Below are positions 1 through 34,782 of a DNA stretch of 34,782 nucleotides, piece by piece. The first letter of the stretch is position 1. The number at the start of each line of letters is the position of its first letter. Under the pieces are notes generated by a model that was not told the origin of the DNA, did no database searches, and saw only the letters and a program-made list of their open reading frames with translations. Source of the stretch: Psychrilyobacter piezotolerans (GTDB lineage: Bacteria; Fusobacteriota; Fusobacteriia; Fusobacteriales; Fusobacteriaceae); contig NZ_QUAJ01000028.1 in the NCBI RefSeq assembly GCF_003391055.1, positions 1-34,782 of the forward strand, in the 5' to 3' direction. A program made the translations under genes and the position numbers.

Positions 1-425
1 AAAAATTCATCTGCAGTTAACTTTTAAAAAATTTAAAATCTTAGCACCTTTTTTTGTAATGCCATTTTTTTTAAACTTGACTTTAAAAAAAATCAATTAT
101 TTTTACTTGACTTCATATAGTTAGTCTTTTAACTCTTTTAAGATTATTAACCTCCTATTTAAGTGTGCTTTAAAATAAAATAAAAATCAACTTTTTAGAT
201 ATATATATTCTTTTTCCTTTTTCACACATTAAACCGAGCAGCTATTAAGTCTGTTGTCTAGCTATGTCCACTTTATTTTTACACCTAAGGCTGAAAGCAG
301 TAAAGGTAAAAAAAGAGTAAAGGATTTTTACTCCCGTGGGAGTAAAAAGAAGGTAGCAAAATTTATAATGAAGGATAAATAAAATTAGTGGAAGATTCTT
401 TTTTTAATTTACGGAGGTTGAGATT
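1..425. other. AT-rich intergenic region, no gene seen
   Basis: No convincing coding frame on either strand. The last 100 bases hold an 11-bp inverted repeat (arms 325-335 and 338-348) and a TATAAT box at 364-369, which probably drive the DUF1413 gene. The rest is homopolymeric A/T sequence in which I see nothing further. Confidence 0.6.
325..369 (+). promoter_or_regulatory. Putative promoter with a palindrome in the -35 region
   Basis: A perfect 11-bp inverted repeat (TTTTTACTCCC, two-base centre, GGGAGTAAAAA) sits at 325-348, and a TATAAT hexamer at 364-369. The expected -35 position falls inside the downstream arm, so the palindrome could be a repressor operator. There is no good -35 hexamer, so the promoter call rests mainly on the -10 box and the gene 57 bases downstream. 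Confidence 0.4.
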
Positions 426-653
426 ATGGAGGCTTATTTAGAAGTAGCTTTAAAAGAGATAAAACAGTTAAAATCAGGAGAAAATTTTACCTTACAGGAG
501 TTATTTAAAAATTATGAGTGGGAAAGTTTAGATATTATGAAACGAACAACTTTAGAGAGGATGTTTCTGCATGCAGTAGAAAGCGGTGAAGCTCAGGGAA
601 TAATAATTCTAAAAAAAAATCAAGAGGGACAACAGGTTTATCAAAAGGAATAA
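426..653 (+). CDS. DUF1413-domain small protein
   Basis: A 75-residue soluble protein, mostly helical. The segment around residues 14-60 (L-K-S-G-E-N-F-T-L-Q-E-L-F, then W-E, then R-x-x-L-x-R-x-F) follows the pattern I associate with DUF1413, a family of short bacterial proteins of unknown function, some of which resemble parts of nucleic-acid-binding or addiction-module proteins. The start is supported by GGAGG at 412-416, and the gene is followed by an intrinsic terminator, so it is a single-gene transcript. The family call is from pattern memory; the function is unknown. Confidence 0.6.
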   Translation: MEAYLEVALKEIKQLKSGENFTLQELFKNYEWESLDIMKRTTLERMFLHAVESGEAQGIIILKKNQEGQQVYQKE

Positions 654-654
654 A

Positions 655-692
655 AAAGGGCGTTAAAATTTAATGCCCTTTGGTCTTTTTTT
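655..692 (+). terminator. Intrinsic terminator of the DUF1413 gene
   Basis: A 13-bp hairpin with AAAGGGC at the base of one arm and GCCCTTT on the other, one G-U pair inside, followed by a T-rich run. Confidence 0.8.
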
Positions 693-727
693 TTATGATT
701 TTTTCTCCTGTTTATATTATATTTTTC

Positions 728-782
728 TTGACTATTATTATTTTTTATGTTATTATCATTTATCAATATCGGTTTTTGATAA
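728..782 (+). promoter_or_regulatory. padR promoter with overlapping operator-like inverted repeat
   Basis: TTGACT at 728-733 and TATTAT at 751-756 are separated by 17 bp, a near-ideal housekeeping promoter. Directly downstream, TTATCAA (760-766) and TTGATAA (776-782) form a 7-bp inverted repeat with a 9-bp spacer that would cover the transcription start. PadR proteins commonly repress their own promoter, so autoregulation is a reasonable inference. Confidence 0.6.
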
Positions 783-797
783 CAACGAGGTGGCTAT

Positions 798-1109
798 ATG
801 AAAAATAAAATTCCTAGGAAACTTTTACTGGGGTTTATGCAGATACATATATTAATTCAGGCAAAAAAAGAACCTTTTTTTGGGCTTTGGATGATTGAAG
901 AATTAAAAAACTATGGATATCAAATTAGTCCTGGCACTATCTATCCGCTTTTAACTAAAATGGAAAATGAAAATTTGTTAAAGAAAGAAGTAAGATTAAT
1001 AAATGGTAAAAATAGAAATTATTATTTTATTACTGATGAAGGAATAGATGTTTTAACTATTGCAAAAGAAAAAGCAATGGTACTTTTTAAAGAATTAGAA
1101 GAGGTGTAA
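798..1109 (+). CDS. PadR-family transcriptional regulator
   Basis: A 103-residue winged-helix protein. The central G-Y-Q-I-S-P-G-T-I-Y-P-L-L motif (about residues 40-52) is the hallmark of the PadR recognition helix, followed by a basic wing region and the Y-x-x-T-x-x-G motif (about 75-82). It lacks the long C-terminal dimerisation domain of subfamily 1, which fits the short subfamily 2. The GAGGTG ribosome site and a strong promoter with an operator-like repeat lie just upstream. The next gene is an MFS transporter in the same orientation 134 bp away, a likely target, though a hairpin with a T-tract lies between them. Confidence 0.88.
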   Translation: MKNKIPRKLLLGFMQIHILIQAKKEPFFGLWMIEELKNYGYQISPGTIYPLLTKMENENLLKKEVRLINGKNRNYYFITDEGIDVLTIAKEKAMVLFKELEEV

Positions 1110-1180
1110 AATGAAGTTACTGACGATAAAGCAGCTCGAGCTGCTTAAATTAATAAAAAAAATATTTCTTAAAATGGCAG

Positions 1181-1225
1181 AAGAGCTCTCTTATAAACAA
1201 AGGGGGCTCTTTTGGTCTTTTTTTG
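1181..1225 (+). terminator. Terminator or attenuator between padR and the MFS gene
   Basis: Arms 1181-1192 and 1200-1211 form a 12-bp stem (two G-U pairs), followed by a T-rich stretch including seven Ts. It ends only about 20 bp before the MFS start, and no promoter fits in between, so transcription of the transporter probably passes this point. That makes attenuation more likely than plain termination. A perfect 18-bp palindrome (1129-1146, centred on CTCGAG) lies upstream and may be an alternative structure or an operator. Confidence 0.55.
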
Positions 1226-1243
1226 AAAAAAAGGAGTTAAAGT

Positions 1244-2458
1244 ATGATATTAAAAGTTAAGCAAAGAACAATCTTTATTTTTTTAGGGGTAATTATTTAT
1301 ATGTGTTTGGGGTCAGTATATTCCTGGAGTATTTTCAGAAAACCTCTGGAAGGACTTTTAAATATAAGTTCTACAGAGAGTTCCCTGCCATATATGACAT
1401 TTTTAATTTTTTACGCACTAACAATGCCTCTTGCAGGGAATTTTATTGAAAAATATGGTCCGAGGAATATAACTTTATTTGGTGGAGCAATTGTCTCCCT
1501 GGGGTGGTTTTTATCTAGTTTGGCAAACAGCATTGAAATGCTTACAGTAACTTATGGAATTATTGGTGGTATAGGTGTAGGTATTGTTTATGGAGCTCCC
1601 ATGGCTGTTTCTGCAAGATGGTTTCCGAACAAAAAAGGGATGGCAGTAGGTATGACACTTTCCGGGTTTGGATTGTCACCCTTTGTAACAGCACCGATAT
1701 CCAGACTTCTAATTGAACATTTTGGAGTGTTTTCTTCTTTCAGAATCTTAAGTATGGCTTTTTTGATAATAATATTAATTTTTGCACTTCCTTTAAGATT
1801 TCCGGATAAAGAGGAAGAAATAGAAGAAAATATTTCTGGAAATAAAGACAATTCTTCGGATTTACCTTTAATGAAAGTACTGAAGAATAGAAAATTTTAT
1901 ATCTTATGGATATGTTTCGCTATAGGTACATTTACCGGTCTTATGGCAATTGGAATTTCCAGTCCTGTTGCACAGGAAATTATTGGACTTAATCCGACAA
2001 TGAGTGCTTTTTCCGTTGCATTGTTTGCTATATTTAATGGGGTGGGGCGGCCTGTATTTGGTGTGATCACCGATAAAATTAAGTTTGAAAAAACTGCGAT
2101 AATTTCTTTTGGTCTGATTATTCTGGCTTCCACAATAATGCTAAACTCAGGTGAAGGTAACGTTATATTTTATATCATATCATTTTCAATGTTCTGGTTT
2201 ATATTAGGTGGTTGGCTTGCAATTGCTCCCACTGCCGTTTCTAATATTTTTGGAGCAAAAAATTATGCAAGAAATTATGGTTTCTTGTTTACAGCATATG
2301 GAATAGGAGCAGTGATTTCAAGTGTAACATCAGGTGTTATTAAAGATGTTTTTGGAAGTTATATATATGTTTTTTATCCTACAATAGGAAGTGCAGTTAT
2401 AGGGATCTTGATAGTAACTTTAATGCTTAAAGAAAAAAAAAGAGTGGAATTAAAATAG
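1244..2458 (+). CDS. MFS transporter, oxalate/formate-antiporter (OFA) family
   Basis: A 404-residue major facilitator with about 12 hydrophobic segments and a central acidic loop around residues 188-206. The N-terminal G-S-V-Y-S-W-S-I-F motif (about 23-31), the G-x-G-x-G-I-V-Y-G-A-P segment (about 112-122), and the W-F-P-x-x-K-G-M-A-x-G motif following helix 4 are typical of the OFA group, which exchanges small monocarboxylates or dicarboxylates such as oxalate, formate and lactate. The substrate here cannot be told from sequence. A good AAGGAG ribosome site precedes the ATG. Probably co-regulated with the PadR gene upstream. Confidence 0.85.
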   Translation: MILKVKQRTIFIFLGVIIYMCLGSVYSWSIFRKPLEGLLNISSTESSLPYMTFLIFYALTMPLAGNFIEKYGPRNITLFGGAIVSLGWFLSSLANSIEMLTVTYGIIGGIGVGIVYGAPMAVSARWFPNKKGMAVGMTLSGFGLSPFVTAPISRLLIEHFGVFSSFRILSMAFLIIILIFALPLRFPDKEEEIEENISGNKDNSSDLPLMKVLKNRKFYILWICFAIGTFTGLMAIGISSPVAQEIIGLNPTMSAFSVALFAIFNGVGRPVFGVITDKIKFEKTAIISFGLIILASTIMLNSGEGNVIFYIISFSMFWFILGGWLAIAPTAVSNIFGAKNYARNYGFLFTAYGIGAVISSVTSGVIKDVFGSYIYVFYPTIGSAVIGILIVTLMLKEKKRVELK

Positions 2459-2563
2459 ATATAGATTTCAATTAAAACATAGATAAGTTTAAAAATTAAA
2501 AAAATCCCAATGTTCTGCAGCTTTAGCAACGGTTATGAAAATAAATTTTGAATGGTAAAAGGA

Positions 2564-2604
2564 AATCCCCCCAAAAAAGAAATAACCTAATATAAGGGGG
2601 GATT
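2564..2604 (+). promoter_or_regulatory. Hairpin sequestering the ribosome-binding site
   Basis: AATCCCCCC (2564-2572) is perfectly complementary to GGGGGGATT (2596-2604), and the G6 run is the Shine-Dalgarno sequence six bases before the ATG at 2608. In the folded RNA the ribosome site would be paired, suggesting translational control (thermosensor, protein-binding or coupling). No ligand-binding domain is recognisable. Confidence 0.5.
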
Positions 2605-2607
2605 ATT

Positions 2608-3084
2608 ATGTCAGAAGATAAATTAAAAAAGAAGATTATTGAACTTCTTCCAAAGACATCTTTATTTGGAGGGGTAGAAAAAGTCGACCTTGATTCATTT
2701 ATAGAGACCCTTTCAGAAAGAAGCTACATTGCCGGAGAAAATATATTTGAGGAGGGAGGATCACCGGGAGACTCCTACCTCCTCTTAGAGGGAGAGGTAA
2801 AGCTTACCGTTATTGGAAGAAGGTTATTTAAAATTGGCCCGGGAAGAGTTTTTGGGATAGCTTCTCCATTAGGGATCCAGAAACAGATTGTCACAGCAAC
2901 TGCCGATACAGATATTGTTTTGGCAGTAATCCCCAAGATGACCCTCTACCTTTTGGAAAAGGAAAATCCCAGACTCTTTGGAAAGATAATACTTAATGAG
3001 GCAAGAGACCTGGCCAGAGCTCTCAAAGGGATGAAAGAGATAATCTTGGACTATATCCTCATGGAAGAGGAGGGGAATCTATAG
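2608..3084 (+). CDS. Stand-alone cyclic-nucleotide-binding (Crp-like) domain protein
   Basis: A 158-residue protein made almost wholly of the Crp/Fnr sensor fold. It has an N-terminal helix, then the beta roll with G-D-S-Y-L-L-L-E-G-E-V (about residues 49-59) and G-x-x-F-G (about 79-84), followed by the long C-helix. Crp proteins continue into a helix-turn-helix of about 70 residues; here the protein ends after roughly 40 residues of helix, so it lacks a DNA-binding domain. The canonical arginine of the cAMP pocket is not evident. Possible roles are a signalling adaptor or a truncated regulator. Its ribosome site is paired in a strong hairpin. Confidence 0.75.
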   Translation: MSEDKLKKKIIELLPKTSLFGGVEKVDLDSFIETLSERSYIAGENIFEEGGSPGDSYLLLEGEVKLTVIGRRLFKIGPGRVFGIASPLGIQKQIVTATADTDIVLAVIPKMTLYLLEKENPRLFGKIILNEARDLARALKGMKEIILDYILMEEEGNL

Positions 3085-3165
3085 TACTCCTTTTAAAAAG
3101 GCAGAGAGCATTTACGATATCGCCACCTCTGGTAATAATTGGATAAAACATGCACTTCTGCCCGC

Positions 3166-3186
3166 TTGCTGCCACTGGGGCAGCAA
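3166..3186. other. Short hairpin downstream of the CNB-domain gene
   Basis: TTGCTGCC and GGCAGCAA form an 8-bp stem with a 5-base loop. It has no T-tract on the plus strand, so it is not a standard terminator for the upstream gene. Confidence 0.4.
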
Positions 3187-3206
3187 AAAAGAAAAGTCCC
3201 GGAAAG

Positions 3207-3235
3207 TTGACAATTAAATAGCATAATAGTATAAT
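3207..3235 (+). promoter_or_regulatory. Promoter of the T-box/asnS transcript
   Basis: TTGACA (3207-3212) and TATAAT (3230-3235) are perfect consensus hexamers with a 17-bp spacer. Transcription should start near 3242, just ahead of the T-box leader. Confidence 0.85.
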
Positions 3236-3249
3236 ATTTTTAATTATAA

Positions 3250-3511
3250 AGGCGAAGATGAGGAGAGTAACTTCTAATAGATACTAAAGCGAGCTAGTGA
3301 CGGTGGGAGACTAGTAGTGGAATTAGTTGTGAAGAACACCTTGGAGCTGCTAACCCAAAGGATTTTTATAAAAAAATCTCAGTAGGCTTAGACGTATTTG
3401 ACACGTGACGTCAAAGGGTATCGAGGAACTGCTTGTGTGTGTCTCCGTACTTACTTTATTTTTTAGGGTTTGTATGAATTTTGACTTCTCACTAAGTGGG
3501 GAGTTTTTTTT
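3250..3511 (+). promoter_or_regulatory. T-box leader with Asn specifier AAC
   Basis: The leader has the order expected of a T-box: the 5' GAGGAGAGTAA stretch, the distal stem I motif AGCGAGC ... GGTG ... GAGACTAG, then GAAG-AAC-ACC followed by the stem I closing GGAGCTG. The codon-like specifier AAC (3335-3337) is asparagine, matching asnS downstream. A stem II-like hairpin (3361-3378) and a stem III pairing GACGT/ACGTC (3391-3413), then the AAAGGG stretch, follow. An intrinsic terminator ends the leader. Unusually, the canonical AGGGTGGNACCGCG antiterminator sequence is not found; only AGGGT at 3465-3469 remains. Uncharged tRNA-Asn is the expected signal. Confidence 0.8.
3484..3511 (+). terminator. 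Leader terminator of the T-box
   Basis: A 9-bp stem with arms 3484-3492 and 3496-3504, two G-U pairs, a 3-base loop and a run of eight Ts. It precedes the first structural gene, as expected for regulated read-through. Confidence 0.8.
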
Positions 3512-3534
3512 GTTTATAAGATAGGAGGATTAAG

Positions 3535-3753
3535 GTGGAAATGAAAGACATAATAGCTAAGGTGAACTATTATTCAGCCCTGGCTAAGAAGAGAACGTTG
3601 ACAGATGAGGAAACAATAGAAAGACAAAAATACAGGACTCTATACTTGGAACAGTTTAAATCCCAAGTCAAGGGACATTTAGACCAGGTAAAAGTTGTAG
3701 ATCAAAATGGAAATGAAGTAAAATTAAATAAAAAAGTAACTAAATTAAGTTAG
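3535..3753 (+). CDS. DUF896/UPF0291 (YnzC-like) protein, GTG start
   Basis: A 72-residue helical protein matching the DUF896 pattern. An N-terminal helical hairpin has L-T-x-x-E about residue 23, then R-x-x-Y-L-x-x-F, and the conserved end V-K-V-V-D-x-x-G-N-x-V. YnzC of Bacillus belongs to this SOS-linked but biochemically uncharacterised family. The GTG at 3535 lies 6 bases after AGGAGG (3523-3528) and is preferred over the in-frame ATG at 3541. It is the first gene after the T-box and is 10 bp from asnS, so its expression should respond to tRNA-Asn charging, which is an unusual setting for this family. Confidence 0.82.
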
Positions 3754-3763
3754 GGAGGATTTT

Positions 3764-5155
3764 ATGAAAAAAGTAACAGTTAAGGAACTTATCAGAAATG
3801 GTGAACAATTCTTAGATCAGGAAGTACAAATTTCTGGTTGGGTAAGAAAGATTAGGAGTCAAAAGAGTTTTGGATTCATAGAATTAAATGACGGTTCATT
3901 TTTTAACGGAATACAAGTGGTATTCGAGGATAATTTAGAGAACTTTGACGAAATAAGCAGAGTATCCATAGCTACGTCTATGTATGTAACTGGAACTTTT
4001 GTAAAATCAGAGGGAAAGGGGCAGAGCTACGAGATCAAGGCAACTTCTGTAGAAGTTTTCCAAAAAGCTGACTTGGACTATCCGTTACAAAATAAGAGAC
4101 ATACCTTTGAATATTTAAGATCAATAGCACATCTAAGACCTAGAACCAATGCTTTCTCAGCAGTATTTAGAGTGAGATCATTAGTTGCATATGCTATTCA
4201 TAAATTTTTCCAAGACCAGGAGTTTGTATATGTACACACTCCAATCATAACTGGAAGTGACGCTGAAGGTGCAGGAGAGATGTTCAGAGTAACGACTATG
4301 GACTTAGATAATGTTCCTAAAACAGATAAGGGAGATATCGACTATAAGGAAGACTTCTTTGGGAAGGAAACTAACCTGACTGTAAGCGGACAATTAAATG
4401 TAGAAACTTATTGTGCTGCATTTAGAAATGTATATACATTTGGACCTACATTCAGGGCAGAAAACTCAAATACAACCAGACATGCATCTGAATTCTGGAT
4501 GATAGAGCCTGAGATTGCTTTCGCAGCCTTGGAAGCTAACATGGATTTAGCCGAAGATATGGTAAAATATATCATCAAATATGTTCTGGAGAATGCTCCT
4601 GAAGAGATGGAGTTTTTCAATAAATTTGTAGAAAAAGGGTTGTTTGATAAATTAAACAATGTTTTAGCCAACGATTTTGCCAGAGTTACCTACACCGAGG
4701 CAGTAGATATTCTATTAAAATCAAAGAAAAAGTTTGAATTTAAGGTAGAATGGGGAATTGATTTACAATCGGAACATGAAAGATTCTTAGCGGAGGAGCA
4801 CTTCAAAAAACCTGTTTTCGTAACAGACTATCCAAAGGATATCAAAGCTTTCTACATGAAACTTAACGAAGATGGAAAAACAGTAAGAGCCATGGATCTG
4901 TTAGCTCCTGGAATTGGAGAAATTATAGGCGGATCTCAAAGAGAGGACAACTTAGAAGAGTTAGAGAGAAGGATGGATGAAGTTAACCTTCCTAAGGAAG
5001 ACTATAAGTTCTATACAGATCTTAGAAAATATGGTTCATTCCCTCATTCAGGGTACGGATTAGGTTTCGAAAGAATGATCATGTACATAACAGGGATGAC
5101 AAACATCAGAGACGTAATTTCTTTCCCTAGAACTCCTAAGAGTGCAGAATTTTAA
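3764..5155 (+). CDS. asnS: Asparaginyl-tRNA synthetase
   Basis: A 463-residue class IIb aminoacyl-tRNA synthetase that charges tRNA-Asn with asparagine in the cytoplasm. An OB-fold anticodon-binding domain occupies about residues 15-105, followed by the catalytic core. Motif 2 ([11 protein letters not shown]-x-x-E-F, about 229-244) and motif 3 (G-x-G-L-G-F-E-R-M, about 431-440) are intact, and the length is normal. E-N-S-N-T-x-R-H and the overall form distinguish it from AspRS and LysRS. Regulation by an upstream T-box with an Asn specifier independently supports the assignment. The GGGAGG ribosome site is close to the ATG. Confidence 0.97.
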
Positions 5156-5175
5156 GGATTAATAAAAAATAAAGT

Positions 5176-5214
5176 GGAGTTTGATTGTATAAAGCAATCA
5201 GACTCCTTCTTTTT
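5176..5214 (+). terminator. Intrinsic terminator after asnS
   Basis: GGAGTTTGATTG pairs with CAATCAGACTCC (12 bp, one G-U), followed by a T-rich tail. Confidence 0.85.
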
Positions 5215-5269
5215 AAACATAGTGGTGCTGAAAACAAAATTTATTGTTATTTAATTTAGGAGGTTTAGA

Positions 5270-5500
5270 ATGAGTATGATGCAGGTAAGTGATAAAACAC
5301 GAACTTTAAGTTTGGTATTTTGTATAGTTGGTTTTTTGGGGATAGGAGGACTGCATAGATTCTATGTGGGAAAGGTATGGACAGGTTTATTATATCTGAT
5401 GACAGGGGGATTGTTTGGAATAGGAACCATAGTTGATCTGATAAAAATATCTACCAATACCTTTACCGATGCACTGGGATACCCGGTGACTAAAAATTAA
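5270..5500 (+). CDS. TM2-domain membrane protein
   Basis: A 76-residue protein with two transmembrane helices (about residues 12-32 and 36-58). It carries the TM2 signature: G-x-G-G-L-H-R-F-Y-V-G-K between the helices, then G-L-L-Y-L-x-T-G-G-L-F-G-I-G and the closing D-L-I. TM2 proteins are small inner-membrane proteins of uncertain role. A strong AGGAGG ribosome site precedes the ATG. It lies after the asnS terminator and 126 bp before a permease gene with its own promoter, so it is probably monocistronic. Confidence 0.88.
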   Translation: MSMMQVSDKTRTLSLVFCIVGFLGIGGLHRFYVGKVWTGLLYLMTGGLFGIGTIVDLIKISTNTFTDALGYPVTKN

Positions 5501-5567
5501 AATCTTTGTACCAATTCTTAGAAAAAGCATAGAAAAATTAAAAAATGTTTAAAAAGTCCGCGAGTTG

Positions 5568-5576
5568 TGTTATAAT
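5568..5576 (+). promoter_or_regulatory. Extended -10 promoter of the permease gene
   Basis: TGT immediately before TATAAT (5571-5576) forms an extended -10 element 51 bases upstream of the start codon. The -35 region (TTTAAA near 5548) is weak. Confidence 0.55.
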
Positions 5577-5626
5577 AGCTCCAAAGTGTTAATATTTTAA
5601 CATTAAAATTTTAGGAGGACTTTATA

Positions 5627-7135
5627 ATGAAAGAGAACAACGCAAAAAAAATGTCATTAATATCACTTATATTAATGATATTCACATCGGTATTTGGGTT
5701 TACTAATATTCCTAGATCATTTTATCTAATGGGATATGGTGCCATACCTTGGTATATCATTTCAGCAGTTTTATTCTTCATACCTTATGCTTTCATGATG
5801 GCAGAATACGGTGCGGCATTTAAAGATGAAAAAGGCGGAATATTTTCTTGGATGAAAAGATCTGTAGGTCTGAAATATGCATTTATTGGTACATTTATGT
5901 GGTATGCTTCATATGTAGTTTGGATGGTAAATATCAGTTCATCTATCTGGATAGTAATATCAACAGCTGTATTTGGAGAAGATTTAACTTCTAGATTACA
6001 TTTATTTGGATTAAATTCCACGCAGACATTGGGACTTTTAGGAGTCTGTTTAATAACGTTAATTACATTTACAGCGACTAAGGGATTGGAAAAGATAACT
6101 AAGGTAACATCTATAGGTGGTTTAGCTGTTACTCTTCTTAATTTAGTATTATTATTTGGTTCATTATTGGTGTTGGCATTAAATGGCGGAGAGTTTGCTC
6201 AGCCTATCGTTGCTAACTCATTTACTGCATCACCTAACCCTGCTTATGGAACACCTATGATGGTAGCTTCATTTATGGTATTTTCTATCTTTGCCTTCGG
6301 TGGAATAGAAGCTGTAGGCGGATTAGTTGACAAGACTCAAAATGCAGAAAAGACATTTCCTAAGGGAGTTACAATTGCAGCTATAATCATTGCCGTTGGA
6401 TATGCTCTTGGAATCTTCTTATTCGGTATCTTCACTAACTGGAGTGCAATCTTATCGGATCCATCGGTTCATATGGGAAATGTAGCCTATGTAATGATGC
6501 AAAACCTGGGATACCAGGTAGGAATAGCACTTAATTTAAGTGAACCGGTTGCCATCAGTGTGGGGTTATGGATGTCTAGATATATGGGTATCTCAATGGT
6601 ATTAGCATTGGTTGGAGCATTCTTTGCCTTGTGTTACTCTCCATTGAAGCAGTTAATTGAGGGAACACCGGATGAAATGTGGCCGGAAAAAGTAAAGGTA
6701 ATCAAAGGTGGGATGCCGGTAAATGCAATGTGGTACCAATGCGGTATTGTAGCTGTATTCATCGTTATGATATCTTTTGGTGGAGAGGGAGCATCTGCAT
6801 TTTTCTCTAAATTAATCCTTATGACAAATGTAGCTATGACTATCCCTTACTTATTCCTAGCTGTAGCATTTCCATTCTTTAAGGGGAAAACAGAGATAGA
6901 CAAACCATTTGAAATCTATAAAACACATAGAGGTGCCAAGATAGCAACTTTCTTTATCGTTGCATCTGTCGGGTTTGCAAATATTTCAACAATTATAGCC
7001 CCGGCTGTAGGAGGAGACCTGCCTTCTACCCTATGGATGATAGGTGGACCGGTATTCTTTACAATTATAGCTTTAGCAATCTACAATAGATATGAAAAAG
7101 TTATGGAAGCAAAGAAAAAAGTCAAAATGGCATAA
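5627..7135 (+). CDS. yjeM: APC-superfamily amino-acid permease, YjeM-like
   Basis: A 502-residue inner-membrane transporter with about 12 hydrophobic helices. It resembles E. coli YjeM along its length as I remember it. The N-terminal K-K-M-S-L-I-x-L-I-L-M-I-F-T-S-V-F-G-F segment, F-Y-L-M-G-Y, G-T-F-M-W-Y, the F-G-G-I-E-A-V-G-G-L-V-D-K-T motif (about residues 223-236) and the C-terminal T-L-W-M-I-G-G-P all fit. YjeM sits in the glutamate/GABA antiporter group of the APC superfamily; the substrate is not established. It has its own promoter, and a bidirectional terminator ends it. Confidence 0.85.
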   Translation: MKENNAKKMSLISLILMIFTSVFGFTNIPRSFYLMGYGAIPWYIISAVLFFIPYAFMMAEYGAAFKDEKGGIFSWMKRSVGLKYAFIGTFMWYASYVVWMVNISSSIWIVISTAVFGEDLTSRLHLFGLNSTQTLGLLGVCLITLITFTATKGLEKITKVTSIGGLAVTLLNLVLLFGSLLVLALNGGEFAQPIVANSFTASPNPAYGTPMMVASFMVFSIFAFGGIEAVGGLVDKTQNAEKTFPKGVTIAAIIIAVGYALGIFLFGIFTNWSAILSDPSVHMGNVAYVMMQNLGYQVGIALNLSEPVAISVGLWMSRYMGISMVLALVGAFFALCYSPLKQLIEGTPDEMWPEKVKVIKGGMPVNAMWYQCGIVAVFIVMISFGGEGASAFFSKLILMTNVAMTIPYLFLAVAFPFFKGKTEIDKPFEIYKTHRGAKIATFFIVASVGFANISTIIAPAVGGDLPSTLWMIGGPVFFTIIALAIYNRYEKVMEAKKKVKMA

Positions 7136-7150
7136 GGAACGTGACGTTCC
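7136..7150. repeat. AACGTGACGTT palindromic repeat, copy A
   Basis: A perfect 7+1+7 palindrome, GGAACGT-G-ACGTTCC, directly after the permease stop codon. It is followed by ATCCGGTTGGG, a tail partly shared with copies B (8033-8047, opposite orientation) and C (10984-10998). Confidence 0.7.
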
Positions 7151-7189
7151 ATCCGGTTGGGCATAATTTTAGGTTTTTAAAAAAAGATT

Positions 7190-7235
7190 AAAAAGGGAAA
7201 TTAGACCCCAATTGGGGTCTAATTTCCCTTTTTTT
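7190..7235. terminator. Bidirectional terminator between yjeM and queC
   Basis: A 20-bp perfect stem (7190-7209 with 7214-7233) around an AATT loop, A-rich before and T-rich after. It can terminate the permease on the plus strand and the que operon on the minus strand. Confidence 0.9.
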
Positions 7236-7270
7236 AGATATACTTATTTATCTGTATAATTTTTACCTGA

Positions 7271-7948
7271 TTAAACTTTTAAAAATTTTTCTTTAAACTC
7301 CAAATACCCGTTTTTTCTCAAAGCACAAGCTGGACAATCTCCACATCCATTTCCCACAACTCCATTATAGCAGGTAAGAGTTTCATTCTTTATAATGTCC
7401 AAAACTCCCAATTCATAGGCCATATTCCATGTTTCAGCCTTATCCAACCACATAAGCGGTGTCTCTAAAACAAATGTGTAATCCATAGCTAAGTTTAAAG
7501 TTGTATTTAAAGATTTAATAAACACATCTCTGCAGTCTGGATATCCGCTGAAATCACTTTGGGAAACCCCGGTCATAATTACATTGATATCCCTTTGTTT
7601 GGCAAAAACTCCTGCAAAAGTCAAAAATATCATATTTCTTCCATCTACAAATGTATTTGGAACTTCATCTTCTGCAACTTCCCCTTTTTCTACTTCTAAA
7701 TCCGATCTTGTAAGAGCATTTGGAGCTAACTGATTCAACAATCCCATATCTAATATGTGATGTTCTACTTCATTTTTTCTGCACAATTCTTTTGCACACT
7801 CCAATTCTAAACTATGTTTTTGACCATAATTAAATGAAATTGCAATAACTTCCTTGTATAATTTTTTAGCATGGAATAAAAGTGTTGTACTATCCTGTCC
7901 TCCGCTAAAAACTAAAACACAACTATTTTTATTAATTCTATCTTTCAT
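7271..7948 (-). CDS. queC: 7-cyano-7-deazaguanine synthase QueC
   Basis: A 225-residue cytoplasmic enzyme that converts 7-carboxy-7-deazaguanine to preQ0 using ATP and ammonia, in queuosine biosynthesis. The PP-loop S-G-G-Q-D-S is at residues 15-20 and the C-terminal zinc site has C193, C202, C205 and C208. Length is normal. It is the last gene of the minus-strand operon with queD and queE, separated from queE by about 100 bp that carry a palindromic repeat. A preQ1-type riboswitch at the operon head is the expected control. Confidence 0.96.
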
Positions 7949-8032
7949 AAACTACTCCTTTTAAATTTTTTTTACTTAAGAGAACTATAGGTTATATTCT
8001 TGTATAAAACCAACATAACTCCCAATTTGGAT

Positions 8033-8047
8033 TGAACGTCACGTTCA
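8033..8047. repeat. AACGTGACGTT palindromic repeat, copy B
   Basis: Palindrome TGAACGT-S-ACGTTCA three bases after the queE stop (reading the minus strand). On that strand it is followed by ATCCAAATTGGG, similar to the tail of copy A. Outer bases differ from copy A but still pair (TG/CA instead of GG/CC). Confidence 0.7.
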
Positions 8048-8049
8048 TT

Positions 8050-8715
8050 TTATACCCCCTGCTTATTACCCCAGATAAACTTATGCATCTGCAGCTGCAA
8101 CCTTACTCCATTCAAGTTGAATTTCTTCATAAACTCCACTATCTCATCCAGCTCTATTTTTTTATACACAGAACTGAAATATACGCTGCATCTGTTCATA
8201 AGATCATATTTTTCCATGATTTCTTTAGCCTTTAGAAGATCGTTGTAGTCTCCCACAACAAATTTTACTGTATCCTTATGGGATATTGTTTCAAAGTTTT
8301 TTATAAACATAAACTTTTCCATCTCACTTGAAGGACCTTTGTAATCCATTGTAAAGGATAAGTTTTTTGCATCTGACCTGAATAAGTTTAAATCAATACT
8401 CCCGTTTGTTTCGATTTCCAGGAATAAAGATTTATCCTTTACTATATATTCTATCAAATCTTTAACTTCTCTGTCTAAAAGCGGCTCTCCACCTGTAAGA
8501 GTTATATTTTTAACTTTTGTATCTAAAATATAGTTATATATATCTTCCTTTGTCATTGCTGTTACAGGGGCGTTTTCTTCATTGGCCCACATTGTATCGC
8601 AATAATTACATCTTAAATTACACTTTGCAAGTCTGATAAAAACGGCTAACTCTCCCGATCTCTGCCCTTCTCCATTTATACTTATAAATTTTTCAACTAC
8701 ATTATAATGTTTCAT
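8050..8715 (-). CDS. queE: 7-carboxy-7-deazaguanine synthase QueE (radical SAM)
   Basis: A 221-residue radical S-adenosylmethionine enzyme that contracts 6-carboxytetrahydropterin to 7-carboxy-7-deazaguanine. The [4Fe-4S] cysteines are C32, C36 and C39 (C-x3-C-x2-C), preceded by the conserved N-G-E-G near residues 14-17. The S-adenosylmethionine-binding G-G-E-P follows at 75-78. The length and the tight spacing to queD (26 bp) fit the family and the operon. Confidence 0.95.
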   Translation of the reverse strand: MKHYNVVEKFISINGEGQRSGELAVFIRLAKCNLRCNYCDTMWANEENAPVTAMTKEDIYNYILDTKVKNITLTGGEPLLDREVKDLIEYIVKDKSLFLEIETNGSIDLNLFRSDAKNLSFTMDYKGPSSEMEKFMFIKNFETISHKDTVKFVVGDYNDLLKAKEIMEKYDLMNRCSVYFSSVYKKIELDEIVEFMKKFNLNGVRLQLQMHKFIWGNKQGV

Positions 8716-8741
8716 AATATTATTTACCTGCCTATATAAAT

Positions 8742-9161
8742 TTATTTTTCATATGTTGCTGAATTTGTAGGAGTTTCATATACCGTTACTCTTTTTACAG
8801 AATACCCTTTTCCTTCTAAAATTTCATAAAAATATCTTGAAAATTCCTCAGCTGTTGGTCTGAAATCCACCTCTATTATATAAAAGCCCTCTTCCCTCAG
8901 ACAATTTAAAGTCATTTCTTTCATGGTACCTTTTTCTATTATTAATGCATGATCATGATCATCTACCATTTTTTTTATATCTTTTTTTATATCTCCAAAA
9001 TCCACAACCATTCCTCTCAGCTGCCCCTCTTGCTTTAGTTCGCCACCGCATATTTCTGCAATAACTCTCCATCTATGTCCATGAATGTTTGAACACTTTC
9101 CCTGATAGCCTGCCAAGAAATGAGCGCTGTCAAAACTGTGTTCTCCCTTTAATATATACAT
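8742..9161 (-). CDS. queD: 6-carboxy-5,6,7,8-tetrahydropterin synthase QueD
   Basis: A 139-residue enzyme of the 6-pyruvoyltetrahydropterin synthase fold that makes 6-carboxytetrahydropterin from dihydroneopterin triphosphate. Zinc ligands H14, H27 and H29 (H-G-H) and catalytic C23 are present, as is the D-H-D-H-A-L-I motif. I chose the ATG at 9161 because AAGGAG lies just upstream and the homologous fold begins there. A longer in-frame start at 9209 would overlap the preceding gene and add 16 unconserved residues. Confidence 0.94.
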   Translation of the reverse strand: MYILKGEHSFDSAHFLAGYQGKCSNIHGHRWRVIAEICGGELKQEGQLRGMVVDFGDIKKDIKKMVDDHDHALIIEKGTMKEMTLNCLREEGFYIIEVDFRPTAEEFSRYFYEILEGKGYSVKRVTVYETPTNSATYEK

Positions 9162-9174
9162 CTTTATTTCTCCT

Positions 9175-9951
9175 TTATATAAAATTTTCTCCATAATAAC
9201 AGCACCCAATAGCCCCGTTAAACTGCGGATCTTCCAGTACTTTTACCTCTGTATAATCTGATTTCAGATATTCTATAATAGCACGATTTTTTGCTACCCC
9301 CCCGCTGACAATAAGAGTATTTCCCCTGAATTTTGTCAGGAGCGGACGTAATCTGCTATACATAGAATAATTTATCCCTGCTGCTAACCTGTCTAAAGAT
9401 ATCCCTTCAGCAATCTTACCGATTAATTCCGATTCTGAAAAAACAGCACAGGTTGAATTAAGTTTTACAGGATCTTTAGAATAATTGGACAGTGAATCCA
9501 ATGGTACCTCTAAAACATTGGCCATATTCTCTAAATATCTTCCGCAGGAAGCTGCACACTTATCATTTAAATCTAAATCAGTGGTCAGCCCCTTTTCAAT
9601 TTTTACAATTTTTACATCCTGCCCGCCGATATCTAAAAGAATAAAATCTTTTTTTCCTGACTGTGCTAAGGCTCCGTATACGTGGGCTTTTATTTCATTG
9701 ATAGGTTTAAACATACTAAGATCGGTATTATTCCGGCCATATCCTGTGGAAACAGCCAGATCTACATCCTCTATTCCTAATTTTTTTAAATCTACGATTA
9801 TTTTATCCTGGTATTGGCAATAATCCCTGTAAAAAGATACAGTGCTTATCTTCTTTCTTAATATTATTTTTTTATTTTCCGTGACTATAATTTTTACTTC
9901 TCTGCTGCCTAAGTCTATTCCTACTATTTTTTTACAAGTAATATCATTCAT
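9175..9951 (-). CDS. BadF/HgdC-type ATPase activator (YjiL-like)
   Basis: A 258-residue ASKHA-fold ATPase. It has the phosphate loop G-I-D-L-G-S (11-16), D-I-G-G-Q-D (107-112), and cysteines C132, C136 and C168 placed like those that hold the bridging [4Fe-4S] cluster of HgdC homodimers. Such proteins hydrolyse ATP to fire a low-potential electron into a partner of the 2-hydroxyacyl-CoA dehydratase, benzoyl-CoA reductase or double-cubane type. The partner is the gene immediately upstream, overlapping by 8 bp. What is unusual is the operon: queD follows 14 bp downstream, and the riboswitch ahead is preQ1-like. Confidence 0.88.
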   Translation of the reverse strand: MNDITCKKIVGIDLGSREVKIIVTENKKIILRKKISTVSFYRDYCQYQDKIIVDLKKLGIEDVDLAVSTGYGRNNTDLSMFKPINEIKAHVYGALAQSGKKDFILLDIGGQDVKIVKIEKGLTTDLDLNDKCAASCGRYLENMANVLEVPLDSLSNYSKDPVKLNSTCAVFSESELIGKIAEGISLDRLAAGINYSMYSRLRPLLTKFRGNTLIVSGGVAKNRAIIEYLKSDYTEVKVLEDPQFNGAIGCCYYGENFI

Positions 9952-10951
9952 TAATTTTCTCCGATCTCTTTTTATCTTTTAACATATCCAGAAAAGCTTC
10001 TATCCTCAATTTGGTTCTGGCATCCAAAGCATTGGACTTATCCCCTTCGATGGTTAATATAGGTATATTTAACTCCTGCTTTAAAATTATATCCTCAACT
10101 GCACGATGGCAAAATGCCTGGGTATAGTGAATAACTGCATCTAACTGCCTTTCTTTTATCTGTTTTTTTATGTCATCCAGCCTAAAATCTATATCATATG
10201 TATATGTATAATCATAATACTGTTCATATATATTTTTAGAATTCATGGCCCTTGGAAAAGCAAATTCTCTCTGCACTTCATTATATATAAACCTTCCGTC
10301 TAAGGTCTCAACATAATCATGAAGATCACCCTGCATAGGAGGTATTCCCAGATATCCAAGCTTTAATTCTTTTTTATCTGTAACTCTTTTATTTATTTCT
10401 TCTATTTTTTCATCTAAAAAGTCACTGTATCTATCTACATTCCCGTCAAAATCACTGAAACAGAGCTGAAGGATATGGTTTTCAAAACCTGTTGCTTTTC
10501 CTTCCAGAGTCAAGTTATCTATATGTTTAGCTTTCTCTCTTATTAGGTTTAATCTGTTCCTCTGGTATTCTACCTCTTCATAGGATACATCCATATATTT
10601 CATAAGTTTATCCAATTCATTTTTTATATCATCTAAAGAATGGGAATGAGGATAACCGAAAGAATGTATTTTTATATTATTTTTTTTAAATATTTCTAAA
10701 AGTGTTTTAGTGTTGGAGCAGTCGCCCTCTGTTACACCTAAAACTTCTTCTATACCATTTTCTATGCAGGCTCCGTATATCCCTTTAATCCAGGCACACA
10801 TACTTTTAGGGAATCCGTCACGTTCTGCTTTTTCTATATATTTTCCGTAGTCTTTAGATACAACAAAAATATTATTTAAATCTATGGGAGTGTATCCTGC
10901 TGCTAAAAGTACCTCCAAAGGTACGGTAGTTGTTAAACCTATTTTCTTCAT
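9944..10951 (-). CDS. 2-hydroxyacyl-CoA dehydratase/double-cubane-cluster-like protein
   Basis: A 335-residue protein of the HgdB/BcrB/YjiM superfamily. It opens with I-G-L-T-T-T-V-P-L-E-V and A-A-G-Y-T-P-I-D-L, and has candidate cluster cysteines C52 (F-P-K-S-M-C), C62 and C78 (T-E-G-D-C), plus one in A-F-C-H-R-A near the C-terminus. Members use an activator ATPase to drive difficult reductions or dehydrations; the double-cubane proteins are the closest stand-alone type. The ATG at 10951 is preferred (AAAGGA upstream) over a 12-residue extension. Its position between a preQ1-like riboswitch and queDEC suggests a role in deazaguanine metabolism, an inference only. Confidence 0.82.
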   Translation of the reverse strand: MKKIGLTTTVPLEVLLAAGYTPIDLNNIFVVSKDYGKYIEKAERDGFPKSMCAWIKGIYGACIENGIEEVLGVTEGDCSNTKTLLEIFKKNNIKIHSFGYPHSHSLDDIKNELDKLMKYMDVSYEEVEYQRNRLNLIREKAKHIDNLTLEGKATGFENHILQLCFSDFDGNVDRYSDFLDEKIEEINKRVTDKKELKLGYLGIPPMQGDLHDYVETLDGRFIYNEVQREFAFPRAMNSKNIYEQYYDYTYTYDIDFRLDDIKKQIKERQLDAVIHYTQAFCHRAVEDIILKQELNIPILTIEGDKSNALDARTKLRIEAFLDMLKDKKRSEKINE

Positions 10952-10983
10952 TTTTTTCCTTTCATAATTTAAGCAATAAAAAA

Positions 10984-10998
10984 GCAACGTGACGTTGC
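10984..10998. repeat. AACGTGACGTT palindromic repeat, copy C
   Basis: Palindrome GCAACGT-G-ACGTTGC in the leader of the que operon, followed on the plus strand by ATCCAATTAG. Read on the minus strand it is followed by six Ts, so it could also act as a weak terminator hairpin there. Confidence 0.7.
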
Positions 10999-11040
10999 AT
11001 CCAATTAGTCATAAGTAAAGTTTTCATAAATTTTAGATAA

Positions 11041-11070
11041 TAAAAAAAGAGGATACACTCAGCACCCTCC
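11041..11070 (-). terminator. Regulated terminator in the que-operon leader
   Basis: On the minus strand GAGGGTGC and GTATCCTC form an 8-bp stem with two G-U pairs, followed by seven Ts. It lies between the aptamer and the first gene, the arrangement expected of a riboswitch expression platform. Confidence 0.75.
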
Positions 11071-11112
11071 AATAAAATTAAAATAAAACTCTGAAAATTT
11101 TCCAAAATTTTG

Positions 11113-11156
11113 TCCTAGTTTTTTTTATAGACAGGATGGTATCAGTGAACTGTCTT
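11113..11156 (-). promoter_or_regulatory. PreQ1-I-type riboswitch aptamer
   Basis: On the minus strand AGACAG and CTGTCT form stem P1 (11150-11155 with 11129-11134). The loop begins TTC, and P1 is followed by an A-rich tail ending AAAACTAGGA. This layout matches the preQ1-I class as remembered from the Bacillus queC leader: P1 beginning AGA, loop TTC, tail TATAAAAAACTAAGGA. A terminator follows about 45 bases on, and the operon contains queDEC, so the ligand fits the genes. I cannot verify the loop-tail pseudoknot pair by pair. Confidence 0.78.
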
Positions 11157-11478
11157 ATTTAGTTTTGTATCATATATTACCATAAATTCTTGGATAATCA
11201 TAATAAAAATATCAAACAATCTTTTAATTATATATTTTATAAAAACCGGTACTTTTATTATCTCCCCAATAGAAATTTGTTTACACTATTTTTACATTAA
11301 ATAAACACGGGTTTTACACCCTTGGTTTATAATACCTGTATATTAATAGAAAATAATCAAGGAAAAACAACAGTTGTACAGTAAAAGGCAAAGATTAGTT
11401 TATTGTTTGTAAAAAATGTATAAATATGTAAAAATTTAAATTCTTGTTGATAGAAGAAAAAAATTAAGGAGGAACAAA

Positions 11479-13107
11479 ATGGGATTAGATATATTTTTTA
11501 AAGTTATAGGAGGACTAGGAGTCTTTTTATATGGTATGCATCATATGTCTGGCGGAATGCAAAAAATCGCCGGAACTAAGATCAAGAGTATAATTGGTCT
11601 GTTGACTAAAAACAGAGTTATAGCCTGTATAGTTGGAGTAGTAGTAACAGCCATGGTTCAGTCATCTTCTGTAAGTACAGTTATGACTATCGGATTTGTT
11701 AATGCGTCACTTATGAGTTTAAAGCAGGCACTGGGTGTAATTTTAGGAGCGAACATTGGTACCACTGTTACCGGTTGGATCCTGGTATTAAAAATTGGTA
11801 AATACGGATTACCTATGGCAGGAATTTCAGCTATTCTTTATCTGTTTGCTAAGAGTGAAAAAGTTAAGACTAAATTTTTAACGTTTATGGGATTAGGAAT
11901 GATCTTCTTCGGATTAGAGCTTATGAGTTCAGGATTCAAACCCCTTAGAACGATGCCTTTCTTCATAGAATTATTTCATAGTTTTGATGCTACTAGTGGT
12001 TTTGGCGGAGTAATAGCAGCTGCCCTTGTAGGAGCCTTACTTACAGCCATAGTTCAATCATCTTCAGCTACTCTGGGTATAACAATAGTATTAGCCAGTC
12101 AGGGAATGATAAATTCTGAAACAGCAGTAGCTTTAGTTTTAGGAGAAAATGTAGGGACAACAATCACTGCCATGTTAGCTTCTTTAGGAGCCCGTGCCAA
12201 TGCAAAGAGAGCAGCAATTGCCCATACAGTTATAAATGTTATAGGTGTAATATGGGTAGTGTCTATATTTCCATACTACCTTCAATTCCTATCAAATTTT
12301 GTAAATCCTGTAGCAAATGTTACAAAATATATTGCCACTGCTCATACTATGTTTAACGTAACCAACGTACTTTTATTCCTACCATTTATAGGTTATATAG
12401 CTAAAATGTTGGAAAAAATGATAGTTGAAAAGGAAGAAGTAGTAAAGAAAATAACTCACTTAGACGAAAGAATGCTTGAAACTCCTGATATTGTAGTGGA
12501 ACAGACAAAAGTAGAGATAAACAAAATTGGAACAAAAATCATTTCTGCTTTCGATGATATAATGAAAACATTTAAGGAAAATCTGCCTGAGGATTCTAAA
12601 GAATTTCAAAATGTAGTGAAACTTGAGGATAAGATGGATATAATCCAAGGGGAAATTGCCTCTATAAATTCGAAAGTCCTTACTTTAGATGTGGAAGAAC
12701 CGATAATAAAGAAAGCTAGAAAAAATATAGCTATCTCAGACCAGTATGAATCTGTTACAGACTATATGAAAAGAATTGTATTTATCCACAAAAGATTATT
12801 AGATAACGATCAAATGCTAAGTAAGGAAAACTTAGAGGATTTAGGAAAAATTCATACTCTGTCTCTAGATTTCTTTAACTATGTAGACAGCTCTTATAAG
12901 GATGAAAACTATAATATCTTAGTAGAAGCTACTAAGAGGTCTGCTGCTATTTCCAATCTATACAAGGAAATTAGAAGAAACCATCTGGATAGAATGGCTG
13001 AAACAACTAAGTCACCTATATTAGTTACAGGATATATGGATATATTAAATCACTATAAAAGATTGAGTGACCACTCACTGACAGTAGTAGAAATATTGAA
13101 TATATAG
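11479..13107 (+). CDS. Na/Pi cotransporter family protein (NptA/YjbB type)
   Basis: A 542-residue protein. The N-terminal membrane part (about residues 1-315) contains two Na/Pi cotransporter repeats, each with the Q-S-S-S motif (V-Q-S-S-S-V near 60 and V-Q-S-S-S-A near 193) and a following G-x-N-x-G-T-T or G-E-N-V-G-T-T segment. The C-terminal part (about 340-540) is helical and PhoU-like. The family imports or exports phosphate with sodium at the inner membrane. An AGGAGG site precedes the ATG; the gene ends at a strong bidirectional terminator. Length and architecture are normal. Confidence 0.9.
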   Translation: MGLDIFFKVIGGLGVFLYGMHHMSGGMQKIAGTKIKSIIGLLTKNRVIACIVGVVVTAMVQSSSVSTVMTIGFVNASLMSLKQALGVILGANIGTTVTGWILVLKIGKYGLPMAGISAILYLFAKSEKVKTKFLTFMGLGMIFFGLELMSSGFKPLRTMPFFIELFHSFDATSGFGGVIAAALVGALLTAIVQSSSATLGITIVLASQGMINSETAVALVLGENVGTTITAMLASLGARANAKRAAIAHTVINVIGVIWVVSIFPYYLQFLSNFVNPVANVTKYIATAHTMFNVTNVLLFLPFIGYIAKMLEKMIVEKEEVVKKITHLDERMLETPDIVVEQTKVEINKIGTKIISAFDDIMKTFKENLPEDSKEFQNVVKLEDKMDIIQGEIASINSKVLTLDVEEPIIKKARKNIAISDQYESVTDYMKRIVFIHKRLLDNDQMLSKENLEDLGKIHTLSLDFFNYVDSSYKDENYNILVEATKRSAAISNLYKEIRRNHLDRMAETTKSPILVTGYMDILNHYKRLSDHSLTVVEILNI

Positions 13108-13170
13108 ACCCTCTTCCTTTTTATGGTCTCTCCCTCACAGGGAGAAACCGAGGTAGAGTTTAAAAGGTAA

Positions 13171-13203
13171 AAAAAGATTCCCATATGGGAATCTTTTTTT
13201 TTT
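13171..13203. terminator. Bidirectional terminator between the Na/Pi gene and lrgB
   Basis: A perfect 28-bp palindrome with arms AAAAAGATTCCCAT and ATGGGAATCTTTTT, then more Ts. It can serve both converging genes. A second hairpin (GGTCTCTCCCT with AGGGAGAAACC, about 13124-13149) lies just upstream. Confidence 0.85.
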
Positions 13204-13216
13204 CAACGTCACGTTG
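13204..13216. repeat. AACGTSACGTT palindromic repeat, copy D
   Basis: CAACGT-C-ACGTTG just after the lrgB stop (minus strand), followed on the plus strand by GC and six Ts. It lacks the ATCC tail of the other copies. Position next to a stop codon matches copies A and B. Confidence 0.6.
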
Positions 13217-13221
13217 CTTTT

Positions 13222-13911
13222 TTAAAATAATATTATATGTAATAGGGGTAAGATGAAAACTGTTAAGATCCCGGCTACCCCAATTGCTAAGCCGCTCATA
13301 GCTCCCTGGGTTTCTCCCATCTCGATAGCTCTGGAAGTACCCACAGCATGACTGGCAGTTCCAATGGCTATTCCCTTGGCAACTTTATTTTCTATCTTAA
13401 ATATCTTACATATAAATGGTGCCATAACAGCTCCTGTTATCCCGGTTATCATAACCATCACTATGGTAATAGGTACAATCCCTCCTACCTGTTTAGATAA
13501 CTCTATGGCTATAGGGGTAGTCAGTGACTTTGACAGGGAAGATTTTATAATACTCAGATCCAGCCCCAAAGCTTTTCCTATAAGGGTGCAGAATAGGATA
13601 GAGGTCAAAATTCCTGCAATAACTCCTCCTAATATAGGAATAAAATGCTGTTTCAACAGATCTATTTTTTTATACAGGGGTACTGCTAAAACCACTGTGG
13701 CAGGTGCTAAGAAAAAAGAGATCAGGTCGCCCCCTTTTTCATAGGTCTCCAGTGGTATTTTAAAATATAATAATATAGGGATTATAATTATAAGGGCTAT
13801 TAATATAGGATTTAGAATAGGAAGTTTAAATTTTTTATAGATCTCCAACCCTATGATATAGGCAATAATTGTCAGACAAACTCCAAACAGCGGACTGTTT
13901 AATAATTCCAT
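13222..13911 (-). CDS. lrgB: LrgB-family membrane protein
   Basis: A 229-residue inner-membrane protein with about seven hydrophobic segments. It matches LrgB/CidB throughout: L-P-x-L-N-P-I-L near residue 30, S-F-F-L-A-P-A-T-V-V-L-A-V-P-L-Y-K (about 64-81), S-L-T-T-P-I-A-I-E (about 128-136) and G-x-A-S-H-A-V-G-T-S-R-A near 185-196. The LrgAB system modulates murein hydrolase export and, in several bacteria, pyruvate or glycolate transport. Its start overlaps the lrgA stop (TAATG), so the two are translationally coupled. Confidence 0.93.
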   Translation of the reverse strand: MELLNSPLFGVCLTIIAYIIGLEIYKKFKLPILNPILIALIIIIPILLYFKIPLETYEKGGDLISFFLAPATVVLAVPLYKKIDLLKQHFIPILGGVIAGILTSILFCTLIGKALGLDLSIIKSSLSKSLTTPIAIELSKQVGGIVPITIVMVMITGITGAVMAPFICKIFKIENKVAKGIAIGTASHAVGTSRAIEMGETQGAMSGLAIGVAGILTVFILPLLHIILF

Positions 13912-14255
13912 TATTTTCTCCTCCTATTTATCAGATACTGAACTGTGACTCCTGTGACTCCCATGGTAATTATGGTGGTCAGTATCATAGTTATTACTAT
14001 TTTTAATACATTTCCGCTGAGCAGATCTAAAGCAGAGATAAGTCCCACTCCCGGTGGAATAAAAAATATAGCCAGATTCAGCAAGATGGTATTGGCTCCC
14101 TTTTCCACAAAATCTACATCAATTAATTTTCTTTCAAGCAAAATGAAAAATATCAGCATACCAATGACCGGCCCCGGAATGGGAAAGTTGATGGATTTGC
14201 TGATCATCTCTCCTAAATAAGTTACCGTAAATATAATGGCATATTGTTTTATCAT
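13911..14255 (-). CDS. lrgA: CidA/LrgA holin-like protein
   Basis: A 114-residue protein with four predicted membrane helices. The family motifs I-P-G-P-V-I-G-M-L-I-F-F (about residues 26-37) and L-x-x-F-F-I-P-P-G-V-G-L (about 61-72) are present. It is thought to form a holin-like or transport complex with LrgB, encoded next with a one-base overlap. A GAGGTG site lies just upstream, with a TATAAT box at 14276-14281 on the minus strand, but no good -35. Confidence 0.92.
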   Translation of the reverse strand: MIKQYAIIFTVTYLGEMISKSINFPIPGPVIGMLIFFILLERKLIDVDFVEKGANTILLNLAIFFIPPGVGLISALDLLSGNVLKIVITMILTTIITMGVTGVTVQYLINRRRK

Positions 14256-14352
14256 GATCTATCACCTCGGGAATTATTATACCATAAAATATAGAACATA
14301 ATGAATAATTGAAAAATGAAAATGTAAAATTAAGATCAAAATATGATAAAAT

Positions 14353-14401
14353 ATCAATTATCAATTATCAATTATCAATTATCAATTATCAATTATCAAT
14401 T
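14353..14401. repeat. Seven tandem copies of ATCAATT
   Basis: Seven perfect heptamers in a row lie between the lrgA promoter and the moaC ribosome site, ending 11 bases before the moaC ATG. Copy number could change by slippage and alter leader length or promoter spacing. The unit resembles the ATTGATAATTG stretch near 34430. Confidence 0.9.
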
Positions 14402-14412
14402 AGAGGTGAATT

Positions 14413-14889
14413 ATGGGATTTAGTCATTTTAAAGATGGAAAAGCTGTCATGGTAGATGTGAGTAAAAAAGAGGATACCAGCAGAAGAGCAACAGCCTGCG
14501 GGAGTATAGAGGTCAACTCTGAGACTATGGATCTTATTGTGAATGGAGGAATTAAGAAAGGAGATGTTTTGGGAGTGGCCAGAGTTGCGGCTATTATGGC
14601 TTCTAAAAAAACTCATGAACTTATTCCCATGTGTCATCCGCTGCTTCTTACAGGAGCCGATATAGATTTTGAAATAGATGAGGAAAACTTAGTTATCTAT
14701 GCTGCAGGAACTGTTAAAACCACAGGACAAACAGGTGTAGAGATGGAAGCTCTCCAGATGGTAAGCACAGCACTCCTAACTATTTATGATATGTGTAAAG
14801 CCATAGATAAGGAGATGATCATAGGAAGGATCTATCTGAAAGAAAAAACAGGCGGTAAGAGCGGTAACTTTGTTAATTCTAAGATCTAG
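14413..14889 (+). CDS. moaC: Cyclic pyranopterin monophosphate synthase MoaC
   Basis: A 158-residue enzyme of molybdenum-cofactor synthesis; with MoaA it turns GTP into cyclic pyranopterin monophosphate. The motifs [10 protein letters not shown] (about residues 68-77), [11 protein letters not shown] (about 98-108) and Y-D-M-C-K-A-I-D-K (about 125-133, with catalytic Asp-Lys) are intact. GAGGTG precedes the ATG. No other moa gene is nearby, so it is a solo gene. The start sits directly after the ATCAATT heptamers, which leave little room for a standard promoter. Confidence 0.96.
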
Positions 14890-14902
14890 TTAAAAAAATC
14901 TA

Positions 14903-14928
14903 AACATCCCACAGGGGTGTTTTTTTTA
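14903..14928 (+). terminator. Intrinsic terminator after moaC
   Basis: AACATCCC pairs with GGGGTGTT (8 bp, one G-U) across an ACA loop and runs into a T-tract. The stem and the following TTTACAAAAAA resemble the terminator at 15794-15820, upstream of the second repeat copy. Confidence 0.8.
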
Positions 14929-14937
14929 CAAAAAAAT

Positions 14938-15119
14938 AGAACTTCCTCCTTGTTTTCCTCCAATATCGCGATTTTTAAAATAAATGATACACAATCATTT
15001 ATTTTAAATGCGACTTAAAGACGGAGGATATAGCTAGAATAAAAGTAAAATAATTTACTTCTTTAGCTTCTACTTTCGCCTTCTTTAATTAAAGAAGGAG
15101 AATCAGAAAGAGGAAGTTC
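14938..15119. repeat. Structured repeat R1 with an extra hairpin arm
   Basis: Bounded by AGAACTTCCTCC and GAGGAAGTTC, which are inverted repeats of each other. The inner part (about 15018-15119) is nearly identical to R2 (15869-15981) and contains two further hairpins: AGTAAA/TTTACT and one around CTTCTTTAATTAAAGAAG. R1 differs by about 70 extra bases near its left end. These hold a 15-bp perfect stem (TTTAAAATAAATGAT with its complement) capped by ACACA and closed by TCGC/GCGA. It looks like a MITE-like element or an RNA with a variable arm. Confidence 0.75.
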
Positions 15120-15278
15120 AAAAAGAACCTAAAACTTTGGGGTGCTTTTTTTATAAGTTTATTCAAAACAGATTTTGTTTTGAATAAAAATGAGGTATCA
15201 TTAAAATGTAGACGAATACACAAGGATGCCAGCGTAGATTTTGCGGTATTGAATATTAAAAAGTGATGGGGATATAAT

Positions 15279-15716
15279 ATGAGAATTGAAAAATTAGATG
15301 AAAAGCATTTGAAAGAATGCTCTGTAATGTATATTGAAACTTTTAACAGCGAACCTTGGAACGATAAATGGGATGAAGTTACTTCGTATTTAAGATTAAA
15401 AGACATTTACGATACTCCTGGTTTCTTTGGTTTGGTAGTTTTAGATGGCGTTGAATTAAAAGGAGCTGTGTTTGGAAATATAGAACAGTGGTTCGAAGGA
15501 TATATGTATAACCTTAAAGAAATGTTCGTGAAAAAAGATAATAAGGGTAGTGGCATAGGTACTAGGTTGATTTCGGAGTTAGAGAGATTGTTAAAAGAAG
15601 AAGGTGTAAATTCAATAAACTTATTTACCAGCAGGGGTGATTTGACTGAGAAGTTTTACATAAAGAACGGCTTTATTACCGAAGAAAATATGATTATGAT
15701 GCATAAAAGTATCTAG
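15279..15716 (+). CDS. GNAT-family N-acetyltransferase
   Basis: A 145-residue GCN5-related acetyltransferase. The acetyl-CoA-binding loop appears as V-K-K-D-N-K-G-S-G-I-G-T-R-L (about residues 85-98), a variant of Q/R-x-x-G-x-G/A, and the C-terminal F-Y-I-K-N-G-F closes the fold. The N-terminal F-N-S-E-P-W-N-D-K-W segment recalls proteins annotated as GNAT or aminoglycoside-acetyltransferase-like, but the substrate cannot be told. It sits between repeats R1 and R2, and its last codons overlap the tRNA-like sequence at 15705, so this segment may be an acquired cassette. Confidence 0.85.
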   Translation: MRIEKLDEKHLKECSVMYIETFNSEPWNDKWDEVTSYLRLKDIYDTPGFFGLVVLDGVELKGAVFGNIEQWFEGYMYNLKEMFVKKDNKGSGIGTRLISELERLLKEEGVNSINLFTSRGDLTEKFYIKNGFITEENMIMMHKSI

Positions 15717-15782
15717 TAATTACAAGGCGGATTTTAGCGTTTAGTCGTCATGGGTGGGTTCGATTCCCACATACTTTTGCCA
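15705..15782 (+). pseudogene. tRNA-like sequence or tRNA remnant ending in GCCA
   Basis: The 3' half is a clear tRNA end: a T-arm GTGGG-TTCGATT-CCCAC, then ATACTTTT, G and encoded CCA. Eight bases at 15705-15712 (AAAAGTAT) are exactly complementary to ATACTTTT, so the element has tRNA length (78 nt) and an 8-bp acceptor stem. I cannot draw a normal D-arm or anticodon arm in the middle. An 8-bp acceptor plus 5-bp T-stem is the geometry of bacterial tRNA-Sec, but the length is too short for its long variable arm. Most likely a decayed or recombined tRNA. Confidence 0.55.
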
Positions 15783-15793
15783 AATAAAATTCC

Positions 15794-15820
15794 AAACATC
15801 ATGTGGATGTTTTTTTTTTA
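15794..15820 (+). terminator. Terminator after the tRNA-like sequence
   Basis: AAACATC pairs with GATGTTT, loop ATGTG, followed by a long T-run. It resembles the moaC terminator. Confidence 0.75.
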
Positions 15821-15822
15821 CA

Positions 15823-15854
15823 AAAAAGTCCCTAAAAATTTTTAGGGACTTTTT
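15823..15854. terminator. Perfect 32-bp palindrome, bidirectional terminator-like
   Basis: AAAAAGTCCCTAAAAA followed directly by its complement. An almost identical stem recurs at 16910-16943, where it ends the EamA gene. Confidence 0.75.
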
Positions 15855-15868
15855 CCATGGGAAATGAT

Positions 15869-15981
15869 AGAACTTCCTCCAGACGGAGGATATAGCTCGG
15901 ATGAAAGTAAAATAATTTACTTCTTTAGCTTCTACTTTCGCCTTCTTTATTAAAGAAGGCGAATCAGAAAGAGGAAGTTCT
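15869..15981. repeat. Structured repeat R2
   Basis: A 113-bp element with terminal inverted repeats (AGAACTTCCTC and GAGGAAGTTCT), an inner CCTCC-agac-GGAGG hairpin, AGTAAA/TTTACT, and CGCCTTCTTT/AAAGAAGGCG. It is a compact version of R1 in the same orientation. The hairpins suggest a folded RNA or a small non-autonomous mobile element. Confidence 0.78.
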
Positions 15982-16004
15982 GAAAGAACCTGATTGGGGG
16001 ATGT

Positions 16005-16817
16005 TTATTTTACTATTTCTATCTGAAGTTCAGTTATATATTCTTCTTCAGGAATATCTAACCAAGAACCTTTATGATAAATCTCTCTTAAAGCTCCTTT
16101 AGGTTTGTATCCATTTTCATTTATCCATTTTTCTAAAATATTATATGTTTCAAAGATCTTTCCGTATCCACCCTTATGAACTATACATGCCATATTTTCA
16201 ACTTCTGGCAGCTCCTGGCATATAAATTTTTCTGTACTTGGAATAAGAGCAGAAACTCCTTCAACTATGGCTAAATCATACTTATCTTCTGTTTTTCCAA
16301 AGTAATTATTATATAAAATAGTCATACAGGGTGCTGAAGGTTCTCCCCCTTTTTCCGAGATGTAATTAAGCAGCGGCTGCCAATAATCATTTAACCCTGT
16401 TACAGCGTCAGCTTTATCACGATAATATGCTACCAGAATAGGTTTAACATTTTTTACAGTTACAAGTTTTTCCATAGGGATACCTCCATTTTTTATTAAA
16501 AACATGTTTGTTTCAAGCTGTCTTAATGTTTCTTGTAGATTTGATATTTTATTTTTAATTTTTATTGTATTTTCTATTAAAATTTCTAACATTTCATTGT
16601 CTTCTAAAGTTATAAGTGTTGCTATTTCTTTCAGTGAAAGCCCTACACTCTGCAGAGTTAAAATATTATAGACCTTAATTATTTGTGAAGGGTCATAATA
16701 CCTGTAACCATTTTCACTATTCTTTTTAAAGGGTATAAGAATACCCACCTTTTCCCAATGATGCAACAAAGCTATGCTGACACCACATATTCTAGAGAAA
16801 TCTCCTATTCTATACAT
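16005..16817 (-). CDS. MerR-family regulator with GyrI-like effector domain
   Basis: A 270-residue regulator. The N-terminal MerR winged helix (Y-R-I-G-D-F-S-R-I-C-G-V, residues 2-13, then G-Y-R-Y-Y about 37-41) is followed by a coiled coil (about 80-110) and a C-terminal GyrI-like/BmrR-like ligand domain (about 115-270). Such proteins sense hydrophobic or cationic compounds and activate efflux or detoxification genes. The start is supported by AGGAGG. Its own promoter has the 19-bp spacer and dyad of MerR-regulated promoters, so autoregulation is likely. The EamA exporter gene upstream is a candidate partner. Confidence 0.9.
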   Translation of the reverse strand: MYRIGDFSRICGVSIALLHHWEKVGILIPFKKNSENGYRYYDPSQIIKVYNILTLQSVGLSLKEIATLITLEDNEMLEILIENTIKIKNKISNLQETLRQLETNMFLIKNGGIPMEKLVTVKNVKPILVAYYRDKADAVTGLNDYWQPLLNYISEKGGEPSAPCMTILYNNYFGKTEDKYDLAIVEGVSALIPSTEKFICQELPEVENMACIVHKGGYGKIFETYNILEKWINENGYKPKGALREIYHKGSWLDIPEEEYITELQIEIVK

Positions 16818-16842
16818 TTTATCTCCTCCTCCTGTTATTAAT

Positions 16843-16873
16843 AGTATAGACCCTCATGTAAGATAAGAGTCAA
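16843..16873 (-). promoter_or_regulatory. MerR-type promoter with 19-bp spacer and dyad operator
   Basis: On the minus strand TTGACT (16868-16873) and TATACT (16843-16848) are separated by 19 bp. The spacer is filled by a dyad with GACTCT at one end and AGGGTC at the other (16849-16871). Over-long spacers spanned by a dyad are diagnostic of MerR-family activation by DNA untwisting. Confidence 0.85.
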
Positions 16874-16909
16874 ATTATATTTTATTTTTTCTAATTATTA
16901 AATTTCAAA

Positions 16910-16943
16910 AAAAAGTCCCTAAAATATTTTTTAGGGACTTTTT
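16910..16943 (-). terminator. Terminator after the EamA gene
   Basis: AAAAAGTCCCTAAAA and its complement flank a TATT loop; on the minus strand it is A/T-flanked and follows the EamA stop by 8 bases. Same stem as at 15823-15854. Confidence 0.8.
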
Positions 16944-16950
16944 CTATATT

Positions 16951-17868
16951 TTATTTCTTACTCCTCAAAGTTATGATTACCCCTGTGATGATCATAAACC
17001 CTGCGAAGACCTTAGGCAGGGTAATAACCTCTCCTAAGATAAAGTATGCCATTATCATGGAAAACAGGGGAACTAAGTTAACATACAGGGAAGTCTTTGC
17101 AGGACCTATCCTTTTTACCGATACCTGCTGAATCAGATATGCTATAACTGAAGCAAAGATCGACATATATACTAAACTGCTCCATCCCGTCCAGGTAGTT
17201 TTTGGTATAAAACTCATGGGATTTTCATATATTACCATGGGGATCAGAAGGATCACACAGAATAAAAATACATAAGATGTAAGTTTTATAGGTGCAACAC
17301 GTCCTACGATTCCCTTTAGAACTATGAAGTAGAGGGAAAAAGAGAGAACAGCCAGAAGCATATAGAGGTCTCCTATATTAAAATTCATATTTTTAATCAC
17401 ATCTATGGAACCATTGGTAACGATCATAGCTACTCCTAAGAAGGAGATGAGTATTCCCCCGACTGCCTTTTTAGGAAACCTTTCTTTTAAAAATAAAGAT
17501 GCCATAATGGTAGTCATAATTGGATTCGTAGCTGCTATAAGGGATGTGTTGACGCTGCTTGTATACTTTAACGCTGTAAAAAAGAATACATGGTAGCCTA
17601 CCATACCAAGGAGGGATAGGAGGAGTATTCTGGGGATGTCTGCTTTTTCCAGAGTTAAATCTTCTCCTTTTTTCCACATGATTAAAAATAAAACTACAGC
17701 TGCTATTAAAAATCTGAAAAATGTCAGAGAATACACCGGAAATTCCGCTATGGAAAATTTACCTGCTATAAAAGCTCCTGAAAAAAATAGAGTTGCAATT
17801 ACCATTAAATTCTTATCTATCAATTCTTTCATCCTGCTTTTGTTTAAACCTATAAGTTCGTTGTTCAT
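16951..17868 (-). CDS. EamA/DMT-family transporter
   Basis: A 305-residue inner-membrane protein with ten hydrophobic segments in two EamA repeats of about 140 residues. Typical marks are F-x-R-F-L-I-A near residues 50-56, P-I-M-T-T-I-M-A-S-L-F-L-K-E-R-F (about 116-131) in the first repeat, and V-P-L-F-S-M-I-M-A-Y-F-I-L-G-E (about 264-278) in the second. These drug/metabolite transporters usually export amino acids, metabolites or drugs; the substrate is unknown. Its minus-strand promoter (TTGTAA, 17 bp, TAATAT) lies upstream near a MarR-like operator. Confidence 0.9.
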   Translation of the reverse strand: MNNELIGLNKSRMKELIDKNLMVIATLFFSGAFIAGKFSIAEFPVYSLTFFRFLIAAVVLFLIMWKKGEDLTLEKADIPRILLLSLLGMVGYHVFFFTALKYTSSVNTSLIAATNPIMTTIMASLFLKERFPKKAVGGILISFLGVAMIVTNGSIDVIKNMNFNIGDLYMLLAVLSFSLYFIVLKGIVGRVAPIKLTSYVFLFCVILLIPMVIYENPMSFIPKTTWTGWSSLVYMSIFASVIAYLIQQVSVKRIGPAKTSLYVNLVPLFSMIMAYFILGEVITLPKVFAGFMIITGVIITLRSKK

Positions 17869-17902
17869 CCTATCCCCCTTGAATTTATTTTATATTAAGT
17901 AT

Positions 17903-17931
17903 ATATTAGCAATAATAATTTTTTTTTACAA
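17903..17931 (-). promoter_or_regulatory. Promoter of the EamA gene
   Basis: On the minus strand TTGTAA (17926-17931) and TAATAT (17903-17908) are 17 bp apart, about 35 bp before the start codon. Confidence 0.6.
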
Positions 17932-17946
17932 TAGTATTTAAAATTA

Positions 17947-17970
17947 ATATAGTTGATTTGCCAACTATAT
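17947..17970. promoter_or_regulatory. MarR-like operator palindrome
   Basis: ATATAGTTG and CAACTATAT form a perfect 9-bp inverted repeat with a 6-bp spacer. TAGTTG-N6-CAACTA sites are typical of MarR-family regulators. It is just upstream of the EamA promoter on one side and the marR-like remnant on the other. Confidence 0.55.
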
Positions 17971-17971
17971 T

Positions 17972-18057
17972 CTAAAGATGAGGTAAAGATTTTTAGAAAG
18001 ATCATGGGAAAGATGACAGACAGTATAGATAAGCATTTAAAGGAGATGAAGAAATAA
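17972..18057 (+). pseudogene. Remnant resembling the C-terminus of a MarR regulator
   Basis: An open stretch with no start codon in the expected place encodes about 28 residues ending K-D-E-V-K-I-F-R-K-I-M-G-K-M, then K-H-L-K-E-M-K-K and a stop. This looks like the last helices of a MarR-family protein. It follows the MarR-like operator directly, as if an internal deletion removed the rest of a divergently transcribed marR. The call rests on sequence style only. Confidence 0.4.
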
Positions 18058-18478
18058 TTATGGATGATTTAAGAAGATTGGAAACGGAGAAAATACCCTG
18101 GGTTATGCCAGAGATTATATGAGTATAATAAATTTACTTGTGTTTTTTAATTTTATGGCAATTGGGAATGAAGAGATCCTTCGTATAGGGGAAAGAGGAC
18201 TAAAGATATGCATGTCTATGGGAATTAACATAGAAGAGCTGAAGGCAAGACAGGCAGGAGTAGCTTGTTAGTCGTTAGAAGATTATGAAGACAGCAGGGT
18301 GTCTAAAGTTAAATATACAGGTCAATTTAATGTATAACAGCTTAAAGTTTGATTAGTTAGAAGCTCAATTCAAATTTTTGGTATAATATATCAGTGATTA
18401 TAATATTTGGATTTGGCCTCACTGGATGACTATGAATTAAATATATCAGCTGAGAAAAAGGGCGCGGCGACACTAAAA

Positions 18479-18530
18479 TATAATAAATAAGGGATTATAT
18501 GACAAATAATATAATCCCTTATTTATTATA
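18479..18530 (-). terminator. Long hairpin after the YaiI-family gene
   Basis: Two perfect 22-bp arms (18479-18500 and 18509-18530) around an 8-base loop, 22 bp after the stop codon of the minus-strand gene. The tail on the minus strand is TTTTAG, so termination efficiency is uncertain. Confidence 0.65.
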
Positions 18531-18552
18531 AATTTCAGATACAACCTTACAG

Positions 18553-18987
18553 TTATTTCTCCAGGAGATTTAGGAGGGTTTCTCTAAATTCAGCATCATT
18601 ATTGGCTTTTCTTTTTTTAGGTCCCCTGGTTCTTCCCCCGGAAGCTCTAATTTTTGCACTCATATGTCTGGAGAACATCAATGAATCTATATTGAATTTA
18701 TTGTAAATAAACCCATTGGGATGGATAACACTATGGGTTTTTTCCAGGATAATAGTGGCTAATCCATAATCCTGGGTAACGACTATATCCTCCTTTGTGG
18801 ATATTTTCATAATTTCCAAATCTACAGAATCATCCCCCTTTTCCACCTGAATTACCTTGAAACTTCCCTTCAGTTCATGGGCTGAATCTACCACCATGAT
18901 CAATTCTAAATTATATCTTTTAGATAGCTCTACACATATTGATTTTACACCCTTTGGACAGGCATCTGCATCTATTATTATTCTCAA
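18553..18987 (-). CDS. YaiI/YqxD family (UPF0178, DUF188) protein
   Basis: A 144-residue protein with the family opening I-I-I-D-A-D-A-C-P (residues 3-11), V-V-D-S-A-H, D-x-x-V-D, V-T-Q-D-Y-G-L-A (about 70-77) and the basic end G-G-R-T-R-G-P-K-K-R (about 117-126). The conserved aspartates and fold resemble PIN-type nucleases, but no activity is established to my knowledge. Length is normal and it appears monocistronic. Confidence 0.9.
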   Translation of the reverse strand: MRIIIDADACPKGVKSICVELSKRYNLELIMVVDSAHELKGSFKVIQVEKGDDSVDLEIMKISTKEDIVVTQDYGLATIILEKTHSVIHPNGFIYNKFNIDSLMFSRHMSAKIRASGGRTRGPKKRKANNDAEFRETLLNLLEK

Positions 18988-19497
18988 TTTTGTTCCTCCT
19001 ACATGAATATTACCTGTCTAAATAATATCACATTATAGAAAATAATCAAAAGTTGAATAAAATGTCGTTACTTTATCATCACTTATTAACGATAAGATTA
19101 AAACTATATATTAATTTTAGATTTTACCGGTAGTTCTGTGACTATGGATCTCCTCTGGAGATAGGTAGAATTTAATAGGAGAAAAAAGCCGGGTTATTTT
19201 TTATGTTAAAAATTAACCATATAAAAGTTAAAAATTTCTCATACTTTGCATTTTATAAATCACATAAAATAGAGCTTAAAGAATTAAATAAAAATAAAAA
19301 TAATTTTTTTAAAAAAGTATTATGTTTTAATTATAACCAATAAATACGGTAGTTGTTTTTGGTGTTCTGTTTTGATATAAAATTCACATAGGAGTATGGT
19401 GGGAATAAAAGATTTATCAAAATCGTCATTTGACATAAAAAAAAGTAATTGCTATACTCAATCCATGAGAAAAAAATAACTAACTCGGAGGATTTTT
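18988..19497. other. Intergenic region upstream of adhE
   Basis: It contains a small hairpin (ATCTCC-TCT-GGAGAT at 19148-19162) within a GC-richer patch (about 19128-19193) that could be a leftover structured RNA, though I recognise no class. The adhE promoter lies at the right end, and a TCAAA/TTTGA dyad at about 19418-19434 overlaps the -35 region. Confidence 0.5.
19430..19458 (+). promoter_or_regulatory. adhE promoter
   Basis: TTGACA (19430-19435) and TATACT (19453-19458) are separated by 17 bp. A TCAAA-N7-TTTGA dyad overlaps the -35 box and might be an operator, though it is not a recognisable Rex site. Confidence 0.8.
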
Positions 19498-22158
19498 ATG
19501 AAGATAACAAACGTAAAGGAATTACAAGATTATTTAAAAACTATGAAAAAAGCTCAAGAGGAATTTGCTACATTTTCCCAGGAAAAGGTAGATATTATAT
19601 TTAGAGAGGCTGCATTAGCTGTAAATAGAAAAAGAATTGAATTAGCAAAGATGGCTGTAGAAGAAACTAGAATGGGAATAGTTGAAGATAAGGTAATCAA
19701 AAACCATTTCGCTTCAGAGATCGTATACAATAAATATAAAGATACAAAAACTTGCGGGGTAGTTGAAAAAGACGCAGCTTACGGTATTGAAAAAATAGCT
19801 GAACCTATCGGAATAGTAGGAGCGGTTATACCAACTACAAACCCTACATCAACAGCAGTATTTAAGGCGTTAATCGCTTTAAAAACAAGAAATGCCATCA
19901 TATTCTCTCCGCATCCAAGAGCTATGAAGTGTACTGCTAAAGCCGCAGAAATAGTAATGGAAGCTGCTGTAAAAGCCGGAGCACCTGAGGGAATAGTAGG
20001 TTGGATAACTAAGCCGTCTATGGAATTATCTACCCACCTTATGCAAAATGTAGATATTATCTTAGCTACAGGAGGACCGGGAATGGTTAAGGCTGCTTAC
20101 TCTTCAGGAGTGCCTGCAATAGGAGTAGGAGCCGGAAACACACCTGTAATCATCGACGAAAGTGCACACATCAAGATGGCTGTAAGTTCTATCTTAATGT
20201 CTAAAACATTTGATAACGGGGTTATCTGTGCATCTGAACAGGCAGTATTAGCACCTGCTTCAATCTATGAAACAGTTAAAAAAGAATTTGCTGACAGGGG
20301 AGCATACTTCTTAAAGGGAGACGAGTTAGATAAGGTAAGAAAGACTATCGTAATTGATGGACACTTAAACTCAGAAATCGTAGGACAAACAGCTCATAAG
20401 ATAGCACAATTAGCCGGTGTAGATGTACACGTAGATACAAAAGTATTAATAGGAGAAGTAGAATCTGTAGAATTAGAGGAACCATTCTCACATGAAAAAT
20501 TATCTCCGGTATTAGCTTTCTATAAAACAACCGGGTTTGAAGAATCTTTAGAAAAAGCAGACAGATTGATTCAACTAGGCGGAATGGGACATACTTCTAT
20601 CATGTATGCTGACGAATTAACTGCTACTGAAAGATTAGAAAAATTTGGTAAAACAATGAAAACGGGTAGAACATTGGTAAATATGCCTGCTGCCCAGGGT
20701 GCAATTGGAGATGTATTTAACTTCAAACTGGCTCCATCATTGACTCTTGGTTGCGGATCATGGGGAGGAAATGCAGTTTCTGAAAACGTAGGAGTAAAGC
20801 ATCTTTTAAATATAAAAACTGTAGCAAAAAGGAGAGAAAACATGCTTTGGTTTAGAATTCCGGAAAAAGTATACTTCAAATTTGGTTCATTACCAGTTGC
20901 TTTAGAAGAACTAAAGGGAACTAAGAAGAAAGTAGTAATAGTAACTGACTCGGTATTAGCTTCATTGGGGTATACAAACCACGTAACAAATGTATTGGAT
21001 GAAATCGGTGTAGATTATAGAATATTCTCCGATGTACAAGCTGACCCTACATTGGCTACTGTAAGAAGCGGGGCAGAGATGATGAAGTCATACCAACCGG
21101 ATGCTATCCTAGCATTAGGTGGAGGATCTCCAATGGACGCGGCTAAGATCATGTGGGTTATGTATGAGCATCCAGAAGTAGTGTTCGAAGATCTTGCTAT
21201 GACATTTATGGATATCAGAAAAAGAATAGTAAAATTCCCTAAGATGGGTAAAAAGGCAGATTTCTGGGCTATCGCTACATCAGCTGGAACAGGTTCTGAA
21301 GTTACTCCATTCGCAGTAATAACAGATGAAAAGACAGGAGTAAAGTACCCGTTAGCTGACTACGAATTAACTCCTAACGTAGCTATCGTAGACCCTCAAT
21401 TAATGTTAACAATGCCAGCTTCATTAACAGCTGCATCAGGATATGACGTATTAACTCATGCATTGGAAGCATATGCATCGGTATTAGCATCGGATTATAC
21501 AAATCCATTAGCTTTAGAATCATTAAGATTAGTATTTAAGTACTTACCTCAATCTGTAGAAGGTGGAGCTACAGCACTAAAAGCAAAGGAAAAGATGGCT
21601 AACGCATCTTGTATGGCAGGAATGGCCTTCTCAAATGCCTTCTTAGGTATTTGTCACTCAATGGCACATAAATTAGGAGCAGCTTTCCATATACCACATG
21701 GAGTGGCTAATGCACTATTAATAGAGGAAGTTATCAGATTTAACGCTACAGACAGACCTAATAAGATGGCTGGATTCGCTCAATATAAGTATCCGAATGC
21801 CAAGGAAAGATATGCTAAAGCAGCAGATTTCTTAAACTTAACTAAAGGAAATGAAACTCCGGAAGAGAAGGCAAAATTACTTAGAAAGGCTTGTGTAGAG
21901 TTAAGAGAAGCAGTAGGGATCAAGCATACTATCGCTGACTACGGAGTATCTGAGACTGAATTCTTAGGAAAATTAGACAAAATGGTAGAGGAAGCTTTCG
22001 ATGACCAATGTACAGGAGCTAACCCAAGATATCCATTGATGAAAGAGTTAAAAGAGATGTACTTAAGAGCATACTATGGTGCAGAAAAATATCAAAATAT
22101 GGTAGTAAATGAAACAACTAAAAAGTTAAAAGAAGTAAAGGTAAAGAAAACTTCATAG
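19498..22158 (+). CDS. adhE: Bifunctional acetaldehyde-CoA/alcohol dehydrogenase AdhE
   Basis: An 886-residue fermentation enzyme that reduces acetyl-CoA to acetaldehyde and then ethanol with NADH; it forms spirosomes in the cytoplasm. The N-terminal aldehyde dehydrogenase domain (about residues 1-440) has catalytic C244 (N-G-V-I-C-A-S-E-Q). The C-terminal iron alcohol dehydrogenase domain (about 450-870) has G-G-G-S-P-M-D-A-A-K near 540 and the metal histidines in C-H-S-M-A-H-K and F-H-I-P-H-G (from H720). Length is normal. GGAGG, a strong promoter and a strong terminator suggest a highly expressed single gene. Confidence 0.97.
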   Translation: MKITNVKELQDYLKTMKKAQEEFATFSQEKVDIIFREAALAVNRKRIELAKMAVEETRMGIVEDKVIKNHFASEIVYNKYKDTKTCGVVEKDAAYGIEKIAEPIGIVGAVIPTTNPTSTAVFKALIALKTRNAIIFSPHPRAMKCTAKAAEIVMEAAVKAGAPEGIVGWITKPSMELSTHLMQNVDIILATGGPGMVKAAYSSGVPAIGVGAGNTPVIIDESAHIKMAVSSILMSKTFDNGVICASEQAVLAPASIYETVKKEFADRGAYFLKGDELDKVRKTIVIDGHLNSEIVGQTAHKIAQLAGVDVHVDTKVLIGEVESVELEEPFSHEKLSPVLAFYKTTGFEESLEKADRLIQLGGMGHTSIMYADELTATERLEKFGKTMKTGRTLVNMPAAQGAIGDVFNFKLAPSLTLGCGSWGGNAVSENVGVKHLLNIKTVAKRRENMLWFRIPEKVYFKFGSLPVALEELKGTKKKVVIVTDSVLASLGYTNHVTNVLDEIGVDYRIFSDVQADPTLATVRSGAEMMKSYQPDAILALGGGSPMDAAKIMWVMYEHPEVVFEDLAMTFMDIRKRIVKFPKMGKKADFWAIATSAGTGSEVTPFAVITDEKTGVKYPLADYELTPNVAIVDPQLMLTMPASLTAASGYDVLTHALEAYASVLASDYTNPLALESLRLVFKYLPQSVEGGATALKAKEKMANASCMAGMAFSNAFLGICHSMAHKLGAAFHIPHGVANALLIEEVIRFNATDRPNKMAGFAQYKYPNAKERYAKAADFLNLTKGNETPEEKAKLLRKACVELREAVGIKHTIADYGVSETEFLGKLDKMVEEAFDDQCTGANPRYPLMKELKEMYLRAYYGAEKYQNMVVNETTKKLKEVKVKKTS

Positions 22159-22167
22159 GATCTATAA

Positions 22168-22198
22168 AAAAACTGGGAAAAATTTCCCAGTTTTTTTT
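22168..22198 (+). terminator. Intrinsic terminator after adhE
   Basis: AAAAACTGGGAAA with its complement, AA loop, then a run of Ts. Confidence 0.9.
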
Positions 22199-22247
22199 AT
22201 GTCTATCTATTTGTAAATCTCCGATATATATAAGTTTTCCTGAAATC

Positions 22248-22371
22248 TTGACGTAGAGTCATATAGGTTATAATACTAATATTAATAGTAAAAATCTTTG
22301 ATTATCATGACATTTTCTATACTTAAATTTTAAATTTACCATAAAAAAAGAGGAAAGTTTAAATTTTAAAC
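22248..22371 (+). promoter_or_regulatory. Putative promoter and palindrome ahead of the opine-DH gene
   Basis: TTGACG (22248-22253) and TATAAT (22269-22274) are only 15 bp apart, so the promoter may need activation. A perfect 15-base palindrome GTTTAAA-T-TTTAAAC lies at 22357-22371 in the leader, a possible operator. Confidence 0.4.
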
Positions 22372-22434
22372 GTAAATTTCATTTGGTTGTGAGGCCTGCA
22401 TTATTAGGAGAAAAAAAGAAAAAAAGGGGGACTT

Positions 22435-23553
22435 ATGAAAAAAAAATTAAAGTTTGCTGTTATTGGTGCCGGAAATGGGGGGCAGGCAATTGCAGGATAT
22501 CTAGCCTGTAAAGGATATCAGGTTAATTTATATAATCGTACGATAAAAAATATAAAAAGAATAAAAAAAAGAGGTTATATTGATTTAGAAGGTTGTATTA
22601 ATGGACGGGGAAAGTTAAATTTGATTACAGATAATATGGAACAGATAATAAAAAATGTAGATATAATTATGGTTGTACTGCCTGCTACTGCCCATAATTT
22701 TATCGCCAATAAAATTAGCCGTTTTATAACACAGGATCAATATATTGTATTAAATCCCGGAAGAACAGGGGGAGCATTGGAATTTAAAAATATTATGAAG
22801 AAACATGATCCCTTTAAAAATGTGTGTATTGTAGAGGCTCAGACTTTATTGTTTGCGTGCAGAGCAATAGAACAAGGAAAAATAAAAATTTTTAGCAAAA
22901 AGGCAGAAGTCAAAGTAGCTGCCTTACCGGCTATAAAAACCAATAAATTCATTCATCTGATAAGCCAAGCTTTTCCAGAATTTACTCCGGCTGAAAGTGT
23001 ATTAGAAACCAGTTTTAATAATATAGGTGCCGTACTGCATCCAATTCCTACCATATTAAATTGTGGAAGAATTGAAAATACAAGGGGGAATTTTCAATAT
23101 TATATAGATGGTATTACCCCATCTGTGGCAAAAATTATAGAGGAGGTTGACTATGAACGAATGTTGGTTGCCAAAGCGTTGAGAATTGAAGTTTTATCTT
23201 TAAAGGACTGGCTGGAGTATACCTATAACACTCATGGAGATACATTGTGTCAGTCACTTAGGAATACCAATGGATATTATGGAATCATGGCACCAGAAAA
23301 TTTAGATACCAGGTATATTTTTGAAGATGTTCCTCAAAGTCTTGTACCTATTCGGGATATGGCAAAGTATCTGGGGATACAAACACCGACTATTGATTCC
23401 ATGATTCATCTGGCATCTACTCTTCACAATACAGATTATTATCTAAGTGGAAGAACCATAATTGATATGGGATTGGAAGGGTTATCTCTGGAAGAAATAA
23501 AAGAATTTGTAAGAACTGGTCATGTATCAGGCACAAGGGGAGTGGAAGTATAA
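22435..23553 (+). CDS. Opine-dehydrogenase-like (octopine/nopaline DH) enzyme
   Basis: A 372-residue NAD(P)-dependent dehydrogenase. An N-terminal Rossmann domain has G-A-G-N-G-G-Q-A (residues 11-18), and the C-terminal octopine dehydrogenase domain has the conserved H202 in G-A-V-L-H-P-I-P-T-I-L-N. Opine dehydrogenases join an amino acid to a 2-oxo acid by reductive amination, or run in reverse. The stop codon overlaps the start of the next gene (TAATG), so the pair is translationally coupled to a B12-binding mutase-like enzyme. The substrate is unknown. Confidence 0.85.
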   Translation: MKKKLKFAVIGAGNGGQAIAGYLACKGYQVNLYNRTIKNIKRIKKRGYIDLEGCINGRGKLNLITDNMEQIIKNVDIIMVVLPATAHNFIANKISRFITQDQYIVLNPGRTGGALEFKNIMKKHDPFKNVCIVEAQTLLFACRAIEQGKIKIFSKKAEVKVAALPAIKTNKFIHLISQAFPEFTPAESVLETSFNNIGAVLHPIPTILNCGRIENTRGNFQYYIDGITPSVAKIIEEVDYERMLVAKALRIEVLSLKDWLEYTYNTHGDTLCQSLRNTNGYYGIMAPENLDTRYIFEDVPQSLVPIRDMAKYLGIQTPTIDSMIHLASTLHNTDYYLSGRTIIDMGLEGLSLEEIKEFVRTGHVSGTRGVEV

Positions 23554-25181
23554 TGAAAAAATATATAGGTGCCGCAATCGGAAATTGCGTTCATGTAGGC
23601 GGGGCTGTGAATTTTTTGAGGCTTGCAGAAGAAGAAGGACATTCTGCAGAATTTTTAGGAGCAGCTGTAAGTATAGATAACTTAATTGACTATATTCTTG
23701 AAAAAAACCCCGATGTGGTAAGTATTGGATTTAGGTTGACACCCGACTCTGTAATACCCCTGTTGAATGAGCTGGAAAAAAAAATTTATGATCACAAATT
23801 AGAAAATATTGAGTGGATTTTTGGGGGAACAAAACCAGTTGCTGAATTTGCAAAAGAATACAAGTTTTTTTCTAAAATATTTGATGGTACAGAAGATTTA
23901 GATGAGGTCATTGGTTATTTAAGGGGAAAAAAATTAAAGGATCTTGTCATTGATGAATCCCAGGATATTATAGAAAGGATAAGATCCAGATATCCTTATC
24001 CTGTTATAAGGCATCACTTTGGACTGCCCTCCTTAGAGGAAACCTATGAAGGAATTAAAAAAATTGCAGAAGCCGGGATTTTGGATGTGATTTCCATAGG
24101 ACCCGATCAAAATACCCAGGAAAACTTTTTTTCACCAGAGAAGATGAACCATGATTTAGATGGGGCAGGAGGGGTACCTCTGAGAAAAGTAGAGGATTTT
24201 GAAAAGTTATACCGGTCTGCTCAAAGGGGAAATTACCCCCTATTAAGATCTTATAGCGGAACTGCAGATATTTTTAAAACTGCAGAACTCCTTCAAACTA
24301 CAATCAAGAATGCCTGGTGTGCCGTACCTCTGTGCTGGTATAATGTGCTGGACGGAAGGGGTGAAAGATCCCTTGTTACCTCTATCAGTGAGGGACAGGA
24401 GTTGATGAGATGGCATGCCCAAAGGAATATCCCCATAGAAGTCAATGAAGGGCATCATTGGAGTCTTAGGGATGCTCATGATACTATTGGTGTGGTTATG
24501 GCTTATTTGGCAGCATATAATGCAAAAAAAATGGGAGTGAAAAATTATATTTCTCAATATATGTTCAATGTACCGGCCTGCATCCACCATAGAATGGACT
24601 TGGCAAAGATGCTTGCAAAGGTTGAATTAATTGAATCTTTGGAGGATGAAAATTTTAAGGTGTTCAGACAGGTAAGAGCTGGATTGGCAAGTTTGAGTAC
24701 AGATTTAGATGTGGCCAAGGGGCAGTTAGCAGCCTCTACCTATTTGGCCATGACTTTAAATCCCCACATTGTGCATGTGGTAGGTTTTAGCGAAGCAGAT
24801 CATGCGGCCAAACCCGAAGATGTAATTGAAAGCTGTAAAATTGTAAGGGGAGTTATAAGATCAACCCTCTATGGAAGGGTAGATATGAAAAATGATACAG
24901 TTGTTCAGGCTAGAAAAAATCAGTTGATAAAGGAAGTTAAATATCTGCTGAATACTATAAAATCACTTTATAATAAAAGTGAAGATCCATGGTCGGACCC
25001 TGTAGTTATTGCAGATATGATTAAAAAAGGAATTATAGATGCTCCCCATTTGAGAGGAAATAAAAATGCTAAGGGAACATTAGAAACAAGAATTGTAGAT
25101 GGAAAATGTATGGCATATTCCAAAAAATTAGGAAGGGTCGTATCGGAGGAAGAGAGGTTGTCGGAATTATTAGATCTTTAA
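23553..25181 (+). CDS. B12-binding mutase-like enzyme (glutamate-mutase-E-like barrel)
   Basis: A 542-residue protein. The N-terminal 135 residues look like a cobalamin-binding domain. They have H14 in C-V-H-V-G-G (compare D-x-H-x-x-G, with the Asp replaced), then S-I-G-F-R-L-T, F-G-G-T-K-P and a final acidic G-T-E-D-L-D-E-V helix. The remainder resembles the TIM barrel of methylaspartate (glutamate) mutase E: G-P-D-Q-N-T-Q-E, N-E-G-H-H-W-S-L-R-D-A-H-D and P-H-I-V-H-V-V-G-F-S-E-A-D-H-A-A. Fusion of both parts in one chain and coupling to an opine dehydrogenase are distinctive. The reaction is unknown. Confidence 0.72.
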   Translation: MKKYIGAAIGNCVHVGGAVNFLRLAEEEGHSAEFLGAAVSIDNLIDYILEKNPDVVSIGFRLTPDSVIPLLNELEKKIYDHKLENIEWIFGGTKPVAEFAKEYKFFSKIFDGTEDLDEVIGYLRGKKLKDLVIDESQDIIERIRSRYPYPVIRHHFGLPSLEETYEGIKKIAEAGILDVISIGPDQNTQENFFSPEKMNHDLDGAGGVPLRKVEDFEKLYRSAQRGNYPLLRSYSGTADIFKTAELLQTTIKNAWCAVPLCWYNVLDGRGERSLVTSISEGQELMRWHAQRNIPIEVNEGHHWSLRDAHDTIGVVMAYLAAYNAKKMGVKNYISQYMFNVPACIHHRMDLAKMLAKVELIESLEDENFKVFRQVRAGLASLSTDLDVAKGQLAASTYLAMTLNPHIVHVVGFSEADHAAKPEDVIESCKIVRGVIRSTLYGRVDMKNDTVVQARKNQLIKEVKYLLNTIKSLYNKSEDPWSDPVVIADMIKKGIIDAPHLRGNKNAKGTLETRIVDGKCMAYSKKLGRVVSEEERLSELLDL

Positions 25182-25186
25182 GCATG

Positions 25187-25215
25187 AAAAGATAGTCCCA
25201 GGGACTATCTTTTTA
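25187..25215 (+). terminator. Terminator after the mutase-like gene
   Basis: AAAAGATAGTCCC and GGGACTATCTTTTT nearly abut and run into a T-rich tail. Confidence 0.85.
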
Positions 25216-25282
25216 TTTTAGAAAAATATCAAATTTATATGGATAACTCTATGAAATTTTTTTATTCTACCTTTTTCAACCA

Positions 25283-25355
25283 AAAGAACTCAAGGGTCGG
25301 GATACAATAGGTGAACAGATTTAAATCTAAAAAAGAATTGAATAAAAGGAAATAA
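25283..25355 (+). pseudogene. 3' fragment of the Fe-S (CCG-domain) gene
   Basis: This stretch closely matches the last 75 bases of the Fe-S gene at 29450-30586, including R-F-K-S-K-K-E-L-N-K-R-K and the stop (TAA at 25353-25355), but nothing further upstream is preserved. The following intergenic sequence also matches that after 30586. It marks the left edge of a duplicated segment. Confidence 0.8.
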
Positions 25356-25450
25356 TACAGGATAACGTATATTTTAGACTATAATAAACTAATTTTGTAA
25401 AAATATCTTAAAGACCTGTGCTTATTTTAAATATAAAAAGGGAGAATAAA

Positions 25451-26974
25451 ATGAAAAAACTGCTGATTATTCTAATGTTTATGACAATTTTTATGGTTGG
25501 AATGGCCGATCCTGCAAGATCAAAGGATTATTCGGTATATGCAACGAGCACCCTGGTAAGCCCGAAAACTGCAGATAAAATGATAGAGGCCGAAAAGGAC
25601 CTGGTGATTTTAGATGTAAGAAAACAGGCAGTTTTTGAAAAAGAACATCTGGAAGGATCTTACCAGATTTGGAGGCCGGATTTTTCTGCTGATAAGGGGG
25701 AATATGAATATAGCGGGATGAGGGCTTCCCCTGAGAAGATGGCTGAAACATTAGGTTCCTACGGGATTACAGCTGATACCCACCTCCTCTTACTTGGTGA
25801 AGATGCGGCCAGATTATGGTGGATATTGGATATGTACGGACATAAGGATATATCCATGATCGACGGCGGAATAGACGGGTGGAAGACAGCCGGATTAAAA
25901 GTAGTAGAGGGAGGTGCAGCAAGACCAGCTGCCCAGGCGGTATATGAATTTAGCGGTCCGGCAGATCTTTCTAAGTCAGCGAATTTAGAAGATGTGAAAG
26001 CTGCAATGGCAGATGATGTAATGATATTAGATACAAGAACTTATATTGAATCTGATGGATTAATTCAAAAGGACGGGGCATTTGCCAGGGGTAGAATCCC
26101 GGGTTCGTATAATATTCCATGGAATTTGATGGTGAACAAGGATAAAACATTTAAATCACCTAAAGAGATGAAAGCAATTTTGGATGAGGAGGGGATTACA
26201 GAAGATAGGGCAGTTATTTTATACTCTCATTCAGGCGTAAAATCTGCTTATATGACCTTTGTATTGAAAGAGTTATTGGGGTATAAAAATGTTAAAAACT
26301 ATGATGGTTCATGGACTCAGTGGTCCTATGAATCCACCCGGGGAAATGTTGAAATTGAGAGAGATAACATTTTTAAGATTCTGTTCAGTTACCTTAAAAA
26401 CAGGGAAAAATTAGAAAGTATAATTACTATGTTAGGGGTATGGGGACCACTGGGATACATTATAATGTATATAGTGGTTACAATAACTATGATATCGGCA
26501 GTGCCTGCCACAATAGCCGGCGGGATAATCTTCGGGCCAATAATGGGAGTTATCTATACGGCTATAGGGGCAGGTATAGGACTTTCATTATCTTTCCTGA
26601 TAGCGAGATATATTGCAAGGGGAGCTATTGAGAGAAAGTTTGGAAACACAGCTATGTTTAAAAAAATAGATGAAGGAGTAAAAAGAGACGGATGGTTTAT
26701 TTTGGCTGTAACCAGATTGATACCTATCTTTCCATTTGGGATCCAAAATTATGTATATGGTTTGACTTCTATTGGGTTTATGCAATATGCCATATTATCT
26801 ACAATATTTATCCTTCCGGGAACCTCTGTATATGTCATGCTGGCAGGGGCATTTGCATCTGGAGACAGGGATATAGTTTTAAAGTATTCGATCATAGCGT
26901 CATTGATTTTCCTTGGATTAATTATAGTTACCAGGATAATCAAGAAAAAAGCTGGACTACAAAATAAAAACTAA
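25451..26974 (+). CDS. Tandem rhodanese fused to a TVP38/TMEM64 membrane domain
   Basis: A 507-residue protein: signal peptide (about 1-22), rhodanese-like domain 1 (about 38-155), rhodanese-like domain 2 (about 175-285), then a VTT/TVP38 membrane domain (about 315-500) with P-x-T-I-A-G-G-I-I-F-G-P and R-L-I-P-I-F-P-F-G-I-Q-N. Neither rhodanese loop has a cysteine: domain 2 reads Y-S-H-S-G-V-K-S with S259 at the catalytic position. So the rhodanese part is probably non-catalytic, or binds rather than transfers. The start at 25451 has GGGAG upstream; an earlier ATG at 25418 has none. It is a paralogue of the gene at 30682. Confidence 0.82.
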   Translation: MKKLLIILMFMTIFMVGMADPARSKDYSVYATSTLVSPKTADKMIEAEKDLVILDVRKQAVFEKEHLEGSYQIWRPDFSADKGEYEYSGMRASPEKMAETLGSYGITADTHLLLLGEDAARLWWILDMYGHKDISMIDGGIDGWKTAGLKVVEGGAARPAAQAVYEFSGPADLSKSANLEDVKAAMADDVMILDTRTYIESDGLIQKDGAFARGRIPGSYNIPWNLMVNKDKTFKSPKEMKAILDEEGITEDRAVILYSHSGVKSAYMTFVLKELLGYKNVKNYDGSWTQWSYESTRGNVEIERDNIFKILFSYLKNREKLESIITMLGVWGPLGYIIMYIVVTITMISAVPATIAGGIIFGPIMGVIYTAIGAGIGLSLSFLIARYIARGAIERKFGNTAMFKKIDEGVKRDGWFILAVTRLIPIFPFGIQNYVYGLTSIGFMQYAILSTIFILPGTSVYVMLAGAFASGDRDIVLKYSIIASLIFLGLIIVTRIIKKKAGLQNKN

Positions 26975-27015
26975 ATAACTAAACTTTCGAGAGACTTCAT
27001 CTATTTAAAGTTAAG

Positions 27016-27050
27016 AAATTTGCCCGCCTTTGGTGGGCAAATTTTATTTT
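27016..27050 (+). terminator. Terminator of the rhodanese-TVP38 gene
   Basis: A 13-bp stem (AAATTTGCCCGCC with GGTGGGCAAATTT, one G-U) and TTT loop, followed by a T-rich run. An almost identical copy ends the paralogous gene at 31486-31520. Confidence 0.85.
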
Positions 27051-27132
27051 AAATTAATGCAAAATAGAGTAAAAAAAATTGATTTTGTTGGCGGCTATAT
27101 ATCGATAAAGTTATTTAAAAAATCATTTTTTA

Positions 27133-27161
27133 TTGAAAAATTGGAAAAAAAGTGGTATAAA
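27133..27161 (+). promoter_or_regulatory. Promoter of the TGA-containing mini-ORF
   Basis: TTGAAA (27133-27138) and TATAAA (27156-27161) with a 17-bp spacer, 33 bp before an ATG with a strong AAGGAGAGG site. Confidence 0.6.
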
Positions 27162-27193
27162 TTATGTAAATAAATTTTTAAAGGAGAGGAATT

Positions 27194-27292
27194 ATGTTTA
27201 AATTAAGATTTAATTGAGCCTGAATAGCCGATAAACTTCTGGATGAAGTTATGATGGAACTTTTAGAATCTGAAAAAGGATATATTAGGTAG
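27194..27292 (+). CDS. Candidate tiny selenoprotein with two TGA codons (UxU)
   Basis: Starting at the ATG after AAGGAGAGG, the frame reads M-F-K-L-R-F-N, TGA, A, TGA, I-A-D-K-L-L-D-E-V and ends at TAG after 32 codons. TGAs are at 27215-27217 and 27221-27223. A 6-bp hairpin (AACTTC/GAAGTT, loop TGGAT) puts a GG in the apical loop 17 nt after the second TGA, close to bacterial SECIS spacing. A promoter is present, and a much stronger selenoprotein candidate lies 1.2 kb downstream. It may instead be the decayed start of a lost gene. I recognise no family. Confidence 0.4.
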
Positions 27293-27689
27293 TCTTTCTG
27301 CTTCAATATTATAAACATTTATTCCAATTCACTCTTTAACTTCCAACCCATTTTAAAATTATGATGGATATAAATAAACATATTAACGAGATGTTTTGAC
27401 CTTAATATTTTATCTATTCCTAAATAATTACTTTCGGAACAACTCTGTTCCCATTAACAATCATTTTAAAAAACGAAGAAAACAATAAAAATTTAATCTT
27501 AATGCATAAATATAATCTCCTTGATAAAGCAGGGGGTCACTTGTGATGTGTTAAATTCGGACTTATCTCGGAAAATTATTGCTTTTAAAATTTATTCAAA
27601 CCTCAGTTGATTCTAGAAAGATGTCCATAGGATAGATTAAATTTAATAAGCCTTGAATGATAACTGTATAAATTTACATTAATTTTAAA

Positions 27690-27721
27690 TTGACATAAAA
27701 TAAAGTGAAAATTTTTATTAT
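27690..27721 (+). promoter_or_regulatory. Putative promoter of the TVP38-rhodanese-FeS operon
   Basis: A perfect TTGACA at 27690-27695 is followed by AT-rich sequence. The best -10 candidates (TTTTAT at 17 bp, TATTAT at 20 bp) are weak in sequence or spacing. Confidence 0.4.
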
Positions 27722-27757
27722 ATATAATAAAAATTATAGTATATGGAGGTTAATTAA

Positions 27758-28471
27758 TTGAAGTATAGAAAAGATAAGATGCTAAAAATAGGAGTTTTGA
27801 TAGTCATAACAGGGTTATATTTTTTAATACCGGCAGTGAAAATAAATGTCAATCAGGCTATTTTCATCCTTCAAAATGTAGATGTTGATTTGGCAAGAGG
27901 TTATATTTTAGGATTTGGAATGTGGGCACCAGTTGTATCATTTTTATTGATGATATTACAATCTATAGCAGCACCCCTTCCAGCCTTTATAATAACCTTT
28001 GCAAATGCTGGTTTATTTGGCTGGGTAAAAGGAGCTCTTTTATCATGGACCAGTTCCATGGCAGGAGCAGCACTTTGTTTTTATATAGCAAAGTTTTACG
28101 GAAGAGATGCAGTGATAAAATTAACCGGTAAATATGCATTGGACAGTGTAGATGATTTTTTTGATAGATATGGAAAATATACAATATTGATAGCACGTTT
28201 ACTGCCGTTTATTTCTTTTGATATTGTCAGCTATGCCGCCGGATTAACTTCTATGAGTTTTTTCAGCTTTTTTATTGCAACTGGTATAGGACAGCTGCCG
28301 GCAACGATAATTTATTCATACATTGGAAGTATGTTAACAGGTACAACCAAAACAATAGTGGTTGGATTACTTATGTTATTTGCAATAAGTACATTAATAT
28401 TTTTATTTAAAAAGGTTTGGAATGATAAGAAACAGTCAAGAGATACTACAGGATTAGAAAACGTAAACTAA
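27758..28471 (+). CDS. TVP38/TMEM64 family membrane protein, TTG start
   Basis: A 237-residue inner-membrane protein with about six hydrophobic segments and the VTT domain (about residues 60-190): P-L-P-A-F-I-I-T-F-A-N-A-G-L-F-G-W, G-A-A-L-C-F-Y-I-A-K-F-Y-G-R and R-L-L-P-F-I-S-F-D-I-V-S-Y-A-A-G-L-T. E. coli relatives are YdjX and YdjZ. The TTG at 27758 is 8 bases after GGAGG (27745-27749); the first ATG is 21 bases further in and has no such site. The selenoprotein rhodanese begins 16 bp after it, so they form an operon. DedA/TVP38 proteins act on lipids or small substrates; the role here is not known. Confidence 0.87.
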   Translation: MKYRKDKMLKIGVLIVITGLYFLIPAVKINVNQAIFILQNVDVDLARGYILGFGMWAPVVSFLLMILQSIAAPLPAFIITFANAGLFGWVKGALLSWTSSMAGAALCFYIAKFYGRDAVIKLTGKYALDSVDDFFDRYGKYTILIARLLPFISFDIVSYAAGLTSMSFFSFFIATGIGQLPATIIYSYIGSMLTGTTKTIVVGLLMLFAISTLIFLFKKVWNDKKQSRDTTGLENVN

Positions 28472-28487
28472 AATACAAGGGGGAAAA

Positions 28488-29432
28488 ATGAGAAAAAAAT
28501 ACACCATGGGATTACTTATTCTATGTGGATTGATGGTTTTTTTATTTAATGGTTGTGGTAAATCACCGGCTGAGGAAGTAAAAAAAATAGATCTTTCCAT
28601 ATATGAAAAAGGAGATTATTTTATCAGCCCGGAGGAGCTTAAAACGTTATTAGGAACAGAAAATTTAGTATTACTGGACTGTAATAATCCTAAATTATAC
28701 GCTAAAGAGCATATAAAAGGAGCAGTTGGAATCGGATTCCATGCTTTTTCAGAAAAAGTCGGAAAACCAGGAGATCCAGGTTGGGGGACTATAAAATCAA
28801 AGGAAGAGCTGACTAAAAAACTTATTTCATTGGGGATAGACAATGAAAAAATAGTGGTACTCTACTCCGATTTATTTAAAGGTCCCGGAGCAGATGGACG
28901 TGCAGCCTGGCAATTAAGATTAGCAGGAATGAAAAATGTTAAAATCCTTCATGGAGGGTCCGGTTATTGGAAAGAACTTGGTTATGAGATGACGAATGAT
29001 GTTACAGTTAAACCAACACCTAGTACTGGTGTGACTTTAAAAGATTATGACAGAAGTTTTATGGTAACGAAGGACGAAATTTATAAGAATTTAGGAAAAA
29101 CAACACTTATCGATGTAAGAACTAAAAAAGAATTTGATGGATCGCAAAATGCAGGAGAGCCTAGAGGCGGCCATATAAAAGGGGCAAAGCACCTTCTTTG
29201 GACAGATTTGTTGAATAAAAATGGAACTTTAAAGACTCCAAAAGAGATGGAAGAGATAATGAGTGAAATGGGTGTTTCTAAAAAAGATGATTTTACACTC
29301 TACTGAACTATGGGAATAAGATCAGGTTATGCAACTATGATCCTCAGAGCCGGAGGCTTTGAAAATGTAAGAAACTATGAAGGTTCTATTTATGAATGGA
29401 GTGGCGATAAAACTATGCCAATGGAAAAATAA
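28488..29432 (+). CDS. Selenocysteine-containing rhodanese lipoprotein
   Basis: A predicted 314-residue exported lipoprotein (hydrophobic signal ending F-N-G-C) with two rhodanese domains. Domain 1 (about 40-165) has no catalytic Cys. Domain 2 (about 185-310) has D-V-R-T-K-K-E-F and G-G-H-I-K-G-A. At the active-site position, after F-T-L-Y, an in-frame TGA (29304-29306, residue 273) is followed by T-M-G-I-R-S, giving U-x-x-G-x-R-S. The frame continues through N-V-R-N-Y-E-G-S to TAA at 29430. A hairpin downstream is SECIS-like. Conventional gene calling would stop at 29306 and lose the active site. Selenium-containing rhodaneses have been predicted before as a family; this protein seems new only in its setting. 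Confidence 0.88.
29304..29342 (+). promoter_or_regulatory. Bacterial SECIS-like element after the in-frame TGA
   Basis: GATCA (29320-29324) pairs with TGATC (29338-29342), with possible inner pairing GTT/AAC. The apical loop starts GGU exactly 18 nt after the TGA, the same distance as in E. coli fdhF as I remember it. The element lies inside the coding frame, as bacterial SECIS elements do. Confidence 0.75.
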
Positions 29433-29449
29433 ATAATTAGGAGAGAGTT

Positions 29450-30586
29450 ATGATTCCTGAAAAACTTAGAGAAAAAATAGAAGAAATAATCGATGGTTGT
29501 TTAGAATGTAAATCTAAACCTTGTATGAAAAACTGTATAATGTTAAATGAATTTGGAGAAGATCCTAAGTCAATTCTTAAGGAATGTATAGCGAAAAATG
29601 AAATACCGGATAAACTGGTATATTCATGTAATATGTGTAACAGGTGTACAATTGCCTGTCCAAAAGACTATAAAATACAGGATATCTTTATGGAGAGTAG
29701 AATTCTAAAAATAAAGAGAAATAATGGTAAATCACCTATGAAGGGTCATAGAGCAATAGAAGCTCACCAATATTTAGGGTATTCAAATTTCTTTAATACA
29801 GTCAATAAAGCTCCTAAGGGAAATAAAACTAAAAGAATATTTTTTCCGGGGTGTTCCCTGCCTTCTTATAATTCAAAAGCAGTGGGAAATATATTGGACT
29901 TTTTACAGGAAAAATATGATGGAGAGATAGGATCGGTCTTAAAATGCTGCGGGAAACCAACAAAATCTCTGGGACAGGTAGAGGCTTTTGAAAAAAGATA
30001 TGCTGCAGTCCAGAAAGCTATAGACGATACAGGAGCAGAGGAAATTATCGTAGCATGCCAGTCATGTTATAGGGTCTTTAAAGAACACAGCCCCAATCAA
30101 AGGGTAAGGTCTTTATGGGAAATATTACCGGAATTAGGACTGCCTGAGCAGACTAAGGAGATAGGAAAAGATTCGGATGTGGTATTTGGTATCCATGATT
30201 CGTGTTCTACGAGAGACAATGTGGAGATCCAAAATGGGGTCAGACGGATCTTAGCTCAGATGGGATATAAGACCGAAGAGTCTGTAAATACAAGGGGAAA
30301 TACAAGGTGCTGCGGATTTGGAGGAATGGTAATGCCGGCTAACCCAGAAGTAGCTCATGCAGTTATAACTGAGAGGGGAACGGAATATAAGACAGATCAT
30401 ATAGTAAGTTATTGTGCTGCATGCAGGGAATCTATGGAAAATGCAGGAAAAGATTCTGTGCATATCCTGGATCTGGTGTTTGGAGACAGGTATATAAAGG
30501 CTTCAGCAGAAAAAAGATCTCAAGGTTCGGTTAGACAATGGATCAACAGGTTTAAATCTAAAAAAGAATTGAATAAAAGAAAATAA
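29450..30586 (+). CDS. (Fe-S)-binding CCG-domain protein, HdrD/GlpC-like
   Basis: A 378-residue cytoplasmic redox protein. An N-terminal cysteine-rich part has C-x2-C-x4-C-x3-C near residues 17-29 and the 4Fe-4S motif C-N-M-C-N-R-C-T-I-A-C-P (about 60-71). Two CCG domains follow, with P-G-C-S-L-P ... C-C-G-K-P (from about 134) and D-S-C-S-T-R ... R-C-C-G-F-G-G ... C-A-A-C-R (from about 249). CCG domains in heterodisulfide reductase and related enzymes handle thiols and disulfides, so it may deliver or receive electrons for the selenorhodanese 17 bp upstream. Its last 75 bases are duplicated at 25283-25355. Confidence 0.88.
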   Translation: MIPEKLREKIEEIIDGCLECKSKPCMKNCIMLNEFGEDPKSILKECIAKNEIPDKLVYSCNMCNRCTIACPKDYKIQDIFMESRILKIKRNNGKSPMKGHRAIEAHQYLGYSNFFNTVNKAPKGNKTKRIFFPGCSLPSYNSKAVGNILDFLQEKYDGEIGSVLKCCGKPTKSLGQVEAFEKRYAAVQKAIDDTGAEEIIVACQSCYRVFKEHSPNQRVRSLWEILPELGLPEQTKEIGKDSDVVFGIHDSCSTRDNVEIQNGVRRILAQMGYKTEESVNTRGNTRCCGFGGMVMPANPEVAHAVITERGTEYKTDHIVSYCAACRESMENAGKDSVHILDLVFGDRYIKASAEKRSQGSVRQWINRFKSKKELNKRK

Positions 30587-30681
30587 TCCAATACTAAGAT
30601 ATATTTATTGTGGCTATAATAAACTAATTTTGTAAAAATATCTTAGAGGCCGGTGCTTACTTTAAATACAAGGAGATTAAA

Positions 30682-31452
30682 ATGAAAAAACTGCTGACTG
30701 TTGTAATGTTTATAGTCATTTTTATGATTGGAATGGCTGGTCCTGCGACATCAAAGGATTATTCAGTATATGCAGCAAGACCAACTACCCAGACGGTATA
30801 TGAATCCACCCGGGGAAATGTTGAAATTGAGAAGGATAACATTTTTAAAGTTCTATTTAGTTACCTTACAGAGAGGGCAAAATTAGAAAGTGTGATTACT
30901 ATGTTAGGGGTATGGGGACCATTGGCATATATTATACTATATATAGTGATTACAATAAGTATGATGTCGGTACTGCCTGTCACAATAGCCGGCGGGATAA
31001 TCTTCGGGCCAATAATGGGAGTTGTCTATACGGCTATTGGGGCAGGTATAGGACTTTCCTTATCTTTCCTGATAGCGAGATATGTTGCCAGGGGAGCTAT
31101 TGAGAGAAAGTTTGGAAACACAGCTGTATTTAAAAAAATAGATGAAGGGGTAAAAAAAGACGGATGGTTTATTTTAGCTGTAACCAGATTGATACCCATC
31201 TTTCCATTTGGGATCCAAAATTATGTATATGGATTAACTTCTATTGGATTTATGCAATATGCCATATTATCTACAATATTTATCCTCCTGGGGACCTCTG
31301 TATATGTGATGCTGGCAGGAGCATTTGTATCCGGAGACAGGGATATAGTTTTAAAGTATTCAATCATAGCATCACTAATTTTTATGGGACTTATGGTGGT
31401 AACGAAGATTATCAAAATAAAGATGGAACTTAAAAAAATAAAAATTAAATAA
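30682..31452 (+). CDS. TVP38/TMEM64 protein, paralogue lacking the rhodanese domains
   Basis: A 256-residue protein: signal peptide, about 20 residues of linker, then the VTT membrane domain (about 65-250). It is nearly identical to the C-terminal half of the gene at 25451, and its signal peptide matches as well. The linker is a collage of that gene's sequence before domain 1, between the domains (A-R-P-x-x-Q-x-V-Y-E) and after domain 2 (S-T-R-G-N-V-E-I-E). So both rhodanese domains appear to have been cut out at short repeats. GGAG precedes the ATG. Confidence 0.88.
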   Translation: MKKLLTVVMFIVIFMIGMAGPATSKDYSVYAARPTTQTVYESTRGNVEIEKDNIFKVLFSYLTERAKLESVITMLGVWGPLAYIILYIVITISMMSVLPVTIAGGIIFGPIMGVVYTAIGAGIGLSLSFLIARYVARGAIERKFGNTAVFKKIDEGVKKDGWFILAVTRLIPIFPFGIQNYVYGLTSIGFMQYAILSTIFILLGTSVYVMLAGAFVSGDRDIVLKYSIIASLIFMGLMVVTKIIKIKMELKKIKIK

Positions 31453-31485
31453 GCTTTTGGGATACTGGATCTACTTAAAGTTAAG

Positions 31486-31520
31486 AAATTTGCCTGCCTT
31501 TGGTGGGCAAATTTTATTTT
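31486..31520 (+). terminator. Terminator of the second TVP38 gene
   Basis: A 13-bp stem with TTT loop, almost the same sequence as at 27016-27050, confirming that the duplication extends past the gene. Confidence 0.85.
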
Positions 31521-31640
31521 AAATTAACTTTAATATAATTTAGTTTTAAATCGGTTAAAATACCGGTAAAAAATTTGATTTTTTTGGTGACAGTATGGAT
31601 TTTTATTTCAAAAAACATTCAGAATATAAGGCTGTAACTA

Positions 31641-31649
31641 TGCTATAAT
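31641..31649 (+). promoter_or_regulatory. Extended -10 promoter of the ABC transporter
   Basis: TGC directly before TATAAT (31644-31649), 36 bp ahead of the start codon; no good -35. Confidence 0.55.
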
Positions 31650-31684
31650 AAAAGCAGAACACAATTATTTAGAGGGGGGAAGAG

Positions 31685-32806
31685 ATGAAAAAATTAATAT
31701 TTCTATTGATATTAACGAGTTTTTTATTGATAGGCTGCGGAAAAAAAGAAGAAACGTCGAAAAAAGACGTTCTGGGTATGAGCTGGGAAGAGATTGAAAA
31801 AAACGCTCATGGCCAGACTGTGTCTATAACCATGTGGGGGGGAAGTAAGGAGATTAATAAATATTATGATGAATTTATAGCTCCTAATCTGAAGAAAGAA
31901 TATAATATAACTTTAAAAAGAGTACCGGTTACGGATATCAGGCAGCCTCTGAATAAGTTGGTTGTAGAGAAAGAAGCCAATAAAGTAAATGGAAGTACCG
32001 ATGTTATCTGGCTCAATGGAGAAAATTTTAAATTTGCTAAAACTAACGGGATTTTACTGGGAGATATCAACTCCAAGCTTCCAAATATAGAGGGGGTCGA
32101 TCCAAATGCTCTTAGGAATGATTTTGGTGAGCCGGTAGACGGACTGGAAGCGCCTCTGGGACAGGCTAACTTTATAATGATAACGGAGATAAAAAATCCT
32201 CCTAAGACAGCAGCAGAATTAAGATCGTGGGTGATAAAAAACCCAGGAAGATTTACCTATTCCAATCCCAATGATTTTGTAGGGAATGCCTTCATAAGGA
32301 CACTGGCTGTAGATCTGTTGGGAAGAGATGATTTCACAGTGGAAGAGATGGGACCGGTATGGGACTACTTAAACGAAATAAAGCCCTATCTGTGGAGGGA
32401 AGGAAAAACTTATCCTGAATCTTCAGAAAAAAATCATGAATTGTTTGCCAGTGGAGAGGTTGATTTCACTATCAGCTATACTCCCAGTATCGTAGAAAAT
32501 AAAGTAGCTTTAGGAGAATTTCCCAAAGATACATATCCATATGTGATGAGTGTTGGGAGTTTCACAAACAATCATTATCTGACTATAGCTAAAAATACAC
32601 AAAATCCAGAAGCAGCTTTGGTTTTTATAAACTATATGATCTCAAATGACCCCCAGGAGGAGAAGATGAAGTCTTCGGTATGGGGAGACGGGGCAGTTAC
32701 AAAAAAATTAAAGGAAGAGTTGTTTTCACCTCAACTGGAGGAGTTGTCTCCAGAGGTAACGGAAGGGATAAAAGATGAATGGTATGAGAAAGTGGCAAAG
32801 GGTTAA
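31685..32806 (+). CDS. ABC transporter substrate-binding lipoprotein, YnjB-like
   Basis: A 373-residue exported lipoprotein: signal peptide with L-I-G-C (C18), then a periplasmic-binding fold with W-G-G-S-K-E-I-N-x-Y-x-D near residues 51-62, D-V-I-W-L-N-G-E-N-F (about 106-115) and P-x-T-A-A-E-L-x-x-W. This resembles E. coli YnjB, whose substrate is not established. The downstream permease gene begins inside its last codons (32 bp overlap). Neighbouring TVP38 and rhodanese genes match the companions of ynjB in E. coli. Confidence 0.8.
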   Translation: MKKLIFLLILTSFLLIGCGKKEETSKKDVLGMSWEEIEKNAHGQTVSITMWGGSKEINKYYDEFIAPNLKKEYNITLKRVPVTDIRQPLNKLVVEKEANKVNGSTDVIWLNGENFKFAKTNGILLGDINSKLPNIEGVDPNALRNDFGEPVDGLEAPLGQANFIMITEIKNPPKTAAELRSWVIKNPGRFTYSNPNDFVGNAFIRTLAVDLLGRDDFTVEEMGPVWDYLNEIKPYLWREGKTYPESSEKNHELFASGEVDFTISYTPSIVENKVALGEFPKDTYPYVMSVGSFTNNHYLTIAKNTQNPEAALVFINYMISNDPQEEKMKSSVWGDGAVTKKLKEELFSPQLEELSPEVTEGIKDEWYEKVAKG

Positions 32807-33650
32807 GGAACACCTGGGGATTCTGCCCAGTATCGTGGTGATGTCAGCCTTATTTTGGAGTGGAATACTGGAATCTTTTAAGCAGATATTTAATTATAAG
32901 CTGCTGGAAAAAATAATAAATAAGGGAGATTTTTTAAATTCTCTGGCTTATACAGCCAGACTGAGTCTGTGCTCTATAATTTTAGTAGGAATAATATCTC
33001 TTTTGGGAATATATATCCTCTATCTCCTCAGTACAGAGGTCGGTCCGGCAAAATTAAACGGGATAAAGATGTTTTTACTTTCGCCTATGTATATCCCCTA
33101 TCTTTTAGGAGGATATATGATGGCTATTTTAATTGGCCAGAGCGGAATTATCTCCACCCTGTGCCATAGATTGGGGTGGATTCATAAGATGACTGAATTC
33201 CCGGTTTTAGTCAATGAGAGTCATGGATATTCAATCATATTGACCTATGGATGGAAGGCCAGTCCCTTTGTGATCCTCATGGTCTATTCAACGATGATAA
33301 AGATAAACAATGAATGGCTGGATGTGGCCAAAGTGTACGGAGTAAATAGATATCATTTTTTTAAAGAGGTGGTATTTCCAATAATTTTCCCGATCTATCT
33401 CAGTTCATTATTTGTAGTATTTGCTCATATATTTGCTTCATTTGAGGTTCCGTATCTGCTGGGAGTAACCTACCCCAGAACTCTGCCGGTTTTAGCCTAT
33501 GAAAAATACGCAAGGAATAGTATAGCCAACAGGGGAGAGGTAATGGTAATAAACAGTATAATCATATTACTAACGGCCGGTATGGCACTGCTTATCTATA
33601 AATTGAATAAATCACTGGGAGAAAGGGTGGAATTAGAATTAGAAAAATAA
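32775..33650 (+). CDS. ABC transporter permease, N-terminal half of YnjC-like
   Basis: A 291-residue inner-membrane permease with six or seven helices and the cytoplasmic coupling motif E-W-L-D-V-A-K-V-Y-G-V-N-R-Y-H-F-F-K-E-V-V-F-P (about residues 176-198), split here by family convention as E-A-A-x3-G. It overlaps the binding-protein gene by 32 bp and the next permease by 13 bp. E. coli YnjC is, as I recall, one chain of about 511 residues holding both permease halves, so here the same unit seems split. Confidence 0.82.
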   Translation: MNGMRKWQRVKEHLGILPSIVVMSALFWSGILESFKQIFNYKLLEKIINKGDFLNSLAYTARLSLCSIILVGIISLLGIYILYLLSTEVGPAKLNGIKMFLLSPMYIPYLLGGYMMAILIGQSGIISTLCHRLGWIHKMTEFPVLVNESHGYSIILTYGWKASPFVILMVYSTMIKINNEWLDVAKVYGVNRYHFFKEVVFPIIFPIYLSSLFVVFAHIFASFEVPYLLGVTYPRTLPVLAYEKYARNSIANRGEVMVINSIIILLTAGMALLIYKLNKSLGERVELELEK

Positions 33651-34441
33651 TTATAATAGCAGGGCTGGTATTCATACTGGCAGTTTTATTCCCGTTTATT
33701 CCCCTGATTCTGGGGTCCATATCCAGCGGGTGGAGGTTTGGAGAGATACTGCCTCCTAATTATTCTATAGATGGATATGAGTATGTATTGAAAAACAGAT
33801 CCACATGGATTGGAATGGGGTATAATCTGTTCATTGCCTATACGGTGGCTGTAATCAATCTATTTCTGGCTATACCTGCAGCTAGATTTTTATTCAGAAA
33901 AAAAAGCCGATTCAAGGGGATCTATATGATAATTTTATTTGCTCCCCTGATAATTCCGTCCCTTTCATCTGTACTGGGGATCCATCGGAGTATGATAATC
34001 TACGGGTTAACAGATAATTTATTAGGAGTAATTTTAGTAAACATAATCCCCAGTTTTCCCTATGTACTTCTCAGTCTGTATGGGAGTTTCAAAGGATTTC
34101 CCAAAAGATTGGAAGAATCTGCACTTATTGACGGTGTCTTAAAATTTCAGATGTACAGGTATATTATCCTGCCCATACTGATCCCCGGGATATTAATCGG
34201 GTCAACAATATCCATATTGATATCTCTGTCGGAATATATTCTGACCCTTCTTATAGGAGGGGGGGAGATAATTACCCTGCCAATCCTTATGTTTCCATAT
34301 TTAAGCAGCGGGGATAAGATAGTCGGATCGGTCTATGCTATCCTATTTATCTTCTTTAATATAGCCGGGATTTTATTATTTGAGCTGGGAATAAGATCTG
34401 TATTGAAAAAAATTACAAAGGTAAAACTAATTGATAATTGA
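33638..34441 (+). CDS. ABC transporter permease, second half of YnjC-like, ATT start
   Basis: A 267-residue permease with about six helices. The coupling motif L-E-E-S-A-L-I-D-G-V-L-K-F-Q is near residues 162-175. The frame is open from 33611, and the first canonical start is the TTG at 33788, which would remove the first membrane helix. A normal N-terminus (x-R-K-I-I-I-I-A-G-L-V-F) begins at an ATT codon at 33638, 7 bases after AAAGGGTGG. Alternatives are a -1 slip at the AAAAA run before the upstream stop (33644-33650), giving a YnjC-like fusion, or a point mutation of ATG. Confidence 0.72.
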   Translation: MRKIIIIAGLVFILAVLFPFIPLILGSISSGWRFGEILPPNYSIDGYEYVLKNRSTWIGMGYNLFIAYTVAVINLFLAIPAARFLFRKKSRFKGIYMIILFAPLIIPSLSSVLGIHRSMIIYGLTDNLLGVILVNIIPSFPYVLLSLYGSFKGFPKRLEESALIDGVLKFQMYRYIILPILIPGILIGSTISILISLSEYILTLLIGGGEIITLPILMFPYLSSGDKIVGSVYAILFIFFNIAGILLFELGIRSVLKKITKVKLIDN

Positions 34442-34758
34442 AAATGAATAATTAAAATAAAAAGAAGAAAAAGACTAGTCACAAATAGCACAAATTAACA
34501 TGAACAAATTAATTTTTAAAATATTGGACACGAAGGCCACAAAGGAAAAAAGAGCTCACAAAGAGGACCTAAAACTTAGTGAGTTTTCAGATAGTATCTG
34601 CGTTTTATAGATTTTATAATAATTAGTGTAATTCGTGATAAAAGTTTAAAAATAAAAGGAGCATTCCTGTATAATAAAAAAGTAAATGGTTGAAAAAAAA
34701 AGATACCTCGATGTAAAATTAAGACGACTAAACCCTAATATTTTACGGAGGTATCCAC
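34442..34758. other. Non-coding region, probable left end of an insertion sequence
   Basis: No gene follows the second permease; in particular no ATPase. It holds an ATTGATAATTG stretch, GC-poor sequence with partly inverted CACAAATTAACATG and GTGTAATTCGTG segments, then the hairpin at 34703-34754. The right part is probably the non-coding end of the element whose reading frame starts at 34759. Confidence 0.5.
34703..34754 (+). promoter_or_regulatory. Hairpin enclosing the transposase ribosome site
   Basis: ATACCTC..GTAAAAT (34703-34717 region) pairs with ATTTTACGGAGGTAT (34740-34754) with one small bulge. The GGAGG ribosome site lies in the downstream arm, so translation could be damped, as is common for transposases. 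Confidence 0.6.
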
Positions 34759-34782
34759 ATGAAGTTTAACCAAAATAGCAAA
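34759..34782 (+). CDS. Start of a probable IS110-family transposase (partial)
   Basis: Only eight codons are visible before the window ends: M-K-F-N-Q-N-S-K. This N-terminus resembles IS110-family transposases of anaerobes as I remember them. GGAGG lies at 34748-34752. The assignment is tentative because so little is seen. Confidence 0.45.

Follow-up and report, generated by a model that had tools for sequence, protein, structure and literature searches.

A gene of the marine bacterium Psychrilyobacter piezotolerans (Fusobacteriota) very probably encodes a genuine selenoprotein, a two-rhodanese-domain predicted lipoprotein with selenocysteine (Sec) at the sulfur-accepting position of its C-terminal domain. 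The gene lies in the window, the whole 34,782-nucleotide stretch of contig NZ_QUAJ01000028.1 (RefSeq assembly GCF_003391055.1) that was analyzed. An initial annotation made from the DNA letters had proposed that residue 273 is Sec, and this assignment is supported by a TGA shared among six genomes, by homologs with Cys at the same position and by the presence of the Sec machinery. What the protein does is a more tentative matter, for which we consider extracytoplasmic chalcogen transfer and a redox role.

A tandem-domain rhodanese with one in-frame UGA

Translation of the coding sequence with TGA read as Sec (U) affords 314 residues containing a single U, at position 273 within LYUTMGIRSG, before a TAA stop codon (Table 1). 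The translation agrees with the earlier description of a single in-frame TGA followed by 41 rhodanese codons. Of the two PF00581 domains, the C-terminal one carries a U-x-x-G-x-R-S loop that fits the C/U-x-x-G-x-R-S/T pattern. The protein falls below the equivalog cut-off of the 3-mercaptopyruvate sulfurtransferase model NF008557 (81.5 bits versus 250) and below the cut-off of NF041203 (42.1 bits for the full protein versus 115), and its motif is YUTMG, not CxU. In an AlphaFold model, residue 273 ends a strand (269-273) and a helix (277-288) comes next, an arrangement that matches the active-site loop of rhodaneses. The mean pLDDT of this model is 59, and its use as a structure-search query was dropped because the confidence was too low.

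The N-terminus resembles a lipoprotein signal ending at Cys23, a residue that is invariant in six genomes and lies in an LFSSC or LFTSC context in the orthologs. The Sec rhodanese is therefore probably a lipoprotein situated outside the cytoplasm. Because Sec occupies the catalytic position, automatic annotation would end the protein just before its active site, as had been anticipated; a program-made list of open reading frames does stop the gene at 29306, after 272 residues. Standard annotation would label such a protein an inactive fragment.

Table 1. Features of the Sec rhodanese locus, in window coordinates
Feature	Position	Strand	Basis or remarks
Rhodanese-VTT fusion	25418..26974	+	VTT part 36% identical to YdjX; Ser at catalytic position (YSHSGVKSA)
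Intergenic element, ~320 nt	27149-27470	+	11 copies in four Psychrilyobacter genomes, 86-94% identical to window copy
VTT-domain membrane protein	27758..28471	+	56% identical to E. coli YdjZ; directly upstream of Sec rhodanese
Tandem-domain rhodanese, predicted selenoprotein	28488..29432 (TAA included)	+	PF00581, 2 stretches, 114 bits; UGA read as Sec at residue 273
Predicted lipoprotein-type N-terminal signal	28488..28556	+	Sequence; ends at Cys23 (LFNGC), invariant in six genomes
In-frame UGA at catalytic Cys position, read as Sec	29304..29306	+	
Candidate bacterial SECIS hairpin (GAUCA ... UGAUC)	29320..29342	+	GGU at 29325-29327, 18 nt after UGA
Fe-S/CCG (HdrD-like) protein	29450..30586	+	Just downstream; partial match to NCBIfam NF045663 'diclust_near_Sec'
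Second stand-alone VTT membrane protein	30682..31452	+	
ABC substrate-binding protein, YnjB family	31685..32806	+	PRK11622, 358 bits (cut-off 203)
Two ABC permease genes	32775..34441 (32775-33650, 33788-34441)	+	

Evidence for selenocysteine at residue 273

Comparative data indicate that the UGA almost certainly inserts Sec. A read-through search covering 61 relatives, and subsequently 98 genomes from the phylum, revealed five orthologs, four from the same genus and one from another genus of the family, with identities of 81-86%. Each possesses one TGA, at the identical codon, and the same C-terminus. The TGA is thus found at this codon in 6/6 genomes from two genera, a pattern far beyond chance, and a contig scan returned only two loci, in the genus Psychrilyobacter and in a Fusobacteriaceae bacterium. 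Non-identical residue pairs occur at a frequency of 0.037 over the 41 codons after the UGA versus 0.145 before it, with zero residue changes from U+1 to U+18 among the six genomes.

The proposal that the TGA stands in for the active-site cysteine is borne out by homologs that carry Cys. In phmmer searches against solved structures, the catalytic Cys of Thermus rhodanese 1UAR, of 8K55 and of 3AAX falls at residue 273; Cys also stands here in 12 family relatives (VTYCTAGIRSA, ISYCQSGVRSA and similar) and in an Enterococcus gilvus protein (YCTAGIRSAY). Within the Fusobacteriota, no Cys form of the ortholog itself was found, the nearest Cys paralogs being ~37% identical. An unannotated Acetoanaerobium match was considered as a missed Sec codon and rejected, as it has Cys (YCGTGWRA).

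The source genome encodes the machinery for Sec insertion, with matches to selA (592 bits), selB (370 bits, one strong match) and selD (385 bits), and a tRNA-Sec that scores above the Rfam threshold and is called by ARAGORN as tRNA-SeC(tca), anticodon UCA. The protein genes are arranged in the order selD-selA-selB. SelD of this genome is itself a selenoprotein, the TGA lying in frame within its motif SGGGUTSKIG (L018 1501-2412, on contig C5 of the source genome, G000).

Other readings of the UGA were weighed against this evidence. In a regulated truncation, the 272-residue form lacking the active site would also be a product, and selenium supply would set the extent of Sec read-through. Sec decoding of UGA is generally inefficient at low selenium, and the N-terminal domain could fold separately; yet we saw no constraint specific to a truncated product, and the active-site region is the most conserved, which makes this an improbable account. 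Nonsense mutation, pseudogene formation, sequencing error and a general reassignment of UGA are each either excluded or very unlikely. A real stop followed by a residual frame, whether through mutation, gene decay or assembly error, would find a parallel in the decayed, multi-stop copy of the relative Ilyobacter polytropus, but no stop other than the TGA interrupts the gene in any of six separate genomes, and conservation over the 41 codons beyond it exceeds that of the remainder, so that this reading has only a slim chance of being correct. The homologs do not all end at the TGA but run on to a common C-terminus, and its presence in five other genomes means that it is not a sequencing error. 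Reassignment of UGA to another amino acid such as Trp, for which no evidence was found, is less plausible still, since TGA ends 3/29 listed open reading frames of the window (the Sec rhodanese gene being one of the three), the relatives carry Cys, not Trp, at the position, and the Sec machinery is complete.

The I. polytropus copy (G031; L027/L044) is the seventh known to us from this survey and has many stops; the genome was assigned to this species from agreeing coordinates (913181-914059 in G031, 913184-914068 in NC_014633). Although that genome has selA, its copy is decayed, and the gene is thus dispensable there.

A candidate SECIS hairpin downstream of the UGA

Conservation among the six genomes suggests that a hairpin shortly after the UGA likely acts as the SECIS element. 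The initial annotation placed the start of its loop at a GGU 18 nt past the TGA. The spacing is correct (GGT at 29325), but the loop start does not hold in the best fold. At -5.7 kcal/mol, the minimum-energy structure has the GGU paired (GGUU/AACU) and a 4-nt loop of AUGC, whereas the open-loop form in which GGU starts the loop reaches -3.4 kcal/mol, 2.3 weaker. The distance from UGA to GGU is likewise 18 nt in selD of the source genome, and E. coli fdhF shares this spacing.

The hairpin is invariant in the six genomes except for one A/G stem column, where the pair is kept as A-U or G-U, and the 60 nt from the UGA contain four variable columns. Synonymous difference is 0.097 in U+1..U+15 versus 0.266 before the UGA, among the lowest of 270 windows; the corresponding values at the same place in the set of Cys paralogs are 0.177 versus 0.225. 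Among codons for invariant residues, 3/13 vary after the UGA versus 101/187 elsewhere, a modest effect (permutation p 0.029). Hairpin stability showed no excess over shuffled sequence (z 0.06 and -0.36), and fold energy was consequently rejected as evidence for a SECIS. Stability alone proves nothing, and it is conservation that carries the evidence.

Genomic neighborhood

The VTT gene and the Sec rhodanese gene are adjacent in 6/6 genomes. In two of these (G004 and G020) the surroundings differ and the pair stands alone amid housekeeping genes, which suggests that VTT protein and Sec rhodanese constitute the minimal unit. Further upstream, the window and three relatives encode a rhodanese-VTT fusion with Ser at the catalytic position in all four genomes (YSHSGVKS, YSQSGVES, YSRSGIES and YSNLGIRS). 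Rhodanese fusions have been noted in a study of the DedA family, where the link was called unclear (PMC10127716). The Fe-S/CCG gene at 29450 scored 296 bits against NF045663, below the cut-off of 530, with coverage limited to positions 304-663 of the 759-position profile. Upstream of the locus, 22435-25181 encodes an octopine-dehydrogenase-like protein and then a 542-aa protein with a weak B12-binding match.

The intergenic element of Table 1 recurs in the source genome (G000 C20:43768 and C20:58703) and at L071, L073, L074, L075, L076, L078 and L060. Its start is promoter-like, it has a strong site resembling a ribosome-binding site, and its mini-ORF of 31-32 codons (27194-27292 in the window) contains UGA-GCC-UGA (MFKLRFN-U-A-U...) in all 11 copies. 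We considered a double-selenocysteine microprotein and rejected it: conservation extends ~200 nt past the ORF, the C-terminal frame shifts between copies, and differences by codon position (147/109/143) do not favor the third. Coding is therefore unsupported, and the element is probably not a coding gene. A search for structured RNA at the element gave a covariation term of about zero and nothing credible in Rfam, which leaves a structured RNA likewise unsupported.

Proposed function

The leading candidate function, put forward tentatively, is extracytoplasmic chalcogen transfer in the service of the YdjZ-type membrane protein. SelB and tRNA-Sec would read the UGA with the help of the downstream hairpin, and the selenol of residue 273 would, in rhodanese fashion and outside the cytoplasm, take up sulfane sulfur or possibly selenium as Se-S(e). 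The chalcogen would then be transferred, on the membrane's outer side, to an acceptor associated with the neighboring membrane protein. The Sec rhodanese may perhaps dock on the Ser-containing rhodanese-VTT fusion, which would itself be non-catalytic. A more elaborate and rather doubtful extension casts the locus as a split sulfur/selenium transfer system, in which the Sec lipoprotein would be the sole reactive chalcogen source and the fusion its membrane docking partner, the two jointly handling extracytoplasmic sulfane sulfur or reduced selenium.

The main rival to chalcogen transfer is a thiol/selenol redox enzyme built on the rhodanese fold, acting for example in peroxide or metalloid reduction. 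A redox role is presumed for many bacterial selenoproteins (PMC13188914); in addition, arsB/arsC are the neighbors of the Cys version in E. gilvus, and an Fe-S/CCG protein is encoded downstream of the Sec rhodanese. Against such a role, the loop retains the U-x-x-G-x-R-S rhodanese pattern and has no resolving Cys alongside, and we regard a redox function as somewhat unlikely. The Geobacter protein ExtI was considered as an analog of a VTT-type transporter and rejected, because it is an outer-membrane porin (PMC5877670). The locus ties the YdjX/YdjZ membrane proteins, which are poorly understood, to chalcogen or metalloid chemistry in a way that can be tested.

Comparison with known systems

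Rhodanese selenoproteins have been predicted before, as the initial annotation stated. Five forms (PF00581) are listed in Table 1 of PMC13188914, forms 2 and 4 being UxxG, and earlier marine surveys predicted members assigned to COG2897 (PMC1088965) and to cd01449/COG2897 (PMC2398784). Since UxxG rhodanese selenoproteins are already catalogued, the kind is known and the Psychrilyobacter protein adds a member. It shares with forms 2 and 4 a Sec predicted in place of the catalytic Cys, followed by Gly at +3 (U-T-M-G), a likeness drawn from motif descriptions, and differs in being a Fusobacteriota lipoprotein, as predicted, paired with a YdjZ-type VTT gene. NF041203 (form 3, CxU) is likewise a rhodanese-related selenoprotein, but its Sec lies two residues past the Cys (PMC13188914 Table 1), whereas in Psychrilyobacter Sec is at the Cys position itself. 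In a non-exhaustive literature search, we did not find this lineage, the lipoprotein form, or the YdjZ and Ser-fusion context; nor did we find a paper joining TVP38 and selenoprotein, or anything relevant on Psychrilyobacter selenoproteins. At the level of sequence, the apparently new details are the predicted lipoprotein, its constant pairing with a YdjZ-like VTT protein, the Ser rhodanese-VTT fusion nearby and a locus resembling ydjXYZ-ynjABCDE.

In E. coli K-12, ydjX-ydjY-ydjZ-ynjA-ynjB-ynjC-ynjD-ynjE stand in a row. BLAST comparison of the Psychrilyobacter proteins with this cluster gave identities of 28% to YnjE, 56% to YdjZ, 36% to YdjX (the fused VTT part) and 34% to YnjB, and an Fe-S protein and an ABC permease also occur in the same neighborhood. 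In contrast, YnjE is no selenoprotein, the gene order is unlike, and Psychrilyobacter adds the rhodanese-VTT fusion and the CCG protein.

Within the plasmid set searched, the top match was a gene pair on Enterococcus gilvus plasmid pCR1C (L086 2912-4551), comprising a lipoprotein rhodanese 35.5% identical to the Sec rhodanese and, directly after it, a TVP38 protein (53% identical to its counterpart in the window). The Enterococcus pair has Cys instead of Sec, in a CTAGIRSAY loop, and adjoins arsB-arsC. Overall, the YdjZ-linked Sec rhodanese of six genomes, the Cys form of this pair on the arsenic-resistance plasmid of Enterococcus and the Ser partner rhodanese together form a clean set for study.
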